From positions 88,277-152,276 of the forward strand of contig JABDDN010000001.1 of assembly GCA_013287585.1 (NCBI GenBank): a stretch of 64,000 nucleotides of DNA, written 5' to 3'. The notes beneath the pieces were generated by a model. The model did no database searches and had not been told where the DNA came from. It worked only from the letters and a program-made list of their open reading frames with translations. Both the position numbers and the translations under genes were made by a program. Positions 1 through 64,000 of the stretch are shown one piece after another (positions within the stretch are counted from its first letter, which is position 1; each line of letters opens with the position of its first letter). This DNA comes from Nitrososphaerota archaeon (GTDB lineage Archaea; Thermoproteota; Nitrososphaeria; Nitrososphaerales; Nitrosopumilaceae).

Positions 1-132
1 ACACCAACAATTAACGCAACTAACAGTACAACGTCACCAGAATTTGGTCCAGTTGCATCATTAGTTCTTGTAATTGCTATAGTTAGCGTGGTAGCAGTTA
101 CTGCAAAGACTAGAGGATTTCTGAAACTCTAA
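1..132 (+). CDS. C-terminal end of a PEFG-CTERM surface protein (5' end outside window)
   Basis: This is the last 43 codons of a gene that enters from the left and stops with TAA at 130-132. The visible protein has a Thr/Asn-rich stretch, then PEFG, a hydrophobic helix and a short basic tail. That is the layout of the thaumarchaeal PEFG-CTERM sorting signal, which is thought to be processed by an archaeosortase-type enzyme. It is identical, residue for residue and base for base, to the end of the cupredoxin gene at 256-810, so it is probably a tandem paralogue of that gene. What lies upstream cannot be seen. Confidence 0.85.
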   Translation, partial: TPTINATNSTTSPEFGPVASLVLVIAIVSVVAVTAKTRGFLKL

Positions 133-153
133 ATCCTTCATTTTCTTTTTATT
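1..153 (+). repeat. 153-bp perfect direct repeat, copy 1
   Basis: Bases 1-153 match 679-831 without a mismatch. The match covers the Thr/Asn linker, the PEFG-CTERM tail, the stop codon and about 20 bases of 3' flank, then stops abruptly. The left boundary lies outside the window, so the true repeat is longer. Identity through the non-coding 3' flank points to recent duplication or gene conversion rather than protein-level constraint. Confidence 0.97.
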
Positions 154-255
154 TAATACCAGTTATCGTAAGGATTGTTCATATTTACGACACGAAATAG
201 GCATAACTGCCAGAAATACAAATACTTTTTTATCACTTGAATAAATAGCAGATCC

Positions 256-810
256 ATGAAGTCAAAAATAATAAGTTCATTCTTTGTTGTTTTGACTCTA
301 GTAGTTGGCATTATGGCATTTGCTCCATCTGCATTTGCAAATACTTTTACCGTAGTAAAAGGTGATATAAGTAATCAAGCTTGTGCCACGACAAATATTT
401 GTTTTACACCAAATCCAATACAAGTATCACCAGGTGATACAGTTACATGGACAGACACAGGTACAGGATCACCTCACACAGTAACAAGTGGAAAACAAAA
501 CGATAATACAACTGGTTCTATCTTTGACAGTCAATACCTTTCATCTGGACAGGCATTTTCTCACACATTTACAACTGCTGATATAGGAACAATCAACTAT
601 TTTGACGAAATTCATCCATGGATGACTGGTCTAGTCATAGTGAGAACAGCTAGTACACAAACAAACAATTCAACAACTACACCAACAATTAACGCAACTA
701 ACAGTACAACGTCACCAGAATTTGGTCCAGTTGCATCATTAGTTCTTGTAATTGCTATAGTTAGCGTGGTAGCAGTTACTGCAAAGACTAGAGGATTTCT
801 GAAACTCTAA
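256..810 (+). CDS. secreted cupredoxin-fold protein with PEFG-CTERM anchor and an Asp in place of the copper-ligand Cys
   Basis: The 184-residue protein has a signal peptide (about 1-29, ending near AFA), a plastocyanin/azurin-like domain (about 30-130), a Thr/Asn linker and a PEFG-CTERM tail (PEFG at 154-157, then a hydrophobic helix and Arg/Lys). The cupredoxin signature is clear: His74 in the PHTV loop, and His120 and Met123 in the IHPWMTG loop. The residue three before His120, which is Cys in type 1 copper proteins, is Asp117 (codon gac at 604-606). Cys43 and Cys49 lie near the start of the domain and could form a disulfide. Thaumarchaea use many small blue copper proteins as extracellular electron carriers. 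With Asp at the ligand position this one cannot form a normal blue site, so it may bind copper in another mode or have another role. The fold call is firm; the function is open. Confidence 0.88.
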   Translation: MKSKIISSFFVVLTLVVGIMAFAPSAFANTFTVVKGDISNQACATTNICFTPNPIQVSPGDTVTWTDTGTGSPHTVTSGKQNDNTTGSIFDSQYLSSGQAFSHTFTTADIGTINYFDEIHPWMTGLVIVRTASTQTNNSTTTPTINATNSTTSPEFGPVASLVLVIAIVSVVAVTAKTRGFLKL

Positions 811-831
811 ATCCTTCATTTTCTTTTTATT
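679..831 (+). repeat. 153-bp perfect direct repeat, copy 2
   Basis: This is the second copy of the repeat at 1-153. It covers the end of the cupredoxin gene and about 20 bases beyond its stop. After 831 the two copies diverge at once. Confidence 0.97.
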
Positions 832-880
832 ATTTTTATAATGCCTAACATTACTTTTGTAATAGAATTTTAGATCTGAT

Positions 881-2011
881 TTAGGAGCTTGTTTGGGGCT
901 GTATTGTAATTAATGATATAGCGTGATCATCTATGAGAGTACCAACTCCAACTGAAATATTTTGTATTCTAACTGATATCATTCCTAGATCATTATCAGT
1001 AAGATTATACTTTTGTGCAAGAATGTTCTTTACCTTGGTTTCAGTATTTGATAACTCATTTAGACTTGATGGTATTGAAATATCAAGTGTCTTGCGAATC
1101 ATTTCTTTTGGAATTTTACCTGAATCGTCTTTAATTATGTAAAATGAGATCTTATCCACTATTACCTCATGTGGAAGGGTTGGAAGCGCATTAGCGGTGT
1201 AAAATACTTGAACATTAAGAAGATTGATTTGATCTCCTGATAGGTTTTGTAGTGTTATTCCTTTTTCTGGTTGTAATGTTGAATCTAATGGTACATTAAT
1301 TATCACAAAACCCTCCACAAAATTTTCATTATTGTTTCCAAGTAATTTTCTAATATCTTGACAAGTAAGACCTGTTGATGTTTCAGAATTAAGATTTTTT
1401 AAAATGGCATTAGAACTTGGTCCGTCATTTAATACAGCATTCCATAATATAGAAATCTGGTAGTTTTGCTTGTTAAAAATACTAAGGTCTGTATCATAAT
1501 GACCTGGTCTTAGAGGTCCCTCATCAGCATAAATTGAACCGCATTCAAATTTTGCTGTATATGTTATGTTATTTACAGGATTGCTTGTTACCTGACTTAT
1601 TCCAGAAAGAACATTAGTAAATGTTGAAACTGCAGATGAATCTTTTACTTGTATTATTTTTGAAAGCTTGTCAGCATCGTATCCCGTTGGTGCATTGATT
1701 TGAGAAATTGTATAGTTTCCATTTTTTACGCCAGTTATGGTAATTATTCCGTCTTTGTCTTTTTCAGAATCTAGTGCAGAATTATCCTTTATGGTAAAAG
1801 TTCCAGAATTTCCTAATGGATTTGGTGTGATAGAATATTCAGCACCGCCAAGTAGAACACTGTTATTTGTTAAAGTGATTATAGTTATTGATGAGCTTTG
1901 TGCAAAAGCAAAATTTTCTGTACCAAAATTATTAAAATTCAATATAAAATAAAAAACTGAACCAACTGCAAAAATGCTAATAATAAAACAAATTTTTCCC
2001 CATTTTTTCAT
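881..2011 (-). CDS. exported protein with a SpaA/Cna-B-like prealbumin-fold domain
   Basis: The 376-residue protein has an N-terminal hydrophobic segment (about 7-25) followed by AFA, typical of a signal peptide or anchor. Residues about 52-125 resemble a Cna-B/SpaA-type beta-sandwich: a GGAEYSI start, an Asp/Lys-rich loop, the GNYTI strand, then the APTGY motif common before the last strand. The remainder (about 150-376) is a second domain with Cys155 and Cys218 that I do not recognise by name. It has no PEFG tail, so it may be released or held by the N-terminal helix. It is convergent with the cupredoxin gene and divergent from the next PEFG-CTERM gene. A surface or adhesion role is an inference from the fold. 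Confidence 0.72.
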   Translation of the reverse strand: MKKWGKICFIISIFAVGSVFYFILNFNNFGTENFAFAQSSSITIITLTNNSVLLGGAEYSITPNPLGNSGTFTIKDNSALDSEKDKDGIITITGVKNGNYTISQINAPTGYDADKLSKIIQVKDSSAVSTFTNVLSGISQVTSNPVNNITYTAKFECGSIYADEGPLRPGHYDTDLSIFNKQNYQISILWNAVLNDGPSSNAILKNLNSETSTGLTCQDIRKLLGNNNENFVEGFVIINVPLDSTLQPEKGITLQNLSGDQINLLNVQVFYTANALPTLPHEVIVDKISFYIIKDDSGKIPKEMIRKTLDISIPSSLNELSNTETKVKNILAQKYNLTDNDLGMISVRIQNISVGVGTLIDDHAISLITIQPQTSS

Positions 2012-2072
2012 TAGTTCCTTTCTTACCTGTCATTAATTTAATGTTAATGAGAATCATGGCTAAGAATTAAAT

Positions 2073-3539
2073 ATGATACGTGTAAGGTTTTTGTTAATGC
2101 AGTCCTATGTGACTAAGGGTATCTTATCTGCAATTTTTGTAGTTACACTTCTTTCAGTTTTTGGCTTAATGACCTTTCATAAAGTGTATGGTGATGGTTT
2201 TGCAATGGAAAATCTCCCACCCGCCTCTGTTGGAAATATGAAGGTAAGTCTTTTCATCCAACTTACTCCATCCGTAATAACTACAGATACTTCTATACCC
2301 AGAACTTTAGTATTAAGACTGTTTGACGCAAACACAAATCAAACAATTGTGCACGATTCATTTATAATCACAGTAACAAAGGCATCAAACGAACAACTTC
2401 TAATGAGAGATACCTTTCACACACATACTGGAATCTTGACACTGCAGATTAAACCAAATAATACACCAGGAGTTTGGAGTGTAGAAGGAGATAATGATCC
2501 TGTATTAGGATGGATGACGCAAGGTGATGTACCAATACCAGTAAATGCCCCAATACTTTCAGAAGGGGGATTGTACCATATTCATATAGAGCTTATTTCA
2601 TTCAAATTCGATCAATTAACATTTAATGATACAGCCATACCAAAATTTGATTCATATCTTAGTGTAGGAGACATTTCAAATCACACTATTACGTATAACA
2701 ACAATAATTACAACTCTGAAATAATTTCATACTATGACAAAATCAATAATGACTTTAGCTTTGATCCATCAAAATTACAGATTTCGTATTCTATGCCATT
2801 TGACTGGAATACAACTAGATTCCAAGATCGTCCAATTTTTGTACATGAAGAGATTCATATTCCAAAATCATTCAAAGAATTTACAAGCACACCAACATAT
2901 GTTGCAAATATGAATGGAAATCCAATTACTGGCAGAAGACTCATTGTTGATCCATATTCTTTGGGTGATACTATAATAGCACATATTTTGTTGAACAAAA
3001 TTGATATTCAAAATTTTGCAAAAACTATGTCTCCTGGAACAAACACAATGGACTTTCAACTTGCACCAGCAGCTTCAAATGTTCAGACTTCATCTAGTGT
3101 GCTAACTGATTTTGGAGGATGGGGAATTAATCTTGGTTGGTCTCCAACTCAAATTACTGCAAATACACAAAACAGTCTTAAATTGACATTTTTTGATGCC
3201 TTTACTGAGAAGCAAGTAACAGGTGATGTAAACTATGATATGAAAATATTAGATAAAGATGGTAACACGGCAATTTCTGAGACAGGTCTTAAAGCAAAGG
3301 GCGGTATTGATACTCAATCAATAAACTTGCCAAGTAACGGAATTTACAGAATAGAAATTAACATAAAATCTATAGTTAACAACGGTATTCCTGATACAAG
3401 TAGAATAGGAATAGGCAGAGGAGATCTTGTCATCCCATCTACTGTAAAAGTACCAGAATTTGGTCCAGTTGCATCATTAGTTCTTGTAATTGCTATAGTT
3501 AGCGTAGTAGCAGTTACTGCAAAGACTAGGTTACGATAG
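2073..3539 (+). CDS. large secreted PEFG-CTERM protein of unknown function
   Basis: The 488-residue protein has an N-terminal signal segment (hydrophobic about 15-35), a long beta-rich extracellular region without recognised catalytic motifs, and a PEFG-CTERM tail. ATG at 2073 is used here. A second ATG at 2097 (Met9) gives a more usual signal peptide and may be the true start. The last 26 residues match those of the cupredoxin, and the DNA is almost identical (78 bp, two silent differences). The body is rich in Asn, Thr and Ser, as expected for a glycosylated surface protein. It probably sits on or near the S-layer; no enzymatic role can be read. Confidence 0.8.
   Translation: MIRVRFLLMQSYVTKGILSAIFVVTLLSVFGLMTFHKVYGDGFAMENLPPASVGNMKVSLFIQLTPSVITTDTSIPRTLVLRLFDANTNQTIVHDSFIITVTKASNEQLLMRDTFHTHTGILTLQIKPNNTPGVWSVEGDNDPVLGWMTQGDVPIPVNAPILSEGGLYHIHIELISFKFDQLTFNDTAIPKFDSYLSVGDISNHTITYNNNNYNSEIISYYDKINNDFSFDPSKLQISYSMPFDWNTTRFQDRPIFVHEEIHIPKSFKEFTSTPTYVANMNGNPITGRRLIVDPYSLGDTIIAHILLNKIDIQNFAKTMSPGTNTMDFQLAPAASNVQTSSSVLTDFGGWGINLGWSPTQITANTQNSLKLTFFDAFTEKQVTGDVNYDMKILDKDGNTAISETGLKAKGGIDTQSINLPSNGIYRIEINIKSIVNNGIPDTSRIGIGRGDLVIPSTVKVPEFGPVASLVLVIAIVSVVAVTAKTRLR
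3453..3530 (+). repeat. 78-bp PEFG-CTERM DNA block, third copy
   Basis: This block matches 37-114 and 715-792 except for two third-position changes (gtg to gta, aga to agg). The flanking sequence is unrelated, so only the sorting-signal module is shared with this gene. Confidence 0.95.
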
Positions 3540-3609
3540 AAATAATTTCTGTATAAAATTTAAAATTCTACAAATATTATTATACAAAATAAAAGTTAAT
3601 TTATCATCC

Positions 3610-4341
3610 TTGATTCCACTGCGTGATGAAAATCCAAAACCTGTAGGTTACAAACCTTATGTTACTTATGCGTTAATTGCAATAAATGTAATTATATTTT
3701 TTTGGGAGATTTCAGTTACTGGACAGTTCTATGAGTTTACAAATCAGAGAGCTGAAGAAATTTTTCTTAACTATGGCACTGTTCCATCAGAAGTAACTCA
3801 TGGATTAATTGATAAAAATTATGGAGTAATATCATCAATTTTTAGTTCAATGTTTCTCCATGCAGGAATATTACACATTGGAGGAAACATGCTATTTTTG
3901 TATATCTTTGGTGATAACATTGAATACAGATTTGGAAGAGGGAAATTTCTTGCGTTGTATATATTCTGGGGAATAGTTGCAGATTTTATACACATATTAT
4001 CCGATCCATCAAGTGCTGCTCCTGCATTAGGTGCATCAGGAGCAATTTCTGGTGTACTTGGAGCATATCTTATGATATTTCCTAATGCAAAAGTAATGAC
4101 TTTGATGTTCTTTGGATTTTTCATTAGAATTATTCGTATTTCCGCAAAGTGGTATCTTCCGTTTTGGTTCATATTTCAAAATGTCTTGCCAGTAATTGTT
4201 GGTTCAAGTGGTTCTGGTGTTGCCTTTTTTGCCCACATAGGTGGATTTTTGGTAGGTCTGCTGACAGGCTTTCTCTACAAAAAAACACACAGCTCAGAAT
4301 TCACGTATGGCACAAGATACGGATGGAAAGATTACAAGTAA
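3610..4341 (+). CDS. rhomboid-family intramembrane serine protease
   Basis: The 243-residue polytopic membrane protein starts with TTG and carries the usual rhomboid opening IPLRDENP. The catalytic serine motif GASG is at 141-144 (Ser143), followed by AISG. The partner histidine is in the AHIGG motif (His209). The HAGILHIGGN stretch in an earlier helix (about 84-93) is also typical. Rhomboids cleave single-pass membrane proteins within the bilayer. The PEFG-CTERM proteins next door have one C-terminal helix each and are possible substrates, but that is only an inference from position. Length and motifs fit the family, so catalytic activity is likely. Confidence 0.93.
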   Translation: MIPLRDENPKPVGYKPYVTYALIAINVIIFFWEISVTGQFYEFTNQRAEEIFLNYGTVPSEVTHGLIDKNYGVISSIFSSMFLHAGILHIGGNMLFLYIFGDNIEYRFGRGKFLALYIFWGIVADFIHILSDPSSAAPALGASGAISGVLGAYLMIFPNAKVMTLMFFGFFIRIIRISAKWYLPFWFIFQNVLPVIVGSSGSGVAFFAHIGGFLVGLLTGFLYKKTHSSEFTYGTRYGWKDYK

Positions 4342-4348
4342 GATAATC

Positions 4349-4588
4349 TTATTTTTTAATTCTATCTTTGATGAAAATAACTCCTCCCAATACCAGAACT
4401 ATTATTCCAAATTTACTCATAATTAAAAGTGAATAACTCAGAGATAGTAGTTCCTGATTTACATCATTGATTAGGTGTGAATGATTTGGATTATTTGTAA
4501 ATATAGAGTTTAAGAGTGCATTTCCAAGAAAATTACCAACAAGCAACATGATTGCACCTATTATCAGAACAATGTAACTGTATCTCAC
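4349..4588 (-). CDS. small two-helix membrane protein, unknown
   Basis: The ATG-started 79-residue protein has two hydrophobic segments (about 5-28 and 52-72), separated by a polar loop, and ends in a Lys/Arg tail. It is convergent with the rhomboid gene, with only 7 bases between the stops. No family is recognised. It is listed because it fills an otherwise empty gap, has a plausible membrane topology and is not a shadow of a gene on the other strand. Confidence 0.6.
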   Translation of the reverse strand: MRYSYIVLIIGAIMLLVGNFLGNALLNSIFTNNPNHSHLINDVNQELLSLSYSLLIMSKFGIIVLVLGGVIFIKDRIKK

Positions 4589-4651
4589 AATATTACTATT
4601 CTATATTATGGTATATCAAGGAATAAATTCTACATGACTTATCGAGAACAC

Positions 4652-4828
4652 ATGCCATTAATTACAATCTCAATGTATCCTGGCAGAACACAAAAACAAA
4701 AAGAGGATTTTGCTAAAGCAATAACAAAATCTGCAGTAGAAATTCTCAAGACCAAAGAAAATCATGTCATTGTAGTCTTTGAGGAAAATCCCAAAGAAAA
4801 CTGGTACATGGCTGGAAATCCTCTCTAA
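4652..4828 (+). CDS. 4-oxalocrotonate tautomerase-family enzyme
   Basis: The protein is 58 residues if it starts at the ATG at 4652. An ATG at 4634 is in frame, but the family needs an N-terminal proline exposed by removal of Met, and only the 4652 start gives Met-Pro-Leu-Ile. The sequence has the typical PGRT, the central helix and the FEE motif. These enzymes act as oligomers in which Pro1 is the catalytic base for keto-enol tautomerisation. The physiological substrate cannot be told. It is followed 35 bases later by a nitrilase-fold amidase, possibly co-transcribed. Confidence 0.85.
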   Translation: MPLITISMYPGRTQKQKEDFAKAITKSAVEILKTKENHVIVVFEENPKENWYMAGNPL

Positions 4829-4863
4829 ACTACATTTTTATTTTAACTCTGTCTACAAAATTC

Positions 4864-5673
4864 ATGACAAAAGTTGCACTTGTACAATTAAAAGCAGATG
4901 TTGATAAGAAAAAAAATCTAAAAAAAATCCTTTATTACATAAACAAAGCTGCAAAACGTGGAGTAAAACTATGTGCATTTCCAGAATTTATGATGTTCCA
5001 TACCACATCTTCTCAATCGCCAAAAGAGCTTGCAAGTTTAGCTGAAACAATTAATGGAGAATTTGTTCATTCAATTTCAAAATCTGCAAAACAAAACTCT
5101 ATTCAAGTAGTAGGAACTTTTTATGAAAAAAGTCCAAAAACTGATCGAGTATATGACACCTCTTTTCTTATTGATAAAAATGGCAAGGTATTATCAAAAT
5201 ACAGAAAAATTCACCTTTATGATGCACTTGGTTTTAAAGAATCAAACAAGCTTTATGCTGGATCTAAAATTGTAAAACCAACTAGAACAGCAATAGGGAA
5301 AATGGGAATGATGATTTGCTATGACTTGCGATTTCCTGAAATATCTAGAACGCTTGTATCTGCTGGCTCAGAAATTCTTGTAGCACCATCTGCATGGGTA
5401 AAAGGTGAGATGAAAGAGGAACATTGGATAACTATAAACAAAACGCGCGCAATTGAAAATGGCTGTTATCTTATTTCACCAGATCAAGTTGGTAACATAT
5501 ACTGTGGACGAAGTGTGATAGTTGATCCGTATGGAAAAATACTATTGGATATGAAAAAAAGAGAAGGAATTGGGATTGTTGACATTTCACTTGACAGAGT
5601 ACGTCAGGTAAGAAAAAATTTGCCGCTCTTAAAAAATAGAAGAACAGACATCTATCCAGATTTTAAGATTTAA
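4864..5673 (+). CDS. carbon-nitrogen hydrolase (Nit/omega-amidase-like)
   Basis: The 269-residue protein has the nitrilase catalytic triad: Glu41 in FPEF, Lys115 in YRKIHLYD, and Cys152 in ICYDLRFPE. The last motif and the KIHLYD context resemble the Nit1/Nit2 branch, whose members hydrolyse the amides of alpha-keto acids or deaminated glutathione. Length is normal for the superfamily. It may form a unit with the tautomerase just upstream. Its end overlaps the convergent zinc-finger gene by 11 bases. The exact substrate is not determined. Confidence 0.9.
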   Translation: MTKVALVQLKADVDKKKNLKKILYYINKAAKRGVKLCAFPEFMMFHTTSSQSPKELASLAETINGEFVHSISKSAKQNSIQVVGTFYEKSPKTDRVYDTSFLIDKNGKVLSKYRKIHLYDALGFKESNKLYAGSKIVKPTRTAIGKMGMMICYDLRFPEISRTLVSAGSEILVAPSAWVKGEMKEEHWITINKTRAIENGCYLISPDQVGNIYCGRSVIVDPYGKILLDMKKREGIGIVDISLDRVRQVRKNLPLLKNRRTDIYPDFKI

Positions 5674-6139
5674 TTTCTCTTGTTTTACATTTTATATTTG
5701 CACACTGTCTTGTCCATTTTTGTTTTCTGGAATATCTAAAAAGAACAATTGGCCATGAACAAAACTTACATAAAATTTTAGTTGTACAAAGCATTCCTCT
5801 TTGTATAAGTGGCGATGATGCTCTACATCCATTATAATAATTTGAACATCCAATGAATCTTTTTTTTGTTGTACGAGAACGTATCACCATAAGCTTTCCA
5901 ATACGACATTGAGGACATTCAACTAATCCATTTACTGGTGAATTTGTTCCAAGTATGACGTATTTCTTTTTTCTTGAAGACCAAGAAAGATATCCATTTT
6001 TATCATAGTATTGTTTAATCTCATTTTTCATCTTTACAATTTTTCTTTCATTAATTTTGACAGAGTTTCTTGAATCTGCTGTTTTTCTCTTTACTGAGAT
6101 CTGAATCTGAGAATTTTTTTTTCCTTGCATCCCTGTCAT
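5663..6139 (-). CDS. topoisomerase-type C4 zinc-finger protein
   Basis: The 158-residue basic protein has a Lys/Arg-rich N-terminus. A zf-C4 finger like those at the C-termini of type IA topoisomerases starts at CPQC and includes FIGCSNY and GCRAS. A second cysteine set follows (Cys at CTTKILCKFC and in the last 15 residues). No topoisomerase catalytic domain is present, so this is a stand-alone nucleic-acid-binding finger protein. Met37 (MKNEIKQYYD) is an alternative start that would remove the low-complexity basic leader. Confidence 0.75.
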   Translation of the reverse strand: MTGMQGKKNSQIQISVKRKTADSRNSVKINERKIVKMKNEIKQYYDKNGYLSWSSRKKKYVILGTNSPVNGLVECPQCRIGKLMVIRSRTTKKRFIGCSNYYNGCRASSPLIQRGMLCTTKILCKFCSWPIVLFRYSRKQKWTRQCANIKCKTREIKS

Positions 6140-6172
6140 ATCATGATCTTGTAATTGAACATTAATGAAGAA

Positions 6173-6180
6173 TTTTTATA
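6173..6180 (+). promoter_or_regulatory. probable TATA box of the thiolase gene
   Basis: The run tttttata lies 23-30 bases before the GTG start at 6203, the distance expected for a leaderless archaeal transcript. It is a motif match only. Confidence 0.5.
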
Positions 6181-6202
6181 GGGAATCTAGTCAGCGAGAT
6201 TT

Positions 6203-7357
6203 GTGGAAAAAGTTTGTGTTATTGGTGCAGGCAGCACAAAATATGGTAAATTACAAGATAGCATTACAGACATAGCAATTCAGGCATCAGTTGACGCTAT
6301 TGAGAGTGCAGGAATAGAACCAAAAGAAATTCAGGCAGGTTACATTTCTAATGTATTTGGTATAGCAGATAAACAGGTTCACTTGGGACCAGTTATTATG
6401 AGTGATCTTGGTATTCCAGAAGTTCCATCTTTATCAATTGAATCAGCATGTGGGAGTGGATCTGTTTCATTTCGAGAAGCTTATGCAAATGTTGCAGCTG
6501 GATTTTATGATGCAGTTTTAGCAACAGGAGTAGAAAAAGTAACTCATACAGGTACAGAATGGACTACAACATATTTTTCATATTGCTCTGATTTTTTCTA
6601 TGAAGGAGGAGCAGGTGCATCATTTCCAGGACTCTTTGCGTCAATGGCAAGAGCTTATCTAGCTGAATTCAAAGCGACAGAAGAAGATCTTGCAATGGTT
6701 GCAGTAAAAAATCACGATAACGGTTTATTAAATCCAAAAGCACATTTGAGAAAAAAAATTACAATTGATGATGTTATGAAATCCGCGGTTGTTGCAAGTC
6801 CACTTAAATTATATGATTGCTGTCCGTTTTCAGACGGAGCTAGTGCAGTGATTATATGCAGCGAAAAATTTGCAAAAGAACATACAAAAAACTATATTCA
6901 TGTAATAGGATCAGGTAGGGGAGGTTCTCCTGCTGCATTACAAGGAAGAGAACACATTACAACAATTCCAAGTACAAAGATCGCTGCTCAAGCTGCATAC
7001 AAGATGGCAGGAATAACTTCAAAGGATATTGATTTTGCTGAAGTACATGATTGTTTTACAATTGCAGAACTAGTTGATACTGAAGACTTGGGATTTTTTG
7101 AAAAAGGAAAAGCAGTTGAGGCAGTACGACAAGGAATGACTAGACTAAATGGAGCTATACCAATTAATCCATCAGGAGGATTAAAATCAAAAGGACATCC
7201 AATTGGTGCTACTGGAATTGGACAGGTAGTTGAAGTCTTTGATCAGTTAACAGGAAAAGCTGGAGAAAGAACAGTAAAAGATGCTAAAATCGGTTTAACA
7301 CATAACTTTGGCGCAACAGGTGCAAGCTGCGCTGTTCACATATTCAAAAGTGTATAA
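6203..7357 (+). CDS. thiolase-family enzyme (acetyl-CoA C-acetyltransferase type)
   Basis: The 384-residue protein (GTG start) has the SCP2/thiolase layout: the nucleophile Cys83 in ESACGSGS, the GGLKSKGHPIGATG motif near residue 330, and the closing NFGATGASC motif. Archaeal thiolases of this type work with a DUF35 OB-fold protein in acetoacetyl-CoA formation for the mevalonate pathway, and that partner follows at once. In thaumarchaea related thiolases are also assigned to the last step of the 3-hydroxypropionate/4-hydroxybutyrate cycle. Which of these this gene serves cannot be decided from sequence. Gene order supports a thiolase-DUF35 complex. Confidence 0.9.
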   Translation: MEKVCVIGAGSTKYGKLQDSITDIAIQASVDAIESAGIEPKEIQAGYISNVFGIADKQVHLGPVIMSDLGIPEVPSLSIESACGSGSVSFREAYANVAAGFYDAVLATGVEKVTHTGTEWTTTYFSYCSDFFYEGGAGASFPGLFASMARAYLAEFKATEEDLAMVAVKNHDNGLLNPKAHLRKKITIDDVMKSAVVASPLKLYDCCPFSDGASAVIICSEKFAKEHTKNYIHVIGSGRGGSPAALQGREHITTIPSTKIAAQAAYKMAGITSKDIDFAEVHDCFTIAELVDTEDLGFFEKGKAVEAVRQGMTRLNGAIPINPSGGLKSKGHPIGATGIGQVVEVFDQLTGKAGERTVKDAKIGLTHNFGATGASCAVHIFKSV

Positions 7358-7358
7358 A

Positions 7359-7724
7359 TTGTTAACAAAAGAAGAATTCATCAATAGTGCCAAAGAAGGT
7401 AAGGTTCTTGCCCGAAAATGCACAAAATGTGGGCATTTACACCTAGTTACCACCTATTTCTGCCAAAATTGTGGAAATAAGGGATTTGAAAATATATTCA
7501 TTGAGGGAAAAGGCTCAGTTGTAACCTATACCATAATAACGGTTCCACCAGACGGATATGAAAAATACGTTCCATATGCTTGGGTGGTAATGAATCTAGA
7601 TGGTATAGATCTTCGAATTTCGGGATTTATGTCAAATATACAGTCTCCGGCAGATCTTCCACTTGGGACAAGAGTAAAAATTGCTGGATATGATGAACGT
7701 GGAATGTTGATTGAAAAACTGTAA
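7359..7724 (+). CDS. DUF35 OB-fold acyl-CoA-associated protein
   Basis: The 121-residue protein begins at TTG, one base after the thiolase stop; an alternative GTG lies at 7350. It opens with a rubredoxin-like zinc ribbon (Cys21, Cys24, Cys35, Cys38), followed by a beta-barrel with the SVVTYTII and GTRVKI segments typical of the DUF35 OB fold. These proteins bridge thiolase and HMG-CoA synthase and bind CoA. A longer frame opening at 7308 would overlap the thiolase by 50 bases and adds residues unlike the family, so it is not used. Confidence 0.88.
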   Translation: MLTKEEFINSAKEGKVLARKCTKCGHLHLVTTYFCQNCGNKGFENIFIEGKGSVVTYTIITVPPDGYEKYVPYAWVVMNLDGIDLRISGFMSNIQSPADLPLGTRVKIAGYDERGMLIEKL

Positions 7725-7794
7725 ATCAAATTTATTAAACTGATTAAAAAAAACACAAAACAGTTCTTTTATAATTTTATCCGAATCTGATCGC

Positions 7795-7956
7795 ATGTCA
7801 GTTGATGTTGTATGCGGAAAATGTGGTGCTAAAATTGCAAATATGCGTATGTTAAAATCTGTTAAAGAAGTTATCAGACCATACAACAATAAATGTCCTT
7901 CTTGTGGCCAAACACTTTCATCTTCTGAGTTTACAGTGGATGTACAGAAAAACTGA
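7795..7956 (+). CDS. small zinc-ribbon protein
   Basis: The 53-residue protein runs from ATG 7795 to TGA 7954-7956. It has two CxxC pairs (Cys7/Cys10 and Cys34/Cys37) around a basic central segment, a classic four-cysteine zinc ribbon. It lies in its own gap between the DUF35 gene and the HTH/ATP-cone gene. Function is unknown; nucleic-acid or protein binding is likely. It is short but has no frame interruptions and a coherent motif. Confidence 0.75.
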   Translation: MSVDVVCGKCGAKIANMRMLKSVKEVIRPYNNKCPSCGQTLSSSEFTVDVQKN

Positions 7957-7992
7957 TCAAAAATACTAGTTTAAGGATCAATTTAGTCACAA

Positions 7993-8004
7993 ATCTTATT
8001 TACC
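7993..8004 (+). promoter_or_regulatory. TATA-like 12-mer shared with the nrdJ upstream region
   Basis: The sequence atcttatttacc lies 20-31 bases before the ATG at 8024, a good TATA position for a leaderless mRNA. The identical 12-mer recurs at 10189-10200 upstream of nrdJ. It may be a core promoter element, an operator, or both overlapping. Confidence 0.5.
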
Positions 8005-8023
8005 GATACTATCTAGACATGCC

Positions 8024-10117
8024 ATGGAACTGAGTGAGGACTTTGGCGAGCAAAAGCGAGGAGGCATTTTACAATCAGCATCAAAACGTGTAAGAATGAT
8101 CTTTTCGGTAATGGCAAGCCCGAACAGGATAGATATTTTACGTATTTTAAATTCAAAAGGACCTCTTACTTATTCAGAATTAAAATCTCTTGCGGGATTT
8201 AAATCAAAAAAAGAAAGTGGTAAATTTGCATACCACTTAAGAAAACTACTAAGACAATCTCTAGTGGCTCTGAATAAATCAGAAAGACGTTACACTATTA
8301 CAAATTTAGGAAAACTAGTTCTAAGTCTTGCTAGACAAATTGAAGAACGCTCTATAATAGAGAGCGGCAAGATGTATGTCAGAACCTCACATGAGTCAAT
8401 AGAGGAGTTTAACTCACATAAGATAATCCAGTCTCTTGTACGTGAGGGTAGCCTTCCACTTGAACTTGCCCAAAAAATAACTGAAGAGGTAGAAAACCGC
8501 ATCTACAAATTCCAAACTTCATACCTTACTGCCTCATTGATACGTGAAATGGTAAATTCTGTCCTTTTAGAGCAAGGACATGAGGATTATAGGCACAAAC
8601 TTGCTAGATTTGGGCTTCCTGCATATGACATTCATGAAATGATAACAAATGTGGATGGTATTCATAATGGTGTGGAGGGTCTCCTCTTTAAGACTGGTCA
8701 AACCGTCTTTGGAGAACATCTGGTTCTAAACACACTACCAAAAGATGTTGCTGATTCACATCTTTCAGGAGATATTCATATAACAAATACTGGAATATGG
8801 TCACTTTTACCAGATACAGTATTTGTAAACATTAAGGAGCTCTTAGAAGATGGTATAGATCTTCGAGGAAAATTCCTTGGAGTAACTAGAGTGCCTCCAA
8901 TAAATACATTAGATGAACTTGCTACATCATTATCGTTACTCACTTCGTTATTGTTTAGAGAAGCATCACAGGAAGTGATAATGGATGGATTAGTAACAAT
9001 TTTGCAAAAATATTCAAAAAATCTTGGTGAAGTAGAAGAAAAGATTACAAGTGCATTTACAGCAACATCAACTGCTCCAAGATACAGTAAAAATGGTACA
9101 CTTGCTTCCTTTAGAATCTCACTTGGAAGCGATTCCAAATTAATAGGTGTAATACTTGATAGTTACAAAAAATATGTAAAATCAACACCTACTCCTTCAG
9201 TTGGTATTATAATAGACTACGAAAAAGGCAAAGTCAGCGAGTTTTCCGATATACTTTCTGAAATTATTGCATTAGGAGGGCGTGTAAGCTTTTCAAAAGG
9301 TATTATATCGAATAAAGGAATCTTGCGAGGAGATGCAAAAACCACTGGAACTACAATTAATCTTCAGTCACTTTCAATTAATATGCCTAGACTTGCATTT
9401 GAATCCAATAAAGATGAAACATACTTTAGAGCACGTCTTGCACTCTTGATGAAGCCTGCACTTGCAGCAATGTCACTTAGGAAGAAGGAAATATCAGATC
9501 TAACTAGACGTGGACTTAATCCAATTCTTGCAAATAATACCCAATACATGCAAAAGGGCTCAGTTACCTTAGTAGTTAATCTGATCGGCTTAAAGGAGGC
9601 AGTATTTGGAATACTTGGATATGAAAATAACAAGGCTGGGCAAGAAATATTCTCTAAGGTCATAGCAACAGCAATGGAAGTAGCAACCAAGAAAGGAAAA
9701 GAGATGGGTGATAATGTTACCATATCTATGACTGAAAGCGATGCGGCAGCACGATTTTCAGCCTTGGATGGAGAAAAATACGGTAAGATGTCTGTTCTTC
9801 AATACGTAGAAGGCGAATCATATTCTGAAGGAATAGTGCTAAATGCTCCAGAAATAGAAGGAATGAATCTAAAAACAGATAAAATTGTTGAGGCTAATCA
9901 CATGTCAAAAGCTCTTAATGGTGGATTGTTAGTACAACTAAAAATCCCAGATAACGCAGATGTAGCAATAATAAAAAAGGCTATAGAAAAAACAAGTGAA
10001 CTCGTAAGTTCATTCAGGCCAATACGAAAGGTGCATATTTGTAGTAACTGTGGCCTAAAGGAAGAAAAGCTTACTGACAAATGTCCTACTTGCAAATCAC
10101 CCTACATACTTGCCTAA
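8024..10117 (+). CDS. winged-helix/ATP-cone/NrdD-like protein without catalytic residues; candidate ribonucleotide reductase regulator
   Basis: The 697-residue protein has four parts. Residues about 20-105 form an ArsR-like winged helix (SPNRIDILRIL, YHLRKLL). Residues about 117-205 form an ATP-cone, the nucleotide-sensing domain of reductases and of NrdR. Residues about 225-660 follow the class III reductase NrdD fold (LPKDVADSHLSGDIHI, MPRLAFE, LVGL-like NLIGLKEA). Cys673, Cys676, Cys687 and Cys690 form a zinc ribbon. These are the only cysteines, so the active-site thiyl cysteine is missing. The chain ends just after the ribbon, so the C-terminal glycyl-radical motif is missing too. It therefore cannot be a working reductase. 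It lies directly upstream of nrdJ, co-directional, 249 bases away. A dNTP-sensing transcription regulator is the natural reading but is inference. Confidence 0.82.
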   Translation: MELSEDFGEQKRGGILQSASKRVRMIFSVMASPNRIDILRILNSKGPLTYSELKSLAGFKSKKESGKFAYHLRKLLRQSLVALNKSERRYTITNLGKLVLSLARQIEERSIIESGKMYVRTSHESIEEFNSHKIIQSLVREGSLPLELAQKITEEVENRIYKFQTSYLTASLIREMVNSVLLEQGHEDYRHKLARFGLPAYDIHEMITNVDGIHNGVEGLLFKTGQTVFGEHLVLNTLPKDVADSHLSGDIHITNTGIWSLLPDTVFVNIKELLEDGIDLRGKFLGVTRVPPINTLDELATSLSLLTSLLFREASQEVIMDGLVTILQKYSKNLGEVEEKITSAFTATSTAPRYSKNGTLASFRISLGSDSKLIGVILDSYKKYVKSTPTPSVGIIIDYEKGKVSEFSDILSEIIALGGRVSFSKGIISNKGILRGDAKTTGTTINLQSLSINMPRLAFESNKDETYFRARLALLMKPALAAMSLRKKEISDLTRRGLNPILANNTQYMQKGSVTLVVNLIGLKEAVFGILGYENNKAGQEIFSKVIATAMEVATKKGKEMGDNVTISMTESDAAARFSALDGEKYGKMSVLQYVEGESYSEGIVLNAPEIEGMNLKTDKIVEANHMSKALNGGLLVQLKIPDNADVAIIKKAIEKTSELVSSFRPIRKVHICSNCGLKEEKLTDKCPTCKSPYILA

Positions 10118-10366
10118 AATTTTCTCAAGCATTGAATAGATCTTATTAATATTTACGAATAACATTTTTTAAAAAATTGTAAAATACGATCTTATTTACC
10201 TGAAATTTAGATTAATTTTTTGAAGATTTATTTAAGTTCTATACCGATCTAAAATTATGAAAATAGTAATGGTGTCAACAAAGTTGATCCAAAGTCGATC
10301 TTTGGGAAAATATTTTTTGCCTCAATCTTTATTTAACTCCCTTTTCTTAGGTCTGCGGGGAGTCAT
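10118..10366 (+). promoter_or_regulatory. nrdJ upstream region with repeated motifs and a TATA box
   Basis: This 249-base gap holds no gene. It contains the 12-mer atcttatttacc (10189-10200) and four GATCT cores (10139, 10188, 10246 and 10297). Two adjacent small dyads lie at 10275-10305. A TATA-like tttattta is at 10328-10335, about 32-39 bases before the TTG start. A G-rich ggggag precedes the start and could serve as a ribosome-binding site. The gap is long for this compact genome, which suggests regulation. Confidence 0.55.
10275..10305. promoter_or_regulatory. two adjacent inverted repeats upstream of nrdJ
   Basis: TCAAC/GTTGA with a 3-base spacer (10275-10287) is followed by CCAAAG/CTTTGG with a 5-base spacer (10289-10305). 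Both are perfect. They lie just upstream of the likely TATA box, where a DNA-binding regulator could act; they could also fold as hairpins if the transcript starts further upstream. Confidence 0.5.
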
Positions 10367-13024
10367 TTGACAGATTTTTCACAAATAGAGAACTCGATCA
10401 TTGAAGTAAAAAAACGCGACGGTCGAGTGTTAAATTTCCAGAAGGATAAAATTTCAAACGCCGTATACAAGGCTTTAGTTGCTTGTGGTAGGCCAGAACA
10501 CAGCTTGGCTGATAAACTGGCAGATCGGGTAATGGAGAAACTTGTTAATCAAGGTTATTCTGCTACTGGTGCACCAAGCGTAGAAGACGTACAAGATATG
10601 GTTGAATCTACTCTAATAGATGAAGGACTTGGTGAAATTGCCAAAGCCTACATACTTTACAGACATGAACGAAGAAAACTTCGAGAAGAAAAAATGAAGG
10701 TTCTTGATTCCAAATCTCTTGATAGTGTAGCAAAGAAGTTTGATCTTAACTGCCTGAGAGTTTTAGCATCCAGATACTTGATGCGCAATAACAAGGGAAC
10801 AATAATTGAAAGTCCAGGCGAGATGTTTGAACGAGTAGCAATTTTGGTTGGAATTGGAGATCTACTAAAGGACTCTTCCATATTTGCGGTAGAAGGAGGA
10901 AATGCACAAAACATAGAAGAAGCTTCACGATATCTTGATAAACTTGATGATTTTGATTACAAATTCAAAATTGGCAAATATCTTCTTAACAAATGGCATT
11001 TCAGATCATTAATCATTCACTACATGGACTTGGCCAAGCGTGGCCAGATGAAAGTAGGCATGAAAGAATTTCTTACCATGCTTGCAGCAAGAAAATTTGA
11101 TCAATATGCCGAGAGAATCTCAGAATATTATGATCTGATGGTCTCACAAGATTTTCTACCAAACTCTCCTACTATGATGAATGCGGGTGGTAGACTAGGC
11201 CAGCTCTCAGCTTGCTTTGTGCTTGCCATGCCTGATGATATGGAAAAAATAATGAAATCGTCTTCAGACGCAGCATTAATTTTCAAATCTGGTGGAGGGG
11301 TAGGCATCAACTACTCTGATCTTAGAGAAGAAGGTGATATGGTAGCATCTACCTCTGGTGTCGCATCTGGTCCTGTGTCATTTATGAATATCATAAACAC
11401 AGTAACTGAAGTTGTCAAACAAGGAGGAAAACGAAGAGGTGCGAACATGGGAATTATCGAATCATGGCATCCTGATATTGAAAAATTTGTTACTGCAAAA
11501 ACAAAACCAGGTGTTTTAGAAAACTTTAACGTAAGTGTTGGAGTATGGGAAGATTTCTGGGACGCACTTGTAAATTCAAAAGATGGAAAATATACTCTTC
11601 GAAGTCCGCGTGATAACTCTCCAGTGCGAGAAATAAATGCACATCAATTGATTGATCTAATTGCACTTTCAGCTTGGAAAAGTGCTGAACCAGGTCTAAT
11701 CTTCTTTGATCTTATTAACAAATACAATGTATTTGCAAAAGCTCGAGGTGGACCAATACGAGCTACTAATCCTTGTGGAGAACAAAGTTTGTATCCATAC
11801 GAATCATGCAATTTGGGATCTATCAATCTGGCAAACTATGTTAAACGAAAAGCTGATGGACAGTATGAATTTGATTGGCAAAGATATGAAGAGACAATTC
11901 GAAAGACAACAAGATTCTTGGATAATGTTATAGATGTAAACAATTATCCAATTCCTGAAATCGATAAGGCATCAAAGGATTCACGCAGAATTGGACTTGG
12001 TGTAATGGGAGTTGCAGATCTTCTCTTTAAGCTACGAATTCCGTATAATTCGCAAGAAGGTTATGAATTCCAAGAAAAACTTGCTGAAGCATTAACTTAC
12101 TATTCTATGGAAGAAAGCGTAGCCTTGGCAAAAACACGCGGCGCGTTTCCATTATGTGAAAAAACAGAATTTCCTGAAGGAAAAATACCTGTGGCAGGAT
12201 ATTACGAAAAACCAAAGAATGGTTGCTCATACGATTGGGATGCATTAATTAGTAAAATCCAAAAGCATGGTATTAGAAACGTACTGACAACCACAGTAGC
12301 TCCTACAGGTACTCTATCAATGATTGGTGATTGCTCAAACGGAATGGAACCAATGTTTGCTTTAGCATTCGAAAAACGTGTAACTGTTGGAAGATTCTTT
12401 TATACAAACAAAATCTTTGAAGAAGTTCTCAAAGAACACGGATTGTACAATGATCAAATCCTAGAAAAAATCGCAAATAACTATGGTTCATTGAAAGGAA
12501 TTCCAGAAATTCCAGAATGGATGCAGAAAATATTTGTTACAGCAATGGACATACACTGGGCTGACCACCTTATGGCACAAGCTGTATGGCAAAAGTGGAT
12601 TGGAAATGCAATCGCAAAGACAATTAACATGCCATATGATGTAACCGCTGAAGATATCAAAGCAGCATATCTGATAGCGCATGAGCTTGGACTCAAAGGA
12701 ATCACGATATATAGAGATGGTTCAAGACATGAACAAGTCTTACACATGACTGGTGACAATGTACAAAAAACATTCCAAGTTACTCCAAGTCAGTATGTGA
12801 CAGATTACGTTGCAAAAAATGTCACAAATCCATATCTAAAAGCACAAACCGAAAAAGCGTTGCAGATAAAGATTCCAGAAACATCAGTACAATCCCCACA
12901 AGTTCCACTTACTCCCGAAGAGATGGAAGAAAGACTATGCCCAACATGCAAGAACAACTTGGTCTTTGCAGAAGGATGCAATGTCTGCATAGAATGTGGA
13001 TATAGCGGCTGTACATCAGGATAG
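10367..13024 (+). CDS. nrdJ: adenosylcobalamin-dependent (class II) ribonucleotide reductase
   Basis: The 885-residue protein (TTG start) reduces ribonucleotides to deoxyribonucleotides. It has an N-terminal ATP-cone (about 12-100), then the reductase barrel with NSPTMMNAGG and SACFVLAMPD, the GGGVGINYS loop, the NPCGEQ active-site motif with the radical cysteine and glutamate, and the APTGTLS phosphate loop. A C-terminal region has paired cysteines (CPTCKNN, CNVCIECGYSGC), as in many NrdJ proteins. The cobalamin genes at 35026-41938 fit a B12 need. The gene is preceded by a long regulatory gap and the HTH/ATP-cone protein. Confidence 0.95.
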   Translation: MTDFSQIENSIIEVKKRDGRVLNFQKDKISNAVYKALVACGRPEHSLADKLADRVMEKLVNQGYSATGAPSVEDVQDMVESTLIDEGLGEIAKAYILYRHERRKLREEKMKVLDSKSLDSVAKKFDLNCLRVLASRYLMRNNKGTIIESPGEMFERVAILVGIGDLLKDSSIFAVEGGNAQNIEEASRYLDKLDDFDYKFKIGKYLLNKWHFRSLIIHYMDLAKRGQMKVGMKEFLTMLAARKFDQYAERISEYYDLMVSQDFLPNSPTMMNAGGRLGQLSACFVLAMPDDMEKIMKSSSDAALIFKSGGGVGINYSDLREEGDMVASTSGVASGPVSFMNIINTVTEVVKQGGKRRGANMGIIESWHPDIEKFVTAKTKPGVLENFNVSVGVWEDFWDALVNSKDGKYTLRSPRDNSPVREINAHQLIDLIALSAWKSAEPGLIFFDLINKYNVFAKARGGPIRATNPCGEQSLYPYESCNLGSINLANYVKRKADGQYEFDWQRYEETIRKTTRFLDNVIDVNNYPIPEIDKASKDSRRIGLGVMGVADLLFKLRIPYNSQEGYEFQEKLAEALTYYSMEESVALAKTRGAFPLCEKTEFPEGKIPVAGYYEKPKNGCSYDWDALISKIQKHGIRNVLTTTVAPTGTLSMIGDCSNGMEPMFALAFEKRVTVGRFFYTNKIFEEVLKEHGLYNDQILEKIANNYGSLKGIPEIPEWMQKIFVTAMDIHWADHLMAQAVWQKWIGNAIAKTINMPYDVTAEDIKAAYLIAHELGLKGITIYRDGSRHEQVLHMTGDNVQKTFQVTPSQYVTDYVAKNVTNPYLKAQTEKALQIKIPETSVQSPQVPLTPEEMEERLCPTCKNNLVFAEGCNVCIECGYSGCTSG

Positions 13025-13067
13025 AACGACATCCAAACTCTTTTAGTATCTTCAATTACTGAAACTA

Positions 13068-14198
13068 TTGTTGAATAAGAAAATTCTACGTGGTGCAGTA
13101 GCTGGAGGAACTGCTGCTGTAATTATTGCGATAGCATTACTATGGATAGTACCACAATCACAACCATTGATAACGCCGCCACCAATTATTAACCAAACTA
13201 TATCGCATAACATCAAACTTGGTTTGGTTATAATGCCTCCAACACAAACTCCCACTCTTGCAGAAATAAAAAGTGCATATCAACAAGCTGCGTCAACAGG
13301 AATTGGAAGAAGTAATGTCTATCTTATTTGGCCAAATATAGAGCCACAACAAGGACAGTACAACTGGAAAACCTCAGATATTCTAATGGGTTTAAACAGA
13401 GAACAAAATCTCAATGTAACACTTTACTTTTCTGTAATTAATGATCGTGTCCTAGGCCCATTCCCAAGTTGGATGGGTAAACCGCAATTTGATCAAAAAC
13501 TTCAAGATGAAACTGTACAAACTCTTGACGCAGTCTTATCTAGATATTACATAGTAGATCACGTCATAATTGGCGGTGATGTTGATGGGTACTTCAGAGA
13601 TCATCCTAACGACATTCAAAATTATGCCCAGTTCTTTGATGGGGTGTATTCCAAGCTTAAAGCAAAACATCCAGATGTCAAATTTGGGAATTGGTTCTCA
13701 CTTAATTCAGTATTAAATCAATATCAAACAGATATTGTTGGTAAACTAAACCAAGGAGATTTTGTTGCCTATTCATACTATCCAATAGATTCAACAGGAT
13801 ATGAACCGCAAAGTCCTGAAGTAGAAGGTAAAAACTTGCAAAAAATGATAGATCTTGCAGGAGGTAAAAAAATTGCCCTAGTTGAGGTTGGCTGGAGTAC
13901 AGCAAAATCCATTAACGGAACAAAAGATGACCAAGTAAAATTCATGAAAATAGTTTTTGATTTTTACAGAAAAAATACTTCTCAATTTGAGTTTCTAACT
14001 TGGTATAGACAATATGATAGACCTGTAGACACCTGTTACAACTCGTTAAACACGTCTACAGTGGGCTTTGGTAATGCTATAGTGTTAAACAATACTGCAG
14101 CATTACTTTGCAATATGGGATTAATTGACGTAGATAAAAATCTAAAACCTGCTTGGGATGAATTAAAAAACCAAATTCAACTTAGCCCTAATTCTTAA
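13068..14198 (+). CDS. membrane-anchored protein with TIM-barrel glycosidase-like domain
   Basis: The 376-residue protein starts at TTG 13068 or the next TTG at 13071. A single N-terminal hydrophobic segment (about 8-28) and a Pro-rich linker lead to an extracellular domain. That domain looks like a glycoside hydrolase-type (beta/alpha)8 barrel: the VYLIWPNIEPQQGQYNW stretch resembles strand 2 of GH5/GH42-like enzymes, and ALVEVGWS near residue 270 places a Glu where a nucleophile is usual. No specific family is assigned and catalytic competence is not proven. It may act on cell-surface glycans. The next gene, 26 bases on, also encodes an exported protein. Confidence 0.65.
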   Translation: MLNKKILRGAVAGGTAAVIIAIALLWIVPQSQPLITPPPIINQTISHNIKLGLVIMPPTQTPTLAEIKSAYQQAASTGIGRSNVYLIWPNIEPQQGQYNWKTSDILMGLNREQNLNVTLYFSVINDRVLGPFPSWMGKPQFDQKLQDETVQTLDAVLSRYYIVDHVIIGGDVDGYFRDHPNDIQNYAQFFDGVYSKLKAKHPDVKFGNWFSLNSVLNQYQTDIVGKLNQGDFVAYSYYPIDSTGYEPQSPEVEGKNLQKMIDLAGGKKIALVEVGWSTAKSINGTKDDQVKFMKIVFDFYRKNTSQFEFLTWYRQYDRPVDTCYNSLNTSTVGFGNAIVLNNTAALLCNMGLIDVDKNLKPAWDELKNQIQLSPNS

Positions 14199-14224
14199 TT
14201 AATAATAAGGAATCCGTTGTTTAG

Positions 14225-15382
14225 TTGAGATACATAGCATTTGTTATTATGGTATTTTTACTTGCAAACTTGATTCCTGCATTTGGAATTTATGAACTTC
14301 CAACAAAAAGAGAACAGGATTTATACAATCAGTTGCTTGCCGAGTTTACAAAACTGGACATTCAAAAAAAGGACGTGAATGATGTAATAAATACATTTGA
14401 TAAACCTCTTGTTGTAACTTTTCCATGTAACTCTACTGATCTCAATAATCTTGTTGTAAATGTGGTTAAGACTAAACTTGCAAGATTTGATGAGACTCAA
14501 GCTCACCAAGGTGATCTAATTACAGGCGGGACATACACTTGGCAGTGTCAAATTACAACACAAGAAGGAAAAATCACTAATGAATGTAACAATGAATTGA
14601 GACTAAATCCTGATCTTCTTACCAATGGTACAGGCATAGATCCTAGAGTACATCAAGTCGAAAACTTGGTTATCCTTTACCATGAGTTTTTACATGGTCA
14701 GCTTATGATTGACGCAATAAAATCATCTGACAAATGGAAACAGGATGTCTGCAACAAATCGCCTGATGGAAATATTGATTATTCATATGCTGATGGATCT
14801 CATAAAATAATTAATCCACTTCAAACTCAATTTGCATCTAAACTTGTAGAAAATGAAGGGGGACAATTAATTATTAAAGAAATTTTGCCATCAGAAACAA
14901 TCAATGGTACATTTTCTGTAGGTGTATTCACCAAACAAGATTATCCTCAATATGCTAATGGGATTAGAGTAACTTTACGGGGTACAAATATTGCTGATAC
15001 AATGTTTTCCTCTACAGGTACTGATGTTACATTAACCGGCCATCTAGTAAACAAGACAACATCAGGAATTGCATGGTTTTACATTTTTGAAAGCCAAAAC
15101 CAGACTTCTAATACTGAAATTAAAATAATACCATCATGGGTTAAAAGAACAGCCGGTTTATGGTCAAACGGAAGCATTACAAATTCTGATTTTCATAAAA
15201 TTATAGAATATTTCATTCAAGAAGGCATGGTATCATATTCTGAAACTGGAAAAAATTATGGTGCTGGTAAAATTCCTGAATGGTTTAAAAAGAATGCTAG
15301 TTGGTGGTATGAGGGATTGATAGATGATAGCACGTTTACAAATGAAATTCAATATCTTGTTTCAGTTGGAATTATTTCTTGA
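14225..15382 (+). CDS. secreted HExxH protein with C-terminal tryptophan-rich repeats
   Basis: The 385-residue protein (TTG start) has a signal peptide (about 1-21). A central region carries HEFLH at 153-157, the zinc-binding motif of metallopeptidases, in a predicted helix (NLVILYHEFLHGQ). At the C-terminus two degenerate repeats of about 45 residues begin IPSWVKRTAGLW and IPEWFKKNASWW and end GMV or GII. This repeat is frequent in thaumarchaeal exported proteins and probably acts as a surface-binding module. The third zinc ligand cannot be assigned by eye, so peptidase activity is probable but not certain. Confidence 0.7.
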   Translation: MRYIAFVIMVFLLANLIPAFGIYELPTKREQDLYNQLLAEFTKLDIQKKDVNDVINTFDKPLVVTFPCNSTDLNNLVVNVVKTKLARFDETQAHQGDLITGGTYTWQCQITTQEGKITNECNNELRLNPDLLTNGTGIDPRVHQVENLVILYHEFLHGQLMIDAIKSSDKWKQDVCNKSPDGNIDYSYADGSHKIINPLQTQFASKLVENEGGQLIIKEILPSETINGTFSVGVFTKQDYPQYANGIRVTLRGTNIADTMFSSTGTDVTLTGHLVNKTTSGIAWFYIFESQNQTSNTEIKIIPSWVKRTAGLWSNGSITNSDFHKIIEYFIQEGMVSYSETGKNYGAGKIPEWFKKNASWWYEGLIDDSTFTNEIQYLVSVGIIS

Positions 15383-15396
15383 TAATTAACAAAAAA

Positions 15397-15470
15397 TGCG
15401 GTCGCCGGGATTTGAACCCGGGTAACGGGCTTGGAAGGCCAGTGTACTAACCAAACTATACTACGACCGC
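15397..15470 (-). tRNA. tRNA-Gly(UCC)
   Basis: On the minus strand the acceptor GCGGUCG pairs with CGACCGC, the discriminator is A, and the T-arm has GGGTTCAAATCCC. The seven-base anticodon loop CTTCCAA gives anticodon UCC. It is 74 bases long, without intron, and CCA is not encoded. Confidence 0.95.
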
Positions 15471-15487
15471 TTAACACTGCCAATCTT

Positions 15488-16159
15488 TTAGCTACATAAT
15501 AATTCTTTTTCATATTCATATAATACACGAGAAATGATTACATGAGCTTCAAGAGGATTTTTATCTACTGAAACAAGATTATTGATCTTTTTTACTATTT
15601 GATCTGAAAAGTTGCCTTTAGGGAATCCTCCAACTATAATACATGAATCTTTACTAATCATTTTTGCAAGTTTTTCATAGGAACTTGCAGCTCCCTTTTC
15701 AGAAAGACCGATTATTTCTTTTGGGGCAATCTTGTCAATTAACTTGCCAAAATCCATCTTTTTCATTTCTAAAAGTTTCTTTCCACCTTCTTCTATTATT
15801 CCAGTAGAGTATAGCTTTTCAATTAATCCAACAAATCTATGATAAGATTTTGGTAGACGTACATTCTCTCCCAAAAAAATTACTTTGTCATCTATTGTAT
15901 GTACATAGATTCTAAGCTTATTTTCAAAATATAATGGAATGCTACAAGCTTCTAATAGACAAAAATGAACTAAATCAGGTCTACCTCGTTTTATCTCATT
16001 TTTGATCCCTTTCATTGCTGCAAAGTGCCAAGATACATCTAAAATTACTTCGGATGGTTTTTTGTTTACTCTTTTACTATATGCTATTACAGAATTATGA
16101 TTCTGTAACTCCTTTGGAACTAGTTCCAAAGCAGATTCGACTAGTATGAGCGAAAGCAA
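15488..16159 (-). CDS. nep1: rRNA pseudouridine N1-methyltransferase Nep1/Emg1
   Basis: The 223-residue SPOUT-family protein starts at TTG. It shows the Nep1 hallmark GRPDLVHF (about 60-67), the earlier LDVSWHF segment, and the C-terminal knot region with IIVGGFPKGNFS and the HVIISRVLYEYE tail. Nep1 methylates a hypermodified pseudouridine in the small-subunit rRNA and helps 30S/40S assembly. It is divergent from, and slightly overlaps the longest frame of, the RNase P subunit gene, and lies close to the S19e gene, consistent with a ribosome-biogenesis neighbourhood. Confidence 0.92.
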   Translation of the reverse strand: MLSLILVESALELVPKELQNHNSVIAYSKRVNKKPSEVILDVSWHFAAMKGIKNEIKRGRPDLVHFCLLEACSIPLYFENKLRIYVHTIDDKVIFLGENVRLPKSYHRFVGLIEKLYSTGIIEEGGKKLLEMKKMDFGKLIDKIAPKEIIGLSEKGAASSYEKLAKMISKDSCIIVGGFPKGNFSDQIVKKINNLVSVDKNPLEAHVIISRVLYEYEKELLCS

Positions 16160-16196
16160 GATGTATTTTAAGAGAACTGATATTTATTTAACTAAC

Positions 16197-16517
16197 ATGA
16201 AACCAGCACTACGACAAATAGCATTAGAAAGGATGCAAATTCTAATTAAAAATGCTATATCAAATGCACGAACAAATCCTAAACTAGCTCAGAGACAAGC
16301 TAGTATTGCAAAAAAACTAAGCACAAAATACCGAATTAGAATGCCATACGATATACGAATTAATTTTTGTAAAAAATGTAAAAAATTCATCGCTCCTGGA
16401 GTAAATGCAAGAATTAGAATAGGAAGGTCATCTGTAAAATCAATTCGTATTACTTGTGGATTTTGTAATCATACCTATAGAAAAATCATTCAAAAATCAA
16501 TTACAAAAGGTCAATGA
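16197..16517 (+). CDS. rnp4: RNase P protein component 4 (Rpp21/Rpr2 family)
   Basis: With the ATG at 16197 the protein is 106 residues. It has an N-terminal helical pair (IALERMQILIKNA, LAQRQASIAKKLS), the KYRIRMPYDIR link, and a zinc ribbon of FCKKC and CGFC around GVNARIRI, all standard for archaeal Rnp4. An in-frame ATG at 16146 would add 17 residues unlike the family and overlap the divergent nep1 start, so the shorter form is preferred. It joins the RNase P holoenzyme that trims tRNA 5' leaders. Confidence 0.92.
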   Translation: MKPALRQIALERMQILIKNAISNARTNPKLAQRQASIAKKLSTKYRIRMPYDIRINFCKKCKKFIAPGVNARIRIGRSSVKSIRITCGFCNHTYRKIIQKSITKGQ

Positions 16518-16525
16518 TTTATAAG
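16517..16525 (+). promoter_or_regulatory. probable TATA box of the S19e gene
   Basis: The run atttataag lies 24-32 bases before the ATG at 16549 and overlaps the end of rnp4. Its position fits a leaderless transcript. Confidence 0.5.
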
Positions 16526-16548
16526 ACGAACTTGAAATTTTCAATTTT

Positions 16549-17001
16549 ATGGCAAAGGCATATGATGTACCAGCAGATGTATTGATCAACAAATTATCAG
16601 AGATTCTAAAAGGAGAGGATATTGCCATCCCAACTTGGGTTCCATTTGTAAAAACAGGAGCACATGCAGAAAAGCCTCCACAAAAAAACGATTGGTGGTA
16701 TACTAGATGTGCATCACTTCTTAGGAAAATATATCTTCATGGTCCAGTAGGTGTAAAAGATTTGAGAGGAATGTATGGCGGAGCTAAAGCAGTAGGATAC
16801 GGAGGAGCTCATCACAGAGATGCTGGCGGAGCAATAATTCGAACAGCTATTCACAATTTAGAAAAATTGGGTTACCTTGACAAGGTGGAAGGAAAAGGCA
16901 GGACAGTTTCACATGAAGGAATGAAAAAAATCGATCGAGTATCTACAGAAATCTTAAATGAATTAATCACAAAGAATCCAAGCTTAAAGAAATATTCCTA
17001 G
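16549..17001 (+). CDS. rps19e: 30S ribosomal protein S19e
   Basis: The 150-residue protein begins with AKAYDVPAD and contains DWWYTRCASLLRKIY, GVKDLRGMYGG and the Gly-rich stretch before AIHNLEKLGYL, all characteristic of eukaryote/archaeal S19e. It is a small-subunit assembly protein absent from bacteria. The PDCD5-like gene follows 7 bases later, a common archaeal arrangement. Confidence 0.97.
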   Translation: MAKAYDVPADVLINKLSEILKGEDIAIPTWVPFVKTGAHAEKPPQKNDWWYTRCASLLRKIYLHGPVGVKDLRGMYGGAKAVGYGGAHHRDAGGAIIRTAIHNLEKLGYLDKVEGKGRTVSHEGMKKIDRVSTEILNELITKNPSLKKYS

Positions 17002-17008
17002 TGGTCTT

Positions 17009-17287
17009 ATGAGCGAGCCAAATCCAAGTGATGAGAGAAGGCCTAATGATGCAGAAGTTGCATCAATGAAGGATCAAGCATTAAGAACAATACTTTCACC
17101 ACAAGCAAGATTGCGTTTAACTAATGTAAGAATGGTAAAACCAGAACTTGCTTCTATGGTTGAAAACTATCTTATTGGCATGGCATCTCAGGGCAAATTA
17201 AATACACAAATTACAGACGATCAATTAAAACAAATTTTGCAATCAATTCAACAACCAAAACGTGATTTCAAAATAAATCGCCTATAG
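17009..17287 (+). CDS. PDCD5-family DNA-binding protein
   Basis: This 92-residue, charged, helical protein contains the family core LSPQARLRLTNVRMVKPELA and the QGKLNTQITDDQLKQIL helix. Archaeal members are small nucleic-acid-binding proteins usually encoded next to S19e, as here. The cellular role in archaea is not settled. Confidence 0.93.
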   Translation: MSEPNPSDERRPNDAEVASMKDQALRTILSPQARLRLTNVRMVKPELASMVENYLIGMASQGKLNTQITDDQLKQILQSIQQPKRDFKINRL

Positions 17288-17298
17288 ATACTAGGGAA

Positions 17299-17306
17299 AA
17301 TATATT
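17299..17306 (+). promoter_or_regulatory. probable TATA box of the MDR gene
   Basis: An aatatatt-type run lies 26-33 bases before the ATG at 17332. It is a motif and position match only. Confidence 0.45.
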
Positions 17307-17331
17307 AGGGGTAAATTAGGCGAAACCATCT

Positions 17332-18381
17332 ATGAAAGCAGTAGTTTATGAAAAGTATGCTCCAAACGATGATTACAAATCAATTCTACAAGTTAAGGAT
17401 GTAGCTGATCCAAAACCAAAATCAAACGAAGTAGTTTTCAAAGTAAAAGCTGCAGCATTAAATTATAATGATATTTGGGGAATGAGGGGAGTACCAATTC
17501 CAGTACCATTACCTCACATTTCAGGTTCTGATGCTGCTGGTGAAGTAATTGCAGTTGGAGAAGACGTAAAGAATTTCAAAGTTGGAGATAGAGTTGTTTC
17601 ACACTCTAACATGTCATGTAGGGTATGTGAAGCATGTACAGATGGTCGTGAATTTGATTGTCTTCAAAGAACAATTTGGGGATTTCAAACAGGTCCATTA
17701 TGGGGAGCTTTTTCAGAGATAACTCATCTTCCAGAAGTAAACATTGCAAAAATTCCTGATGGTGTAAGCTTTGATGAAGCAGCAGCTGCATCGATGACAT
17801 TACTTACGGCATGGCACATGCTGGTTGGAAGAGCAAAGATACGACCAGGACAGACTGTCTTAATCATGGGTGGTGGTTCTGGTGTTGGTAGTTTTGGAAT
17901 CCAAATTGCAAAACTTTACAATTGTACCGTTATTTCTACAGCAAGCGGAGACAAATTAGACAAGCTAAAACAGATTGGTGCTGATTTTGCAGTGGATCAC
18001 AGAAAAGAGGATTGGAGTAAAGAAGTTAGACAAATTGCAAAACCATTTGGTGGCATAGATATATCATTTGATCACATTGGTCAAACTCATTGGAACTCAC
18101 AACTTACCTTGCTAAAATATGGTGGAACGCTAGTAACATGTGGTGCAACCACAGGTTATGATGCAAAGACGGATTTACGACACATCTTCTTTAAGGGCAC
18201 TAATATTCTTGGTTCAACACAAGGAACCAAAGCAGAATTAGAACAAGGTTTGTACTGGATGGGTAAAAAGAAAATTAAGGCTACTATAGATTCTGTGTTT
18301 AGCTTTGAAAACGCTGCTGAGGCCCATACAAAAATGGTAACAGGTAAAGGTCTTGTTGGCAAAATCTTACTGAAACCATAA
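17332..18381 (+). CDS. zinc-containing MDR oxidoreductase (quinone/enoyl-CoA reductase-like)
   Basis: The 349-residue protein has the GroES-like catalytic domain with the structural zinc lobe Cys96, Cys99, Cys102 and Cys110, then a Rossmann domain (MGGGSGVGSFGIQIAK, about 183-198) for NAD(P)H. The usual catalytic-zinc cysteine near residue 40 is replaced (ALNYNDIWG). It is therefore a reductase of the quinone oxidoreductase/acryloyl-CoA or crotonyl-CoA reductase branch, not a classical alcohol dehydrogenase. In thaumarchaea the acryloyl-CoA reductase of the carbon-fixation cycle has no agreed gene, and this type of protein is a fair candidate. A CitE-like gene follows 12 bases later. Confidence 0.85.
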   Translation: MKAVVYEKYAPNDDYKSILQVKDVADPKPKSNEVVFKVKAAALNYNDIWGMRGVPIPVPLPHISGSDAAGEVIAVGEDVKNFKVGDRVVSHSNMSCRVCEACTDGREFDCLQRTIWGFQTGPLWGAFSEITHLPEVNIAKIPDGVSFDEAAAASMTLLTAWHMLVGRAKIRPGQTVLIMGGGSGVGSFGIQIAKLYNCTVISTASGDKLDKLKQIGADFAVDHRKEDWSKEVRQIAKPFGGIDISFDHIGQTHWNSQLTLLKYGGTLVTCGATTGYDAKTDLRHIFFKGTNILGSTQGTKAELEQGLYWMGKKKIKATIDSVFSFENAAEAHTKMVTGKGLVGKILLKP

Positions 18382-18393
18382 ACTAATCTCTAT

Positions 18394-19257
18394 ATGACAA
18401 GACTTTTACGCAGTCTTATTTTTGTACCAGGCAATAATTCCAGATTTTTAGAAAAGGCTAAAACTCTTTCAGCAGATATCGTATGTTTTGATTTAGAAGA
18501 TTCAGTCCCTAACGAAGAAAAGGAGTCTGCTAGAAACCTAATCAAAGAAGCCCTTGGCAAACGTTCTGAATACAAAGCTGAAGTTTATGTAAGGACAAAC
18601 TCACCTGCTTCTGGAATCATTCCACAAGATTTGTCAAAGATAGTTCAAAAAGGAATTGATGGCATAGTTATTCCCAAAGTAAATAACGTAGCTGAATTAA
18701 AAAAAATTATAAAAATACTTGTTAGTTTAGAAAAAAAACGTAAACTAAAACCAATTGAAATTATACCATCAATAGAGTCTGCAGAAGGAGTTGTAAATAC
18801 ATACCATATAGCATCATCAAGCAATAGAATATCTGTTCTTGTCTTTGGTGTATTTGATCTGCTAAACGATCTTGGTATTGAGTATACAAAACAACCAGAG
18901 GGTGCAAAATATGCAAGAGCAAAAATTCCTGTAGATGCAAGAGCTGCAGGAAAACACGTGATAGATGCAATTTGGCAGGATCTTAATGATGAGAATGGTC
19001 TAGAAGAAGATTGTATAATTGGACGAAATTTTGGTTACGTAGGAAAAAGCATTATTCATCCTAATCAAATTCCTACAGTACATAAAATATTCTATCCAAC
19101 CCAAGCCGAAATAGAGTGGGCAAAAAAGGTATGCCAAACATATATAGATTCTACAAAGAAAAACAAAGGAGCAACTAAAGTAGAAGGAAAAATGATTGAT
19201 GAAGTTCACTTCAAGAGAGCAAAGGCATTACTTGATTCCATAAATATCTCACTCTAA
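18394..19257 (+). CDS. HpcH/HpaI aldolase family, CitE-like CoA-ester lyase
   Basis: The 287-residue protein begins RSLIFVPGNNSRFLEKA, the family signature, with CFDLEDSVP at about 31-39. Metal-binding acidic residues occur in SIESAEGV (about 127-134) and in VFDLLNDLG (about 152-160). Stand-alone CitE-like proteins cleave or form malyl-, citramalyl- or beta-methylmalyl-CoA. Without citrate lyase alpha and gamma subunits nearby it is not a citrate lyase. The neighbouring MDR gene suggests a shared CoA-ester route, but the substrate is unknown. Confidence 0.87.
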   Translation: MTRLLRSLIFVPGNNSRFLEKAKTLSADIVCFDLEDSVPNEEKESARNLIKEALGKRSEYKAEVYVRTNSPASGIIPQDLSKIVQKGIDGIVIPKVNNVAELKKIIKILVSLEKKRKLKPIEIIPSIESAEGVVNTYHIASSSNRISVLVFGVFDLLNDLGIEYTKQPEGAKYARAKIPVDARAAGKHVIDAIWQDLNDENGLEEDCIIGRNFGYVGKSIIHPNQIPTVHKIFYPTQAEIEWAKKVCQTYIDSTKKNKGATKVEGKMIDEVHFKRAKALLDSINISL

Positions 19258-19290
19258 ATCATTTTATATCTAATAAACACAATCAATCAA

Positions 19291-19881
19291 GTGTTTACTG
19301 GTATAATAGAGGGACAGGGAATTGTTAAGAAATTTGATATTAAAACACAAAATCGTAGCGCAGCAAAAATGGGAATAGATTTAGGAAATCTTGCAAAAGG
19401 TCTTCAGATAGGTGATAGTGTTGCAATAAATGGAGTCTGCCTTACGGCTACACATATTTCAAAAAAACAAGCTGAATTTGAAATAATTGGTGAAACTTTG
19501 AAGAAAACAAATCTAGGAATGATAAAATCAGGAGACAAAGTAAACATTGAACGTAGCTTGAAAGTTGGCGAAAGAATGGAAGGTCATTTTGTACTTGGAC
19601 ATATTGATGGTACTGGTAAAATTATAAAAATAGAAAAACTATCAAAAGAAATCAAATTCTGGATTGAACTTCCTAAAGATTTAGCTAGATTTGTAGTAAA
19701 AAAAGGATCAATTACAGTTGACGGAATAAGCTTGACACTTATTGATGTGCTCAAAAATAAAATTTCTATTTGTATAATTCCACATACAATGAAAATTACA
19801 AATCTTGGTTCAAAAAAAATTGGCGATAAAGTTAATATTGAAACTGACATACTGGGAAAATACGCAATTTCTAAAGATTAG
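19291..19881 (+). CDS. ribE: riboflavin synthase, bacterial/eukaryal (lumazine-binding) type
   Basis: The 196-residue protein (GTG start) opens with FTGIIEGQG. It has two lumazine-binding repeats: the first contains GDSVAINGVCLT, and the second (after GHFVLGHIDGTG) contains GSITVDGISLT. It converts two 6,7-dimethyl-8-ribityllumazine molecules to riboflavin. Many archaea use an unrelated RibC-type synthase, so a bacterial-type enzyme here suggests transfer or lineage-specific replacement. It heads a six-gene riboflavin cluster on one strand. Confidence 0.95.
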   Translation: MFTGIIEGQGIVKKFDIKTQNRSAAKMGIDLGNLAKGLQIGDSVAINGVCLTATHISKKQAEFEIIGETLKKTNLGMIKSGDKVNIERSLKVGERMEGHFVLGHIDGTGKIIKIEKLSKEIKFWIELPKDLARFVVKKGSITVDGISLTLIDVLKNKISICIIPHTMKITNLGSKKIGDKVNIETDILGKYAISKD

Positions 19882-19922
19882 TTGTTTACTACTTTTGTGG
19901 TAACAACCACTTTTGTAGTAAG

Positions 19923-19931
19923 ATTTATAAT
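19923..19931 (+). promoter_or_regulatory. probable TATA box of ribB
   Basis: The run atttataat lies 23-31 bases before the ATG at 19954. It supports that start over the longer frame, and suggests ribB and the genes after it may have their own promoter within the cluster. Confidence 0.5.
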
Positions 19932-19953
19932 CATTACAACAAGCTTCTTAATT

Positions 19954-20634
19954 ATGTCCTTTGAAGAGGCAATTTCCTCCCTACGTAAAGGTGGGTTCGT
20001 TTTACTTCATGATGCAAACAAGCGTGAAAATGAGGTAGATATGGTAGTTGCAGCAGAATTTGTGACACCAGAACATATCTCAAAAATGCGTCAAGATGCT
20101 GGTGGTCTGATATGCTTATCCGTAGATCATTCTTTTGCAAAAACTCTGGGACTAAATTATATGCATGATATACTTTCTAATGCACAAAACATTGATAATC
20201 AATCAAAAAAAATGATTATGGGAACCGCGCCATATGGTGACAAACCATCATTTTCTATTTCTATAAATCATACACAAACATATACTGGTATAACAGATCG
20301 TGATAGAGCGTTAACCATAAACGAAATGGCAAATCTTTACAAAAATACAAATGGAAACAAAAAAGAAATTTTCGTTTCTTCATTTAAGACACCAGGACAT
20401 GTGCCTCTTTTGATTGCATCCGAAAGATTGTTATCAGATAGATTGGGTCATACTGAAATGTCCGTCTATATGACTAATCTTGCCGGTTTATGTCCTGCTG
20501 CAGCAATATGTGAAATGCTTGATTCTGAAACACATACAGCTCTTTCAATTGAAAAAGCTAAAAAATATGCGAAAGAAAATGCAATTCCCTATTTTGATGG
20601 TAATGATCTTGTAAAATTTGTCAAGGAGCATTAA
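19954..20634 (+). CDS. ribB: 3,4-dihydroxy-2-butanone 4-phosphate synthase
   Basis: With the ATG at 19954 the protein has 226 residues and begins SFEEAISSLRKGGFVLL, matching RibB. It contains the DANKRENEVDMV acidic loop that binds Mg and ribulose 5-phosphate, the GGLICLS segment and the CPAAAICEML ending. The reading frame is open back to 19882, but those residues are a Thr/Val-rich run unlike RibB. It provides the four-carbon unit for lumazine synthase, encoded next. Confidence 0.95.
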   Translation: MSFEEAISSLRKGGFVLLHDANKRENEVDMVVAAEFVTPEHISKMRQDAGGLICLSVDHSFAKTLGLNYMHDILSNAQNIDNQSKKMIMGTAPYGDKPSFSISINHTQTYTGITDRDRALTINEMANLYKNTNGNKKEIFVSSFKTPGHVPLLIASERLLSDRLGHTEMSVYMTNLAGLCPAAAICEMLDSETHTALSIEKAKKYAKENAIPYFDGNDLVKFVKEH

Positions 20635-20636
20635 CT

Positions 20637-21047
20637 TTGAACATTGCAATTGTTGTTTCAGAATTTAATGATGAAATCACTTCTAAAATGCTTGACGTAG
20701 CAGTTGGAAAAGCAAAAGATCTTAAACTAAACATAAAATACATTTGCAAAGTTCCGGGCGTATTTGATATGCCAATTGTAATTGATTCCTTGTTGAAAAA
20801 AAAGGAAATAGATGCAGTAGTAACCCTTGGAGCTGTAATAAAAGGACAAACAAAACATGATGAACTTATTACAAATGCTACAGTTAGAGCCATAACAGAA
20901 CTTTCTATAAAATACCAAAAACCAGTAACCTTAGGTATAACAGGCCCAGGCATGTCAGATAGGCAAGCACAGGCACGAATAAGGCCTGTAGCAGAGAGAG
21001 CTGTAGAAGCTGTAGGAAAGATAGCTGAACAGTTAAGGAGGATATGA
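20637..21047 (+). CDS. ribH: 6,7-dimethyl-8-ribityllumazine synthase
   Basis: The 136-residue protein starts at TTG, two bases after the ribB stop. It has the N-terminal VVSEFND substrate motif, the VPGVFDMP turn, the VTLGAVIKGQTKHDE segment carrying the catalytic histidine, and LGITGPG. It condenses the pyrimidine product with dihydroxybutanone phosphate. Length fits the short archaeal RibH. Confidence 0.95.
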   Translation: MNIAIVVSEFNDEITSKMLDVAVGKAKDLKLNIKYICKVPGVFDMPIVIDSLLKKKEIDAVVTLGAVIKGQTKHDELITNATVRAITELSIKYQKPVTLGITGPGMSDRQAQARIRPVAERAVEAVGKIAEQLRRI

Positions 21048-21048
21048 G

Positions 21049-21801
21049 ATGATTCAACTTACCATAATCAAAATCACAGGATATGGACCGTGGACACTTA
21101 CCTTGGGCAGCGATAGAGAACACAAATTACAAATGCTTCAATCTTCCATTTATAACGAAATACAAAATCTTTTTTCAGAAAAAAACTGTCTTGTATTTTC
21201 TAATAGATTTGATGAGCTTTTTGCAGTTACAAATGGTTTGTCTCTAGATGATCATATTGAAATTCAAAAAAAATTAGCAAAATCATTTGATCTACAACTT
21301 TCTATGACCATAGGATATGGTGATTCTCCATTTGAAGCTAATCTGAATGCGGACAAAGCAAGAAAGTCTAAAATAATTTTAGAGAAGGAACATAACATTT
21401 TTGGTTATGTAAATGGTAAGGCAGAACAATTAGTGCAGATAATGCATATGGATGTAGATGGTTCTACATCTATTTCAGCAAAAAAATCACCATATGAGAT
21501 TTCGTCACTTATGTTCAAATTATATTCAGAAATGTCGGAATTTTTCTTAACAAAAAACTGCCTTACATTCTTTATGGGCGGAGACAACTTTATGATAATT
21601 ACTTCAGGTGATGGAAAGGATCATGCTGTAAAATTCTTGAACTTGATGAAAGAAAAACATGGTATTGCATTAAACTGTGGAATTGGAACTGCAAATACTG
21701 CACGAGAAGCTGCTAAACTTGCAACAAAATCTCTTGATACTATTAGAGAACTCAGAGATTCTGGTAAAAATCAGCAGCGAGTACTTGAGCTAACATGCTG
21801 A
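21049..21801 (+). CDS. arfA: GTP cyclohydrolase III
   Basis: The 250-residue protein follows ribH by one base. It has two related halves like MJ0145-type GCH III: ITGYGPWT at the start, the FANRFDE-like SNRFDELFAV, then the MHMDVDGST and FMGGDNFMI metal-binding segments that resemble nucleotide-cyclase palm domains. The enzyme opens the GTP imidazole ring to a formylamino-pyrimidine, the first step of archaeal riboflavin and F420 synthesis. The formyl group must then be removed by another hydrolase. Confidence 0.93.
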   Translation: MIQLTIIKITGYGPWTLTLGSDREHKLQMLQSSIYNEIQNLFSEKNCLVFSNRFDELFAVTNGLSLDDHIEIQKKLAKSFDLQLSMTIGYGDSPFEANLNADKARKSKIILEKEHNIFGYVNGKAEQLVQIMHMDVDGSTSISAKKSPYEISSLMFKLYSEMSEFFLTKNCLTFFMGGDNFMIITSGDGKDHAVKFLNLMKEKHGIALNCGIGTANTAREAAKLATKSLDTIRELRDSGKNQQRVLELTC

Positions 21802-22988
21802 TAAAAAATGTCAGTATTCTTTACGGAAATGATTTAGATTATATTAATAGTACAAACATCCGTATTTCTGGCCAATTTGTAAAGGCAATAGGCACGAATC
21901 TAAAACCAGACAAGAAAGAAGACGTCTATGATTGTGAAGGACTGCTCATGATTCCTGGATTCATTAATGCACATACTCACGTTGGTGATTCAATAGGAAA
22001 AGATGTAGGTCTAGATTTTGGGGTAGAAGAAAAAATTCATCCAATTATAGGTATTAAACAAAAAATTCTAGCAAATTCTACGACATCACATCTAACAAGT
22101 TTTATCAGAAATTCCTGTCTTTCAATGATAAAAAAGGGAATTACAACTTTCGTTGATTTTAGAGAGGGGGGTTTAGATGGAATTAAACTTTTACGTAATG
22201 CGACCAAAGGACTTCCAATTAGATCCATAATTCTTGGTAGAATAAATTACTACCAAGATTTAAAATCAATTAAAAAAAATACTTCATTACCTGAATCAAA
22301 AAAAAAGGAGCTTAGTGATCTATTAAAGAAATGTGATGGAATTGGTGTAAGTGGTACCAACGAGTTTAGTGATTCTGTATTAAGATTTTATTCTCAAGTG
22401 TCAAAAATTAGGGCTATTCATTCAGCTGAAACATTAGAAAGCTGCATGATTTCTAAAAAGATAACTGCAAAAACCGAAACTCAACGTGCTTTATTGCTTA
22501 AACCAAATTTTCTAGTTCATATGACACATGCATCAAAAAAAGATCTAATACTTGCATCAAAAAATGATACCAGTATTGTTGTGTGTCCACGTGCAAATGC
22601 TGCGCTTGCTGAAGGAATTCCTGACGTGAATCTGATGATGAAAAGTGGTTGCAATTTAACCATAGGAACAGATAATGTAATGATAAACTCACCTGACATG
22701 TTTAGAGAAATGGATTATCTTTGGAAAGTCTCTATGGGATTACAAAAAACTAGACTAAATCCGAAATCTATACTCAAGATGGCTACGGTAAATGCCGCAA
22801 AAATGCTTCAACAAAAGAACATGGGTACAATCCAATCTAATAGCTTGGCTGATTGCATTTTTATCAATAAACATGCTATTGATTTAGAACCAATGCATAA
22901 TCCTCATGCTTCTATTGTGCATAGAGCATCTGAAACAACCATAAAAGCAGTAATGTTTGGAGGCAAAATAGTAGATGGTAAAATCTAG
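21795..22988 (+). CDS. amidohydrolase-superfamily metal enzyme in the riboflavin operon
   Basis: The 397-residue protein has the cytosine-deaminase/MtaD/TrzN-like architecture: an N-terminal beta-sandwich segment, the metal motif NAHTH (His60, His62), His209 with Glu212 in IHSAET, His242 and His245 in VHMTHAS, and Asp293 in IGTDN. Its start overlaps arfA by 7 bases and its end overlaps arfC by 14 bases, so the three are translationally linked. The archaeal route needs a formamide hydrolase after GCH III and a pyrimidine deaminase around the reductase step, and neither is otherwise seen in this cluster. Deamination fits the family best. The assignment is inference. Confidence 0.85.
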   Translation: MLIKNVSILYGNDLDYINSTNIRISGQFVKAIGTNLKPDKKEDVYDCEGLLMIPGFINAHTHVGDSIGKDVGLDFGVEEKIHPIIGIKQKILANSTTSHLTSFIRNSCLSMIKKGITTFVDFREGGLDGIKLLRNATKGLPIRSIILGRINYYQDLKSIKKNTSLPESKKKELSDLLKKCDGIGVSGTNEFSDSVLRFYSQVSKIRAIHSAETLESCMISKKITAKTETQRALLLKPNFLVHMTHASKKDLILASKNDTSIVVCPRANAALAEGIPDVNLMMKSGCNLTIGTDNVMINSPDMFREMDYLWKVSMGLQKTRLNPKSILKMATVNAAKMLQQKNMGTIQSNSLADCIFINKHAIDLEPMHNPHASIVHRASETTIKAVMFGGKIVDGKI

Positions 22989-23628
22989 ACCACATGTGAT
23001 ACTTAGTGCAGCAATGAGTATGGATGGAAAAATAGCAACGAGAACTGGTAACTCTAAACTCTCTTCAAAAGAAGATCTGATACGAGTTCATAAACTTAGG
23101 GCAAGTGTGGATGCAATACTCGTAGGAAAACATACTGTAATGATTGACGATCCCCTGTTGACAGTAAAGTATGTGAGAGGAAAGAATCCAATACGTATAA
23201 TTTTAGATTCTACGGGCTCAATAAAGTCTACTTCAAAAATAATTAAAACTTGTAAAACAATCCCCACAATAATAGCAGTATCAGAAAAAATAACTCAAAA
23301 AAATATTATTCGTTTAGAAAGAGAAGGGCTTGACGTAATAAAATGTGGACAAAATAAAATTAATCTTAAAAAACTATTACATATCTTAAGAAAGAAAAAC
23401 ATAAAGAGTCTTCTTGTAGAAGGAGGTGGATTAACTAATTGGTCTTTCATAAAAGATGGATTTGTTGATGAGATCATTGTTACAATTACTCCGTATGTTC
23501 TAGGAGGTAGTAATGCAGTTTCATTATTTCAAGGAAAAGGATTTGATAAAATTTCAAATGCACCTTTGTTAACACTAAAGAAAATCAGTAGAGTGAAAAA
23601 TGAACTTGTATTACATTATACAATTTAA
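22975..23628 (+). CDS. arfC: diaminohydroxyphosphoribosylamino-pyrimidine reductase (RibD C-terminal type)
   Basis: The 217-residue protein begins RPHVILSAAMSMDGKIA, the signature of archaeal ArfC/Rib7 reductases, with VGKHTVMIDDPLLTV and the cofactor loop LLVEGGG (about 140-146). It uses NADPH to reduce the ribosyl side chain to ribityl. There is no RibD deaminase domain, so deamination must be done elsewhere, plausibly by the overlapping amidohydrolase. Its end overlaps the convergent TFE gene by 4 bases. Confidence 0.95.
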   Translation: MVKSRPHVILSAAMSMDGKIATRTGNSKLSSKEDLIRVHKLRASVDAILVGKHTVMIDDPLLTVKYVRGKNPIRIILDSTGSIKSTSKIIKTCKTIPTIIAVSEKITQKNIIRLEREGLDVIKCGQNKINLKKLLHILRKKNIKSLLVEGGGLTNWSFIKDGFVDEIIVTITPYVLGGSNAVSLFQGKGFDKISNAPLLTLKKISRVKNELVLHYTI

Positions 23629-24143
23629 TGTTTAAGATCTTCTCGTAGCTGATCTACCTTAGCTTGTAATGATTTCTTGAGCTTTTCATTTTTAGTTATA
23701 TTGACAAGCTTTCCACATGTTGGACATTTAAAAGATAGATCCAACGCTTTTTCAAATGTCAACTTTTGACAGTCTTCTGTTCCACAATGATAGAATTCAG
23801 CCGAGTTTTCATAATCTAGTCTTTGTTGTAACCTTTCAACGATTTTCTTTTTCTGATTTTCAATAAAATTATCAACTTCATCTTTTCTTGCTCTCCACCT
23901 GTAGACAAACCAGCCTTTTTTCTCATCCTTCACTCTAATGCCAGTTATCAGAGCTTTTCCAAAAAGATCGTACAGCACCTTTCTTACTATGTTAATTCTA
24001 AGACCTGTAGAACTTGCAATTTCTTCATCTGTAGCATCTTCCGTATTTAAAAGAGAACGTGCAACTTTTAGATATTCGTCACCGCCAATTAAAGCGGTTA
24101 TTTTTATAAAAGGATCTTCGTGCTCATTAGTCATTGTCGTCAT
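23625..24143 (-). CDS. tfe: transcription initiation factor E (TFIIE alpha homologue)
   Basis: The 172-residue protein has an N-terminal extended winged helix (about 10-95) and a C-terminal zinc ribbon formed by HCGTEDC and CPTC. Between them lies a charged helix. This is the standard archaeal TFE layout. TFE helps open promoter DNA with TBP, TFB and RNA polymerase. Met5 is a possible alternative start. Confidence 0.95.
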   Translation of the reverse strand: MTTMTNEHEDPFIKITALIGGDEYLKVARSLLNTEDATDEEIASSTGLRINIVRKVLYDLFGKALITGIRVKDEKKGWFVYRWRARKDEVDNFIENQKKKIVERLQQRLDYENSAEFYHCGTEDCQKLTFEKALDLSFKCPTCGKLVNITKNEKLKKSLQAKVDQLREDLKH

Positions 24144-24160
24144 TGATTTAGATTCTATAT

Positions 24161-24691
24161 TTAATCAATTGTTTTATCTAATACTTTTTTTCCCTTTTTT
24201 GTAGGAATAATTTCTCGTTGTGCATTTACATGTTTTTTTAAGAACTGCCTTCCATCTAGGACTCTATCAAGTAAAACTGCCAGTGCACTTATTTCAGAAT
24301 GAGGTTGATTACCTATTGCTACATTATAGTCTGCAATATCGTATACTTCCCTAGGTACCTTTTCTGCCCCAACAACAACAAGAATTTGTTCCTCTTTTCT
24401 GATCTCATCAATAACAGAATTAATGATTTCACCATACATCGTTAGGTGTACAATTTTGAAAGATTGATTCTTTTTTGATTTCAGCATTTTTTTCCAATTA
24501 TCTATTATTTCGACCTCAAAATCACCTCCCCAAACTCTATTGATTTCCGATATTGTATCTTTGATGTCAGGATTGACTTCTTGCATTATGATTTTTGTTG
24601 CTCCAAAGGCTCTTGAAACAAGAGCGACATGCGTTGTTACTCTATCATCACGTACGAGTCTCTGGCCTATTCTGAGAACTTCAATCTTCAT
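24161..24691 (-). CDS. trm56: tRNA (cytidine-56 2'-O)-methyltransferase
   Basis: The 176-residue SPOUT-fold protein contains [27 protein letters not shown] at its start and the knot motifs [13 protein letters not shown] and [12 protein letters not shown]. These define archaea-specific aTrm56, which methylates C56 in the T-loop of tRNA. Its start overlaps the hflX end by 11 bases, indicating one transcript. Confidence 0.95.
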
Positions 24692-25814
24692 AATTTATCT
24701 CAATTTCTTTTTTTATGATTTCATTTTTTTTCTTTATCGCAGGTTCATTTTTTAAAACAAGCGACAAAAGTTCCTTTAATTGATCTAAGTTTTTGCCAGT
24801 TACTGCTGAGATGTATAGCCATTTTTTGTTTTCTTTTAATCCAAGAATGTCAACTTTTGACAGAATTTCATCATGTGATGTCAAGTCTGATTTGTTTAAT
24901 GCGAAAATTATCTTGTTATAATCTACACCAAGTTCTTCTAATACTCGCATGCAACTCCGAAATTTCTTTTGTAATTCCAAAATTGGATCGCTTATGTCAA
25001 TTACAAGTATTACTGCATTAGTGTAGGTAAGCTCTTCAAGTGTTGATTTGAAAGCCTCTATCATATATGCGGGAAGGTTACTAATGAACCCAACAGTATC
25101 TGAAATTAAAACATCATTTTCGGTGATCTTTATTTTTCGTGTTGTTGTAGAAAGGGTTGTGAATAGCTTTGGATTTTCTTCTCGTGTTTCACCCGTTAAT
25201 GTATTAAAAAGAGTTGTCTTTCCAGCTGATGTGTAACCAGCTAAAGAAATTATCTTGAATCCAACTCTGTCTCTGCCCTGTCTGTGTAGCGCGCGTTGTT
25301 TTCCAGCTTTTACAAGCTTGGATTTAATGTTGGTCATTCTATTTTTTATGTCATTGGTATAGACATCTACTTCGAATTTACCAATCCCCATGAATCCTGG
25401 TTGTTCTCCCATCTTTGCCAATCGTACTTTTTCTTTTGCTCGTGACATTTCATATCTTAATTCTGCCATCTTTATTTGTAATTTCGATTCTGCACTTGTT
25501 GCATTACGCTCAAATATTTCAAGAATCAAAGCCTCTCTGTCCAAAATGTTTGTCTTTAATTTCGATGCTAGATTATAATTCTGACTGGGTTTGAGTATTT
25601 CATCAAATATGATGACATCCGGTTTTTTTGAACTAACAAATTCTTTTAATTCTTCAACCTTACCTTCTCCAAGACCGTATTTTGACTTGTTAAGATATTT
25701 GTGTTTGATTATTTTAATAACCTGATATCCTGCTGTATCACAGAGAGCAAGTGCTTCCTTTACGTCATCTGCTCTGTCATATGTAATAAGAATTGCAGAA
25801 TCTTTCATTACCAT
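24681..25814 (-). CDS. hflX: HflX-type ribosome-associated GTPase
   Basis: The 377-residue protein has the HflX N-terminal domain ([25 protein letters not shown]), a coiled linker ([15 protein letters not shown]), and a GTPase domain with P-loop [10 protein letters not shown], the switch region [15 protein letters not shown] and NKSD. HflX family proteins bind the 50S subunit and split or rescue stalled ribosomes. The C-terminal segment is Lys/Glu-rich. Confidence 0.95.
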
Positions 25815-25834
25815 AAAAGATGTGGATTCGTATC

Positions 25835-26899
25835 TTATTGCTTTCGCAGTGTTTTTTCTATAGTCATATTCATGACAATTTCTGCAATATCGCTTGCATA
25901 CTCTGAAATTCTTCTGATATTTTCACCCATTCTTCTTACCCTGTAGATTTCCTCATCATCTCTTAATGATTTGGTACTCTCTAGCATCTTTTTTTCATAT
26001 TTTGTAATATCACCGGTTCTTTCTACAGTGAGTTCTGCTTGGACAAAATCTCTCTTGAATAGTGATAAGCAGGCATCATCAAGCACAGATAGTGCAAAAT
26101 TATTCATTTCGTGAATAGTATCCAGTACAGATTTTTTGATTGGTTTTTTAAATTCCAGAAGGTCTTTGACTATAGCAGTAGCATGATCCCCCACACGCTC
26201 TATGTTCTTAACAATAAGTCTGTATCCTAGACAACTTCTAGCATTTTCAATACCCATGTCTTTTAACATGTGTTCGTTTTGAATTGCAATCTTGAGTTGT
26301 CGTATGATATAAAAACTAAACCTATCTACTTCGTCATCACTGTTTATCACTTCTTTTGCCAAATCAAAATTTGCTTCTTCATGTGCCAACAACGCATCAT
26401 TTTGCATGGATTTTGCAATGATAAGCATCCGTTTTAACGCTCCATCTACTGAAAGCTCAAACAAATTTATCAATACCTGGATGGTAATACCTTCTATAGA
26501 ATCTGCAATGATTTCAGTTCCCATTAGAATTCCTTTTACTGCGTCTTTTACTGCATTTCGTTGATCTGGTTTTAATCTTCCTGACTTTGGTTTTACATTT
26601 ACGGTGCTAAAACCAAGTAAGTAAAGTGAAATAAGTTTTCGAACAATTGCCGAGCTTTTATCCTCTGGTTTTATTTCAAATGTTGCTTCCTCGGTGTTAA
26701 TTGATTTTGTATGATGTTTTAGTGGTGTGATTTGTAATGTCGTTGTACCTTGTCTTAAAACTGTAACTTGATCACCTTGTTTTAGACCCATGTCAATTAT
26801 CCACTGTTTTGGTAATGAAACAATGTATGATGATTTTCCTGTGAACTGTATCTTGCGCATTTCTTCATTAGTTCCCATACCTCGCATAGTGTTTGCCAT
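25835..26899 (-). CDS. PhoU-domain phosphate regulator with AbrB-like DNA-binding domain
   Basis: The 354-residue protein begins with an AbrB/SpoVT-type swapped-hairpin domain ([21 protein letters not shown], about 14-60). About 110-350 follows as PhoU-like helices, with RVGDHA and [11 protein letters not shown] as the metal-binding motifs of the two halves. This AbrB-PhoU fusion is common in archaea. It probably senses phosphate status and controls phosphate-uptake genes, although no pst genes are in this window. The start could be the ATG used here or Met8 or Met14. Confidence 0.88.
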
Positions 26900-26972
26900 T
26901 CTATATAGTTATTCAAAATTACTATATAGTAATACTTGGCGTGCAAAAACAATTAGAACCCAAAACTTGATT

Positions 26973-27440
26973 ATGTTAACATTGGATTCGACTCTTAAAA
27001 TTAAACATACTTTGGATGCACTATTTGGGATTGGAGTTTCAAAACATCTCCCAAAAGAAATCAAAATTACTTACTCAAAAAGAACAGGAAGAATACAGCA
27101 TGTCTACAAAAATGAAAAACTTCTTTGTACTTTGCGAATAGATGGAGGGCTTGCAATCACACCTTACTTTGCACAATTGCTACTAAAAAGTAAGAAATTT
27201 AGAGAAAACTGTCTTGAAGTAGATGATGATTCCAAACCTTTTGTGGAAAATGGTAGTTCTGTTTTCTGTAAACACGTTATATGGTGTGGTAAGAACATCT
27301 TGATCGGGGCTGACGTGCCTATTCTTTACAAAGGTACAGTAATTGCAGTAGGAAGAGCAATCCTCTCTTCTAGAATGATGAAGTCTCTAAAACGAGGGGT
27401 AGCAATCAAAGTCAGAGATAGTTTAAAAAGTCCAGACTAA
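26973..27440 (+). CDS. MCT-1/Tma20-like PUA-domain RNA-binding protein
   Basis: The 155-residue protein starts at ATG 26973. It has a pre-PUA segment (about 1-70) and a PUA domain (about 75-150) with PYFAQLL, VFCKHVIWCGKNI and AVGRAILSS in the order seen in MCTS1/Tma20. The frame is open further upstream to 26790, but that part lies antisense to the PhoU gene and has no matching residues. Eukaryotic relatives act in translation reinitiation and tRNA release from 40S. The NAC gene follows after 14 bases, so both may act at the ribosome. Confidence 0.8.
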   Translation: MLTLDSTLKIKHTLDALFGIGVSKHLPKEIKITYSKRTGRIQHVYKNEKLLCTLRIDGGLAITPYFAQLLLKSKKFRENCLEVDDDSKPFVENGSSVFCKHVIWCGKNILIGADVPILYKGTVIAVGRAILSSRMMKSLKRGVAIKVRDSLKSPD

Positions 27441-27454
27441 CCAATTGATTACAT

Positions 27455-27796
27455 ATGATGCGTGGCGGAAATCGTGAAATGCGCAGAATGCTAGACAAGA
27501 TGGGTCTGGAAATGAAAGAAATTTCCAATGTACAAGAGGTAATCATCAAAACTGACAAAAAAGAAATCATAATAATAAAACCATCTGTATCTGAAATGAA
27601 GGCAAAAGACAATTCTATATTTCAAGTGATAGCAGAAAGTTATGAAGAAAGGGAGCTCGAAATACCAGTATTTAGCCAAGAAGATATCATGCTTGTAGCT
27701 CAACAAGCTAACGTTTCTCAAGAAGCTGCAAATAATGCTCTCATAGAGGCTAAAGGAGATCTTGCAAGAGCAATTCTATTACTTACAACAAAATAG
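27455..27796 (+). CDS. nac: nascent polypeptide-associated complex protein
   Basis: The 113-residue protein starts MMRGGNREMRRMLDKMGL, then a NAC beta-barrel segment (about 25-65) and a C-terminal UBA domain (about 75-113, DIMLVAQQANVSQEAANNAL). Archaeal NAC is a homodimer related to eukaryotic NAC alpha and binds nascent chains at the ribosome exit. Length and order are normal. Confidence 0.96.
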   Translation: MMRGGNREMRRMLDKMGLEMKEISNVQEVIIKTDKKEIIIIKPSVSEMKAKDNSIFQVIAESYEERELEIPVFSQEDIMLVAQQANVSQEAANNALIEAKGDLARAILLLTTK

Positions 27797-27885
27797 AATA
27801 CAATATCTTTACAAGATCTTTTGAGATATACAAATGAGAATTATTGCCATTAATATATTGCATACCATTTTTGGTTAAAATTAAA

Positions 27886-27959
27886 TGCGGAGTGCGGGAT
27901 TTGAACCCGCGACCTTCAGCTTGGGAAGCTGACGTCGTGCCGGGCTGGACTAACTCCGC
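27886..27959 (-). tRNA. tRNA-Gly(CCC)
   Basis: On the minus strand the acceptor GCGGAGU pairs with ACUCCGC, the discriminator is A, and the T-arm has CGGGTTCAAATCCCG. The anticodon stem TCAGC/GCTGA encloses loop TTCCCAA, giving anticodon CCC. It is 74 bases long with no intron and no encoded CCA. A TATA-like block lies at 27983-27990 upstream. Confidence 0.94.
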
Positions 27960-27982
27960 CAATCCAGATTTAAGACCTAACA

Positions 27983-27990
27983 TTATATAG
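27983..27990 (-). promoter_or_regulatory. probable TATA box for tRNA-Gly(CCC)
   Basis: The minus-strand run ctatataa lies about 24-31 bases before the tRNA 5' end at 27959. The same AT-rich gap must also serve the divergent zinc-ribbon gene at 28011. Confidence 0.5.
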
Positions 27991-28010
27991 TTTAATTACA
28001 AAAAATATAC

Positions 28011-28184
28011 ATGGATGCAAAATGTCCAGAGTGCGACAAAGTAGCCGTACTTGATGATGAGATAACAAATGTAAAATGTCCTCATTGTGGATTCGAAGCA
28101 AATTATGATGATTATTTGAAATTAATGAAAGAAAGAGTTGGTGGCATGGTAGAAAATTTTAACCCTGATAGAACTGGATTTTAA
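28011..28184 (+). CDS. small zinc-ribbon protein
   Basis: The 57-residue protein runs from ATG 28011 to TAA 28182-28184. It has CPEC (Cys5, Cys8) and CPHC (Cys23, Cys26) separated by an acidic turn, then a helical tail ending NPDRTGF. It resembles a TFIIS/TFIIB-type zinc ribbon in miniature. Function is unknown. It is convergent with another mini zinc-ribbon gene, with one base between the stops. Confidence 0.78.
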   Translation: MDAKCPECDKVAVLDDEITNVKCPHCGFEANYDDYLKLMKERVGGMVENFNPDRTGF

Positions 28185-28185
28185 A

Positions 28186-28308
28186 TTACCAAAACGAACC
28201 TTTGTCAGAACAATCAAGATGCGCTCCACAATTTGTACAAATCATATGACATGCCTGCATTGAGATCATTATATTTTCACACTTGGGACATTTGATTTCT
28301 TCTTTCAT
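28186..28308 (-). CDS. 40-residue cysteine-rich zinc-ribbon protein
   Basis: ATG at 28308 and TAA at 28186-28188 give 40 residues with CPKC (Cys7, Cys10), Cys20, CTNC (Cys24, Cys27) and Cys33, plus histidines. With six cysteines in 40 residues it should bind one or two zinc ions. The ending GAHLDCSDKG is distinctive. It is small, but the motif density makes a chance frame unlikely. Confidence 0.68.
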   Translation of the reverse strand: MKEEIKCPKCENIMISMQACHMICTNCGAHLDCSDKGSFW

Positions 28309-28387
28309 TGTATAGTTTTGTATTTCATAATTTTAAAAGATTTAGGTACAAAGATTAATTAATAGTGTAAAGACTTTTTTAAAATAC

Positions 28388-28801
28388 TTGGCAACATTTA
28401 AGCTTACAATATCTGATAAAAAAGGAAAATCCATCACAAGAGAACTGAAAGAAAAAGATGCAAATCCACTTTTAGGTCTGCAAATAGGAAATGAATTAGA
28501 TGCAGCAATTGTAGGTCAAGCTGGTAAGATCCGAATTACTGGTGGAAGTGATAAATCTGGAGTTCCATTGAGAGAAGATATTCATGGTGGAGCACGAAAA
28601 TATATCCTATTATCAAAAGGGGTTGGTTTGCGCGATGCTGAAAAGGGACAACGTTTTCGTAAACTTATTAGAGGAAATACCATTACTGAGGAGGCATATC
28701 AGATAAACTGCTCCTTAGATGGCGAATTAAAAATTGATGAAGCCGCACCAGCTCCAACTGAAGAAAAAAAGGAAACAGCAGATAAACCAAAAAAGGCATA
28801 A
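28388..28801 (+). CDS. rps6e: 30S ribosomal protein S6e
   Basis: The 137-residue protein (TTG start) has FKLTISDKKGKS, the central RITGGSDKSGVPLREDIHGGARKYILLSKGVG, and KGQRFRKLIRGNTI, all conserved in S6e. A short acidic/Lys tail ends it. The aIF2 gamma gene follows 24 bases later, an arrangement seen in many archaea. Confidence 0.97.
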   Translation: MATFKLTISDKKGKSITRELKEKDANPLLGLQIGNELDAAIVGQAGKIRITGGSDKSGVPLREDIHGGARKYILLSKGVGLRDAEKGQRFRKLIRGNTITEEAYQINCSLDGELKIDEAAPAPTEEKKETADKPKKA

Positions 28802-28825
28802 GTTAACATAGGCGATTTTTAAAAC

Positions 28826-30097
28826 TTGAGTGTGCATTGGAAAGAAACACTTCCTGATTGGTATATTAAAAAATATGGACATCAACCATGCGTTAACATC
28901 GGTACTGCTGGGCATGTAGATCATGGAAAGACAACACTTATCCAAGCTCTTACTGGCATTTGGACTAGTGCACATAGCGAGGAACTAAAACGTGGAATTA
29001 CTATTAGAGTTGGTTATGCTGATGCAGCATTTTACAAATGTAAAAACTGTCAACCTCCTTTAGGATATTCGGTTACACCAAAATGCAATAACTGCGGAAA
29101 GGAAAGTGAATTAACAAGGGTAGTAAGTTTTGTGGATAGTCCAGGTCATGAAAGTTTAATGGCAAACATGCTTTCAGGCTCAGCTCTTATTGATGGTGCC
29201 TTACTGGTAATAGCAGCAAATGAAAAGGTGCCACAACCACAAACTAAAGAACATCTACTTGCACTACAGACACTTGGAATTCAACAAATCGTGATTGCAC
29301 AAAATAAAGCAGATCTAGTTTCATACGAAGATGCAATGACAAACTATTCTGATATTGTGAAATTTGTTAAAGGCACTAATGCTATAAAAGCACCGATAAT
29401 TCCAATCTCGGCACAATCAAAACTTAACATTGATGCATTAATTGGTGCCATAGAATCTACAATTGAGACTCCTAAAAGAGATGAGTCAAAACCAACCGTA
29501 ATGCATGTGTTACGTTCATTTGATGTTAACAAACCTGGTACTAAAATAAAGAGCATAAAAGGCGGTGTTATAGGAGGAAGTGTGATTCAGGGATACTTCA
29601 AAGTAGGAGATGAAATTGAGATAAAACCTGGTCTTGCCAATGAGAAAAATGGTAGCTATGAACCAATCATTACAGAGATCTCTTCTCTTGGAACTGGTGC
29701 GGGACTTGTAGATGAAGTCAAACCTGGTGGTTTAGTTGCAATAGGTACAAAACTTGATCCATCAATGACACGAAGTGATTCACTTATTGGTTCTGTTATT
29801 GGAAAACCAAATACATTACCAGAAAATTCTTCTATTGCAAAACTAGAGATAAACCTCTTTGATACTGCTGTAGGCTCAGCTGATGAAATAAAAGTTTCAT
29901 CTGTACAAGTAGGTGAATCATTAAGACTTAGTGTAGGAACTGCCCCAGTTCTTTCAAAAGTAACCAGTGTAAGAGGCGAAAGAATAGATGTACAATTCAG
30001 AAGACCAGTCTGCCTATTTGAAAAAGGTAGGGTAGCGATAAGTAGAAGAATTCAAGAAAGATGGAGATTAATTGGAGCAGGTGTTGTAGTTGGTTGA
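28826..30097 (+). CDS. eif2g: translation initiation factor aIF2, gamma subunit
   Basis: The 423-residue GTPase has the P-loop GTAGHVDHGKTTL (about 26-38), a zinc-knuckle insertion with CKNCQPP and CNNCGK, DSPGH, and NKAD, followed by two beta-barrel domains. It is the core of the heterotrimer that delivers initiator Met-tRNA to the small subunit. The alpha subunit is encoded at 34186-34986 on the other strand. The TTG start is followed by a GTG two codons later, which could also serve. Confidence 0.97.
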   Translation: MSVHWKETLPDWYIKKYGHQPCVNIGTAGHVDHGKTTLIQALTGIWTSAHSEELKRGITIRVGYADAAFYKCKNCQPPLGYSVTPKCNNCGKESELTRVVSFVDSPGHESLMANMLSGSALIDGALLVIAANEKVPQPQTKEHLLALQTLGIQQIVIAQNKADLVSYEDAMTNYSDIVKFVKGTNAIKAPIIPISAQSKLNIDALIGAIESTIETPKRDESKPTVMHVLRSFDVNKPGTKIKSIKGGVIGGSVIQGYFKVGDEIEIKPGLANEKNGSYEPIITEISSLGTGAGLVDEVKPGGLVAIGTKLDPSMTRSDSLIGSVIGKPNTLPENSSIAKLEINLFDTAVGSADEIKVSSVQVGESLRLSVGTAPVLSKVTSVRGERIDVQFRRPVCLFEKGRVAISRRIQERWRLIGAGVVVG

Positions 30098-30469
30098 AGT
30101 TGTCTGTGACACTAGTTTTTTAATGATTCTTGCATCAAAAAATGTCAAAAATATTTCAAATCTTGATACCGAGATTGGAGCAATCGAATTTATCATTCCT
30201 GATATGGTTATAAATGAACTTGAAAGACTTTCAAAAGATATGAATCTTAAAAAAAAACTTCCGCTATTAATGCATTAGAAATAATAAAAAATTTTAAAAA
30301 AATTTCAATTTCAGGAAATGATGTAGATGATGCTTTGGTATTATATGTAAAAAAACATCATGGAATCATAGCAACGGTAGACGTGGAATTGAAAAAAAGA
30401 ATAAGAAATTTTGGCTCTATCATTTCTCTATCTAATGATAAAATTGTTCTTGAACCGAGTAAGATTTAA
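30090..30469 (+). pseudogene. PIN-domain nuclease gene with a frameshift at a nine-A run
   Basis: A frame starting with TTG at 30090 (overlapping aIF2 gamma by 8 bases) encodes the first half of a PIN domain (Asp7 in CDTSFL, Glu43 in NELERL). It then meets nine A bases (30249-30257) and stops at 30276-30278. Shifting back one base at the A run opens a frame from ACT at 30257 to TAA at 30467-30469. That frame encodes the second half, with NDVDDALVLY and ATVDVELKKRIRNFG, which carry the remaining PIN acidic residues. Together they give about 125 residues, normal for an Fcf1/VapC-like PIN nuclease. It may be a broken gene, a sequencing error, or a gene expressed through slippage on the A run. 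Confidence 0.75.
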
Positions 30470-30495
30470 CTCTAGCAAAAATTATTGTCTAAAAC

Positions 30496-31152
30496 ATGTT
30501 TGAATACAAAGGAATTAAAATAAAATGGTATGGTCATGACACATTTACACTAGAAAAATCAATTACCATATGTATAGATCCATACAAATTATCTAGATCT
30601 ATTCATCCAGATATTATATTAATTTCACATAATCATTTTGATCATATGAGTTTAGATGATCTAAAAAAAATCTCATCTGATAATACTATAATTGTTGCTG
30701 CAAAAGAATGTATTGAACAACTTACTAAAATTCCTTCAAAAGAAAAAATAGGTATTAGTCCAGGACAAGAAAAAATAATATACAATATCAAAATCAAAGC
30801 TGTTCCTGCATACAACATTGATAAGATTAATCCAGATACTAACAAACCATTTCATCCAAAGGAAGACAACAAAATTGGTTATGTTATAAGTATAGGTGAA
30901 ACATCAATCTATCATACAGGAGATTCGGATCTTATTCCAGAAATGAATGATCTAAAACCAGATATTCTATTTATTCCGGTAAGTGGAACTTATGTTATGA
31001 CTGCAAAGGAGGCTGCAAAAGCAGTAGAAAAAATAAAACCAAAGATAGCGATTCCAATGCATTATGGCACATTAGTTGGTAGTGATGTTGATGCAAAAGA
31101 ATTCAAAGATACAGTAAAGTCATGTGATGTACACATTCTTACAAAAGAGTAA
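30496..31152 (+). CDS. metallo-beta-lactamase-fold hydrolase (UPF0173-like)
   Basis: The 218-residue protein has the MBL metal motif HNHFDHM (about 45-51), the second ligand motif HTGDSD (about 139-144), and a late histidine in IPMHYGT. It matches the short, stand-alone MBL hydrolases often annotated as UPF0173/YtkL-like. Substrate is unknown. It lies between the PIN gene and aglB on the same strand. Confidence 0.9.
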   Translation: MFEYKGIKIKWYGHDTFTLEKSITICIDPYKLSRSIHPDIILISHNHFDHMSLDDLKKISSDNTIIVAAKECIEQLTKIPSKEKIGISPGQEKIIYNIKIKAVPAYNIDKINPDTNKPFHPKEDNKIGYVISIGETSIYHTGDSDLIPEMNDLKPDILFIPVSGTYVMTAKEAAKAVEKIKPKIAIPMHYGTLVGSDVDAKEFKDTVKSCDVHILTKE

Positions 31153-31180
31153 TAAGCAGAGTAAATTTCACACATTTTAG

Positions 31181-34015
31181 TTGATTTCAAACCTCAAATT
31201 ATTTAAAGTTGGAACTTTTGAGTTTCATCTACACCATCTTCTGATCATTGGAATTCTTGCAATTTCATTTTCAATTTCTGTTATGGTACGTTCACAAGCA
31301 GCTGACTATGGTTTTCAATTAAATGAATTTGATCCTTTCTTTAACTTTAGAGCAACACAATATCTTTTAGATCACGGTGTAAACGCTTACGTTCACTGGC
31401 ATGATACCATGAGCTGGTACCCAAATGGTAGAGATGTATATTCAACATCTCAAGTTCCTTTGCATTTTACAGCAGCGTTTTTATACAAAATTTTTGGTGC
31501 TGGTTCCAGTCTTTATGATTTTACAATAATATTTCCTGTTGTTTTTGGTTCACTCACAGCCATTATCGTATTTGCACTTGTAAGAGTTATGGGAGGTACA
31601 ACAGCTGGTCTTTTTGCATCATTATTCTTTGCAATATCTCCACCAATAATAGTACGAGGAACAATAGGATGGTTCAAATCAGAACCTCTTGGACTTTTTT
31701 ATGGTCTATTAGGTCTTTACCTGTTTCTTAGCGGATTAAAATCGCAAAACCGTAAGATTGCTTTTGGAAAATTAATTGGTGGAGGCTTGTTTTTAGCTAT
31801 TGGTTTTGCTTCATGGGGTGGTATTGAATTCTTCCTTATGCCGTTAGCATTATTCATTATTGCTCTTCCATTTTTTAGAAAAGATCACAAATTCTTGCTA
31901 TGGGCCATACCTCTCTTTGTTGCTGCGACATTGGCGGTTTCGGGTGGATTTGCAAGACCTGGAATCAGTTTTGTATTAGGAATACGTGGATTTGCACTTA
32001 TCGGACCAACAATATTTCTTGTTGCAATGATATTTATTCAAAAATTTAGCAGGGAAGGAACAGCATTACGTAATAGTTTGGCAATTTTAGGAGGATCTAT
32101 TATAGCTGGCGTTGCAATAATTTCATCAAATATTCTTCATGCACCAAGCTTTCGTTATCTTAATGCAATAAATCCATTCCTTACATCTCAGGATGCTTTG
32201 GTTGATTCTGTTGCAGAACATGCTACGCCAAATCTTATTCAAAACTTTACCTATTTTTCAACTCTGATGTTATTTGCTGGCTTGGGAATTTGGCTTATTT
32301 TTAGAAAAAGATCTGAGAATCAAAATCCTTTACCAATAGGAATTAAAAATGAAATGACTGTCTTTGCTCTAATTATTGGCATTGTTGGAGCTTATGCAGG
32401 AGGAACTTTTGCAAGATTAGATCTTCTAACTGCTACTTCTGTCATTATACTTGCATCAATTGGGTTAGCTGTAATTACATCTGAAATCTTAAAGAAACGA
32501 ACACAAGTAAAACCACCTGAAATCTCAAAAAAAGGAACACAAGGAAAAATATCTGATAATTCAAAGAAAGGAACAACACAAGGTAAAAAATCAACATATG
32601 CTTTAGGAATGTTTGCAAGTATCTCTTATGTAGTCATTATAGTAGCTTTACTTTTAGTACCAACTATTTATCCAGCAAACGGAAACTGGATCTCAGTAAC
32701 TAAATCTCCTCCTACGATTCTTAATGGTGGCTCTAATTATGCAATTTCTACTAATGACTGGCCAGCAACTTTGGACTGGATAAAAAATAATACACCGCCA
32801 AATTCTGTTATTGCATCATGGTGGGATTATGGTTATTGGATTCAAACATTAGGGGGAAGAACAACACTTGCAGATAATGCCACTCTTGATACAAACACAA
32901 TTGCTAAGATAGCAAAAATATTCCTAAGCTCTCCTGATGAAGCATGGAGAATGCTTCATGATTGGGGTGCTAATTATGTTCTTGTATATGTAGTAGGACA
33001 AGAATTTTCTTCAAATGGACAACAACTTTACGTGCTTGGAGGCGGTGGAGATGAAAGTAAAAAACAGTGGTTTATGAGAATTGCAGGGGAAGATTCGTCA
33101 AAGTTTCTCCAAGATGATCAATTTACGCCAACCGATTATTTTTGGCAAAACACTTTGTTAGGAAAAATGTTTCCATTTACACCAGTGACTTATTTTGATC
33201 CAAATACTCATGTACAATCAGCCACTTATCAATCTGGATACATTGGTGTTTATTCTAAAACAATCAAGTACCCGGTAGATGGCAATGGTCCATTAAAGCT
33301 TGTCTACTCATCACCAAGTCTTAATAGCAATAGTTCTGGAATTATTTCAGGAGTTCTACTATATCAAATAAATCCAAACTATGTGCTGCAAACAAGTAAT
33401 TCAAATATTCCAACACCTCAAGTTAATTCTACAACTGTAAATCCAACGACTGTAAATCCCACAAGTGTAAATCCAACAAGCGATGTAGGTGTCATTTCTA
33501 CAAAATATGGAAACATTGTCATTAAATTCAGAGATGATGTTGCTCCAAAAACTGTAGCAAACTTTGAAAAACTTGCAAAATCTGGATTTTATGATGGAAC
33601 AATATTCCACAGAATAATTCCAGGTTTTGTTATTCAAGGCGGTGACCCAAATACGAAAAATGGTTCACGTGATACTTGGGGAACAGGTGACGCAGGGTAT
33701 ACAATTCCACCTGAATTTAGCACTCTTAAGCACGTAAAATACATGGTATCAATGGCACGTGGTCTTAGCATTAACAGTGCAAGCTCTCAATTTTTCATAA
33801 TGCTTGGTGATGCTCCGAATTTAGATGGTAAATATACAATATTCGGCCAAGTGATTTCCGGACAAGATGTAGTTGATAAAATTGGAGCGATTAAAACAGA
33901 TCCAGCTACAGACCAACCAATAGATCCTGAAGAAGCACGTATGAGTAAAGTTATCATTCAATCTCAAGCGACACAATCTACAACATCTCCTACAAACACA
34001 TCCTCAACTGGTTAG
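31181..34015 (+). CDS. aglB: oligosaccharyltransferase AglB (STT3 family) fused to an extracellular cyclophilin domain
   Basis: The 944-residue protein (TTG start) has a multi-spanning N-terminal half (about 15-500). The first-loop acidic motif FDPFFNFRAT (50-59) and GWFKSEPLG (163-171) are present there. The catalytic WWDYG motif is at 547-551 in the globular extracellular domain. A linker with three VNPT repeats (about 753-766) leads to a cyclophilin-type peptidyl-prolyl isomerase domain (about 769-928). That domain has FHRIIPGFVIQGGD (active-site Arg811) and SQFFIML, ending in a Thr/Ser tail. AglB transfers glycans to Asn in secreted proteins. A Lys-rich loop with repeated KKGTQGK-like units (about 437-470) lies between late helices. 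The frame is continuous across the junction, so the fusion is real in this sequence. Confidence 0.93.
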   Translation: MISNLKLFKVGTFEFHLHHLLIIGILAISFSISVMVRSQAADYGFQLNEFDPFFNFRATQYLLDHGVNAYVHWHDTMSWYPNGRDVYSTSQVPLHFTAAFLYKIFGAGSSLYDFTIIFPVVFGSLTAIIVFALVRVMGGTTAGLFASLFFAISPPIIVRGTIGWFKSEPLGLFYGLLGLYLFLSGLKSQNRKIAFGKLIGGGLFLAIGFASWGGIEFFLMPLALFIIALPFFRKDHKFLLWAIPLFVAATLAVSGGFARPGISFVLGIRGFALIGPTIFLVAMIFIQKFSREGTALRNSLAILGGSIIAGVAIISSNILHAPSFRYLNAINPFLTSQDALVDSVAEHATPNLIQNFTYFSTLMLFAGLGIWLIFRKRSENQNPLPIGIKNEMTVFALIIGIVGAYAGGTFARLDLLTATSVIILASIGLAVITSEILKKRTQVKPPEISKKGTQGKISDNSKKGTTQGKKSTYALGMFASISYVVIIVALLLVPTIYPANGNWISVTKSPPTILNGGSNYAISTNDWPATLDWIKNNTPPNSVIASWWDYGYWIQTLGGRTTLADNATLDTNTIAKIAKIFLSSPDEAWRMLHDWGANYVLVYVVGQEFSSNGQQLYVLGGGGDESKKQWFMRIAGEDSSKFLQDDQFTPTDYFWQNTLLGKMFPFTPVTYFDPNTHVQSATYQSGYIGVYSKTIKYPVDGNGPLKLVYSSPSLNSNSSGIISGVLLYQINPNYVLQTSNSNIPTPQVNSTTVNPTTVNPTSVNPTSDVGVISTKYGNIVIKFRDDVAPKTVANFEKLAKSGFYDGTIFHRIIPGFVIQGGDPNTKNGSRDTWGTGDAGYTIPPEFSTLKHVKYMVSMARGLSINSASSQFFIMLGDAPNLDGKYTIFGQVISGQDVVDKIGAIKTDPATDQPIDPEEARMSKVIIQSQATQSTTSPTNTSSTG

Positions 34016-34027
34016 ATACAAAATAAG

Positions 34028-34183
34028 TTATTTGTAACGATCAGAAATTCTATATCTTGCATATTTATCATCTGGAGAATATTTTCCAGGATGAACTGTT
34101 ACAGTTTTGTTACCGCATTTTGGGCAATCTTCTTTTAGTGTATATCGTTTACAGTCAGGACATTTACGCATCTGAAATCGCAT
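34028..34183 (-). CDS. nop10: H/ACA ribonucleoprotein subunit Nop10
   Basis: The 51-residue protein runs from ATG at 34183 to TAA at 34028-34030. It begins MRFQMRKCPDC, continues YTLKEDCPKCG and HPGKYSPDDKYARYR, and so matches archaeal Nop10 end to end, with zinc ligands Cys8, Cys11, Cys20 and Cys23. It is part of the H/ACA pseudouridylation complex with Cbf5, Gar1 and L7Ae. It starts two bases after the aIF2 alpha stop, the usual archaeal order. Confidence 0.96.
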   Translation of the reverse strand: MRFQMRKCPDCKRYTLKEDCPKCGNKTVTVHPGKYSPDDKYARYRISDRYK

Positions 34184-34185
34184 GT

Positions 34186-34986
34186 TTATCCCTCACGTGT
34201 TTTCTTTGATTCTTCCCTAGTGAATTTGAAGGTACCGCCTTTCTTTTCTATGGCATCTTGAATTTCTGAAAGAATCGGTTTTAGTTCTTTTTCAGCTGTC
34301 TTGAAATTTTGAGCAGAAACAGTCACTCTGTATTTTGGAGCCCCAATGTAGATTACTTCTACATTGACTCCTTTATTTTCAACAGCATCAAGGAGTGCTT
34401 TTTTTATGATTTCAACGCCATTAGGTTTGGTACATGTGATTTCTAATACGCCACGTATCTCGACGTGAGGTACTTGGATCTTTGAACTTATTTCTTCTAT
34501 AGTTTTTAGCACTTTAGTAGACAGATTAAGACCGTCAAGAACAACTATTCCTTTTGATACTATCTCTGAAAAGGCATCATAAACAGAATTAAATTTGTTT
34601 ATCAAAACATCTTCTATTTTTTCAGCCTCTGTTTGTGAAAGTTCTGCTTTAGTTTTTAAACTATCAATTAAGACTTTTTCTTTTTCTTTCTTTTTTAACT
34701 CAAGAAGTTTTTTCTTTTTCTGATCACTTGAAATTTGTTTTAATGATAAATCAATTTCAGATCTTGCTGTATTTACTCGTTTTACTAAAAGGACTTTTTT
34801 TTCTCCAGTCTTGAGAAACTTTTCTACGTGTCTGATCCAGCCAGTTGCAATTTCTGATATGTGTAAAAATCCCTGAATGTTATTATATTCATCAAGAGTG
34901 ACATACGCTCCCTGATCCATAATTTTTGTAACTGTAGCAACAATAATTTCGCCAACCTCTGGGAGTTCTTGTACAGCTGTGGTCAT
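34186..34986 (-). CDS. eif2a: translation initiation factor aIF2, alpha subunit
   Basis: The 266-residue protein has an N-terminal S1 domain (about 10-85, VGEIIVATVTKIMDQGAYVTLDEY, GFLHISEI), a helical middle domain, and a C-terminal alpha/beta domain (about 175-260). This is the standard three-domain subunit that binds aIF2 gamma and initiator tRNA. The region after residue 90 is rich in Lys. nop10 follows at once, forming a small operon. Confidence 0.97.
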   Translation of the reverse strand: MTTAVQELPEVGEIIVATVTKIMDQGAYVTLDEYNNIQGFLHISEIATGWIRHVEKFLKTGEKKVLLVKRVNTARSEIDLSLKQISSDQKKKKLLELKKKEKEKVLIDSLKTKAELSQTEAEKIEDVLINKFNSVYDAFSEIVSKGIVVLDGLNLSTKVLKTIEEISSKIQVPHVEIRGVLEITCTKPNGVEIIKKALLDAVENKGVNVEVIYIGAPKYRVTVSAQNFKTAEKELKPILSEIQDAIEKKGGTFKFTREESKKTREG

Positions 34987-35025
34987 AGTTTTTCAAATTT
35001 TTGTTACGTAATTTAATGTTGCTGG

Positions 35026-35562
35026 TTAGAAGTCTATACCTTTCTTGGCTCGAATACCTGCTTTGAAAGGATGTTTTATTTCTCTCATTTCTGTAACAAG
35101 ATCTGCAACTTCTATAATTTCATCTCTAGCGTAATTTCCAGTAAGAACTAAATTCAACTTAGGTGGTTTAATTTTTATTAAATCTAAAACATCATCTAAT
35201 TTTACTAGATTTAGATTGATTGCATAGTTTATCTCATCAAGTATAACGATATCATATTTTTTTGATTGAATCTTTTCTTTTGCTATGCGAAGAGCCTCAT
35301 CAGAAATTTTTTTATGATCTTCGATTGGGCTTTTGTCATCCATAATTCCAACAAAGCCCTTGCCTATGGCAGTTAATTCAAACTCTGGCTCTAGCCTCTT
35401 TGATGAGGTCATCTCTCCGTAATGCCAAGAACCTTTGATGAATTGGATCATGCAAATTTTGTGATTATATCCCACAGCCCGTAAGGCCATTCCAAGCGCA
35501 GCCGTTGTTTTGCCCTTTCCTTTGCCTGTGTATACTATTACAAATCCATCTTTTCCCATCAA
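35026..35562 (-). CDS. cobA: cob(I)alamin adenosyltransferase, CobA/BtuR type
   Basis: The 178-residue protein begins DGFVIVYTGKGKGKTTAALGMALRAVG, the P-loop signature of the CobA/CobO/BtuR class. It continues with MIQFIKGSW, LDEINYA and LVLTGNYA. It attaches the adenosyl group to cobalt, making the cofactor form needed by NrdJ (10367-13024) and by mutases. It lies just apart from the other cobalamin genes and is divergent from the geranylgeranyl reductase gene. Confidence 0.95.
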   Translation of the reverse strand: MMGKDGFVIVYTGKGKGKTTAALGMALRAVGYNHKICMIQFIKGSWHYGEMTSSKRLEPEFELTAIGKGFVGIMDDKSPIEDHKKISDEALRIAKEKIQSKKYDIVILDEINYAINLNLVKLDDVLDLIKIKPPKLNLVLTGNYARDEIIEVADLVTEMREIKHPFKAGIRAKKGIDF

Positions 35563-35667
35563 TTTTTGGTTTCAAGTGTGAACTAAAAAGATTCGGATCA
35601 AAATTGTCTATAATTTTGCAACAGAAAATGTGTAGTTTATAATCATCAAAGAAAAAATGTTGATTGT

Positions 35668-36888
35668 TTGACAAGAGAATATGATTTTGATATTGTTATA
35701 GTAGGAGGTGGTCCCGCTGGTCTTTCTGTAGCATGGTCAGCTGCAAAAAAAGGTGTACATGTAGCTGTACTTGAACGAGAAGAAGCAATAGGGCATTCAG
35801 TTAGAACAAGTGGTGTTACTTGGATAAAGGAGGCAAAATCTTTTGGGATTCCGTCTGATTGTTATAATCCGATTAGAAATTATTCGTTTTATTCACCAAA
35901 TAACCATATAACAATAAAAGGAAATGAACCACAAGCTGCAGTCTTGGATGTAAGAAAAACTTATCAGTTTCTTGCATATCAAGCAGCAAATGTAGGTGCA
36001 GATATTTTTGTTAGAACTAATGTGACTAACATTCTTGAGGAGAATGGAAAGTTGGTGGGAGTCAAGGCTACATCAATAAAAGATGATCTTGTTTTTCATT
36101 CAAAACTTGTAATAGATGCAAGCGGATTTTATTCGGTAATTGGGAAAAATACTGGTACTGTATCACAATGGAAAAGATTTGGTGTTGGTGCAGAATTTGA
36201 AGCATATGTTGATAACATTGATCCAGAAACATGGCATCTCATGGTTGGACAACAATATTCTCCAGCCGGTTATGCTTGGATATTTCCATTGGGAAAAAAT
36301 AAAGTAAGAATCGGTGTTGGTGTTGGAAAACCAGAATCACAAATTGATCCAACTCAAAGACTGCTTGAACTAGTTGACAAAAAGCCAGGTCCTATAGGAG
36401 ATCTTGGTAGAATTGTTCCAATAGAATTTCATTATGGACTAATTCCAAATGAAGGATTAACACATACCACTATTGCAGATAATCTCATACTGGTTGGTGA
36501 TGCGGCTGGGCAGGCAAATCCGCTTGTCTTGGAAGGAATTCGATATGCAATAGAATTTGGAAGAGTAGCAGGTCAGGTAGGTGCAGAAGCAGTTTTAAAA
36601 AATGATACATCAAAAGAATCTCTAAAACCATACGAAGAAAACTGGAAAAAGGCAATAGGATCCAAGATAAAAGCTGCAGTCAAAGTGCAAAGCAGATGGC
36701 TTGGTCTATCTGATGAAGAATGGGACAAGGAAATTTCTATAATCCAAGAGCTCTCAGCGGAAGAATTTTTGGATTTTGTAAAAGCTGACTTTAGTATGGG
36801 TAATTTGGTCAAACTTGCAACACACCATCCGAAACTAGCTGTCAGGCAGCTATTTGATATGGTAAAAAGTATAAGATCTGAACAGTAA
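35668..36888 (+). CDS. geranylgeranyl reductase-family flavoprotein
   Basis: The 406-residue protein (TTG start) has the FAD-binding dinucleotide motif IVGGGPAGLSVAWSA (about 10-24), a second FAD motif GDAAGQANPLVLEGIRYA (about 273-290), and the family's central region with VGAEFEA. Archaeal members saturate the isoprenoid chains of ether lipids. A closely related branch acts on free prenyl diphosphates or quinone side chains, so the precise substrate is open. CbiA follows after 38 bases on the same strand. Confidence 0.87.
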   Translation: MTREYDFDIVIVGGGPAGLSVAWSAAKKGVHVAVLEREEAIGHSVRTSGVTWIKEAKSFGIPSDCYNPIRNYSFYSPNNHITIKGNEPQAAVLDVRKTYQFLAYQAANVGADIFVRTNVTNILEENGKLVGVKATSIKDDLVFHSKLVIDASGFYSVIGKNTGTVSQWKRFGVGAEFEAYVDNIDPETWHLMVGQQYSPAGYAWIFPLGKNKVRIGVGVGKPESQIDPTQRLLELVDKKPGPIGDLGRIVPIEFHYGLIPNEGLTHTTIADNLILVGDAAGQANPLVLEGIRYAIEFGRVAGQVGAEAVLKNDTSKESLKPYEENWKKAIGSKIKAAVKVQSRWLGLSDEEWDKEISIIQELSAEEFLDFVKADFSMGNLVKLATHHPKLAVRQLFDMVKSIRSEQ

Positions 36889-36926
36889 ACATCCATTTAA
36901 ATAAAATTCCGTAATATTGTTGAGAA

Positions 36927-38282
36927 TTGAAAATACCCGGGATTGTGCTTGCTGGAACTACAAGCGGTGTTGGCAAGACCTCAATTAGCTGCGCAATAAT
37001 TCATGGAATCAAAAAAAAGGGATATTCTGTACAATCATTCAAGGTTGGACCTGACTTTATAGATCCTAGTTATCTTAGTTCTGTATCTGGCAGACCTGCG
37101 CGAAACTTGGATCCGTGGCTCATGGGTTCTAGTGGAGTTGTTAAAAGCTTTGTAAAAAATTTTGATTCTGACTTTTCTGTAATTGAGGGTGTTATGGGTT
37201 ATTATGATGGATTTTCTGGCGACTCGAACTATTCCAGTACGCATCATGTAGCGTCTATTTTAAAAACTCCAGTAATTCTTGTTTTGGATGCAAGCAAGAC
37301 TGCACGATCAATTGCTGCAACTGCACTTGGGTTTACGAAATTTCACAAAAATTCTAGAATTTCTGGTTTTATTCTAAACAAAATTGGCAGCAAAAAGCAT
37401 GAAGATCTTTGCAGGCAGGCACTTTCTTCATTGAACATTCCTATTGTAGGCGTGATTCCACGCAATCCTGAACTTGTCATGGAGTCAAGACACCTTGGAT
37501 TAATTCCAATCTCTGAGCAAAAAGAACTTCAATCAAAGATATCAAAGATAGCAAAAACAATGTCAGGTTTTATCAATATTGAGAAAATTATTCAGATTGG
37601 AAATAAGGTTCCATCTTTTGGCTTGATTCCTAAAGAAAAAAATCCAAAACAGAAAACCACAATTGCAGTAGCACTAGACGAGTCTTTCAATTTTTACTAC
37701 CAAGATAATTTGGATGCCCTAAAAAAAGAGGGGGCAAAGATAGAGTTTTTCAGTCCTGTATCTGATTCAAAGATGCCTGAATGTGATGGAATCTATATTG
37801 GCGGTGGCTTTCCAGAAGTGATAGGCAGTGCACTTGAGAAAAACTCTAGAATGCAAAAAAACATCAAGACATTAGCCGAGTCTGGAATGCCAATTTATGC
37901 AGAATGTGGTGGATTGATGTATCTTACCAAATCCATTGATTATGGTTCAAAGAAATTTAAGATGGTAGGACTTTTTGATGCTACTACAAAGATGCAAAAA
38001 AAACTGAAATTAAACTATACCAAGGCTAGAATAACAAAAGATTGTCTTATTGCAAAGGCTTCAAACACAATCCAAGGACATGAATTTCATTTTTCTGAGA
38101 TAGAATCAGTATCCCAGGACTCCAAGTTTGCCTATGATCTTTCCATTGGTGTTGGTATAAAAAACCAAAAAGATGGCTTAATGCAGTACAACACATTAGC
38201 TTCATATATGCACATGCATTTTGCACGACCTGGCATTGCAAGAAATTTTGTTCAAAACTGTATAAAACATCATAAAAGATAA
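36927..38282 (+). CDS. cbiA: cobyrinate a,c-diamide synthase
   Basis: The 451-residue protein (TTG start) has an N-terminal ATP-binding domain with GTTSGVGKTS (about 10-19) and KVGPDFIDPSYL. Its C-terminal class I glutamine amidotransferase-like domain has IYIGGGFPE and the nucleophile motif AECGGLMYL. It amidates the a and c side chains of the corrin ring. It is convergent with the cbiDGXC operon. Confidence 0.95.
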   Translation: MKIPGIVLAGTTSGVGKTSISCAIIHGIKKKGYSVQSFKVGPDFIDPSYLSSVSGRPARNLDPWLMGSSGVVKSFVKNFDSDFSVIEGVMGYYDGFSGDSNYSSTHHVASILKTPVILVLDASKTARSIAATALGFTKFHKNSRISGFILNKIGSKKHEDLCRQALSSLNIPIVGVIPRNPELVMESRHLGLIPISEQKELQSKISKIAKTMSGFINIEKIIQIGNKVPSFGLIPKEKNPKQKTTIAVALDESFNFYYQDNLDALKKEGAKIEFFSPVSDSKMPECDGIYIGGGFPEVIGSALEKNSRMQKNIKTLAESGMPIYAECGGLMYLTKSIDYGSKKFKMVGLFDATTKMQKKLKLNYTKARITKDCLIAKASNTIQGHEFHFSEIESVSQDSKFAYDLSIGVGIKNQKDGLMQYNTLASYMHMHFARPGIARNFVQNCIKHHKR

Positions 38283-38350
38283 TTTATGAAGGAATTTTAC
38301 GTTGTAGTGATTCTTTCCGCCTTTTAGAATGATATTATTTTCTCAGCTTG

Positions 38351-39004
38351 TCAAATCGTTGATTGCACACCTTTTGTTTTCTCTTTTAAGATCTTGAATA
38401 ACGCATTAACTATTGCAGATGCACAAGGACTTCCTCCCTTGCGACCCTTGTTTGTAATGTATGGTATGTCAATTGTTTGAAGCTCTTCTTTTGATTCTAC
38501 TGCACATACAAAACCAACTGGAATGCCAATCACAAGAGCTGGCCGTGTCACATTTTCCCTTATCATCTGAATCACTTCTACTAGTGCTGTGGGAGCATTG
38601 CCTATTGCAATCACCCCGCCATTCATTTCTGAGGCAGCCATTCGCATAGATGTCTGGGCACGTGTCTTGTTGAGTTTTTTTGCTTCTTCTACAATTTTTG
38701 GCTCAGATATGTTACAAATTGCCTTGTTTCCAAACTCCTTCAGATTTTCCTTGTTTAATCCGCCGATGACACCATTTACATCTACTATAATATTGCAGCC
38801 ATTTTTCAAGGCATTAATGCCGCTTGATATGGAATTTTTATGAAAAACAATCATGTTTTGTCGTGCAAAATCAAAATCTGCAGTTGAATGAATTACTCTT
38901 CTAACTATTGGCCATTCGTCTTTTGAATATGGATGAGAATCTATTTCATTTTCAATTATTTCCATGCTCTTGTCCTCAATTGATTGGCCCTTTTGAGTAA
39001 TCAT
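38351..39004 (-). CDS. cbiC: precorrin-8X methylmutase
   Basis: The 217-residue protein has HSTADFDFA (about 39-47), with the histidine that drives the C11 to C12 methyl shift, plus GGVIAIGNAPTAL and GIPVGFVCAVESK. It forms hydrogenobyrinate or cobyrinate. It is the last gene of a cbiD-cbiG-cbiX-cbiC operon and overlaps cbiX by 4 bases. Confidence 0.96.
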   Translation of the reverse strand: MITQKGQSIEDKSMEIIENEIDSHPYSKDEWPIVRRVIHSTADFDFARQNMIVFHKNSISSGINALKNGCNIIVDVNGVIGGLNKENLKEFGNKAICNISEPKIVEEAKKLNKTRAQTSMRMAASEMNGGVIAIGNAPTALVEVIQMIRENVTRPALVIGIPVGFVCAVESKEELQTIDIPYITNKGRKGGSPCASAIVNALFKILKEKTKGVQSTI

Positions 39005-39747
39005 TTCTCAACTTCCTTTGCTCTTTCTATAACTAGATCTATCAATTTAACATCGGTACCAAGATGTTTTGTTATGAAAATATTTTTAATTCCAGATTTT
39101 TCCATTGCTGGATTTAGATCCTCATAGATATCTCGTTTGACATGTGCACCTCTGTGCAAAAAATATGGAACAATGATCAATACATTTGGATTGTTTTTAA
39201 CACAAACATCTATTCCTTGTTTGATGCTGGGCTCTTCTATTTCTAGCCAACAGAGAGATACATTTCGGTATGAGTTTCGTAATCTGTCAACAACATATTG
39301 TAACGAGGTTTTTGCATTAGGATCCTTGCTTCCATGACCAATAAGTAATACATCTATATCTTTTCTTGAAAATGTGATTTTATTTTTTGCAATAATATCA
39401 TCAACTTTAGCATGTACAATATCTGGCAAGGATTTGTGTAAGGTGATCGGTTTTGCAATTTTGATCTTCATTTTACTTTTTAATATCATTTCAATTGCCT
39501 TGTTTACTGCTAATTTGACTTTTTTTCCTGGATACAAAAAATATGGAACAATTGTCAAGGCATCTATGTCTTGTTTGAAGCAGTTTTCCATACCTTCCTC
39601 AATAAAGGGTGGAACCACTTCCAAAAAGCAATAATCTGAGAATTGGTAACCTCCGAATTCTTTGACTTTAGAGCAAATGTATCTTAATTCGTCCTTTACC
39701 TCATCTTCTCTACTACCTCTATCTATTAGTAATAACCCTCTTTTCAT
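39001..39747 (-). CDS. cbiX: sirohydrochlorin cobaltochelatase, two-domain CbiX
   Basis: The 248-residue protein has two CbiX halves. The C-terminal half (about 128-245) keeps the metal-binding histidines, in LLIGHGSKDP and in PYFLHRGAHVKRDI. The N-terminal half (about 1-120) has LLIDRGSRED and PYFLYPGKKVK, so both expected histidines are replaced. One active site probably remains. It inserts cobalt at the start of the anaerobic corrin route. It overlaps cbiG and cbiC by 4 bases each. Confidence 0.9.
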   Translation of the reverse strand: MKRGLLLIDRGSREDEVKDELRYICSKVKEFGGYQFSDYCFLEVVPPFIEEGMENCFKQDIDALTIVPYFLYPGKKVKLAVNKAIEMILKSKMKIKIAKPITLHKSLPDIVHAKVDDIIAKNKITFSRKDIDVLLIGHGSKDPNAKTSLQYVVDRLRNSYRNVSLCWLEIEEPSIKQGIDVCVKNNPNVLIIVPYFLHRGAHVKRDIYEDLNPAMEKSGIKNIFITKHLGTDVKLIDLVIERAKEVEK

Positions 39748-40808
39748 TTTGTGATTCTCGCTATTGCTACAGTTAAGTTTGGTGGAAATTTCTGCTTTTC
39801 AACCACTAGTTTGCCGCCAGAGCTTCGTAGTGCTGAGGCTTCTGAAACACTCGGAGTGCCCTCAAAGGCTTGCACAGTTTCTGATGGATTTGGTATGGCA
39901 ATTTGGGCAAGCTGCTCTTTTTCAAAATAATCCACTAGAATGTTCCACTCCTTTGCAAGTCCTTGTAATCCTACTACATCTGATTCTTTTTTTATTGATG
40001 AAAATCTTGCAATTGATTTTGGGCTTAGATTAAATTTTTTCATACAAAATTCTACTCCTTCTTTGATTGTGTCTTTACTAGTGTCCCAATGTAGGCCTAC
40101 TCCAACAACCAAAGTCTTTGGTCTGTATACCACAGCGTTTTTTAACAATTCCTTATCTTCGATTTCTTTATCAGAAATTATCAAGTATCCTTTAGAATTA
40201 GAATTTTTCAACTCTTCAAAGCTATTGTAAATGGTTACATTCTTTGGAAATTCTTTTTTTGGGGTCCACCAATCCTTTTCGCCCGCATCTTGATATACTC
40301 CGATTTTTTCTTCATTTACCATAAATGCACTAACTCTGGTTACAGTAGAATCGTCATCTATTTTCCAGCCAAATTCTTTTCCAACCAAATCAACTGCAAT
40401 TGTTTTATTGACATCTGCAGCAGTAGTGATTACAGATGTTGCATCCAAAACCTTGGCAATATCTTCTGTAAGCTGGTTTGCACCACCCAAATGTCCTGAG
40501 AGGGTGCTTATTGCAAACTTGCCAGTGTCGTCAATGACAACTACTGCAGGATCTGTCTTTTTGTCTTTCATGTGAGGCGCTACTAGTCTAATCACTGCAC
40601 CAAGTGAGAATATGCATATGAGAGCTTCATGAGTTTTGAAGAGATCTCCTACTTTTGCTGTAGTAGAGTCTTCAAACCAGTCTATTTGTGAGTTAGTATT
40701 TGAAAACTTGGATGGCGCAAAAATTTTCCAAGAAGGAAATTGTTTCTTCAGAGATAAGGCAATAGAAATTCCATTTTTTGTAATTGCAAGTATGGCTACT
40801 TTTTCCAT
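39744..40808 (-). CDS. cbiG: cobalt-precorrin-5A hydrolase
   Basis: The 354-residue protein has the N-terminal CbiG domain with SLGAVIRLVAPHMKDKKTDPAV and STLSGHLGGANQL, and a C-terminal domain with VVGVGLHWDTS and KKESDVVGLQGLA. It removes the C20 carbon as acetaldehyde in anaerobic cobalamin synthesis. It is not fused to CbiH or CbiJ. The stop overlaps the cbiX start by 4 bases. Confidence 0.94.
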   Translation of the reverse strand: MEKVAILAITKNGISIALSLKKQFPSWKIFAPSKFSNTNSQIDWFEDSTTAKVGDLFKTHEALICIFSLGAVIRLVAPHMKDKKTDPAVVVIDDTGKFAISTLSGHLGGANQLTEDIAKVLDATSVITTAADVNKTIAVDLVGKEFGWKIDDDSTVTRVSAFMVNEEKIGVYQDAGEKDWWTPKKEFPKNVTIYNSFEELKNSNSKGYLIISDKEIEDKELLKNAVVYRPKTLVVGVGLHWDTSKDTIKEGVEFCMKKFNLSPKSIARFSSIKKESDVVGLQGLAKEWNILVDYFEKEQLAQIAIPNPSETVQAFEGTPSVSEASALRSSGGKLVVEKQKFPPNLTVAIARITK

Positions 40809-40843
40809 GAGTTAAATTTTTTTAGAACTAAAGATATCTGTTA

Positions 40844-41938
40844 CTATCTAGGATATCTTCCTATTATTTTACCATCAAAATCAAACATTATGACATCAAG
40901 TTCAAACTTGGCTTCAGAATGTTTTCTTAGTTGATTATAAACTTCTGAGCAAACTGTATCAAAAAAGCCTATAATATTTTCTTTTATGACGATTTCATAG
41001 ACATGTCTTGCAGTATTTGCTTTTTTTATCTCTGCGATGGTTTCATTTTTTGTATTACATTTTTGTGCAAGTTCTGATAGAAACTGCATGTCAACTTTGG
41101 AGCCCTTGACATGAGTCTGTTTTATTCCCATTGCCATTTTTGTTAGCTTTCCAATAAAACCTGCTACATGTGCTTTTTTGATTGGTCGCTTTGCACATTG
41201 TTGAACTGTATATCCTGAAAAATCTCCCATCTGTACAAAACAATGATCGGGAAGTTTTATGATCTCTCTTGAAAAATCTTCGCTCCTCCCACCTGTTGTT
41301 AATACGACAGTATCGTTTCCCATTGCAACTGTAACATCAAGGCTCTGTCTGATCGAAGCTGCAAAAGAGGCAGTAGAATATGGTATCACAATTCCACTTG
41401 TGCCTAAAATTGAGATGCCTCCAATAATACCAAGTCTTGGGTTATCAGTTTTTGTTGCAAGCTCCTTTCCTTTTGGAACTGAGACAATCACCTTTACACC
41501 GTTTTTTTCAAGAATTTCTTTTCCTATCTCTTGAATGTTTTCAGTTATCATCTTTTTTGGAGTTGGATTTATTGCTGCAGAATTTATTTCAAGACCAAGA
41601 CCTGGTTTTGTTACTCTGCCTACACCTTCTCCGCCATCAATTTCTATTTGATTTGGTTTGTCAGTAAGTAAAACCTGTGTAATTATTTCTGCACCATGTG
41701 TAACATCTGGATCATCTCCACCATCTTTTATGACTGAACATCTTGCACTATGTTTATCAAATTGACAATTTGAAATTTTAATTTGGATCTTAGATTTTTT
41801 GGGTAAAGTTATATCAATAATATCTATTTTTTTTTGACTTAAGATTGATAAGATCCCTGCTTTTGCACCAGCAGTAGCACATGTTCCAGTTGTAAAACCA
41901 GTCCTAAGTTTACCTTTTAGTTTTACCTCACTTTCCAT
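40844..41938 (-). CDS. cbiD: cobalt-precorrin-5B C1-methyltransferase
   Basis: The 364-residue protein begins with LRTGFTTGTCATAGAKAG, the CbiD signature, and has SVIKDGGDDPDVTHGAEI, VVLTTGGRSEDFSR and the PKMAMG-like KLTKMAMGIKQTHVKGS. It methylates C1 in the anaerobic corrin pathway. It is the first gene of the minus-strand cobalamin operon, 35 bases before cbiG. Confidence 0.95.
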   Translation of the reverse strand: MESEVKLKGKLRTGFTTGTCATAGAKAGILSILSQKKIDIIDITLPKKSKIQIKISNCQFDKHSARCSVIKDGGDDPDVTHGAEIITQVLLTDKPNQIEIDGGEGVGRVTKPGLGLEINSAAINPTPKKMITENIQEIGKEILEKNGVKVIVSVPKGKELATKTDNPRLGIIGGISILGTSGIVIPYSTASFAASIRQSLDVTVAMGNDTVVLTTGGRSEDFSREIIKLPDHCFVQMGDFSGYTVQQCAKRPIKKAHVAGFIGKLTKMAMGIKQTHVKGSKVDMQFLSELAQKCNTKNETIAEIKKANTARHVYEIVIKENIIGFFDTVCSEVYNQLRKHSEAKFELDVIMFDFDGKIIGRYPR

Positions 41939-41978
41939 AAAAGAAATTAATTTTTTTTATGTATTAATCTTTATCAAA

Positions 41979-42419
41979 CTACTTTAAAATCTCAGAGAGA
42001 ATTATCCACACTGCTACTAGACCAAGGCCAACATACAAAATTACATGCGTAGAAATCTGTGAAGGTGCTTTTTCTTGATTATGACTATAGCTTTCTGGCA
42101 CATTGACACCAAATGGATTCTGAAAGCCTGCAAAATTTACTCTGTTAAATTGTTCCTCGGTTACTTTTTTATCATATTGTTTCCAAAATTCAGTATAGGT
42201 ATAGGCTATATCGACTTCTGATCTTTTGCTTTTCTTTTTTTCTTCTAGTTTGAGGATTTGATAAGCTTCTATAATTTGCTTGAATTTTTCATCATCTTTT
42301 TCGCCTTTATTTCTATCAGGATGATATTTTAGTGAAAGTCTTCTATAGGCACTCTTTATCTCCTTTTGAGATACGCCTTTTTGAACCCCTAAAATTTGGT
42401 AACAATCAGCAGTGTTCAA
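41979..42419 (-). CDS. J-domain protein with a C-terminal membrane anchor
   Basis: The 146-residue protein has an N-terminal J domain (about 5-65, with HPD at 33-35) and a charged linker. One hydrophobic helix ends the chain (about 125-144). It has no Gly/Phe region or zinc fingers, so it is not the general DnaJ encoded at 56742. It probably recruits DnaK to the membrane. It lies 40 bases upstream of cbiD on the same strand and is divergent from the epimerase-like gene. Confidence 0.87.
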
Positions 42420-42466
42420 CTAATACTATCTTACCATACCTTTAAAATTAATTTGTCGGATACATT

Positions 42467-43354
42467 TTGCAAGATATGAAGCATAAAAATTCACTAAAGG
42501 TAGCAATAACTGGTGCAAATGGTTTTGTAGGCAAAAATGTTGGAAAGGCATTAGCAAAAAAAGGAATTTCTGTAGTTGGGATTATACGTAAAGGCAAAGG
42601 ATCTTCTATAATCTTTGGAGATGTTGTAACATCAGAAGATCTTTCTGAAGACTATCTCACTTCAAAACTGTATGGATGTTCTGCTCTTTTACATTTTATT
42701 GGTAAGGGAAAACAAACAGTTGATTCTGACTACCAAAAAGTAAACGTAGGTATTACAAAAAATGTGATAAAGCTGTGCAAAAAAGCTAAAATTAAAAAAA
42801 TAATTTACATTAGTGGGTTAGGTGTAAGTAAAGATACCACATTTGGATATTTTATTTCTAAATTCCAAGCAGAGCAGGAAATTATTAATTCAGGTTTAGA
42901 CTATACAATTTTCCGTGCGTCGTACATAATAGGTAAGGATGATTCATTGTCTAATTTTCTTTTTAAACAAATGAAAAAAGGAAAAATGATGGTTCCCGGC
43001 TCAGGCAGATATAGATTACAACCAATTTTTGTAGGTGATGTAGCAGAAGTTGTTTTCCAATCAATTACACAAAAAAAATTTTCAAACAAAATTATTGATC
43101 TTGTGGGTCCAAAGATGGTAACATTCAATGATTACATTAGAGATTTTCTTCAAGGGAAAAAAATTCCCATCAAGAATATCAATTTAGAGAATGCATATCA
43201 TGCTGCATTAAATAATCCTAAAACGGATTTTGGTATAGATGATTTGAATATTTTAATAGGAGATTATGTCGGAAATCACAAAAAATTGAAAAGTATGTCT
43301 AGAATTGAATTTAAAACATACAAAGATGTCTTAGAGACCTGCTGCCTTTCTTAG
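42467..43354 (+). CDS. NAD(P)-binding epimerase/NDUFA9-like protein
   Basis: The 295-residue protein (TTG start, with an ATG three codons later) has the Rossmann motif [16 protein letters not shown] (about 14-29), the LLHFIGKG segment and [10 protein letters not shown]. The active-site Tyr-x-x-x-Lys of extended SDRs appears as YFISK. The pattern is closest to atypical SDRs related to complex I subunit NDUFA9 and to sugar epimerases. Substrate is unknown. Its end overlaps the convergent metK gene by 24 bases. Confidence 0.82.
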
Positions 43355-44494
43355 TACTTCGGCCTTGTCGGTTTTTTCCCAACTAAATTCGGACTCATTT
43401 CTTCCAAAATGACCATAGGATGCAGTTTTCCTGTAAATTGGACGTTTTAGTTGTAATTGAGATATTATTGCAGCAGGTCTCATATCAAAGTGTTTTCTGA
43501 CTATATTTTCAATTTGTTCCTCTGGAATCTTACCAGTATCAAATGTACTTACCATTAAAGATACAGGTTCTGCAACACCTATTGCATATGCAACTTGAAC
43601 TTCACATCTTTCAGCTAAACCAGCAGCTACTATGTTCTTTGCAATGTATCTGCACATGTAACATGCTGATCTGTCTACTTTTGATGGATCTTTTCCAGAA
43701 AAGGCTCCACCGCCATGTCTGCCCATTCCTCCATAGGTATCTACAATAATTTTTCTTCCTGTAAGACCTGCATCGCCAGGAGGTCCACCAATGACAAATC
43801 GACCAGTTGGATTAACATGAACTTTGATTTTATCATGCCAATACTTTCCACAAACTGGTTTGACTACTTTTTCAATTATCTCTTTTTTTATTTGTTCATT
43901 ATTTATTTCTGGAGAGTGTTGTGTAGCTATTACTATGGCCACAACTTTTTTTGGTTTCCCGTCTTCATATTCTACTGTTACTTGTGATTTTCCATCTGGT
44001 CTTACCCAAGGAAGAAGTTTACTTTTTCTAACCTCTGCAAGTCGCTTAGTAAGTTTATGAGCCAGCATTATTGGCATTGGCATCATTTCTTCAGTCTCAT
44101 TTGTTGCATATCCAAACATCAATCCTTGATCCCCCGCACCTTGTTCCTTGTTTTCAGTTGATGAAACACCTTGAGATATGTCAGGACTTTGTGAATGTAA
44201 CGAAACTAGGACACTACATGAATCTGCATCAAAACCAAACTGAGGATCATCATAACCAATCTCACGTAACGTTTTTCTTACTATATCCTGCACATCGAAT
44301 TTTGCTCTAGAGGTCACCTCACCGGCAACTACTACTATCCCAGTTGTAGTCAAGGTTTCAACTGCAACTCTTGATTCTGGATCCTGCTTTAGAAATTCGT
44401 CTAAAATTGCATCAGAAATTTGATCACAAACTTTGTCTGGATGTCCTTCCGTTACTGATTCTGACGTAAAGAGGTAAGTTCGCCCCATTTTCAA
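43331..44494 (-). CDS. metK: S-adenosylmethionine synthetase, bacterial type
   Basis: The 387-residue protein has [23 protein letters not shown] at the start, the ATP loop [12 protein letters not shown] (about 117-128), [21 protein letters not shown], the P-loop-like [17 protein letters not shown] and the ACYM segment. These are hallmarks of the bacterial/eukaryal MAT family. Most Euryarchaeota and Crenarchaeota carry a different archaeal MAT, so this gene indicates bacterial affinity. It makes SAM for methyltransferases such as CbiD, Nep1 and aTrm56. Confidence 0.95.
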
Positions 44495-44506
44495 AAACCT
44501 GTTTAT

Positions 44507-44749
44507 TTAAAGTTCATTTTCTAATCTGATGAAAAGAACATTATTTCCTCTTACAATAACTCTACCGTAATTTGCAATCACTTTACCATTGCTTATTTCT
44601 TCAGCATCAGTCATAATCAAATTCATATACGAATCAACGTTATTCATTTTTCCTTTGTATTCTATTTCGCTTTTCAGCCTAACAGTAACTTTCTTGTTAA
44701 TACCTTTCTGTAAAGTTGTCAACGGTCTTTTTGGCTGCGCTTGCGACAA
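44507..44749 (-). CDS. Sm-like (Lsm) archaeal protein
   Basis: The 80-residue protein has the Sm1 motif (VTVRLKSEIEYKGKMNNVDSYMNL) and the Sm2 motif (RVIVRGNNVLFI). It should form a heptameric ring that binds U-rich RNA. It lies 12 bases upstream of metK on the same strand. A perfect inverted repeat sits about 30 bases upstream of its start. Confidence 0.96.
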   Translation of the reverse strand: MSQAQPKRPLTTLQKGINKKVTVRLKSEIEYKGKMNNVDSYMNLIMTDAEEISNGKVIANYGRVIVRGNNVLFIRLENEL

Positions 44750-44777
44750 ACATAAATCACTTGTTGACCACTGCCTG

Positions 44778-44805
44778 AGATCGGGAATAAAAGCCTTCCC
44801 GATCT
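44778..44805. repeat. perfect 10-bp inverted repeat between the divergent lsm and radB genes
   Basis: AGATCGGGAA (44778-44787) and TTCCCGATCT (44796-44805) are exact reverse complements with an 8-base spacer. It is GC-rich against an AT-rich background and lies in the only gap between the divergent starts at 44749 and 44856. It could be an operator for both genes or a hairpin in a leader or small RNA. Confidence 0.85.
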
Positions 44806-44858
44806 TGAATAGTGTTTAAGATTCTTTAATTTGTGGTGTTCTGTAGATTAGAGATTTG

Positions 44859-45515
44859 ATGATTACAACTGGAATTGAGAAGCTGGATGAACTCCTTGGG
44901 GGTGGCATAAGAGGTGGACTGATTACTGATATCTATGGTCCAAGTGGATCAGGTAAAACACAGTTATTACTACAGATTTGTGTAAACTCACTAGCGCATG
45001 GTGGAATGATTTTGTATCAAGATGCCACTGGTAGTTTTAGACCAGAAAGATTGATTGAATTTCTTAAAGCAAAAGGAATGGATCAAAAACTTCTTGATAA
45101 AATGATTATTGGAAGAATAACAAATACTGCAGAACAACTAAGTTATGTGGACAAAATATTAGAAATTGAGAATTTAACTCTCGTTGTAATAGATAATGTT
45201 ACTGATCTATTTTCTTTTGAATATTCAAAGGAATCAAACTCATTGGCAAAACATGTTGCATTTATGGAATATATGCACAAACTGGCATATGTTATGATAA
45301 AAAGGCAGATTCCTGTAGTTGTGACTAACATAACTAGAAAATCAGACGATGAAGAAAGAGAAAGTTTGGATCGATCGATAAGTATGTTCACACATCAAAA
45401 AATCAAACTAGAAAAGATTGGGCAAAAATACACGGCACAAGTTTTTCCATCATTTGATGGCAAGAAAATGACTAATTATATAATTACACAGACAGGACTA
45501 GAAGATTCACCTTAA
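44859..45515 (+). CDS. radB: RadB-like RecA-family ATPase
   Basis: The protein is 218 residues from the ATG at 44859; the codon before it is an in-frame TTG. It has the Walker A motif GPSGSGKTQ (about 26-34), a Walker B strand LTLVVIDNV, and the compact core of RadB, without the N-terminal DNA-binding domain of RadA. RadB is a recombinase paralogue that modulates RadA in homologous recombination. It is divergent from the lsm gene. Confidence 0.88.
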   Translation: MITTGIEKLDELLGGGIRGGLITDIYGPSGSGKTQLLLQICVNSLAHGGMILYQDATGSFRPERLIEFLKAKGMDQKLLDKMIIGRITNTAEQLSYVDKILEIENLTLVVIDNVTDLFSFEYSKESNSLAKHVAFMEYMHKLAYVMIKRQIPVVVTNITRKSDDEERESLDRSISMFTHQKIKLEKIGQKYTAQVFPSFDGKKMTNYIITQTGLEDSP

Positions 45516-45547
45516 GATATTTATCACTGTAAATTACTAAGGCGCTC

Positions 45548-45673
45548 ATGGCAGGCATTTTTGATTCTATACCAATTATCACAGTAATTCTATTTGGAAT
45601 TGGATTGGTGGGCGTTATGATATATGAACGAGCTAGAACAAGACAGAGTCAAGAACCAGAACCAACTAGCTGA
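45548..45673 (+). CDS. 41-residue single-helix membrane protein overlapping the lhr start
   Basis: ATG 45548 to TGA 45671-45673 encodes one hydrophobic helix (about 8-26) followed by a basic and then Gln/Glu/Pro-rich tail. A TATA-like atatttatc lies about 25-30 bases upstream of the ATG, which supports it as a leaderless gene. It overlaps the start of the helicase frame by 50 bases in another frame. Function is unknown. Confidence 0.6.
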   Translation: MAGIFDSIPIITVILFGIGLVGVMIYERARTRQSQEPEPTS

Positions 45674-48383
45674 TCTTTCCCTTACAGACAAATTCCGTTC
45701 TCTAGGTTTTGAAAATTTAACTGATATTCAAAAAAAAGCAGTTCCAGTAGTATATCGAAAAATAGATTCATTGATAGTTGCTCCTACTGGCTCTGGTAAG
45801 ACCGAATCTTCAGTGATTCCAATTTTTACTCATCTTGCAAATTCAAAAAAAATTGGAAAAATAAAGGCATTATACATTACACCGCTTCGTGCACTAAATC
45901 GTGATGTCTTTCGAAGAATAATCAAATACGCAGAAAATGAAAATCTTACTATACAGATACGACATGGTGATACAACTCAAGCAATTAGAAAAAAAATAAC
46001 AGAATCACCTCCGGATGTTCTCATTACGACTCCTGAAACTATAATGATACTTTTAACACAACAGAAATTATTGAATGCTCTTTCGGAGCTTGAGTGGATA
46101 GTAATAGATGAAGTACATGAGCTTTTAGGAAATGAACGAGGATCTCAACTTTCTCTTAGTCTGGAAAGACTCCAGATTAATTCCAAGTTTCCAATAACTA
46201 GGGTAGGCCTATCTGCAACAATTGGAAATACTAATGAATCTGCCAAGTTTGTTGTTGGGACAAAGAGAAAATGCAAAATAATTCAAGATAATTCAATAAG
46301 AAAATATGATGTCGAAGTCAAATACATTGATGGAACCATAACTGATGTCGTAGATTTTATTGCTGAATATGTAGAAAAAAATCATCCTGACTCACCAGTT
46401 TTGCTTTTTACAAATACACGTGGAGAATCAGAATATCTAGCTTCTATTCTAAAGGAGAGATCTACTTTAAGAATAGAACTACACCACGGATCACTGTCTC
46501 AGGAAGTTAGGGAAGAAACAGAGGAAACACTCAGACAAGGAAAACCTGGAATCGTAGTTTGTACTTCATCACTTGAACTTGGACTTGATATTGGGTCTGT
46601 TGAATTAGTAATTCATTATGGATCTCCAAGACAAGTTTCAAAATTAATACAAAGAATAGGAAGAAGCAAACACAACAGGGATTCTTCTGCAAAGGGATTA
46701 ATCGTAACCAATAATCCAGATGACGAATTTGAGACACGTGCAATACTTGATAGAGTGAAGGAAAAATCAATAGAAGATCAAATTATTCATGAAGGAGCAC
46801 TGGATGTACTAGCTCACCATCTAGTTGGCATGACGATGCAATTTGGAAGCGTTCCAGTGGATTTAGCAATGAAGATCATTATGCAAGCCTATTCTTTTAG
46901 GAATATAACAATAGAAGAACTCTTCTCAGTACTTGATATTTTGCATTCTAATTCGATCCTATTTTTTGATAAAGAAGAAATGGTTTTTAAGAAAAAGGGA
47001 AGGGCATTTCGATATTTTTTTGAAAATCTTTCTACCATACCTGACATTTTAAAATTTAAGGTCTTTGATACTGCAAGCAAGAAGATTATTGGAAGTTTAG
47101 ATCAAAGATTTGTAGGAGATTATGGAGATCCTGGTAACGTTTTTGTCCTTAGAGGAATGCAATGGCGAATACTAAATGTTGACGAAAGTTCACTAAAAAT
47201 TAATGTTGAACCCGTAAGTGCAGCAGGAATTAATGTACCTTATTGGGAAGGCGAAAGCATACCAGTTGACTATACCACAGCACGAAAAGTTGGTATCTTT
47301 AGGACTAAAACACAGATGGCTTCACCTGTAATATCTAATAAAATAATTGAAAATCTTAAGCTAGGAATTATTCCGGATGAAAAAACCATAGTGGTAGAAT
47401 CACTTAGAGCTCGTAACACAATAGTTATGCATTCTTGTTTTGGAACAAAAATTAACTCGACTCTTTCCACACTTCTTTCTACAATGCTATCATCTAAGAC
47501 AGGATATTTGGTAGATTCTAGATCTGACGCATATAGAATTATGATGTCATCTACTGGCAGAATATTACAACTAGCTTTGTTGAATATACTTGAAGATGAG
47601 TTTGATTTGTCATTTATTGTAGAGGCGTCACTTGCTGGTACACATAATGTGAATTGGCGTACTTGGTGTGTAGCTAAGAAATTTGGTATTGTAGGTCGTG
47701 GTTCTATTTATGATAGAAAATCTGCTAGGTTTCTTTATGAAAAATACTCAAAGACACCGCTTGCAAAAGAAGCGTTACGTGAGCTATTTCATGATAAATA
47801 TGATTTAGAAAATACATTAGAATTATTAAAGAAAATAAAAGCAGGAGATATTCAATTTCATTGGATTGAAGTAGAAAGCTTCTCTAAACTTGCAGAACCT
47901 ATACTTGATCATACCACAAAATATTATGCAGCTCCGGCAAACATTGACCAAGGAATTTTAGATCTTGTTAAGACTAGGCTATTGAAAACCAAACATAGAC
48001 TTGTTTGTGTACGATGTGGAAAATGGGAAAGAGTAATGGAAACAAAAGAAGTAAAAGATTCACTTGCATGTCCTTATTGTAAATCTAGACAGATAACAGC
48101 TACATTTTTTTCTGATTACGATCTATCTAAAATAATACAAAAGAAACATTCTGGTAAAAAAATTACTACAGATGAAAATCATAAGTTTGTACGTGCATGG
48201 AAAATTTCTTCTCTTATTGAAAATTTCGGTAGAACTGCACTTGTTGTTCTTTCAGGATACGGTGTTGGTGCTGATACAGGTGCTCGTATTCTAAGAAATA
48301 TGGTAGGCGAAGAACAATTATACAAGCAAATCTACGAAGCAGAAAGACAATACGTCACAACTAGAGGTTTTTGGGATTCTTAA
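45624..48383 (+). CDS. lhr: Lhr-family superfamily 2 DNA/RNA helicase
   Basis: The 919-residue protein has a Q-motif-like start (FENLTDIQKKAVP), Walker A APTGSGKTES (about 53-62), the DEVHELLGNERG motif II typical of Lhr, LSATIG, and the second RecA domain with TSSLELGLDIG and QRIGRSKH. A winged-helix and Lhr core region follows. A C-terminal zinc site has Cys795, Cys798, Cys816 and Cys819, then a ratchet-like helix. Lhr proteins act in replication-coupled repair or RNA handling. Its end overlaps the convergent RPA gene by 4 bases. Confidence 0.93.
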   Translation: MNELEQDRVKNQNQLADLSLTDKFRSLGFENLTDIQKKAVPVVYRKIDSLIVAPTGSGKTESSVIPIFTHLANSKKIGKIKALYITPLRALNRDVFRRIIKYAENENLTIQIRHGDTTQAIRKKITESPPDVLITTPETIMILLTQQKLLNALSELEWIVIDEVHELLGNERGSQLSLSLERLQINSKFPITRVGLSATIGNTNESAKFVVGTKRKCKIIQDNSIRKYDVEVKYIDGTITDVVDFIAEYVEKNHPDSPVLLFTNTRGESEYLASILKERSTLRIELHHGSLSQEVREETEETLRQGKPGIVVCTSSLELGLDIGSVELVIHYGSPRQVSKLIQRIGRSKHNRDSSAKGLIVTNNPDDEFETRAILDRVKEKSIEDQIIHEGALDVLAHHLVGMTMQFGSVPVDLAMKIIMQAYSFRNITIEELFSVLDILHSNSILFFDKEEMVFKKKGRAFRYFFENLSTIPDILKFKVFDTASKKIIGSLDQRFVGDYGDPGNVFVLRGMQWRILNVDESSLKINVEPVSAAGINVPYWEGESIPVDYTTARKVGIFRTKTQMASPVISNKIIENLKLGIIPDEKTIVVESLRARNTIVMHSCFGTKINSTLSTLLSTMLSSKTGYLVDSRSDAYRIMMSSTGRILQLALLNILEDEFDLSFIVEASLAGTHNVNWRTWCVAKKFGIVGRGSIYDRKSARFLYEKYSKTPLAKEALRELFHDKYDLENTLELLKKIKAGDIQFHWIEVESFSKLAEPILDHTTKYYAAPANIDQGILDLVKTRLLKTKHRLVCVRCGKWERVMETKEVKDSLACPYCKSRQITATFFSDYDLSKIIQKKHSGKKITTDENHKFVRAWKISSLIENFGRTALVVLSGYGVGADTGARILRNMVGEEQLYKQIYEAERQYVTTRGFWDS

Positions 48384-49777
48384 TTTTTCTTTATAATGCC
48401 TGAAAATGGAGTCAAAAAGAGTTCAGTTCTGCCTTCCAAACCAGCTTTTGCAGTTACACCTGTTACTGTGATTATCTCGCCTTGGGAAAACTGGTCTAGT
48501 AATCTGGCTTGGTTTCTCCAACCTTTCAACCATATTTGTCCAGTATCATCTTCAATAAACATCTCTGAGAGAGATACTAATTCACCTGTTTTTGTTTGAA
48601 TTTCACGTCTTTCTGGATTCTTTAGAATAATGGATTCGATACAATAGATACTATCACTTGGCTTAAGATCTCTAATTTTAGTTCTTATCTCTGAAATGGT
48701 TGGCATTCTATCATCATCTATTTTTCTGATAAATGAATCTCCTTCTAATGTTACTGAATTTCCATATACTTTGGTTGGCATGCATTCTATTACGTCGCCA
48801 ACTTTAAGATCTTTGGAAACTCCGGTTGAATCTACAATGTTTAAAATTTTCTTATTTTGTTCCATTCCTAAAATCATCATATTTCCAGAATCATTTTTTG
48901 TCATAGATAAAATTCTGATAATTATTGGTTGAATCTCTTTTGTACCTTCGATTTCAATTACTGTGCCTTCATCACCGTGCAGTTCTAATCCCTGTTGTCC
49001 CATCTTGGTTCTAACTCCAATGAGTCTAGTCTTTGCGCCAGTTGTAATCATTTTTGGGAGAGATTTTTCATCAGTATTCCATAGTACAACACGTGCATAT
49101 GTTCCGTCTTTTCCTTTGATTCGTAAGTGGAGTGCTTTGCCTGGTTGACCTTTAAAGTTTGTAAATTCAGAAATTCTAACATTACCATCTAGAATACCTG
49201 AAACTACCAAGTTTTGCTGGTTTTCTTTTATTGTACTAACATCATCAGTAATTGAATCAAGAGATGGAATATCATTTTGCACATCACCTGTCTCAATATT
49301 TGAATTGGAACCGACATTGATTATGGGATTGCCAGTCATGTCAGATTTTACATAAGCTTTGATTATCTTTACTAAATCACCAGGTTTGAGGTTTTCTATT
49401 CCTGGAAGGCTTGCTTTCTCATCCCATAACTTGACTTTTGCTCTTGAATCTGCATCATAAACCGTCATAGTTCTAAGGAGAAACTGAGAGCCGTCTTTTC
49501 TAGAAAACTGTTTAGCTGGATAAACATTCATCACTCTTGTTTGAAGTGTAATTTCTTTTGCTCCCACGTATAGATCCTTAAGACCCATCTCAACTTTCAA
49601 TTGCTCGTTTAAGGACACTCCAAGATCTGATGCTATGAGAAAGAGAGCTCCTTGATCTGTCAGATATCCTGCCCCGATCTTTTCTTTCTTTTTTTCAATC
49701 ATTTCCTGTATGTCTGATCTAGAAAGATCAGGTTTTTGTTCTAGAAGTTTGTTTAAGAGAGACTCAAATTCGGACAA
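48380..49777 (-). CDS. rpa: replication protein A-like single-stranded DNA-binding protein
   Basis: The 465-residue protein has an N-terminal helical domain (about 1-60) and at least three OB folds (about 70-165, 190-275 and 360-460). They are recognised by the KLWDEKA, ARVVLWN and IWLKGWRN strands, as in archaeal RPA. It protects single-stranded DNA in replication and repair. It has no obvious zinc finger. It is divergent from the ABC exporter genes and faces lhr tail to tail. Confidence 0.88.
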   Translation of the reverse strand: MSEFESLLNKLLEQKPDLSRSDIQEMIEKKKEKIGAGYLTDQGALFLIASDLGVSLNEQLKVEMGLKDLYVGAKEITLQTRVMNVYPAKQFSRKDGSQFLLRTMTVYDADSRAKVKLWDEKASLPGIENLKPGDLVKIIKAYVKSDMTGNPIINVGSNSNIETGDVQNDIPSLDSITDDVSTIKENQQNLVVSGILDGNVRISEFTNFKGQPGKALHLRIKGKDGTYARVVLWNTDEKSLPKMITTGAKTRLIGVRTKMGQQGLELHGDEGTVIEIEGTKEIQPIIIRILSMTKNDSGNMMILGMEQNKKILNIVDSTGVSKDLKVGDVIECMPTKVYGNSVTLEGDSFIRKIDDDRMPTISEIRTKIRDLKPSDSIYCIESIILKNPERREIQTKTGELVSLSEMFIEDDTGQIWLKGWRNQARLLDQFSQGEIITVTGVTAKAGLEGRTELFLTPFSGIIKKN

Positions 49778-49852
49778 GTTACTGTGTGTTAGAAAGTATG
49801 TATTAATAAAAATTTCATTAGCTAAATTAGTGGGAGAATAAAATATTCTTTA

Positions 49853-50794
49853 ATGCCCTGTATTGTGACAAATTCGCTCTCTAAATCATATGGATCAATT
49901 GTGGCAGTAGATGGAATCGATCTTTCTGTGAACTCTGGTAAAATTTTTGGCTTTTTGGGACCAAACGGTGCTGGAAAAACCACTACAATCAAACTACTTA
50001 CAACTCTGATCGCACCAACAAGTGGGACTATTAATATTCTTGGAATGGATGCAATCCGACGTCCTCTTGATGTACGAAAAAAGATAGGTGTTGTTTTACA
50101 ACAACCAAGTTATGAACCAACATTAAGCGTAGAAAAATCACTGGAAAAATATGGTATGATGTGGAATGTTGAGAGAAAGACAAGAAAAGATAGAGTAGAG
50201 GAACTTCTCTCTGCTTTTGATCTAGAAGAAATAAGAAAGATAAAAAACGATGATCTTTCAATTGGTCAAAGAAGAAGAGTCCAAGTTGCGCGTGAGTTTA
50301 TGCATGATATGGAACTTTTGTTTCTTGATGAACCCACAGTGGGATTAGATCCATCTGCTAGACGTGGATTGCTTGATTTTATTAAAAAGAAAGTTAAAGA
50401 AGGTCTTACAATATTTTTCACAACTCATATACTAAATGAAGCTGAATATCTGTGTGATGAGGTTGCTATTATTAACAAAGGAAAAATAATTGCAATAGAC
50501 ACTCCTAATGAACTAAAAAATAAATTCGGTAGAGAAAAAACAATTAAAATCCGTATACCTGAAACAAAAAAAGATGTACAAGGTCTTTTAATTGACGTAA
50601 AAGACTATGAAATTGATTTTAATTCTGGAACAAATATAACAATTCGATCAAACGATTCTGAGGAAGTATTATTAAAAATTCTACAAATCTTAACGGCAAA
50701 CAATATTTCCATAGAGAATTTATCTGTAATGCCTACAACTCTTGAAGAAATATTTCTTACAGTGGTGAAAAATTCTAATGCATCCAGTAATTAG
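49853..50794 (+). CDS. ABC exporter ATP-binding subunit (DrrA-like)
   Basis: The 313-residue protein has Walker A GPNGAGKTT (about 36-44), the Q-loop VVLQQPSYE, the signature LSIGQRRRVQVAR, Walker B LLFLDEPTVGLDP and the H-loop FTTHI. A C-terminal extension (about 220-313) is usual for ABC-2 type drug or polysaccharide exporters. It overlaps the permease gene by 17 bases. Confidence 0.95.
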   Translation: MPCIVTNSLSKSYGSIVAVDGIDLSVNSGKIFGFLGPNGAGKTTTIKLLTTLIAPTSGTINILGMDAIRRPLDVRKKIGVVLQQPSYEPTLSVEKSLEKYGMMWNVERKTRKDRVEELLSAFDLEEIRKIKNDDLSIGQRRRVQVAREFMHDMELLFLDEPTVGLDPSARRGLLDFIKKKVKEGLTIFFTTHILNEAEYLCDEVAIINKGKIIAIDTPNELKNKFGREKTIKIRIPETKKDVQGLLIDVKDYEIDFNSGTNITIRSNDSEEVLLKILQILTANNISIENLSVMPTTLEEIFLTVVKNSNASSN

Positions 50795-51539
50795 ATTAGT
50801 AAACAGAAATCTCACTATTTCTCTTAACAAGGGTTTTTTGATCTGGCAGATTGTTTTCCCTCTGATCTATATTTTTGTAGCTGGTTTTGCTTATACAGCT
50901 TTGATTCATTCAGTTCCATTTGGAAACAAATCTCTAGACTATCCAGCATTCATAGCTTCAGGTATGATTGGCTTTAACATAATGAATAGTACTCTCATAT
51001 CAGGAATTATTATTTGGAATGACAGGAGACATGGAATGTTTGAGCAAATTCTTGTCGGACCGTTCACCAGATCTCATTACATCTTAAGTAACATTTACAC
51101 AATTGGTATTGTTGGTTTGATAAGTGCAGCTCTTATCACTGCTGTTGGATATCCACTCTTCTTCAAATCTGTTGAATTTAACTTCTATACTATACCACTT
51201 GTAGTTTTTGCTTCAGTTACTGGTTCTATCCTTTTTGGCTCTATAGCATCTATAATTTCTACTAGACTACAATCCAGTGAAGGATTCAATGTTGTTATTA
51301 ATACCGCTTTTCTTTTTTTTGCATTCGTAAGTACGGCATTTTATCCTGCACAAGGAGCACCAGAACCACTTTCAACTGCATTTTATCTTAATCCACTTAC
51401 ATATCTTGTAGATGTTGTAAGAGCAGGAATGTTTGGAAATTTTAGTACTTTTGTTGGAATTGAGATGATTGTTCTAGTTGTTGTAGCTTTGATTTTATTT
51501 ACAATATCTACTAAACTTCTTTCCAAACTTGAAATATAA
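50778..51539 (+). CDS. ABC-2 type exporter permease
   Basis: The 253-residue protein has six predicted membrane helices and the ABC-2 pattern: MIWNDRRHGMFEQILVGPFTRSHYI in the cytoplasmic loop and the late STAFYPAQGAPEPL and NPLTYLVDVVRAGMFG segments. It pairs with the upstream ATPase to export an unknown compound, possibly a lipid or drug-like molecule. Confidence 0.93.
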   Translation: MHPVIRLVNRNLTISLNKGFLIWQIVFPLIYIFVAGFAYTALIHSVPFGNKSLDYPAFIASGMIGFNIMNSTLISGIIIWNDRRHGMFEQILVGPFTRSHYILSNIYTIGIVGLISAALITAVGYPLFFKSVEFNFYTIPLVVFASVTGSILFGSIASIISTRLQSSEGFNVVINTAFLFFAFVSTAFYPAQGAPEPLSTAFYLNPLTYLVDVVRAGMFGNFSTFVGIEMIVLVVVALILFTISTKLLSKLEI

Positions 51540-51586
51540 TTAAAAACATAATGTAGTTTAAATTCCAATAACTAGTAATTTGTTTA

Positions 51587-51823
51587 ATGGAAATAAGGAA
51601 AAGAAGCAGCCTCTGGTTTCTCTTACCTATTCTCTTTAATATTATAGGAGGAGTCATTGCTTATTTTATAATAAAAGACGATGATCCAAGTAAGGCAAAA
51701 AATTGTTTGTGGCTTGGCATAATATTATCTGCAATTTCCATTGCAATTTTTTTGATTCCTTTGTTGATTGGGATATCATTATTGCCACACTGGCGACTTG
51801 TTCCAACAGGACCTTACATGTAG
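51587..51823 (+). CDS. small two-helix membrane protein
   Basis: The 78-residue protein has a basic N-terminus, two hydrophobic segments (about 9-25 and 40-65) and a DDPSKAKN loop between them. The LPILFNIIGGVIAYFI pattern recurs in thaumarchaeal small membrane proteins as far as I recall. Function is unknown. It stands alone between the exporter operon and tRNA-Gln. Confidence 0.75.
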   Translation: MEIRKRSSLWFLLPILFNIIGGVIAYFIIKDDDPSKAKNCLWLGIILSAISIAIFLIPLLIGISLLPHWRLVPTGPYM

Positions 51824-51842
51824 TAATTTTGAAAATAAAAAA

Positions 51843-51932
51843 TAGCCCGGCCCAGATTCGAACTGGGGTCAAGGGCTCCAAAGGCCCCTATGCTTGACCG
51901 CTACACTCGGTGGATTTCTCCTCTACCGGGCT
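51843..51932 (-). tRNA. tRNA-Gln(UUG) with an intron before the D-arm
   Basis: On the minus strand the acceptor AGCCCGG pairs with CCGGGCT and the discriminator is A. The anticodon loop CTTTGGA gives UUG, and the T-arm is CCCAGTTCGAATCTGGG. The 90-base gene is too long for a tRNA-Gln unless 17 bases near position 9/10 are removed; the remaining 73 bases fold canonically. No CCA is encoded. In archaea this tRNA is first charged with Glu and then amidated by GatDE, which is also encoded here. Confidence 0.92.
51906..51922 (-). other. 17-nt non-canonical intron in tRNA-Gln
   Basis: The minus-strand sequence AGGAGAAATCCACCGAG can be excised to join TAG to TGTAGC. The exon end CGGT pairs with ACCG inside the intron, a 4-bp helix. 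It is flanked by 3-base bulges AGA and AGT and capped by a GGA/TCC stem with a GAAA loop. This is a bulge-helix-bulge-type substrate for the archaeal splicing endonuclease. The outer exon helix is weak, so the motif is relaxed. Confidence 0.82.
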
Positions 51933-51960
51933 TCCGGGCGTTGAATCTTCCATTAAGTTC

Positions 51961-51970
51961 CCTTATATGT
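51961..51970 (-). promoter_or_regulatory. probable TATA box for tRNA-Gln
   Basis: The minus-strand run acatataagg lies about 29-38 bases upstream of the tRNA 5' end at 51932, an acceptable distance for an archaeal tRNA promoter. Confidence 0.5.
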
Positions 51971-52028
51971 TATTCAGTACATTGTTTAAGTTTAGAATGA
52001 TTTTCTGAAGGTTGTTTGTACTTGAATG

Positions 52029-53066
52029 CTATTGAATGGTTCTAATTGCAGTAAGAAGTTTAGAAATAGGATCTTCCATTGAATTTAATATTGTTTTTGC
52101 TTTTTTTCTAAGATTTTGATTGTCAGATTTTAAAATTTTCTTAATTAATTTTATAATTATTTTTGGATTTTTTTGTCTTCTTACTAGACCGATTCTCACA
52201 AGATATTTCTCTATATGGTTAGGAACAGCATCATAAGAAATTGTTGGAATTCCCATTAATGCAGCTTCAGCAGTCATCGTGCCTCCAGAACCTATGAAAA
52301 CATCAGTAAATCTAAGAAGCGCTTTACCATCTATTACCTTGTCCATTACTATTATTTTGTTCCCAAATTCTTTTTTGAGCTGATTTATGTGTGGTAAATA
52401 TCTGCCTAAGACAACTATATTACAATTTGAGAATTCTTTTGCAATTTCATTTATAATATTTGTACTAGGGTTTTTTCTATTCTTAATGTATGCAGCTTGG
52501 GATTCTTCAACTCTTACAAGAATAGTCTTTTTGTCCTTGAGATGAAAATTATTCTTTGAATAATTTTTTGATTTCTGTTTTACTATTAATGCAGCATCTA
52601 TCGATCTATAATGTATGATGTCTTTTTCTGTAATTCCATATCTGACAAATTCCTTTTTTGGAATTATCCATGGAATTAGAAGTTTTTGTACAAATGGTAC
52701 AGAAAGTCTCATAACTGCCTCTGCATGGGGTGAATCAGAAAAGGCAATGTGTTTGATACCTGCTCCAAAAGAAATCCTTGCTGCTTCTGGTGAACAGAAG
52801 CTAATAGTTAGATCTGGAGCGAATTTTCCTACTATTTGTGATAAATGTAGTGTTCGTTCAAGACTGGCCTTTAATTTCCCAGATTTATTCGATCCGCCAT
52901 GTTTTCCAACTAATACAATCTTTACGTTTCTAACTTTGGCAAGCTCTACAACCTCGTAATAGTTCCTAGAAGTACATAGAATCTGATTATTTTTACGTAA
53001 TTTTTCGATCATAGGCTCAAAAAACAAAAGTTGTTTTGGAGTAAGTATATCAAACCAGATTTTCAA
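52029..53066 (-). CDS. DUF354 glycosyltransferase-like protein
   Basis: The protein has 345 residues if it starts at the TTG at 53064-53066, giving KIWFDILTPKQLLFFEPM, the normal DUF354 beginning. An ATG at 53090 would add eight residues and leave only 20 bases to the divergent gene. DUF354 proteins resemble GT-B glycosyltransferases: the VVLGRYLP strand and the FIGSGGTMTAEAALMGIPTISY loop (near residue 275) match nucleotide-sugar binding regions. It may act in surface glycan synthesis, but the substrate is unknown. Confidence 0.82.
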   Translation of the reverse strand: MKIWFDILTPKQLLFFEPMIEKLRKNNQILCTSRNYYEVVELAKVRNVKIVLVGKHGGSNKSGKLKASLERTLHLSQIVGKFAPDLTISFCSPEAARISFGAGIKHIAFSDSPHAEAVMRLSVPFVQKLLIPWIIPKKEFVRYGITEKDIIHYRSIDAALIVKQKSKNYSKNNFHLKDKKTILVRVEESQAAYIKNRKNPSTNIINEIAKEFSNCNIVVLGRYLPHINQLKKEFGNKIIVMDKVIDGKALLRFTDVFIGSGGTMTAEAALMGIPTISYDAVPNHIEKYLVRIGLVRRQKNPKIIIKLIKKILKSDNQNLRKKAKTILNSMEDPISKLLTAIRTIQ

Positions 53067-53110
53067 ACATTTTTGATAGAATTTCAGCATGGAAAAAGTT
53101 TTTCTTAGCC

Positions 53111-54268
53111 TTGTCTCCTAGCTCCAATGATTTGGTAGCTACAAAAGTTGTTGTTTATGGTCTTAGTACTGAGGGCTATTCTATTGCGTGTCAAATGGCA
53201 ATTAAAGGCGCAGACGTCTTTATTGTCGATGAATCTGCTCATATGGCTATTTCTCTAAAATCGGAGATTGCAAAGACCTATCCTGATGTCACTTCCTTAA
53301 AAGAGGACGAACCGTTACTTGGAGTAGAACCAATCGACGTTGCAATTTCTCATTCAGAGTACCTCTTTTTTGCACCAAGGATCAGAAAAACTGGGCAAGA
53401 AACAAAAATGGAGATTCACTCTAAATTCAAAGATGCTACTAGTGCAATGAAGAAAGGAGGTTCTGTCATTTATAACCTTCCTACAGGAATTGGAGGTAAT
53501 AATGAAACCATATCACTTTTAGAACATGTAACAGGTCTTGAGATGGGTAAAGGTATTTCATATTTTTATTATCCACTTGGCGCAAAAAACCAAACTCCTG
53601 AAATTATTGGTTCTTTTAATGGTAAAGTCGATGACAAACTTGCAAAGCTACTTGCTATTGATAAAAAAGAAAAAAAGTTTGTAGCGATTTCTTCATCAGA
53701 GCTTTTTCATGCAATAAAAATTCTTTCTCAGTTTTCTGGTTTGTCAAGTATACTTGAAGTATGTAAATTTGCTCAGGAACCGACAACAAGAGCAGATCTC
53801 ATGTTCACTGAATTCAAAGATCTCTTTTTAGATGATATGACAAATGGACTTTATGATTTGAGATCACTTGGAACCTCAATTGAAGGAGCAGGTACTATGA
53901 TGTATTTAGTTAACGGAAGTATAAAGGGTATTGAAGGTTATGTTAAGAGACTCATAGACGAAATTCGTTCTACACTTAAAAAAAATGAACTCAAAGCAAG
54001 CAGAACTCGAGTGACTATTCTTTGGACACTTGATTCCTATGAAATGCGTGGTGATAAAGTAGACATGCTAAATTCACTTGTTACCAAGTTACGTGATTAT
54101 ATTGGGGACGTAGAAATTCATCAAGGCCCTACCTTTGATTTATTTCATAGTGATAAAACAACAATTGTTGTAGCATGTTCAAAATCAGATTATGAGAAAA
54201 TTAGTAAGAACAATAAAGACTCTGATATCATAATCATAAAAACAAATCCATTGTGTGAGATCCTGTAA
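53111..54268 (+). CDS. Rossmann-fold protein of unknown function upstream of grpE-dnaK-dnaJ
   Basis: The 385-residue protein (TTG start) begins with a nucleotide-binding strand and loop, VVVYGLSTEGYSIACQMA (about 13-30), followed by VFIVDES. It resembles the start of UDP-glucose/GDP-mannose or 6-phosphogluconate dehydrogenases. The middle (about 200-290) is helical, like their dimerisation domain. The usual catalytic cysteine motif of sugar dehydrogenases is not seen. It is co-directional with the chaperone genes, 36 bases before grpE, so it may be co-expressed with them. Confidence 0.7.
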   Translation: MSPSSNDLVATKVVVYGLSTEGYSIACQMAIKGADVFIVDESAHMAISLKSEIAKTYPDVTSLKEDEPLLGVEPIDVAISHSEYLFFAPRIRKTGQETKMEIHSKFKDATSAMKKGGSVIYNLPTGIGGNNETISLLEHVTGLEMGKGISYFYYPLGAKNQTPEIIGSFNGKVDDKLAKLLAIDKKEKKFVAISSSELFHAIKILSQFSGLSSILEVCKFAQEPTTRADLMFTEFKDLFLDDMTNGLYDLRSLGTSIEGAGTMMYLVNGSIKGIEGYVKRLIDEIRSTLKKNELKASRTRVTILWTLDSYEMRGDKVDMLNSLVTKLRDYIGDVEIHQGPTFDLFHSDKTTIVVACSKSDYEKISKNNKDSDIIIIKTNPLCEIL

Positions 54269-54304
54269 TAAGAGTAAAATTAGACGAATTTTAATGGATT
54301 TAGT

Positions 54305-54841
54305 TTGTCTGAAGAAAGCGATGAAAAAATTGAAGTAGAAACTGATGGTATATCTGGTGACTATACATCACAAGAAAAAATTATTGACGAGTTAAAAATA
54401 CAACTCAAACAAGAGCAAGAAAAAGCAGCATCTTATGAGAAAAAACTACAGTATCTTCTGGCTGATTTCGAAAACCTGAAAAAAAGAACAGAATTGGACG
54501 TTCAAAGTAAAGTAAACTCTGCTTTAGATTCAATGATGTTAAAATTTCTATTAATATACGATGATTTTATCAGAGCAAAAGATGCACTTGTCAAGCAAAA
54601 AATAAACACTGATGGGCTATCTGCCATTCTAAAAAACATGGACTCATTTTTGTCAGAAAATGATATAACTCCTATCGAGGCAATCGGAGAAATTTTCGAT
54701 CCTCAATTACATGAGGCAATATCTGTAAAAGAAGATCCATCACTTGATGACAACACAATTACTGCAGAGATTCGCAAGGGATATATTTTACAAAATAGAA
54801 TTATTAGACCTAGTTTAGTAGAAATATCAAAAAAAACATAA
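54305..54841 (+). CDS. grpE: nucleotide exchange factor GrpE
   Basis: The 178-residue protein (TTG start) has an acidic N-terminus and a long coiled coil (about 25-80, with LLADFENLKKRTE). A C-terminal beta domain follows, with FDPQLHEAI, RKGYILQNRIIRPSLVEI. It releases ADP from DnaK. It is the first gene of grpE-dnaK-dnaJ, a bacterial-type chaperone set acquired by many mesophilic archaea. Confidence 0.95.
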   Translation: MSEESDEKIEVETDGISGDYTSQEKIIDELKIQLKQEQEKAASYEKKLQYLLADFENLKKRTELDVQSKVNSALDSMMLKFLLIYDDFIRAKDALVKQKINTDGLSAILKNMDSFLSENDITPIEAIGEIFDPQLHEAISVKEDPSLDDNTITAEIRKGYILQNRIIRPSLVEISKKT

Positions 54842-54859
54842 TAGAATTGTGATAATAAT

Positions 54860-56704
54860 ATGGCAAAAATTATAGGAATAGATTTAGGAACAAGTAATTC
54901 TGCTGCGGCAGTAATGATGGGTGGTAAACCAACGCTCATTCCAGCAGCTGAAGGAACGACCGTAGGTGGTAAAGCATTTCCATCTGTCGTTGCCTTTACA
55001 AAAGATGGACAGCTACTTGTAGGAGAACCCGCAAGAAGACAGGCTGTCACAAATCCAGAGGGCACAATTGTAGCTGCAAAACGAAAGATGGGTAGTGACT
55101 ATATTTTCAAAATAAATGACAAGGAATACAAACCACAACAAATTTCCGCATTTATTTTACAGAAAATAAAAAGAGATGCAGAGGCATTTGTTGGCGAAAA
55201 AATTGAAAAAGCAGTAATCACAGTGCCTGCATATTTTGACGATAATCAAAGACAAGCAACAAAGGATGCTGGTCAAATAGCCGGACTAGAAGTTGTTAGA
55301 ATTATCAATGAGCCAACAGCTGCATCACTTGCATTTGGTTTGGATAAAGCAAAACAAGACATGAAAATTTTGGTGTTTGATTTGGGTGGTGGAACACTTG
55401 ATGTAACCATTATGGAAATGGGTGGTGGCGTTTTTGAAGTGATGAGTACCTCTGGTGATACACAACTTGGAGGTACTGATATGGATAAGATCATAATAGA
55501 TTACATCGTTGAAGCTTTTAGAAAAAACACTGGAATCGATCTCTCAAAGGATAATGCGGCGATGGTTAGAGTAAGAGAAGCTGCAGAAAGGGCAAAGATT
55601 GAACTTTCTTCCGTGATGGAGACTGATATCACTTTACCATTTGTATCATATGATCAAAACGCTGGTCCAAAGAATCTAGAAATGAAACTTACCCGTTCAA
55701 AGCTTGAGGATCTCATAAATCCAATTGTAGAAAGATGTAGGCCATCAATGACAAAATCTTTGGAAGATGCAAAACTTTCACCTTCCGACATTACTAAAAT
55801 TGTTCTTGTGGGAGGACCAACACGAATTCCACTAGTCAAAAAGTTTGTTGCCTCTGTTTTAGGCAAGGAACCTGAATCTGGAGTTGATCCTATGGAAGCA
55901 GTAGCATTAGGTGCTGGAATACAGGCAGGTATTATTGCAGGAGATGTTACAAGTGATATTGTACTCCTTGATGTTACTCCACTTACTCTTGGAGTAGAAG
56001 TACTTGGTGGATTACGTGAACCGCTAATTGAAAGAAACACTACCATTCCTACATCAAAAAGCAAGACCTTTACTACTGCAGCAGATAACCAAACTGCCGT
56101 AACAGTACATATCGTGCAAGGTGAAAGACCAATGGCTGCTGACAATGTTTCTCTTGGAAGCTTTAATCTTTCCGGAATTCCTCCTGCTCCAAGAGGCATT
56201 CCACAAATTGAAGTAAAGTTTGATCTTGACGCAAACGGAATACTCAATGTTACAGCAAAGGATCTTGGTACTCAAAAAGAGGCAACGATAACAATTACTG
56301 CAAGCACCAAACTTTCAAAAGAAGAAATTGAAAAACTTAAAAAAGATGCTGAAGTTTATGCAGATCAAGACAAGAAGAAAAGAGAAGAAATTGAAATCAA
56401 AAATGAAGCCGAGAACTTTATTTACACTACTGAAAAATTAATCAACCAAGATCTCAAAGACAAAGTTACACAAGAACAAGGAATCAAAGTTACAAATGCA
56501 ATAAGGGAACTAAAAGATGTACTTGACAAGGGTTCTGCAGAAATTAAACCAAAACTTGATACACTAAAAACTATAGTTAACGAAATCAGTACAGAACTTT
56601 ACAAAAAAACCAGCCCACCATCAGGACCGGGTCAGTCTGGAACAGGATCTCAAGGAGGAACTGGTGATGAAAGTGCAGGTCAAAACGCTGCTGGCACTCA
56701 ATAA
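54860..56704 (+). CDS. dnaK: Hsp70 chaperone DnaK
   Basis: The 614-residue protein has [10 protein letters not shown] at the start of the ATPase domain, the phosphate loops [13 protein letters not shown] and [10 protein letters not shown], and the interdomain linker [12 protein letters not shown] (here [14 protein letters not shown]). The substrate-binding domain and a helical lid follow, ending in a Gly/Ser/Gln-rich tail. Length is normal for DnaK. It acts with GrpE and DnaJ encoded on each side. Confidence 0.98.
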
Positions 56705-56741
56705 TTGATGATTTATACTTGAGATTAATCAAAATTCGTTT

Positions 56742-57833
56742 ATGAGCACCAAGCGAGATTATTACGAAGTTTTAGGAGTACAAAAGAATACTTCTCAAGA
56801 TGAAATAAAAGCACAGTATAGAAAATTAGCATTAAAATTTCATCCTGATAGAAACAAATCTCCTGATGCGGGTGAACATTTTAAGGAAATTTCAGAGGCA
56901 TATGCAATTTTATCTGATACTGAAAAACGAAAACTCTACGATACTCATGGTCATGCTGGTGTTGACGGAAGATATAGTAGCGAAGATATTTTCCGTGGAG
57001 CTCGCGTAAACTTTGAGGATATATTTGGTGGATTTGGAGGAAGTGGATTTGATTCTATTTTTGAATCCCTTTTTGGAAGAGGAGGATTTGGTGGAGGAGG
57101 ATTTGGTAGGGAAAGAGGAGCAGATCTTGTCTATGACACCACAATTACGTTAGAAGATGTTCTTAAAGGAAAAAGAGAAGAAATTGATATTAGAAAGGAT
57201 ATTGATTGTGAAAACTGTAAGGGCTCTGGCTGTACTCCTGGGACATCTATGCGAACCTGTACAGTTTGTAATGGTCATGGTCAAGTAAGATCATCTAGAA
57301 GTACAGGCTTTTCGACATTTGTTACAGTTCACCCATGTAACACTTGTAGAGGTCAAGGTAAGATAATAGAAAGACCTTGTAGTAAATGCAAAGGAACAGG
57401 AAAACAAAAAGGAACAAAACATCTCTCTTTTGACATTCCACCTGGTGTGGATACTGGTGAATACACAATCAGGGGAGAAGGCGAATCTGTACCAAACGGT
57501 GTAAATGGAGACCTGATTGTCAGAATTCGAGTAAAACCACATGAGAAATTCAAAAGAGATGGCACGGACATATTTTATGATCAAAACATTTCAATGATTG
57601 ATGCCACACTTGGCAAAACCATAATGGTACCTACTTTAGAAGACATAGAAAAGATATCTGTGGAAGCAGGTAGTCAACCAAATACGATAATCAAACTAAA
57701 GGGCAAAGGACTTCCACATCAAAATAGCAGAGGAAGAGGAGATCAATACATTAGACTTGTTGTTAACATACCAACCAAGATTGACAAGCAACAAAAAAAG
57801 ATCCTAGAAGAGCTGAGGGATACTTTTGATTAA
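56742..57833 (+). CDS. dnaJ: chaperone DnaJ
   Basis: The 363-residue type I J-protein has the J domain with HPD (about 34-36) and a Gly/Phe-rich segment (about 90-125). Four CxxCxGxG zinc motifs follow ([32 protein letters not shown]), then the C-terminal substrate domains. It stimulates DnaK ATPase and presents unfolded clients. A HAD phosphatase-like gene follows after 13 bases. Confidence 0.97.
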
Positions 57834-57846
57834 ACTGGTGTAAAAA

Positions 57847-58398
57847 TTGAGAATAGGTCTTGATGTAGATGGAGTTCTTGCTGATGTGATTCAGTCATGG
57901 CTGTCTTATAACAATAAAGTAAGGACAATAATAAACAAATCAGAAATTTCTGAATGGGATTTTTGGAAAAAATTTAAAATAGATAAATTTGATTTTTACA
58001 AAGAACTTTCAATGTGTTGGGCATCTTGGGAAGATATTCCACCAACAGAAAATGAAATTTCTTTGGCAACTAGAGATCTTTCGAAACTTGGTACAGTAGA
58101 TATTGTAACAGCAAGAGAAGAATCTACACATATCCATGTCAAAAACTGGCTAAAATCAAAAGGAATTGCTTACAATAACTATGTTGGAGTGCTAGAAGGA
58201 ATAGAAAAAACTAAACTTGATTATGATATATTCATTGATGATTCACCAATAAATGCAAAAAGCATGCTTGATGGAGGAAAATCCGTAATACTCTACACAC
58301 AACCATGGAATCTAGGATTTGATGATTTGCGTGCTAAAAGAATCTATAAACTAAAAGACGCTGTTTCTGCAATAAAGACACTTATTCAGGAATCTTAA
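57847..58398 (+). CDS. HAD-superfamily 5'(3')-deoxyribonucleotidase-like phosphatase
   Basis: The 183-residue protein (TTG start) has the HAD nucleophile motif DVDGVLAD (about 5-12), the Thr of motif II in VTARE (about 86-90), and motif IV IDDSPIN. This resembles the NT5C family of small nucleotidases. It could dephosphorylate deoxynucleotides or another phosphomonoester. It lies just after dnaJ and just before tRNA-Leu. Confidence 0.85.
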   Translation: MRIGLDVDGVLADVIQSWLSYNNKVRTIINKSEISEWDFWKKFKIDKFDFYKELSMCWASWEDIPPTENEISLATRDLSKLGTVDIVTAREESTHIHVKNWLKSKGIAYNNYVGVLEGIEKTKLDYDIFIDDSPINAKSMLDGGKSVILYTQPWNLGFDDLRAKRIYKLKDAVSAIKTLIQES

Positions 58399-58408
58399 TT
58401 TTTTCGTT

Positions 58409-58493
58409 GCGGGGGTTGCCTAGCCTGGTCAACGGCGTAAGGCTCAGAACCTTATCTCTTAGGAGTTCGTGGGTTCAAATCCCACCTCCCGCA
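58409..58493 (+). tRNA. tRNA-Leu(CAG)
   Basis: The acceptor GCGGGGG pairs with CUCCCGC (one G-U), the discriminator is A, and the T-arm is GTGGGTTCAAATCCCAC. A long variable arm (TCTC TTA GGAG) marks class II. The anticodon stem TAAGG/CCTTA encloses CTCAGAA, giving anticodon CAG, Leu. It is 85 bases long with no intron and no encoded CCA. Confidence 0.95.
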
Positions 58494-58563
58494 TATTCAT
58501 CATTCATTTTTCAAAACGAGATTGCATGATAAATTTATAATCTATCCTACAGTTGTTTGTCTA

Positions 58564-58908
58564 TTGAAAAAGATTGAAGCAGTAATAGCTCATCAAAAGA
58601 TCGATACAGTAGTAGAAGCTCTAAAAAAAATTGGTGTTGGTGGTTTTACAATACTTGATGCAAAAGGATGGGGAAAAGCAGATAGATCTCAAATGACAGG
58701 TCAACGAGGTACTTCAAGCTACACTGCAGGTTTCAATATAAAAAATTATATCATCATTGTAGTTGACGACTCGATTGTAGATAAAGTGATAACAACAATA
58801 GTTGGTGCAGCAGGAACAGACTCACCAGGAGATGGAAAAATCTTCATCAGCACTGTTGAGGATGCTATAGATATAGGTAGTAAGCAAAAGGGAATACACG
58901 CAATTTAG
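58564..58908 (+). CDS. PII-family signal protein with an unusual T-loop
   Basis: With the TTG at 58564 the protein is 114 residues and begins KKIEAVIAHQKIDTVVEALKKIGVGGFT, the normal GlnB/GlnK start. An ATG at 58522 would add an unrelated 14 residues. The second half has the B-loop GDGKIFI (about 89-95). The T-loop region (about 35-58) differs from classical PII: it has GKADRSQMTGQRGTSS instead of the usual GxQKGHxExYRG, so the modifiable tyrosine is not in its normal context. The C-loop RIRTGE is replaced by DIGSKQ, losing the two arginines. It probably senses nucleotides or other ligands differently. Confidence 0.83.
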   Translation: MKKIEAVIAHQKIDTVVEALKKIGVGGFTILDAKGWGKADRSQMTGQRGTSSYTAGFNIKNYIIIVVDDSIVDKVITTIVGAAGTDSPGDGKIFISTVEDAIDIGSKQKGIHAI

Positions 58909-58918
58909 TTAATGATAA

Positions 58919-60826
58919 TTATTGACTAGAACCTAGTTTACGTTTTATTTTTTCTTCTAATAACTGGTTTATTTTTTGGCCATCAATCTTACCACGCATA
59001 GTTTTCATAGCGATTCCCATTAGTGGACCAATTGCTCTTAATCCCTGTTCCTCAATCATATCAAGGTTAGTCTCTACTAATTCATCCAATATTTTTTCAA
59101 GATCTAAAGAATCTATTTTGTTTATAGATGCTTTTTCCATTGCTTCAAAAACTGTGTGTGTTTTACCTGACATTATGCTTTCAAAAATTATCTCAAGTGA
59201 TTCTTTTGCAATTTTGCCATCTGCAAGTAAGCTAAAGGCATTTTTAATTTCATTATTTTTTAATAACATACTATCCAATCCACGCCTTTCTAAGTTTGTA
59301 ATAGTTCCACAAAGAACTGAAGCAACAAAATTTGGAGAAATTCTATTATCTTTACAAATAGATTCAAACAAAACTAGATAATCTGAATCAAAGATCTGAA
59401 TAGTAAGCTGTGGATTTAATTGGTATGTTTTTTGCAATTCTGATATAGTTTCCTCCCATGACTTGGGTATCTTTTTTTGTATTTCTTCCAACTCCTTTTT
59501 TTCTACAATAATGGGAGGAATGTCAGTTTCAGGATACATTCTTGATGCACCAGGTCTTGGTCTCAAAAACACAGTTTCACCAGTTGATGTTGCTGCTCTC
59601 GTTTCTGCAGGAACACCATTCTTGGCGTCCTCTATTCTTTTTATAATTGACTCGATTACAAGATCAATTTTTTGTTGTTCTCCAGCCAAAATTAAGAATC
59701 CATCCTTTAATCCTGAATCTAATGTCTTTTTGACTTGTTGAATCTCTAACTCTTCTATTCCATAATTTGGAAGCTCATCAGAGTGAAACACGCCTCCAAG
59801 TCCAAAAAATCTTACTAGTTCACCAAGCTGTTTCCCAAGTCTTATCCCCTCATATGGTTCAAAACCAAACATTCCTGCAAAATTTTTAATCCTAACTGCC
59901 TTTACTGTTGCACTCTCTTTGAGTGCTTTTTGTATAACTTTTGATTTGCAGTTTTTGAAAATCTCTGAAACGTCTTTTACATCTCTTTCTTTTGCTATTC
60001 TTTCTGTTTCTATCTCACGTAACTTTTCTGCTATGATATTCAAGCCATGCTGTCTCTTTGCTTCATATTCTATGACTTTTTCAAGTTGGTCAAGTTGTTG
60101 TACTCCCTTTACTTCAACCACATTTCCTCCTTGTATGGAGACATTGACATCTTGTCGTATGGATCCTAAACCTCGTTCAACTTTTTTTGTGGCACGTAAA
60201 AGCCGACCTAAACTAAGTGCAATTTTTCTAACCTCCTCAGGTTTGCCAGATACAGGATCTAAAGCAATCTCTACTAACGGAATGCCAAGTCTATCCAAAC
60301 TATATTCTCTTACATCAGTGGTATCGATCAGAAGTTTTGCTGCATCCTCTTCCAAACAGATGCTTTGTACGCCAATTTTTTTTCCATCCACTTCGAGATA
60401 ACCACCTTGTGAAATAAGCATAGTTCTTTGAAAACCTGATGTGTTAGAACCATCTATTACCAACTTTCTCATCACATGAATTTCATTAAAGATATTTGAT
60501 TTTAAGGAGGCTGCAATAATCAATGCAATTTCTTTTGTTTCAACATTCACATCATGAGGAGGTTCCTCATCCTGTTCTACAAGGCAACTACTTGCAGGAT
60601 TTGCATGATATACTATGGTTTTATCTTTACTACGTTCAAAAATGGCGGTAGGATCAAATTCACCCAGTTCACTTTTTGCAAGTCTGAGTTTACGGAAAAA
60701 TTTTATTGGATATTCTTCTGATTCTATTGGAGGACAATTACAAAATAATTTCTTTCCTGTTGCAAGCTGTTGATGTATTTCAAGACCAACTTTGAGTCCA
60801 ATTTTGTCTATTTGAAGTTCAGACAC
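58919..60826 (-). CDS. gatE: Glu-tRNA(Gln) amidotransferase subunit E
   Basis: The 635-residue protein begins KVGLEIHQQLATGKKLFCNCPP, the GatE kinase-like domain signature. It includes SLDRLGIPLVEIALDP and RQDVNVSI, an AspRS-like insertion characteristic of GatE rather than GatB (about 270-410), and a C-terminal YqeY/tail domain ending in GPLMGIAMKTMRGKIDG. It activates Glu on tRNA-Gln with ATP. It follows gatD by 32 bases. Confidence 0.97.
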   Translation of the reverse strand: MSELQIDKIGLKVGLEIHQQLATGKKLFCNCPPIESEEYPIKFFRKLRLAKSELGEFDPTAIFERSKDKTIVYHANPASSCLVEQDEEPPHDVNVETKEIALIIAASLKSNIFNEIHVMRKLVIDGSNTSGFQRTMLISQGGYLEVDGKKIGVQSICLEEDAAKLLIDTTDVREYSLDRLGIPLVEIALDPVSGKPEEVRKIALSLGRLLRATKKVERGLGSIRQDVNVSIQGGNVVEVKGVQQLDQLEKVIEYEAKRQHGLNIIAEKLREIETERIAKERDVKDVSEIFKNCKSKVIQKALKESATVKAVRIKNFAGMFGFEPYEGIRLGKQLGELVRFFGLGGVFHSDELPNYGIEELEIQQVKKTLDSGLKDGFLILAGEQQKIDLVIESIIKRIEDAKNGVPAETRAATSTGETVFLRPRPGASRMYPETDIPPIIVEKKELEEIQKKIPKSWEETISELQKTYQLNPQLTIQIFDSDYLVLFESICKDNRISPNFVASVLCGTITNLERRGLDSMLLKNNEIKNAFSLLADGKIAKESLEIIFESIMSGKTHTVFEAMEKASINKIDSLDLEKILDELVETNLDMIEEQGLRAIGPLMGIAMKTMRGKIDGQKINQLLEEKIKRKLGSSQ

Positions 60827-60858
60827 TTCTGATTTATCTATTCAACTTGTTTTAAAGC

Positions 60859-62145
60859 TTAGTCTGAAAATTCCATAGCTATATTTTCTTTCATAATTTT
60901 TTCCATATCCTCAATGGTTTTTGAATTACCAAGTGCCCACATTGCCTTTACAAGAGCAGTTTCTGGAATCATATTTCCAAGTGGAATCATTCCTAAATTA
61001 AGCAGATCTCTGCCGCTTTCATAGACAGTCATTCGTACCATGCCGTCTATGCATTGAGATGTCATTCCAAGAAAGAGCCCTTTCTTTTTTGCTTTTCCTA
61101 CGTATTCGTACATAACTTTCCCAATATGTCCAAGACCGGTTCCCTCAAAAATTATTGCTTTGTAACCTGAACTGATGATATGATCTAGTATTTTTGGATC
61201 AAGTCCTGGATAGTATTTTACTAAAGCAACATGTGTATCAAAATTAATCTTTGGAATATAGTCATTTTTTATGACATTAAACTGTGGGTTCTTTTCGATT
61301 TTGTCTTTTTTTACAATAAAGGCAGGGGAGCCACCCATTGTTTGAAATGCATTACGTTTACTTGTGTGATTTTTACGTACTCTTGTTCCCCAATGACAAG
61401 CAACATCATCATCACTTGTGCTATTGTGCATTACAACATAAATGCCTCCGGTATTACATTCTACAAGAAATCTTACTGCAGAAATTAGATTAAGTGCAGC
61501 ATCAGATGATGGTCTGTCAGAAGATCTTTGTGAACCGACCAGAGCTATAGGAATTGGAATTCCTGATAAAGAAAACGATAGTGCAGCTGCCGTATATTGC
61601 ATAGTATCTGTACCATGAGCTATGATTATCCCCCTGTATTCTGATTTTACATGAGTGTTAATTTTTTCTGCAATTATTTTCCAGTGTTCTGGAAGTAAAT
61701 TTTCAGAATATTCTGAAAAAAGTACTTCAGTGTCTATGTTTGCTATTTTTGAAAGTTCTGGTACTGTAGCATTAAGTTCTGCGGCTGTTAATGCAGGAGT
61801 TACTCCACCAGTTCTATAATCTATTTTACTTGCAATTGTGCCGCCAGTAGAAACAAGGAGAATTTTTGGCAGTTTTGGATCGACATGCGGCTGTACCATG
61901 GTTTCTTTTTTTGTATTCACTGAAGATTCTATTCCAATTTTTTTAATTTTATCTATTTCTAAGCCTATGTTGTATCCACTTTTCAGCTTCAAAACTATGT
62001 GTTTATCATCATTATACTCATAACGTGGCATCAAAATTCCAGAATAGGTAGAATCTGTTTCAACGCTGACAATATTACCTACCTGAAGATTGTGTTTTTC
62101 TAAAAATTCAAGAGATTTTCCCTTGTATCCGCTGTGATTAGACAT
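60859..62145 (-). CDS. gatD: Glu-tRNA(Gln) amidotransferase subunit D
   Basis: The 428-residue protein has an N-terminal small beta domain (about 1-85) and an L-asparaginase-like domain (about 90-425) with VSTGGTIASKID (catalytic Thr) and AHGTDTMQYTA. It releases ammonia from Gln or Asn for GatE. GatDE is archaea-specific and makes Gln-tRNA indirectly. The cdc48 gene lies just upstream on the same strand. Confidence 0.97.
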   Translation of the reverse strand: MSNHSGYKGKSLEFLEKHNLQVGNIVSVETDSTYSGILMPRYEYNDDKHIVLKLKSGYNIGLEIDKIKKIGIESSVNTKKETMVQPHVDPKLPKILLVSTGGTIASKIDYRTGGVTPALTAAELNATVPELSKIANIDTEVLFSEYSENLLPEHWKIIAEKINTHVKSEYRGIIIAHGTDTMQYTAAALSFSLSGIPIPIALVGSQRSSDRPSSDAALNLISAVRFLVECNTGGIYVVMHNSTSDDDVACHWGTRVRKNHTSKRNAFQTMGGSPAFIVKKDKIEKNPQFNVIKNDYIPKINFDTHVALVKYYPGLDPKILDHIISSGYKAIIFEGTGLGHIGKVMYEYVGKAKKKGLFLGMTSQCIDGMVRMTVYESGRDLLNLGMIPLGNMIPETALVKAMWALGNSKTIEDMEKIMKENIAMEFSD

Positions 62146-62177
62146 TTGATTGGATTAGATGTGATATTTTATTAAAA

Positions 62178-64000
62178 TTACCTGTAGTAAGGAACTGCGA
62201 TCTTTTCACCAATCTTGAGTTCTTTTTGTGTCCTGACTTTTCTCACAGCCTCTTCAAAGTGCCTCATGGTTACCTTGGCTTCAGAGGCTTTCTTTTCAGC
62301 TTCTTTCTGATCTGGGTATTTGTCAAGGAACTCATGTATAACAAGAGAAACTGCTGTATTTGCAATGGACGCAACATCTGCTCCGCTAAGTCCATCTGTG
62401 GAATCTGAGAGTTTCTCCAAATCTACATAGTCTGGGTTTTTACCTGCTTCAGATTTTGGTTCTCTGTCTATTGGAATTTCTTTTGTACTGATCTCTAATA
62501 TCTTCTTTCTACCTTCCTTGTCTGGCATTGGTACAAGAATTATCTTATCAAATCTTCCTGGTCGTAATAGGGCTGTATCTATCATGTCTGCCCTGTTTGT
62601 TGCTGCAAGGACTACTACTCCATGTAAGCTCTCAATGCCATCAAGTTCTGTCAAAAGCTGACTAACAACTCTTTCAGTAACTGCTGTTTCGCCACCTACT
62701 CCTCTGACAGGAGCAATAGAATCAATTTCATCAAAGAAAATTACACAGGGAGAAGCTTGTCTTGCTCTTCTGAATATTTCTCTTATTCCTCGCTCTGATT
62801 CACCAACCCATTTTGATAGTAGCTCAGGACCTCTTACTGAAATGAAATTAGCTTCACTTTCTGTTGCTACAGCTTTAGCTAAAAGTGTTTTTCCAGTTCC
62901 ACTTGGTCCATGTAGTAATATCCCTCGTGGCATTCTATGTCCTAATTTAGCGTAGAGAGTTGGATACTTCATTGGCCACTCTACGGCTTCTTGTAATTCA
63001 CGTTTTACATTTTCTAATCCTCCTACTTCGTCCCAACTTACATCTGGATTTTCAATGAAAACTTCACGCATTCCTGACGGTGTGACTTCTCTTATCGCAT
63101 TTTGGTAATCGTCTCCAGTTACTATTAGTTTGTCAAGGGTTTCGGGTGGAAGTTTTTCGTCTTGAAGGTTTAGCTCTGGTAATAATCTTCTTAGGCATTT
63201 CATTGCAGCTTCCTTGCATAGATATTCCAAGTCTGCACCAACATAACCGTGGCTAATTCCAGCAATTTTATCCAAGTTTACATCATCACTTAATGGCATG
63301 TTTCTTGTGTGAATCATGAGAATGTCTTTTCTTCCCTTCTTGTCTGGTACTTTGATCTCAATTTCTCTATCAAATCTACCAGGTCTTCTAAGGGCAGGGT
63401 CTATTGCATTTGGTCTGTTTGTTGCTGATATGACAATCACTTTGCCTCTTGCCTCTAAACCATCCATTAGGGAAAGTAACTGTGAGACAACTCTTCTTTC
63501 AACTTCACCTGTTACTTCTTCTCTTTTTGGAGCAATAGAATCGATTTCATCAATGAAAATTATAGAAGGCGATTTTTCTTTTGCCTCTTTGAAAATTTCT
63601 CTTAGTCTTGCTTCACTTTCTCCATAAAATTTGCTCATGATTTCAGGACCGGATATGCTGATAAAATGAGCATTACTTTCATTGGCAACTGCTTTAGCTA
63701 ATAGTGTCTTACCAGTACCTGGTGGTCCATAAAGCAAGACACCCTTTGGTGCTTCAATTCCAAGTTTTTCAAAAATTTCTGGATGTCGTAAAGGAAGTTC
63801 AATCATCTCTCTAACTTTTTTAATTTCATCAGTTAAACCTCCAATGTCTTCATAGGTTACTTGTGGAACACCGCGTAGTGTTTCTCCTTTTTCCGCGATG
63901 TGAAATACTGTTTTTTGAGTTACAAGTACTGCATCTGCAGCTGGTGTTACACCAATTACCTGAAAAGTAAGTCTGCCTCCAAAGTATGGTACCATAACAT
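62178..64000 (-). CDS. cdc48: Cdc48/VCP-type AAA ATPase (5' end outside window)
   Basis: The visible 606 or so codons contain both AAA modules. D1 has [28 protein letters not shown] and the arginine-finger region [11 protein letters not shown]2 has [28 protein letters not shown] and [10 protein letters not shown]. The N-terminal substrate-binding domain lies beyond 64000; the frame stays open to the end, and the Met at 63995 is internal. The C-terminal tail lacks a clear HbYX motif. It unfolds proteins, perhaps for the proteasome. Confidence 0.96.

Follow-up and report, generated by a model that had tools for sequence, protein, structure and literature searches.

Analyzing a window of 64,000 nucleotides from the genome of a Nitrososphaerota archaeon (the whole stretch of DNA considered here), we found a gene whose product probably controls the ribonucleotide reductase (RNR) gene beside it as a DNA-binding nucleotide sensor, resembling NrdR in function though of separate origin; its DNA binding and ligand are inferred, and either sign of regulation is possible. 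The broader reading, which we favor with somewhat less assurance, is that of an archaeal transcription factor family born from a dead anaerobic RNR joined to a DNA-binding head, which would sense ATP/dATP, control whichever RNR fills the neighboring slot, and serve Nitrososphaeria and part of the wider Thermoproteota as a general RNR regulator, an independently derived NrdR analogue. To our knowledge, little is known about how dNTP supply is tuned at the gene level in archaea, among the most abundant of which are the ammonia oxidizers. The family offers a concrete, conserved candidate for such control in ammonia oxidizers, with a predicted operator, and clearly illustrates the recruitment of an essential enzyme's fold for gene regulation. 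It very probably controls the neighboring RNR gene and fills the place of the bacterial NrdR that these archaea are missing. We found no description of the family in the open-access literature; an earlier account in subscription papers is not excluded.

The gene is an uninterrupted frame with the following domains.

8024..10117, + strand: regulator gene, 697 aa from an ATG, with a winged helix, an ATP-cone, a catalytically dead NrdD-type barrel, and a zinc ribbon (Pfam, relatives)
8099..8323, + strand: winged-helix domain, putatively DNA binding, residues 26-100, recognition region at 50-75 (Pfam DUF7347/HTH_20, conservation)
8372..8590, + strand: ATP-cone, residues 117-189 (Pfam, alignments)
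8669..10027, + strand: dead NrdD-type region, residues ~216-668 (Pfam NRDD, Foldseek, alignments)
10040..10093, + strand: zinc ribbon C673-C676-C687-C690, with no NrdD-type glycyl-radical tail after it (sequence, alignment)

The first-pass annotation had placed a winged helix, an ATP-cone, and an NrdD-like barrel in a single chain, and all the Pfam matches lie above their curated cut-offs: DUF7347 at residues 26-100 (E 2e-10, 41.1 bits against a cut-off of 27.6), HTH_20 at 30-82 (E 7e-8, 32.7 bits against 27), ATP-cone at 117-189 (E 3e-9), and NRDD, whose best stretch covers 416-692 (E 1.7e-24, 86.8 bits against 26.2). ATP-cone and winged helix are therefore parts of one and the same product. 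It had also held that the only cysteines are those of the C-terminal zinc ribbon and that a glycyl-radical motif is missing; both are borne out by the protein, which has cysteines at 673, 676, 687, and 690 only and stops 7 residues past C690 without such a domain. Chance is excluded, because orthologues occur in hundreds of genomes. In one of these (G005:C1:1756001-1758075), a single-contig genome that is 99% complete, a TGA breaks the gene into two frames, reflecting either recent loss or a sequencing error. A short zinc-ribbon frame with CxxC pairs (7800-7955 of the window) ends directly 5' of the regulator gene, and such a frame also recurs 5' of regulator genes in many relatives.

Expressed as mean pairwise identity over 22 relatives, conservation is strongest where a DNA-binding sensor would need it: 0.90 in the winged helix, 0.98 in its recognition region (residues 50-75), and 0.80 in the ATP-cone. 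The barrel scores 0.45 and 0.54, and the C-terminal stretch ahead of the zinc ribbon scores 0.36. The roof of the ATP-cone, V119-R120-T121, is conserved in the alignments together with E127 and F129, with E127 invariant among aligned relatives and K133 nearly so. Nucleotide contacts in NrdR are made by K50, R51, E56, and K62 (PMC9110341), which align with R120, T121, E127, and K133 of the regulator. Because of this correspondence, binding of ATP or dATP by the regulator's cone is plausible, but it has not been shown.

An alignment of the window protein and 34 relatives from other families with genuine NrdDs from their phylum shows that the regulator is derived from a class III reductase (NrdD) in which no catalytic residue survives. 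The finger loop of genuine NrdDs carries a cysteine pair, their substrate-triphosphate site reads HIHD, and R-V/I-x-G-Y follows the zinc ribbon; the cysteine pair and glycyl motif are kept in 30 of 30 sampled from the phylum, and HIHD is present in two that were aligned. In the window protein and the 34 aligned relatives, all three features are absent: the finger-loop cysteines are replaced (by NKG in the window protein, often by TG or SG in the relatives), HIHD has become HITN (as in the window) or similar, and there is no glycyl-radical motif. The glycyl tail is missing altogether in Nitrososphaeria, and other classes have degenerate remnants of it (e.g., SRSSATY and YSRLFDRY) that look like decay intermediates. 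The NrdD equivalog model TIGR02487 (NCBIfam) is not met, at 79.6 bits against a cut-off of 326.35. Catalytic residues at the aligned positions, or relatives without linkage to RNR genes, would have refuted the first-pass proposal; no such residues were found in any relative, and the linkage is nearly universal in the order. The accompanying suggestion that the barrel perhaps reads substrate is rejected: HxHD, the motif that holds the substrate triphosphate (PMC11226230), is gone from the regulator, so substrate reading by the barrel is unlikely and sensing should fall to the ATP-cone.

The comparison with NrdD structures proposed in the first-pass annotation points to the same ancestry. The 32 best PDB matches of the regulator's AlphaFold model are all class III NrdD (Foldseek; best E 1.9e-14, TM up to 0.62), and class II and class I reductases rank below them. 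The model itself is moderate (mean pLDDT 55), with many barrel blocks at 70-94 and the N-terminal 261 residues under 50, since the usable alignment hardly varies there. In a tree of 32 regulators and 32 NrdDs, the two groups fall on opposite sides of one branch (SH-aLRT 100), so that a single origin is not ruled out, and in this tree the regulators form a clade separate from the NrdDs of the same phylum with 100% support.

Mapping the regulator within Thermoproteota (other archaeal phyla, Asgard and Euryarchaeota among them, lie outside our counts), we found it in 165 of the 169 good genomes from the class Nitrososphaeria. Matches occur in 221 of 300 genomes of the phylum, including many other Thermoproteota families, the weakest probably being only ATP-cone or NrdD cross-hits. 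In the window, the regulator had been described as lying directly upstream of a class II nrdJ, and Pfam identifies the next gene as exactly this.

10367..13024, + strand: nrdJ, class II RNR with its own ATP-cone, presumed target (Pfam, NCBIfam NrdJ_Z)

An RNR gene lies directly downstream of the regulator in 38 of the 39 testable genomes of the order, the exception being G018, whose regulator is diverged and unlinked; in G034 the regulator locus ends at a contig edge, and G030 has an RNR and lacks the regulator. Among the named regulator loci, 78 of 80 are RNR-linked and the remaining two stop at contig ends. The RNR in the slot varies, being a class II enzyme with an ATP-cone as in the window, one of three other class II kinds (five linked RNRs sampled from these gave no ATP-cone match), or, in two other-class loci, a class III NrdD. 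Judged from these neighborhoods, the RNR in the slot is replaced across lineages while the regulator stays. Thus, the idea of a thaumarchaeal, RNR-linked family holds for the order, where adjacency is nearly universal even when the RNR type differs, but the family is far wider, and many other classes have the regulator without an RNR neighbor: most of the 20 other-class loci sampled have no adjoining RNR gene.

A gene of aspartate/ornithine carbamoyltransferase type, mostly convergent, recurs just past the regulator or RNR gene across classes (L203, L204-L207, L209, L212, L213, L215, L222, L223, L225, L226, L228, L229, and L231-L233) and marks an ancient shared locus. At L225:4762-8211, the linked class II RNR contains an intein bearing a LAGLIDADG domain. 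One metagenome-assembled genome labeled Phycisphaerales bacterium (L125) carries a Nitrosopumilaceae regulator at 70% identity and is probably mis-binned.

The regions upstream of the regulator and of nrdJ contain the following elements.

7955..7981, + strand: two GATCAA sites, 21 bp apart, 5' of the regulator gene
7986..8003, + strand: GTCACAA then CTTATTTAC, promoter of the regulator gene (function inferred; GTCACAA may simply be BRE)
10273..10289, + strand: TGTCAACAAAGTTGATC, conserved imperfect inverted repeat, candidate operator 5' of nrdJ (motif conservation; no binding data)
10289..10305, + strand: CCAAAGTCGATCTTTGG, 6-bp inverted repeat beside the candidate operator, conserved only within the genus
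10328..10336, + strand: TTTATTTAA, TATA-like box of nrdJ (conserved; function inferred)

The conserved motif in the intergenic region 10118-10366 adds support to the reading of the upstream gene as an RNR regulator, although it is assigned to the regulator by linkage and not by experiment. This 17-bp imperfect inverted repeat, TGTMAA-N5/6-TTGANC, is found upstream of nrdJ in 104 of 127 Nitrosopumilaceae-centered loci, which are related and not independent, between -69 and -121 relative to the start codon (nearly all at -83 to -98) and with a chance expectation of ~0.06 per 150 bp. GTCAA, the core of this element, tops the overrepresented 5-mers in 14 gaps between regulator and RNR genes in other families (21 versus 5.1 expected), where TGTCAA occurs 10 times versus 1.6 expected. 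GTCAA is also raised 5' of the regulator gene itself within the order (14 versus 4.9 expected). RNR genes without linkage to the regulator, either second RNR genes away from it or the one in the regulator-less genome, gave five usable cases; four have no GTCAA within 200 bp upstream, and in the fifth the copy falls inside the preceding gene. A genome-wide search with the palindrome pattern recovered the nrdJ site plus isolated single hits, none of which clearly marked a second regulon member.

Two further patterns were given less weight. At the promoter of the regulator itself, GTCAYAA does not count as strong evidence, since it may be BRE. The upstream region of the regulator in Nitrosopumilaceae is GATC rich (18 per kb versus 2.4), with sites 10-12 and 19-22 bp apart, and in relatives up to 8 GATC sites are arrayed at intervals of roughly one or two helical turns. 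These phased sites show local enrichment and are a lead only, because in some species part of the enriched stretch lies within N-terminal extensions of the coding sequence; simple GATC-pair patterns are unspecific genome-wide (~5 per genome).

We infer that NrdD-type dimers would present two winged helices to short TGTCAA-type elements upstream of nrdJ and would probably also bind sites upstream of their own gene. Occupancy of the ATP-cone by ATP or dATP may alter dimer geometry and hence DNA binding, and such nucleotide-dependent binding would tie RNR expression to the dNTP pool. Since the candidate operator lies ~38 bp upstream of the TATA-like box, its placement fits an activator or cooperative repressor better than simple TATA blocking. 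The original suggestion of a class III reductase turned into a DNA-binding sensor is thus supported by the lost catalytic residues, the RNR linkage, and the motif in 10118-10366, apart from the barrel as substrate reader. Several points weigh against this regulator reading. There are no binding data, and the N-terminal half of the model is of low confidence. The roof of the ATP-cone has R-T where NrdR has K-R. Allostery might be enough by itself, given that the window nrdJ carries an ATP-cone of its own; whether the regulator's cone compensates for RNRs that lack one, as the five sampled linked enzymes do, is left open. Finally, the regulator has no adjacent RNR in most sampled genomes of other classes, one genome of the order has an RNR without it, and in another it is diverged and unlinked.

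Adjacency in a probably co-regulated pair and an RNR-type fold would also suit a noncatalytic partner subunit of NrdJ, which would attach to the reductase through its dead barrel and ATP-cone and turn it on or off, the winged helix only helping it dimerize or bind protein; DNA binding is not shown. We nevertheless consider it unlikely: a specific interface is hard to reconcile with an RNR neighbor that swaps subfamily, even to class III NrdD, next to a constant regulator, no part of the protein is more conserved than the DNA-recognition region, and the promoter motif travels with the linkage. Marginally less likely again is a transcription regulator mainly of other genes, such as those of replication or pyrimidine metabolism, with an RNR adjacency that is merely inherited. 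The gene does often stand beside the carbamoyltransferase gene without an RNR gene in other classes, but its RNR linkage survives repeated RNR replacement, and in the genome-wide search no pattern hit other than the nrdJ element clearly recurred between genomes.

It is very improbable that the protein is still an enzyme, RNR-like or glycyl-radical, with altered chemistry. The NrdD fold and zinc ribbon are retained, but the window protein has no cysteine outside that ribbon, the glycyl motif and HxHD are gone, and the barrel is the least conserved part of the chain.

A regulator of the adjacent RNR gene, the reading we prefer, has its closest functional counterpart in NrdR, the bacterial RNR repressor composed of a zinc ribbon and an ATP-cone (PMC9110341, PMC12176259). 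Both join an ATP-cone to a DNA-binding domain (DNA binding being inferred for the regulator), lie beside RNR genes, and have short inverted-repeat elements in RNR promoters. However, NrdR has its zinc ribbon at the N terminus, where the regulator has a winged helix and carries its own ribbon at the C terminus; only the regulator has a whole dead NrdD after the cone, and the two are of separate origin. The regulator gives no match to the NrdR model TIGR00244 (NCBIfam) up to E 1. With NrdD, the class III anaerobic reductase (4u3e, 4col, 1h7a, 8p2s), it shares the fold, ATP-cone, and C-terminal zinc ribbon, but it lacks the finger-loop cysteines, glycyl-radical domain, and HxHD and has the extra winged helix. 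It shares this N-terminal fold with ArsR/SmtB-type regulators (HTH_20, HTH_5), from which it differs in having no identified metal site and in being fused to RNR domains; the ArsR metalloregulator model NF033788 is not met (23.3 versus 55 bits).

NrdR is rare in archaea (PMC9110341). With TIGR00244, no NrdR above the cut-off was found in the class, including genome G000, and 22 of 300 genomes of the phylum have one, all in a single family. True NrdR lies beside NrdD in G268, G280, G292, G307, G322, G337, and G211 (family f25); these seven genomes also carry the winged-helix regulator and so have two RNR regulators each. Small open reading frames of ~95-115 codons in G224, G270, G407, G405, and others align with the NrdR model over its ATP-cone part alone and are possibly free-standing ATP-cone proteins in several Thermoproteota.
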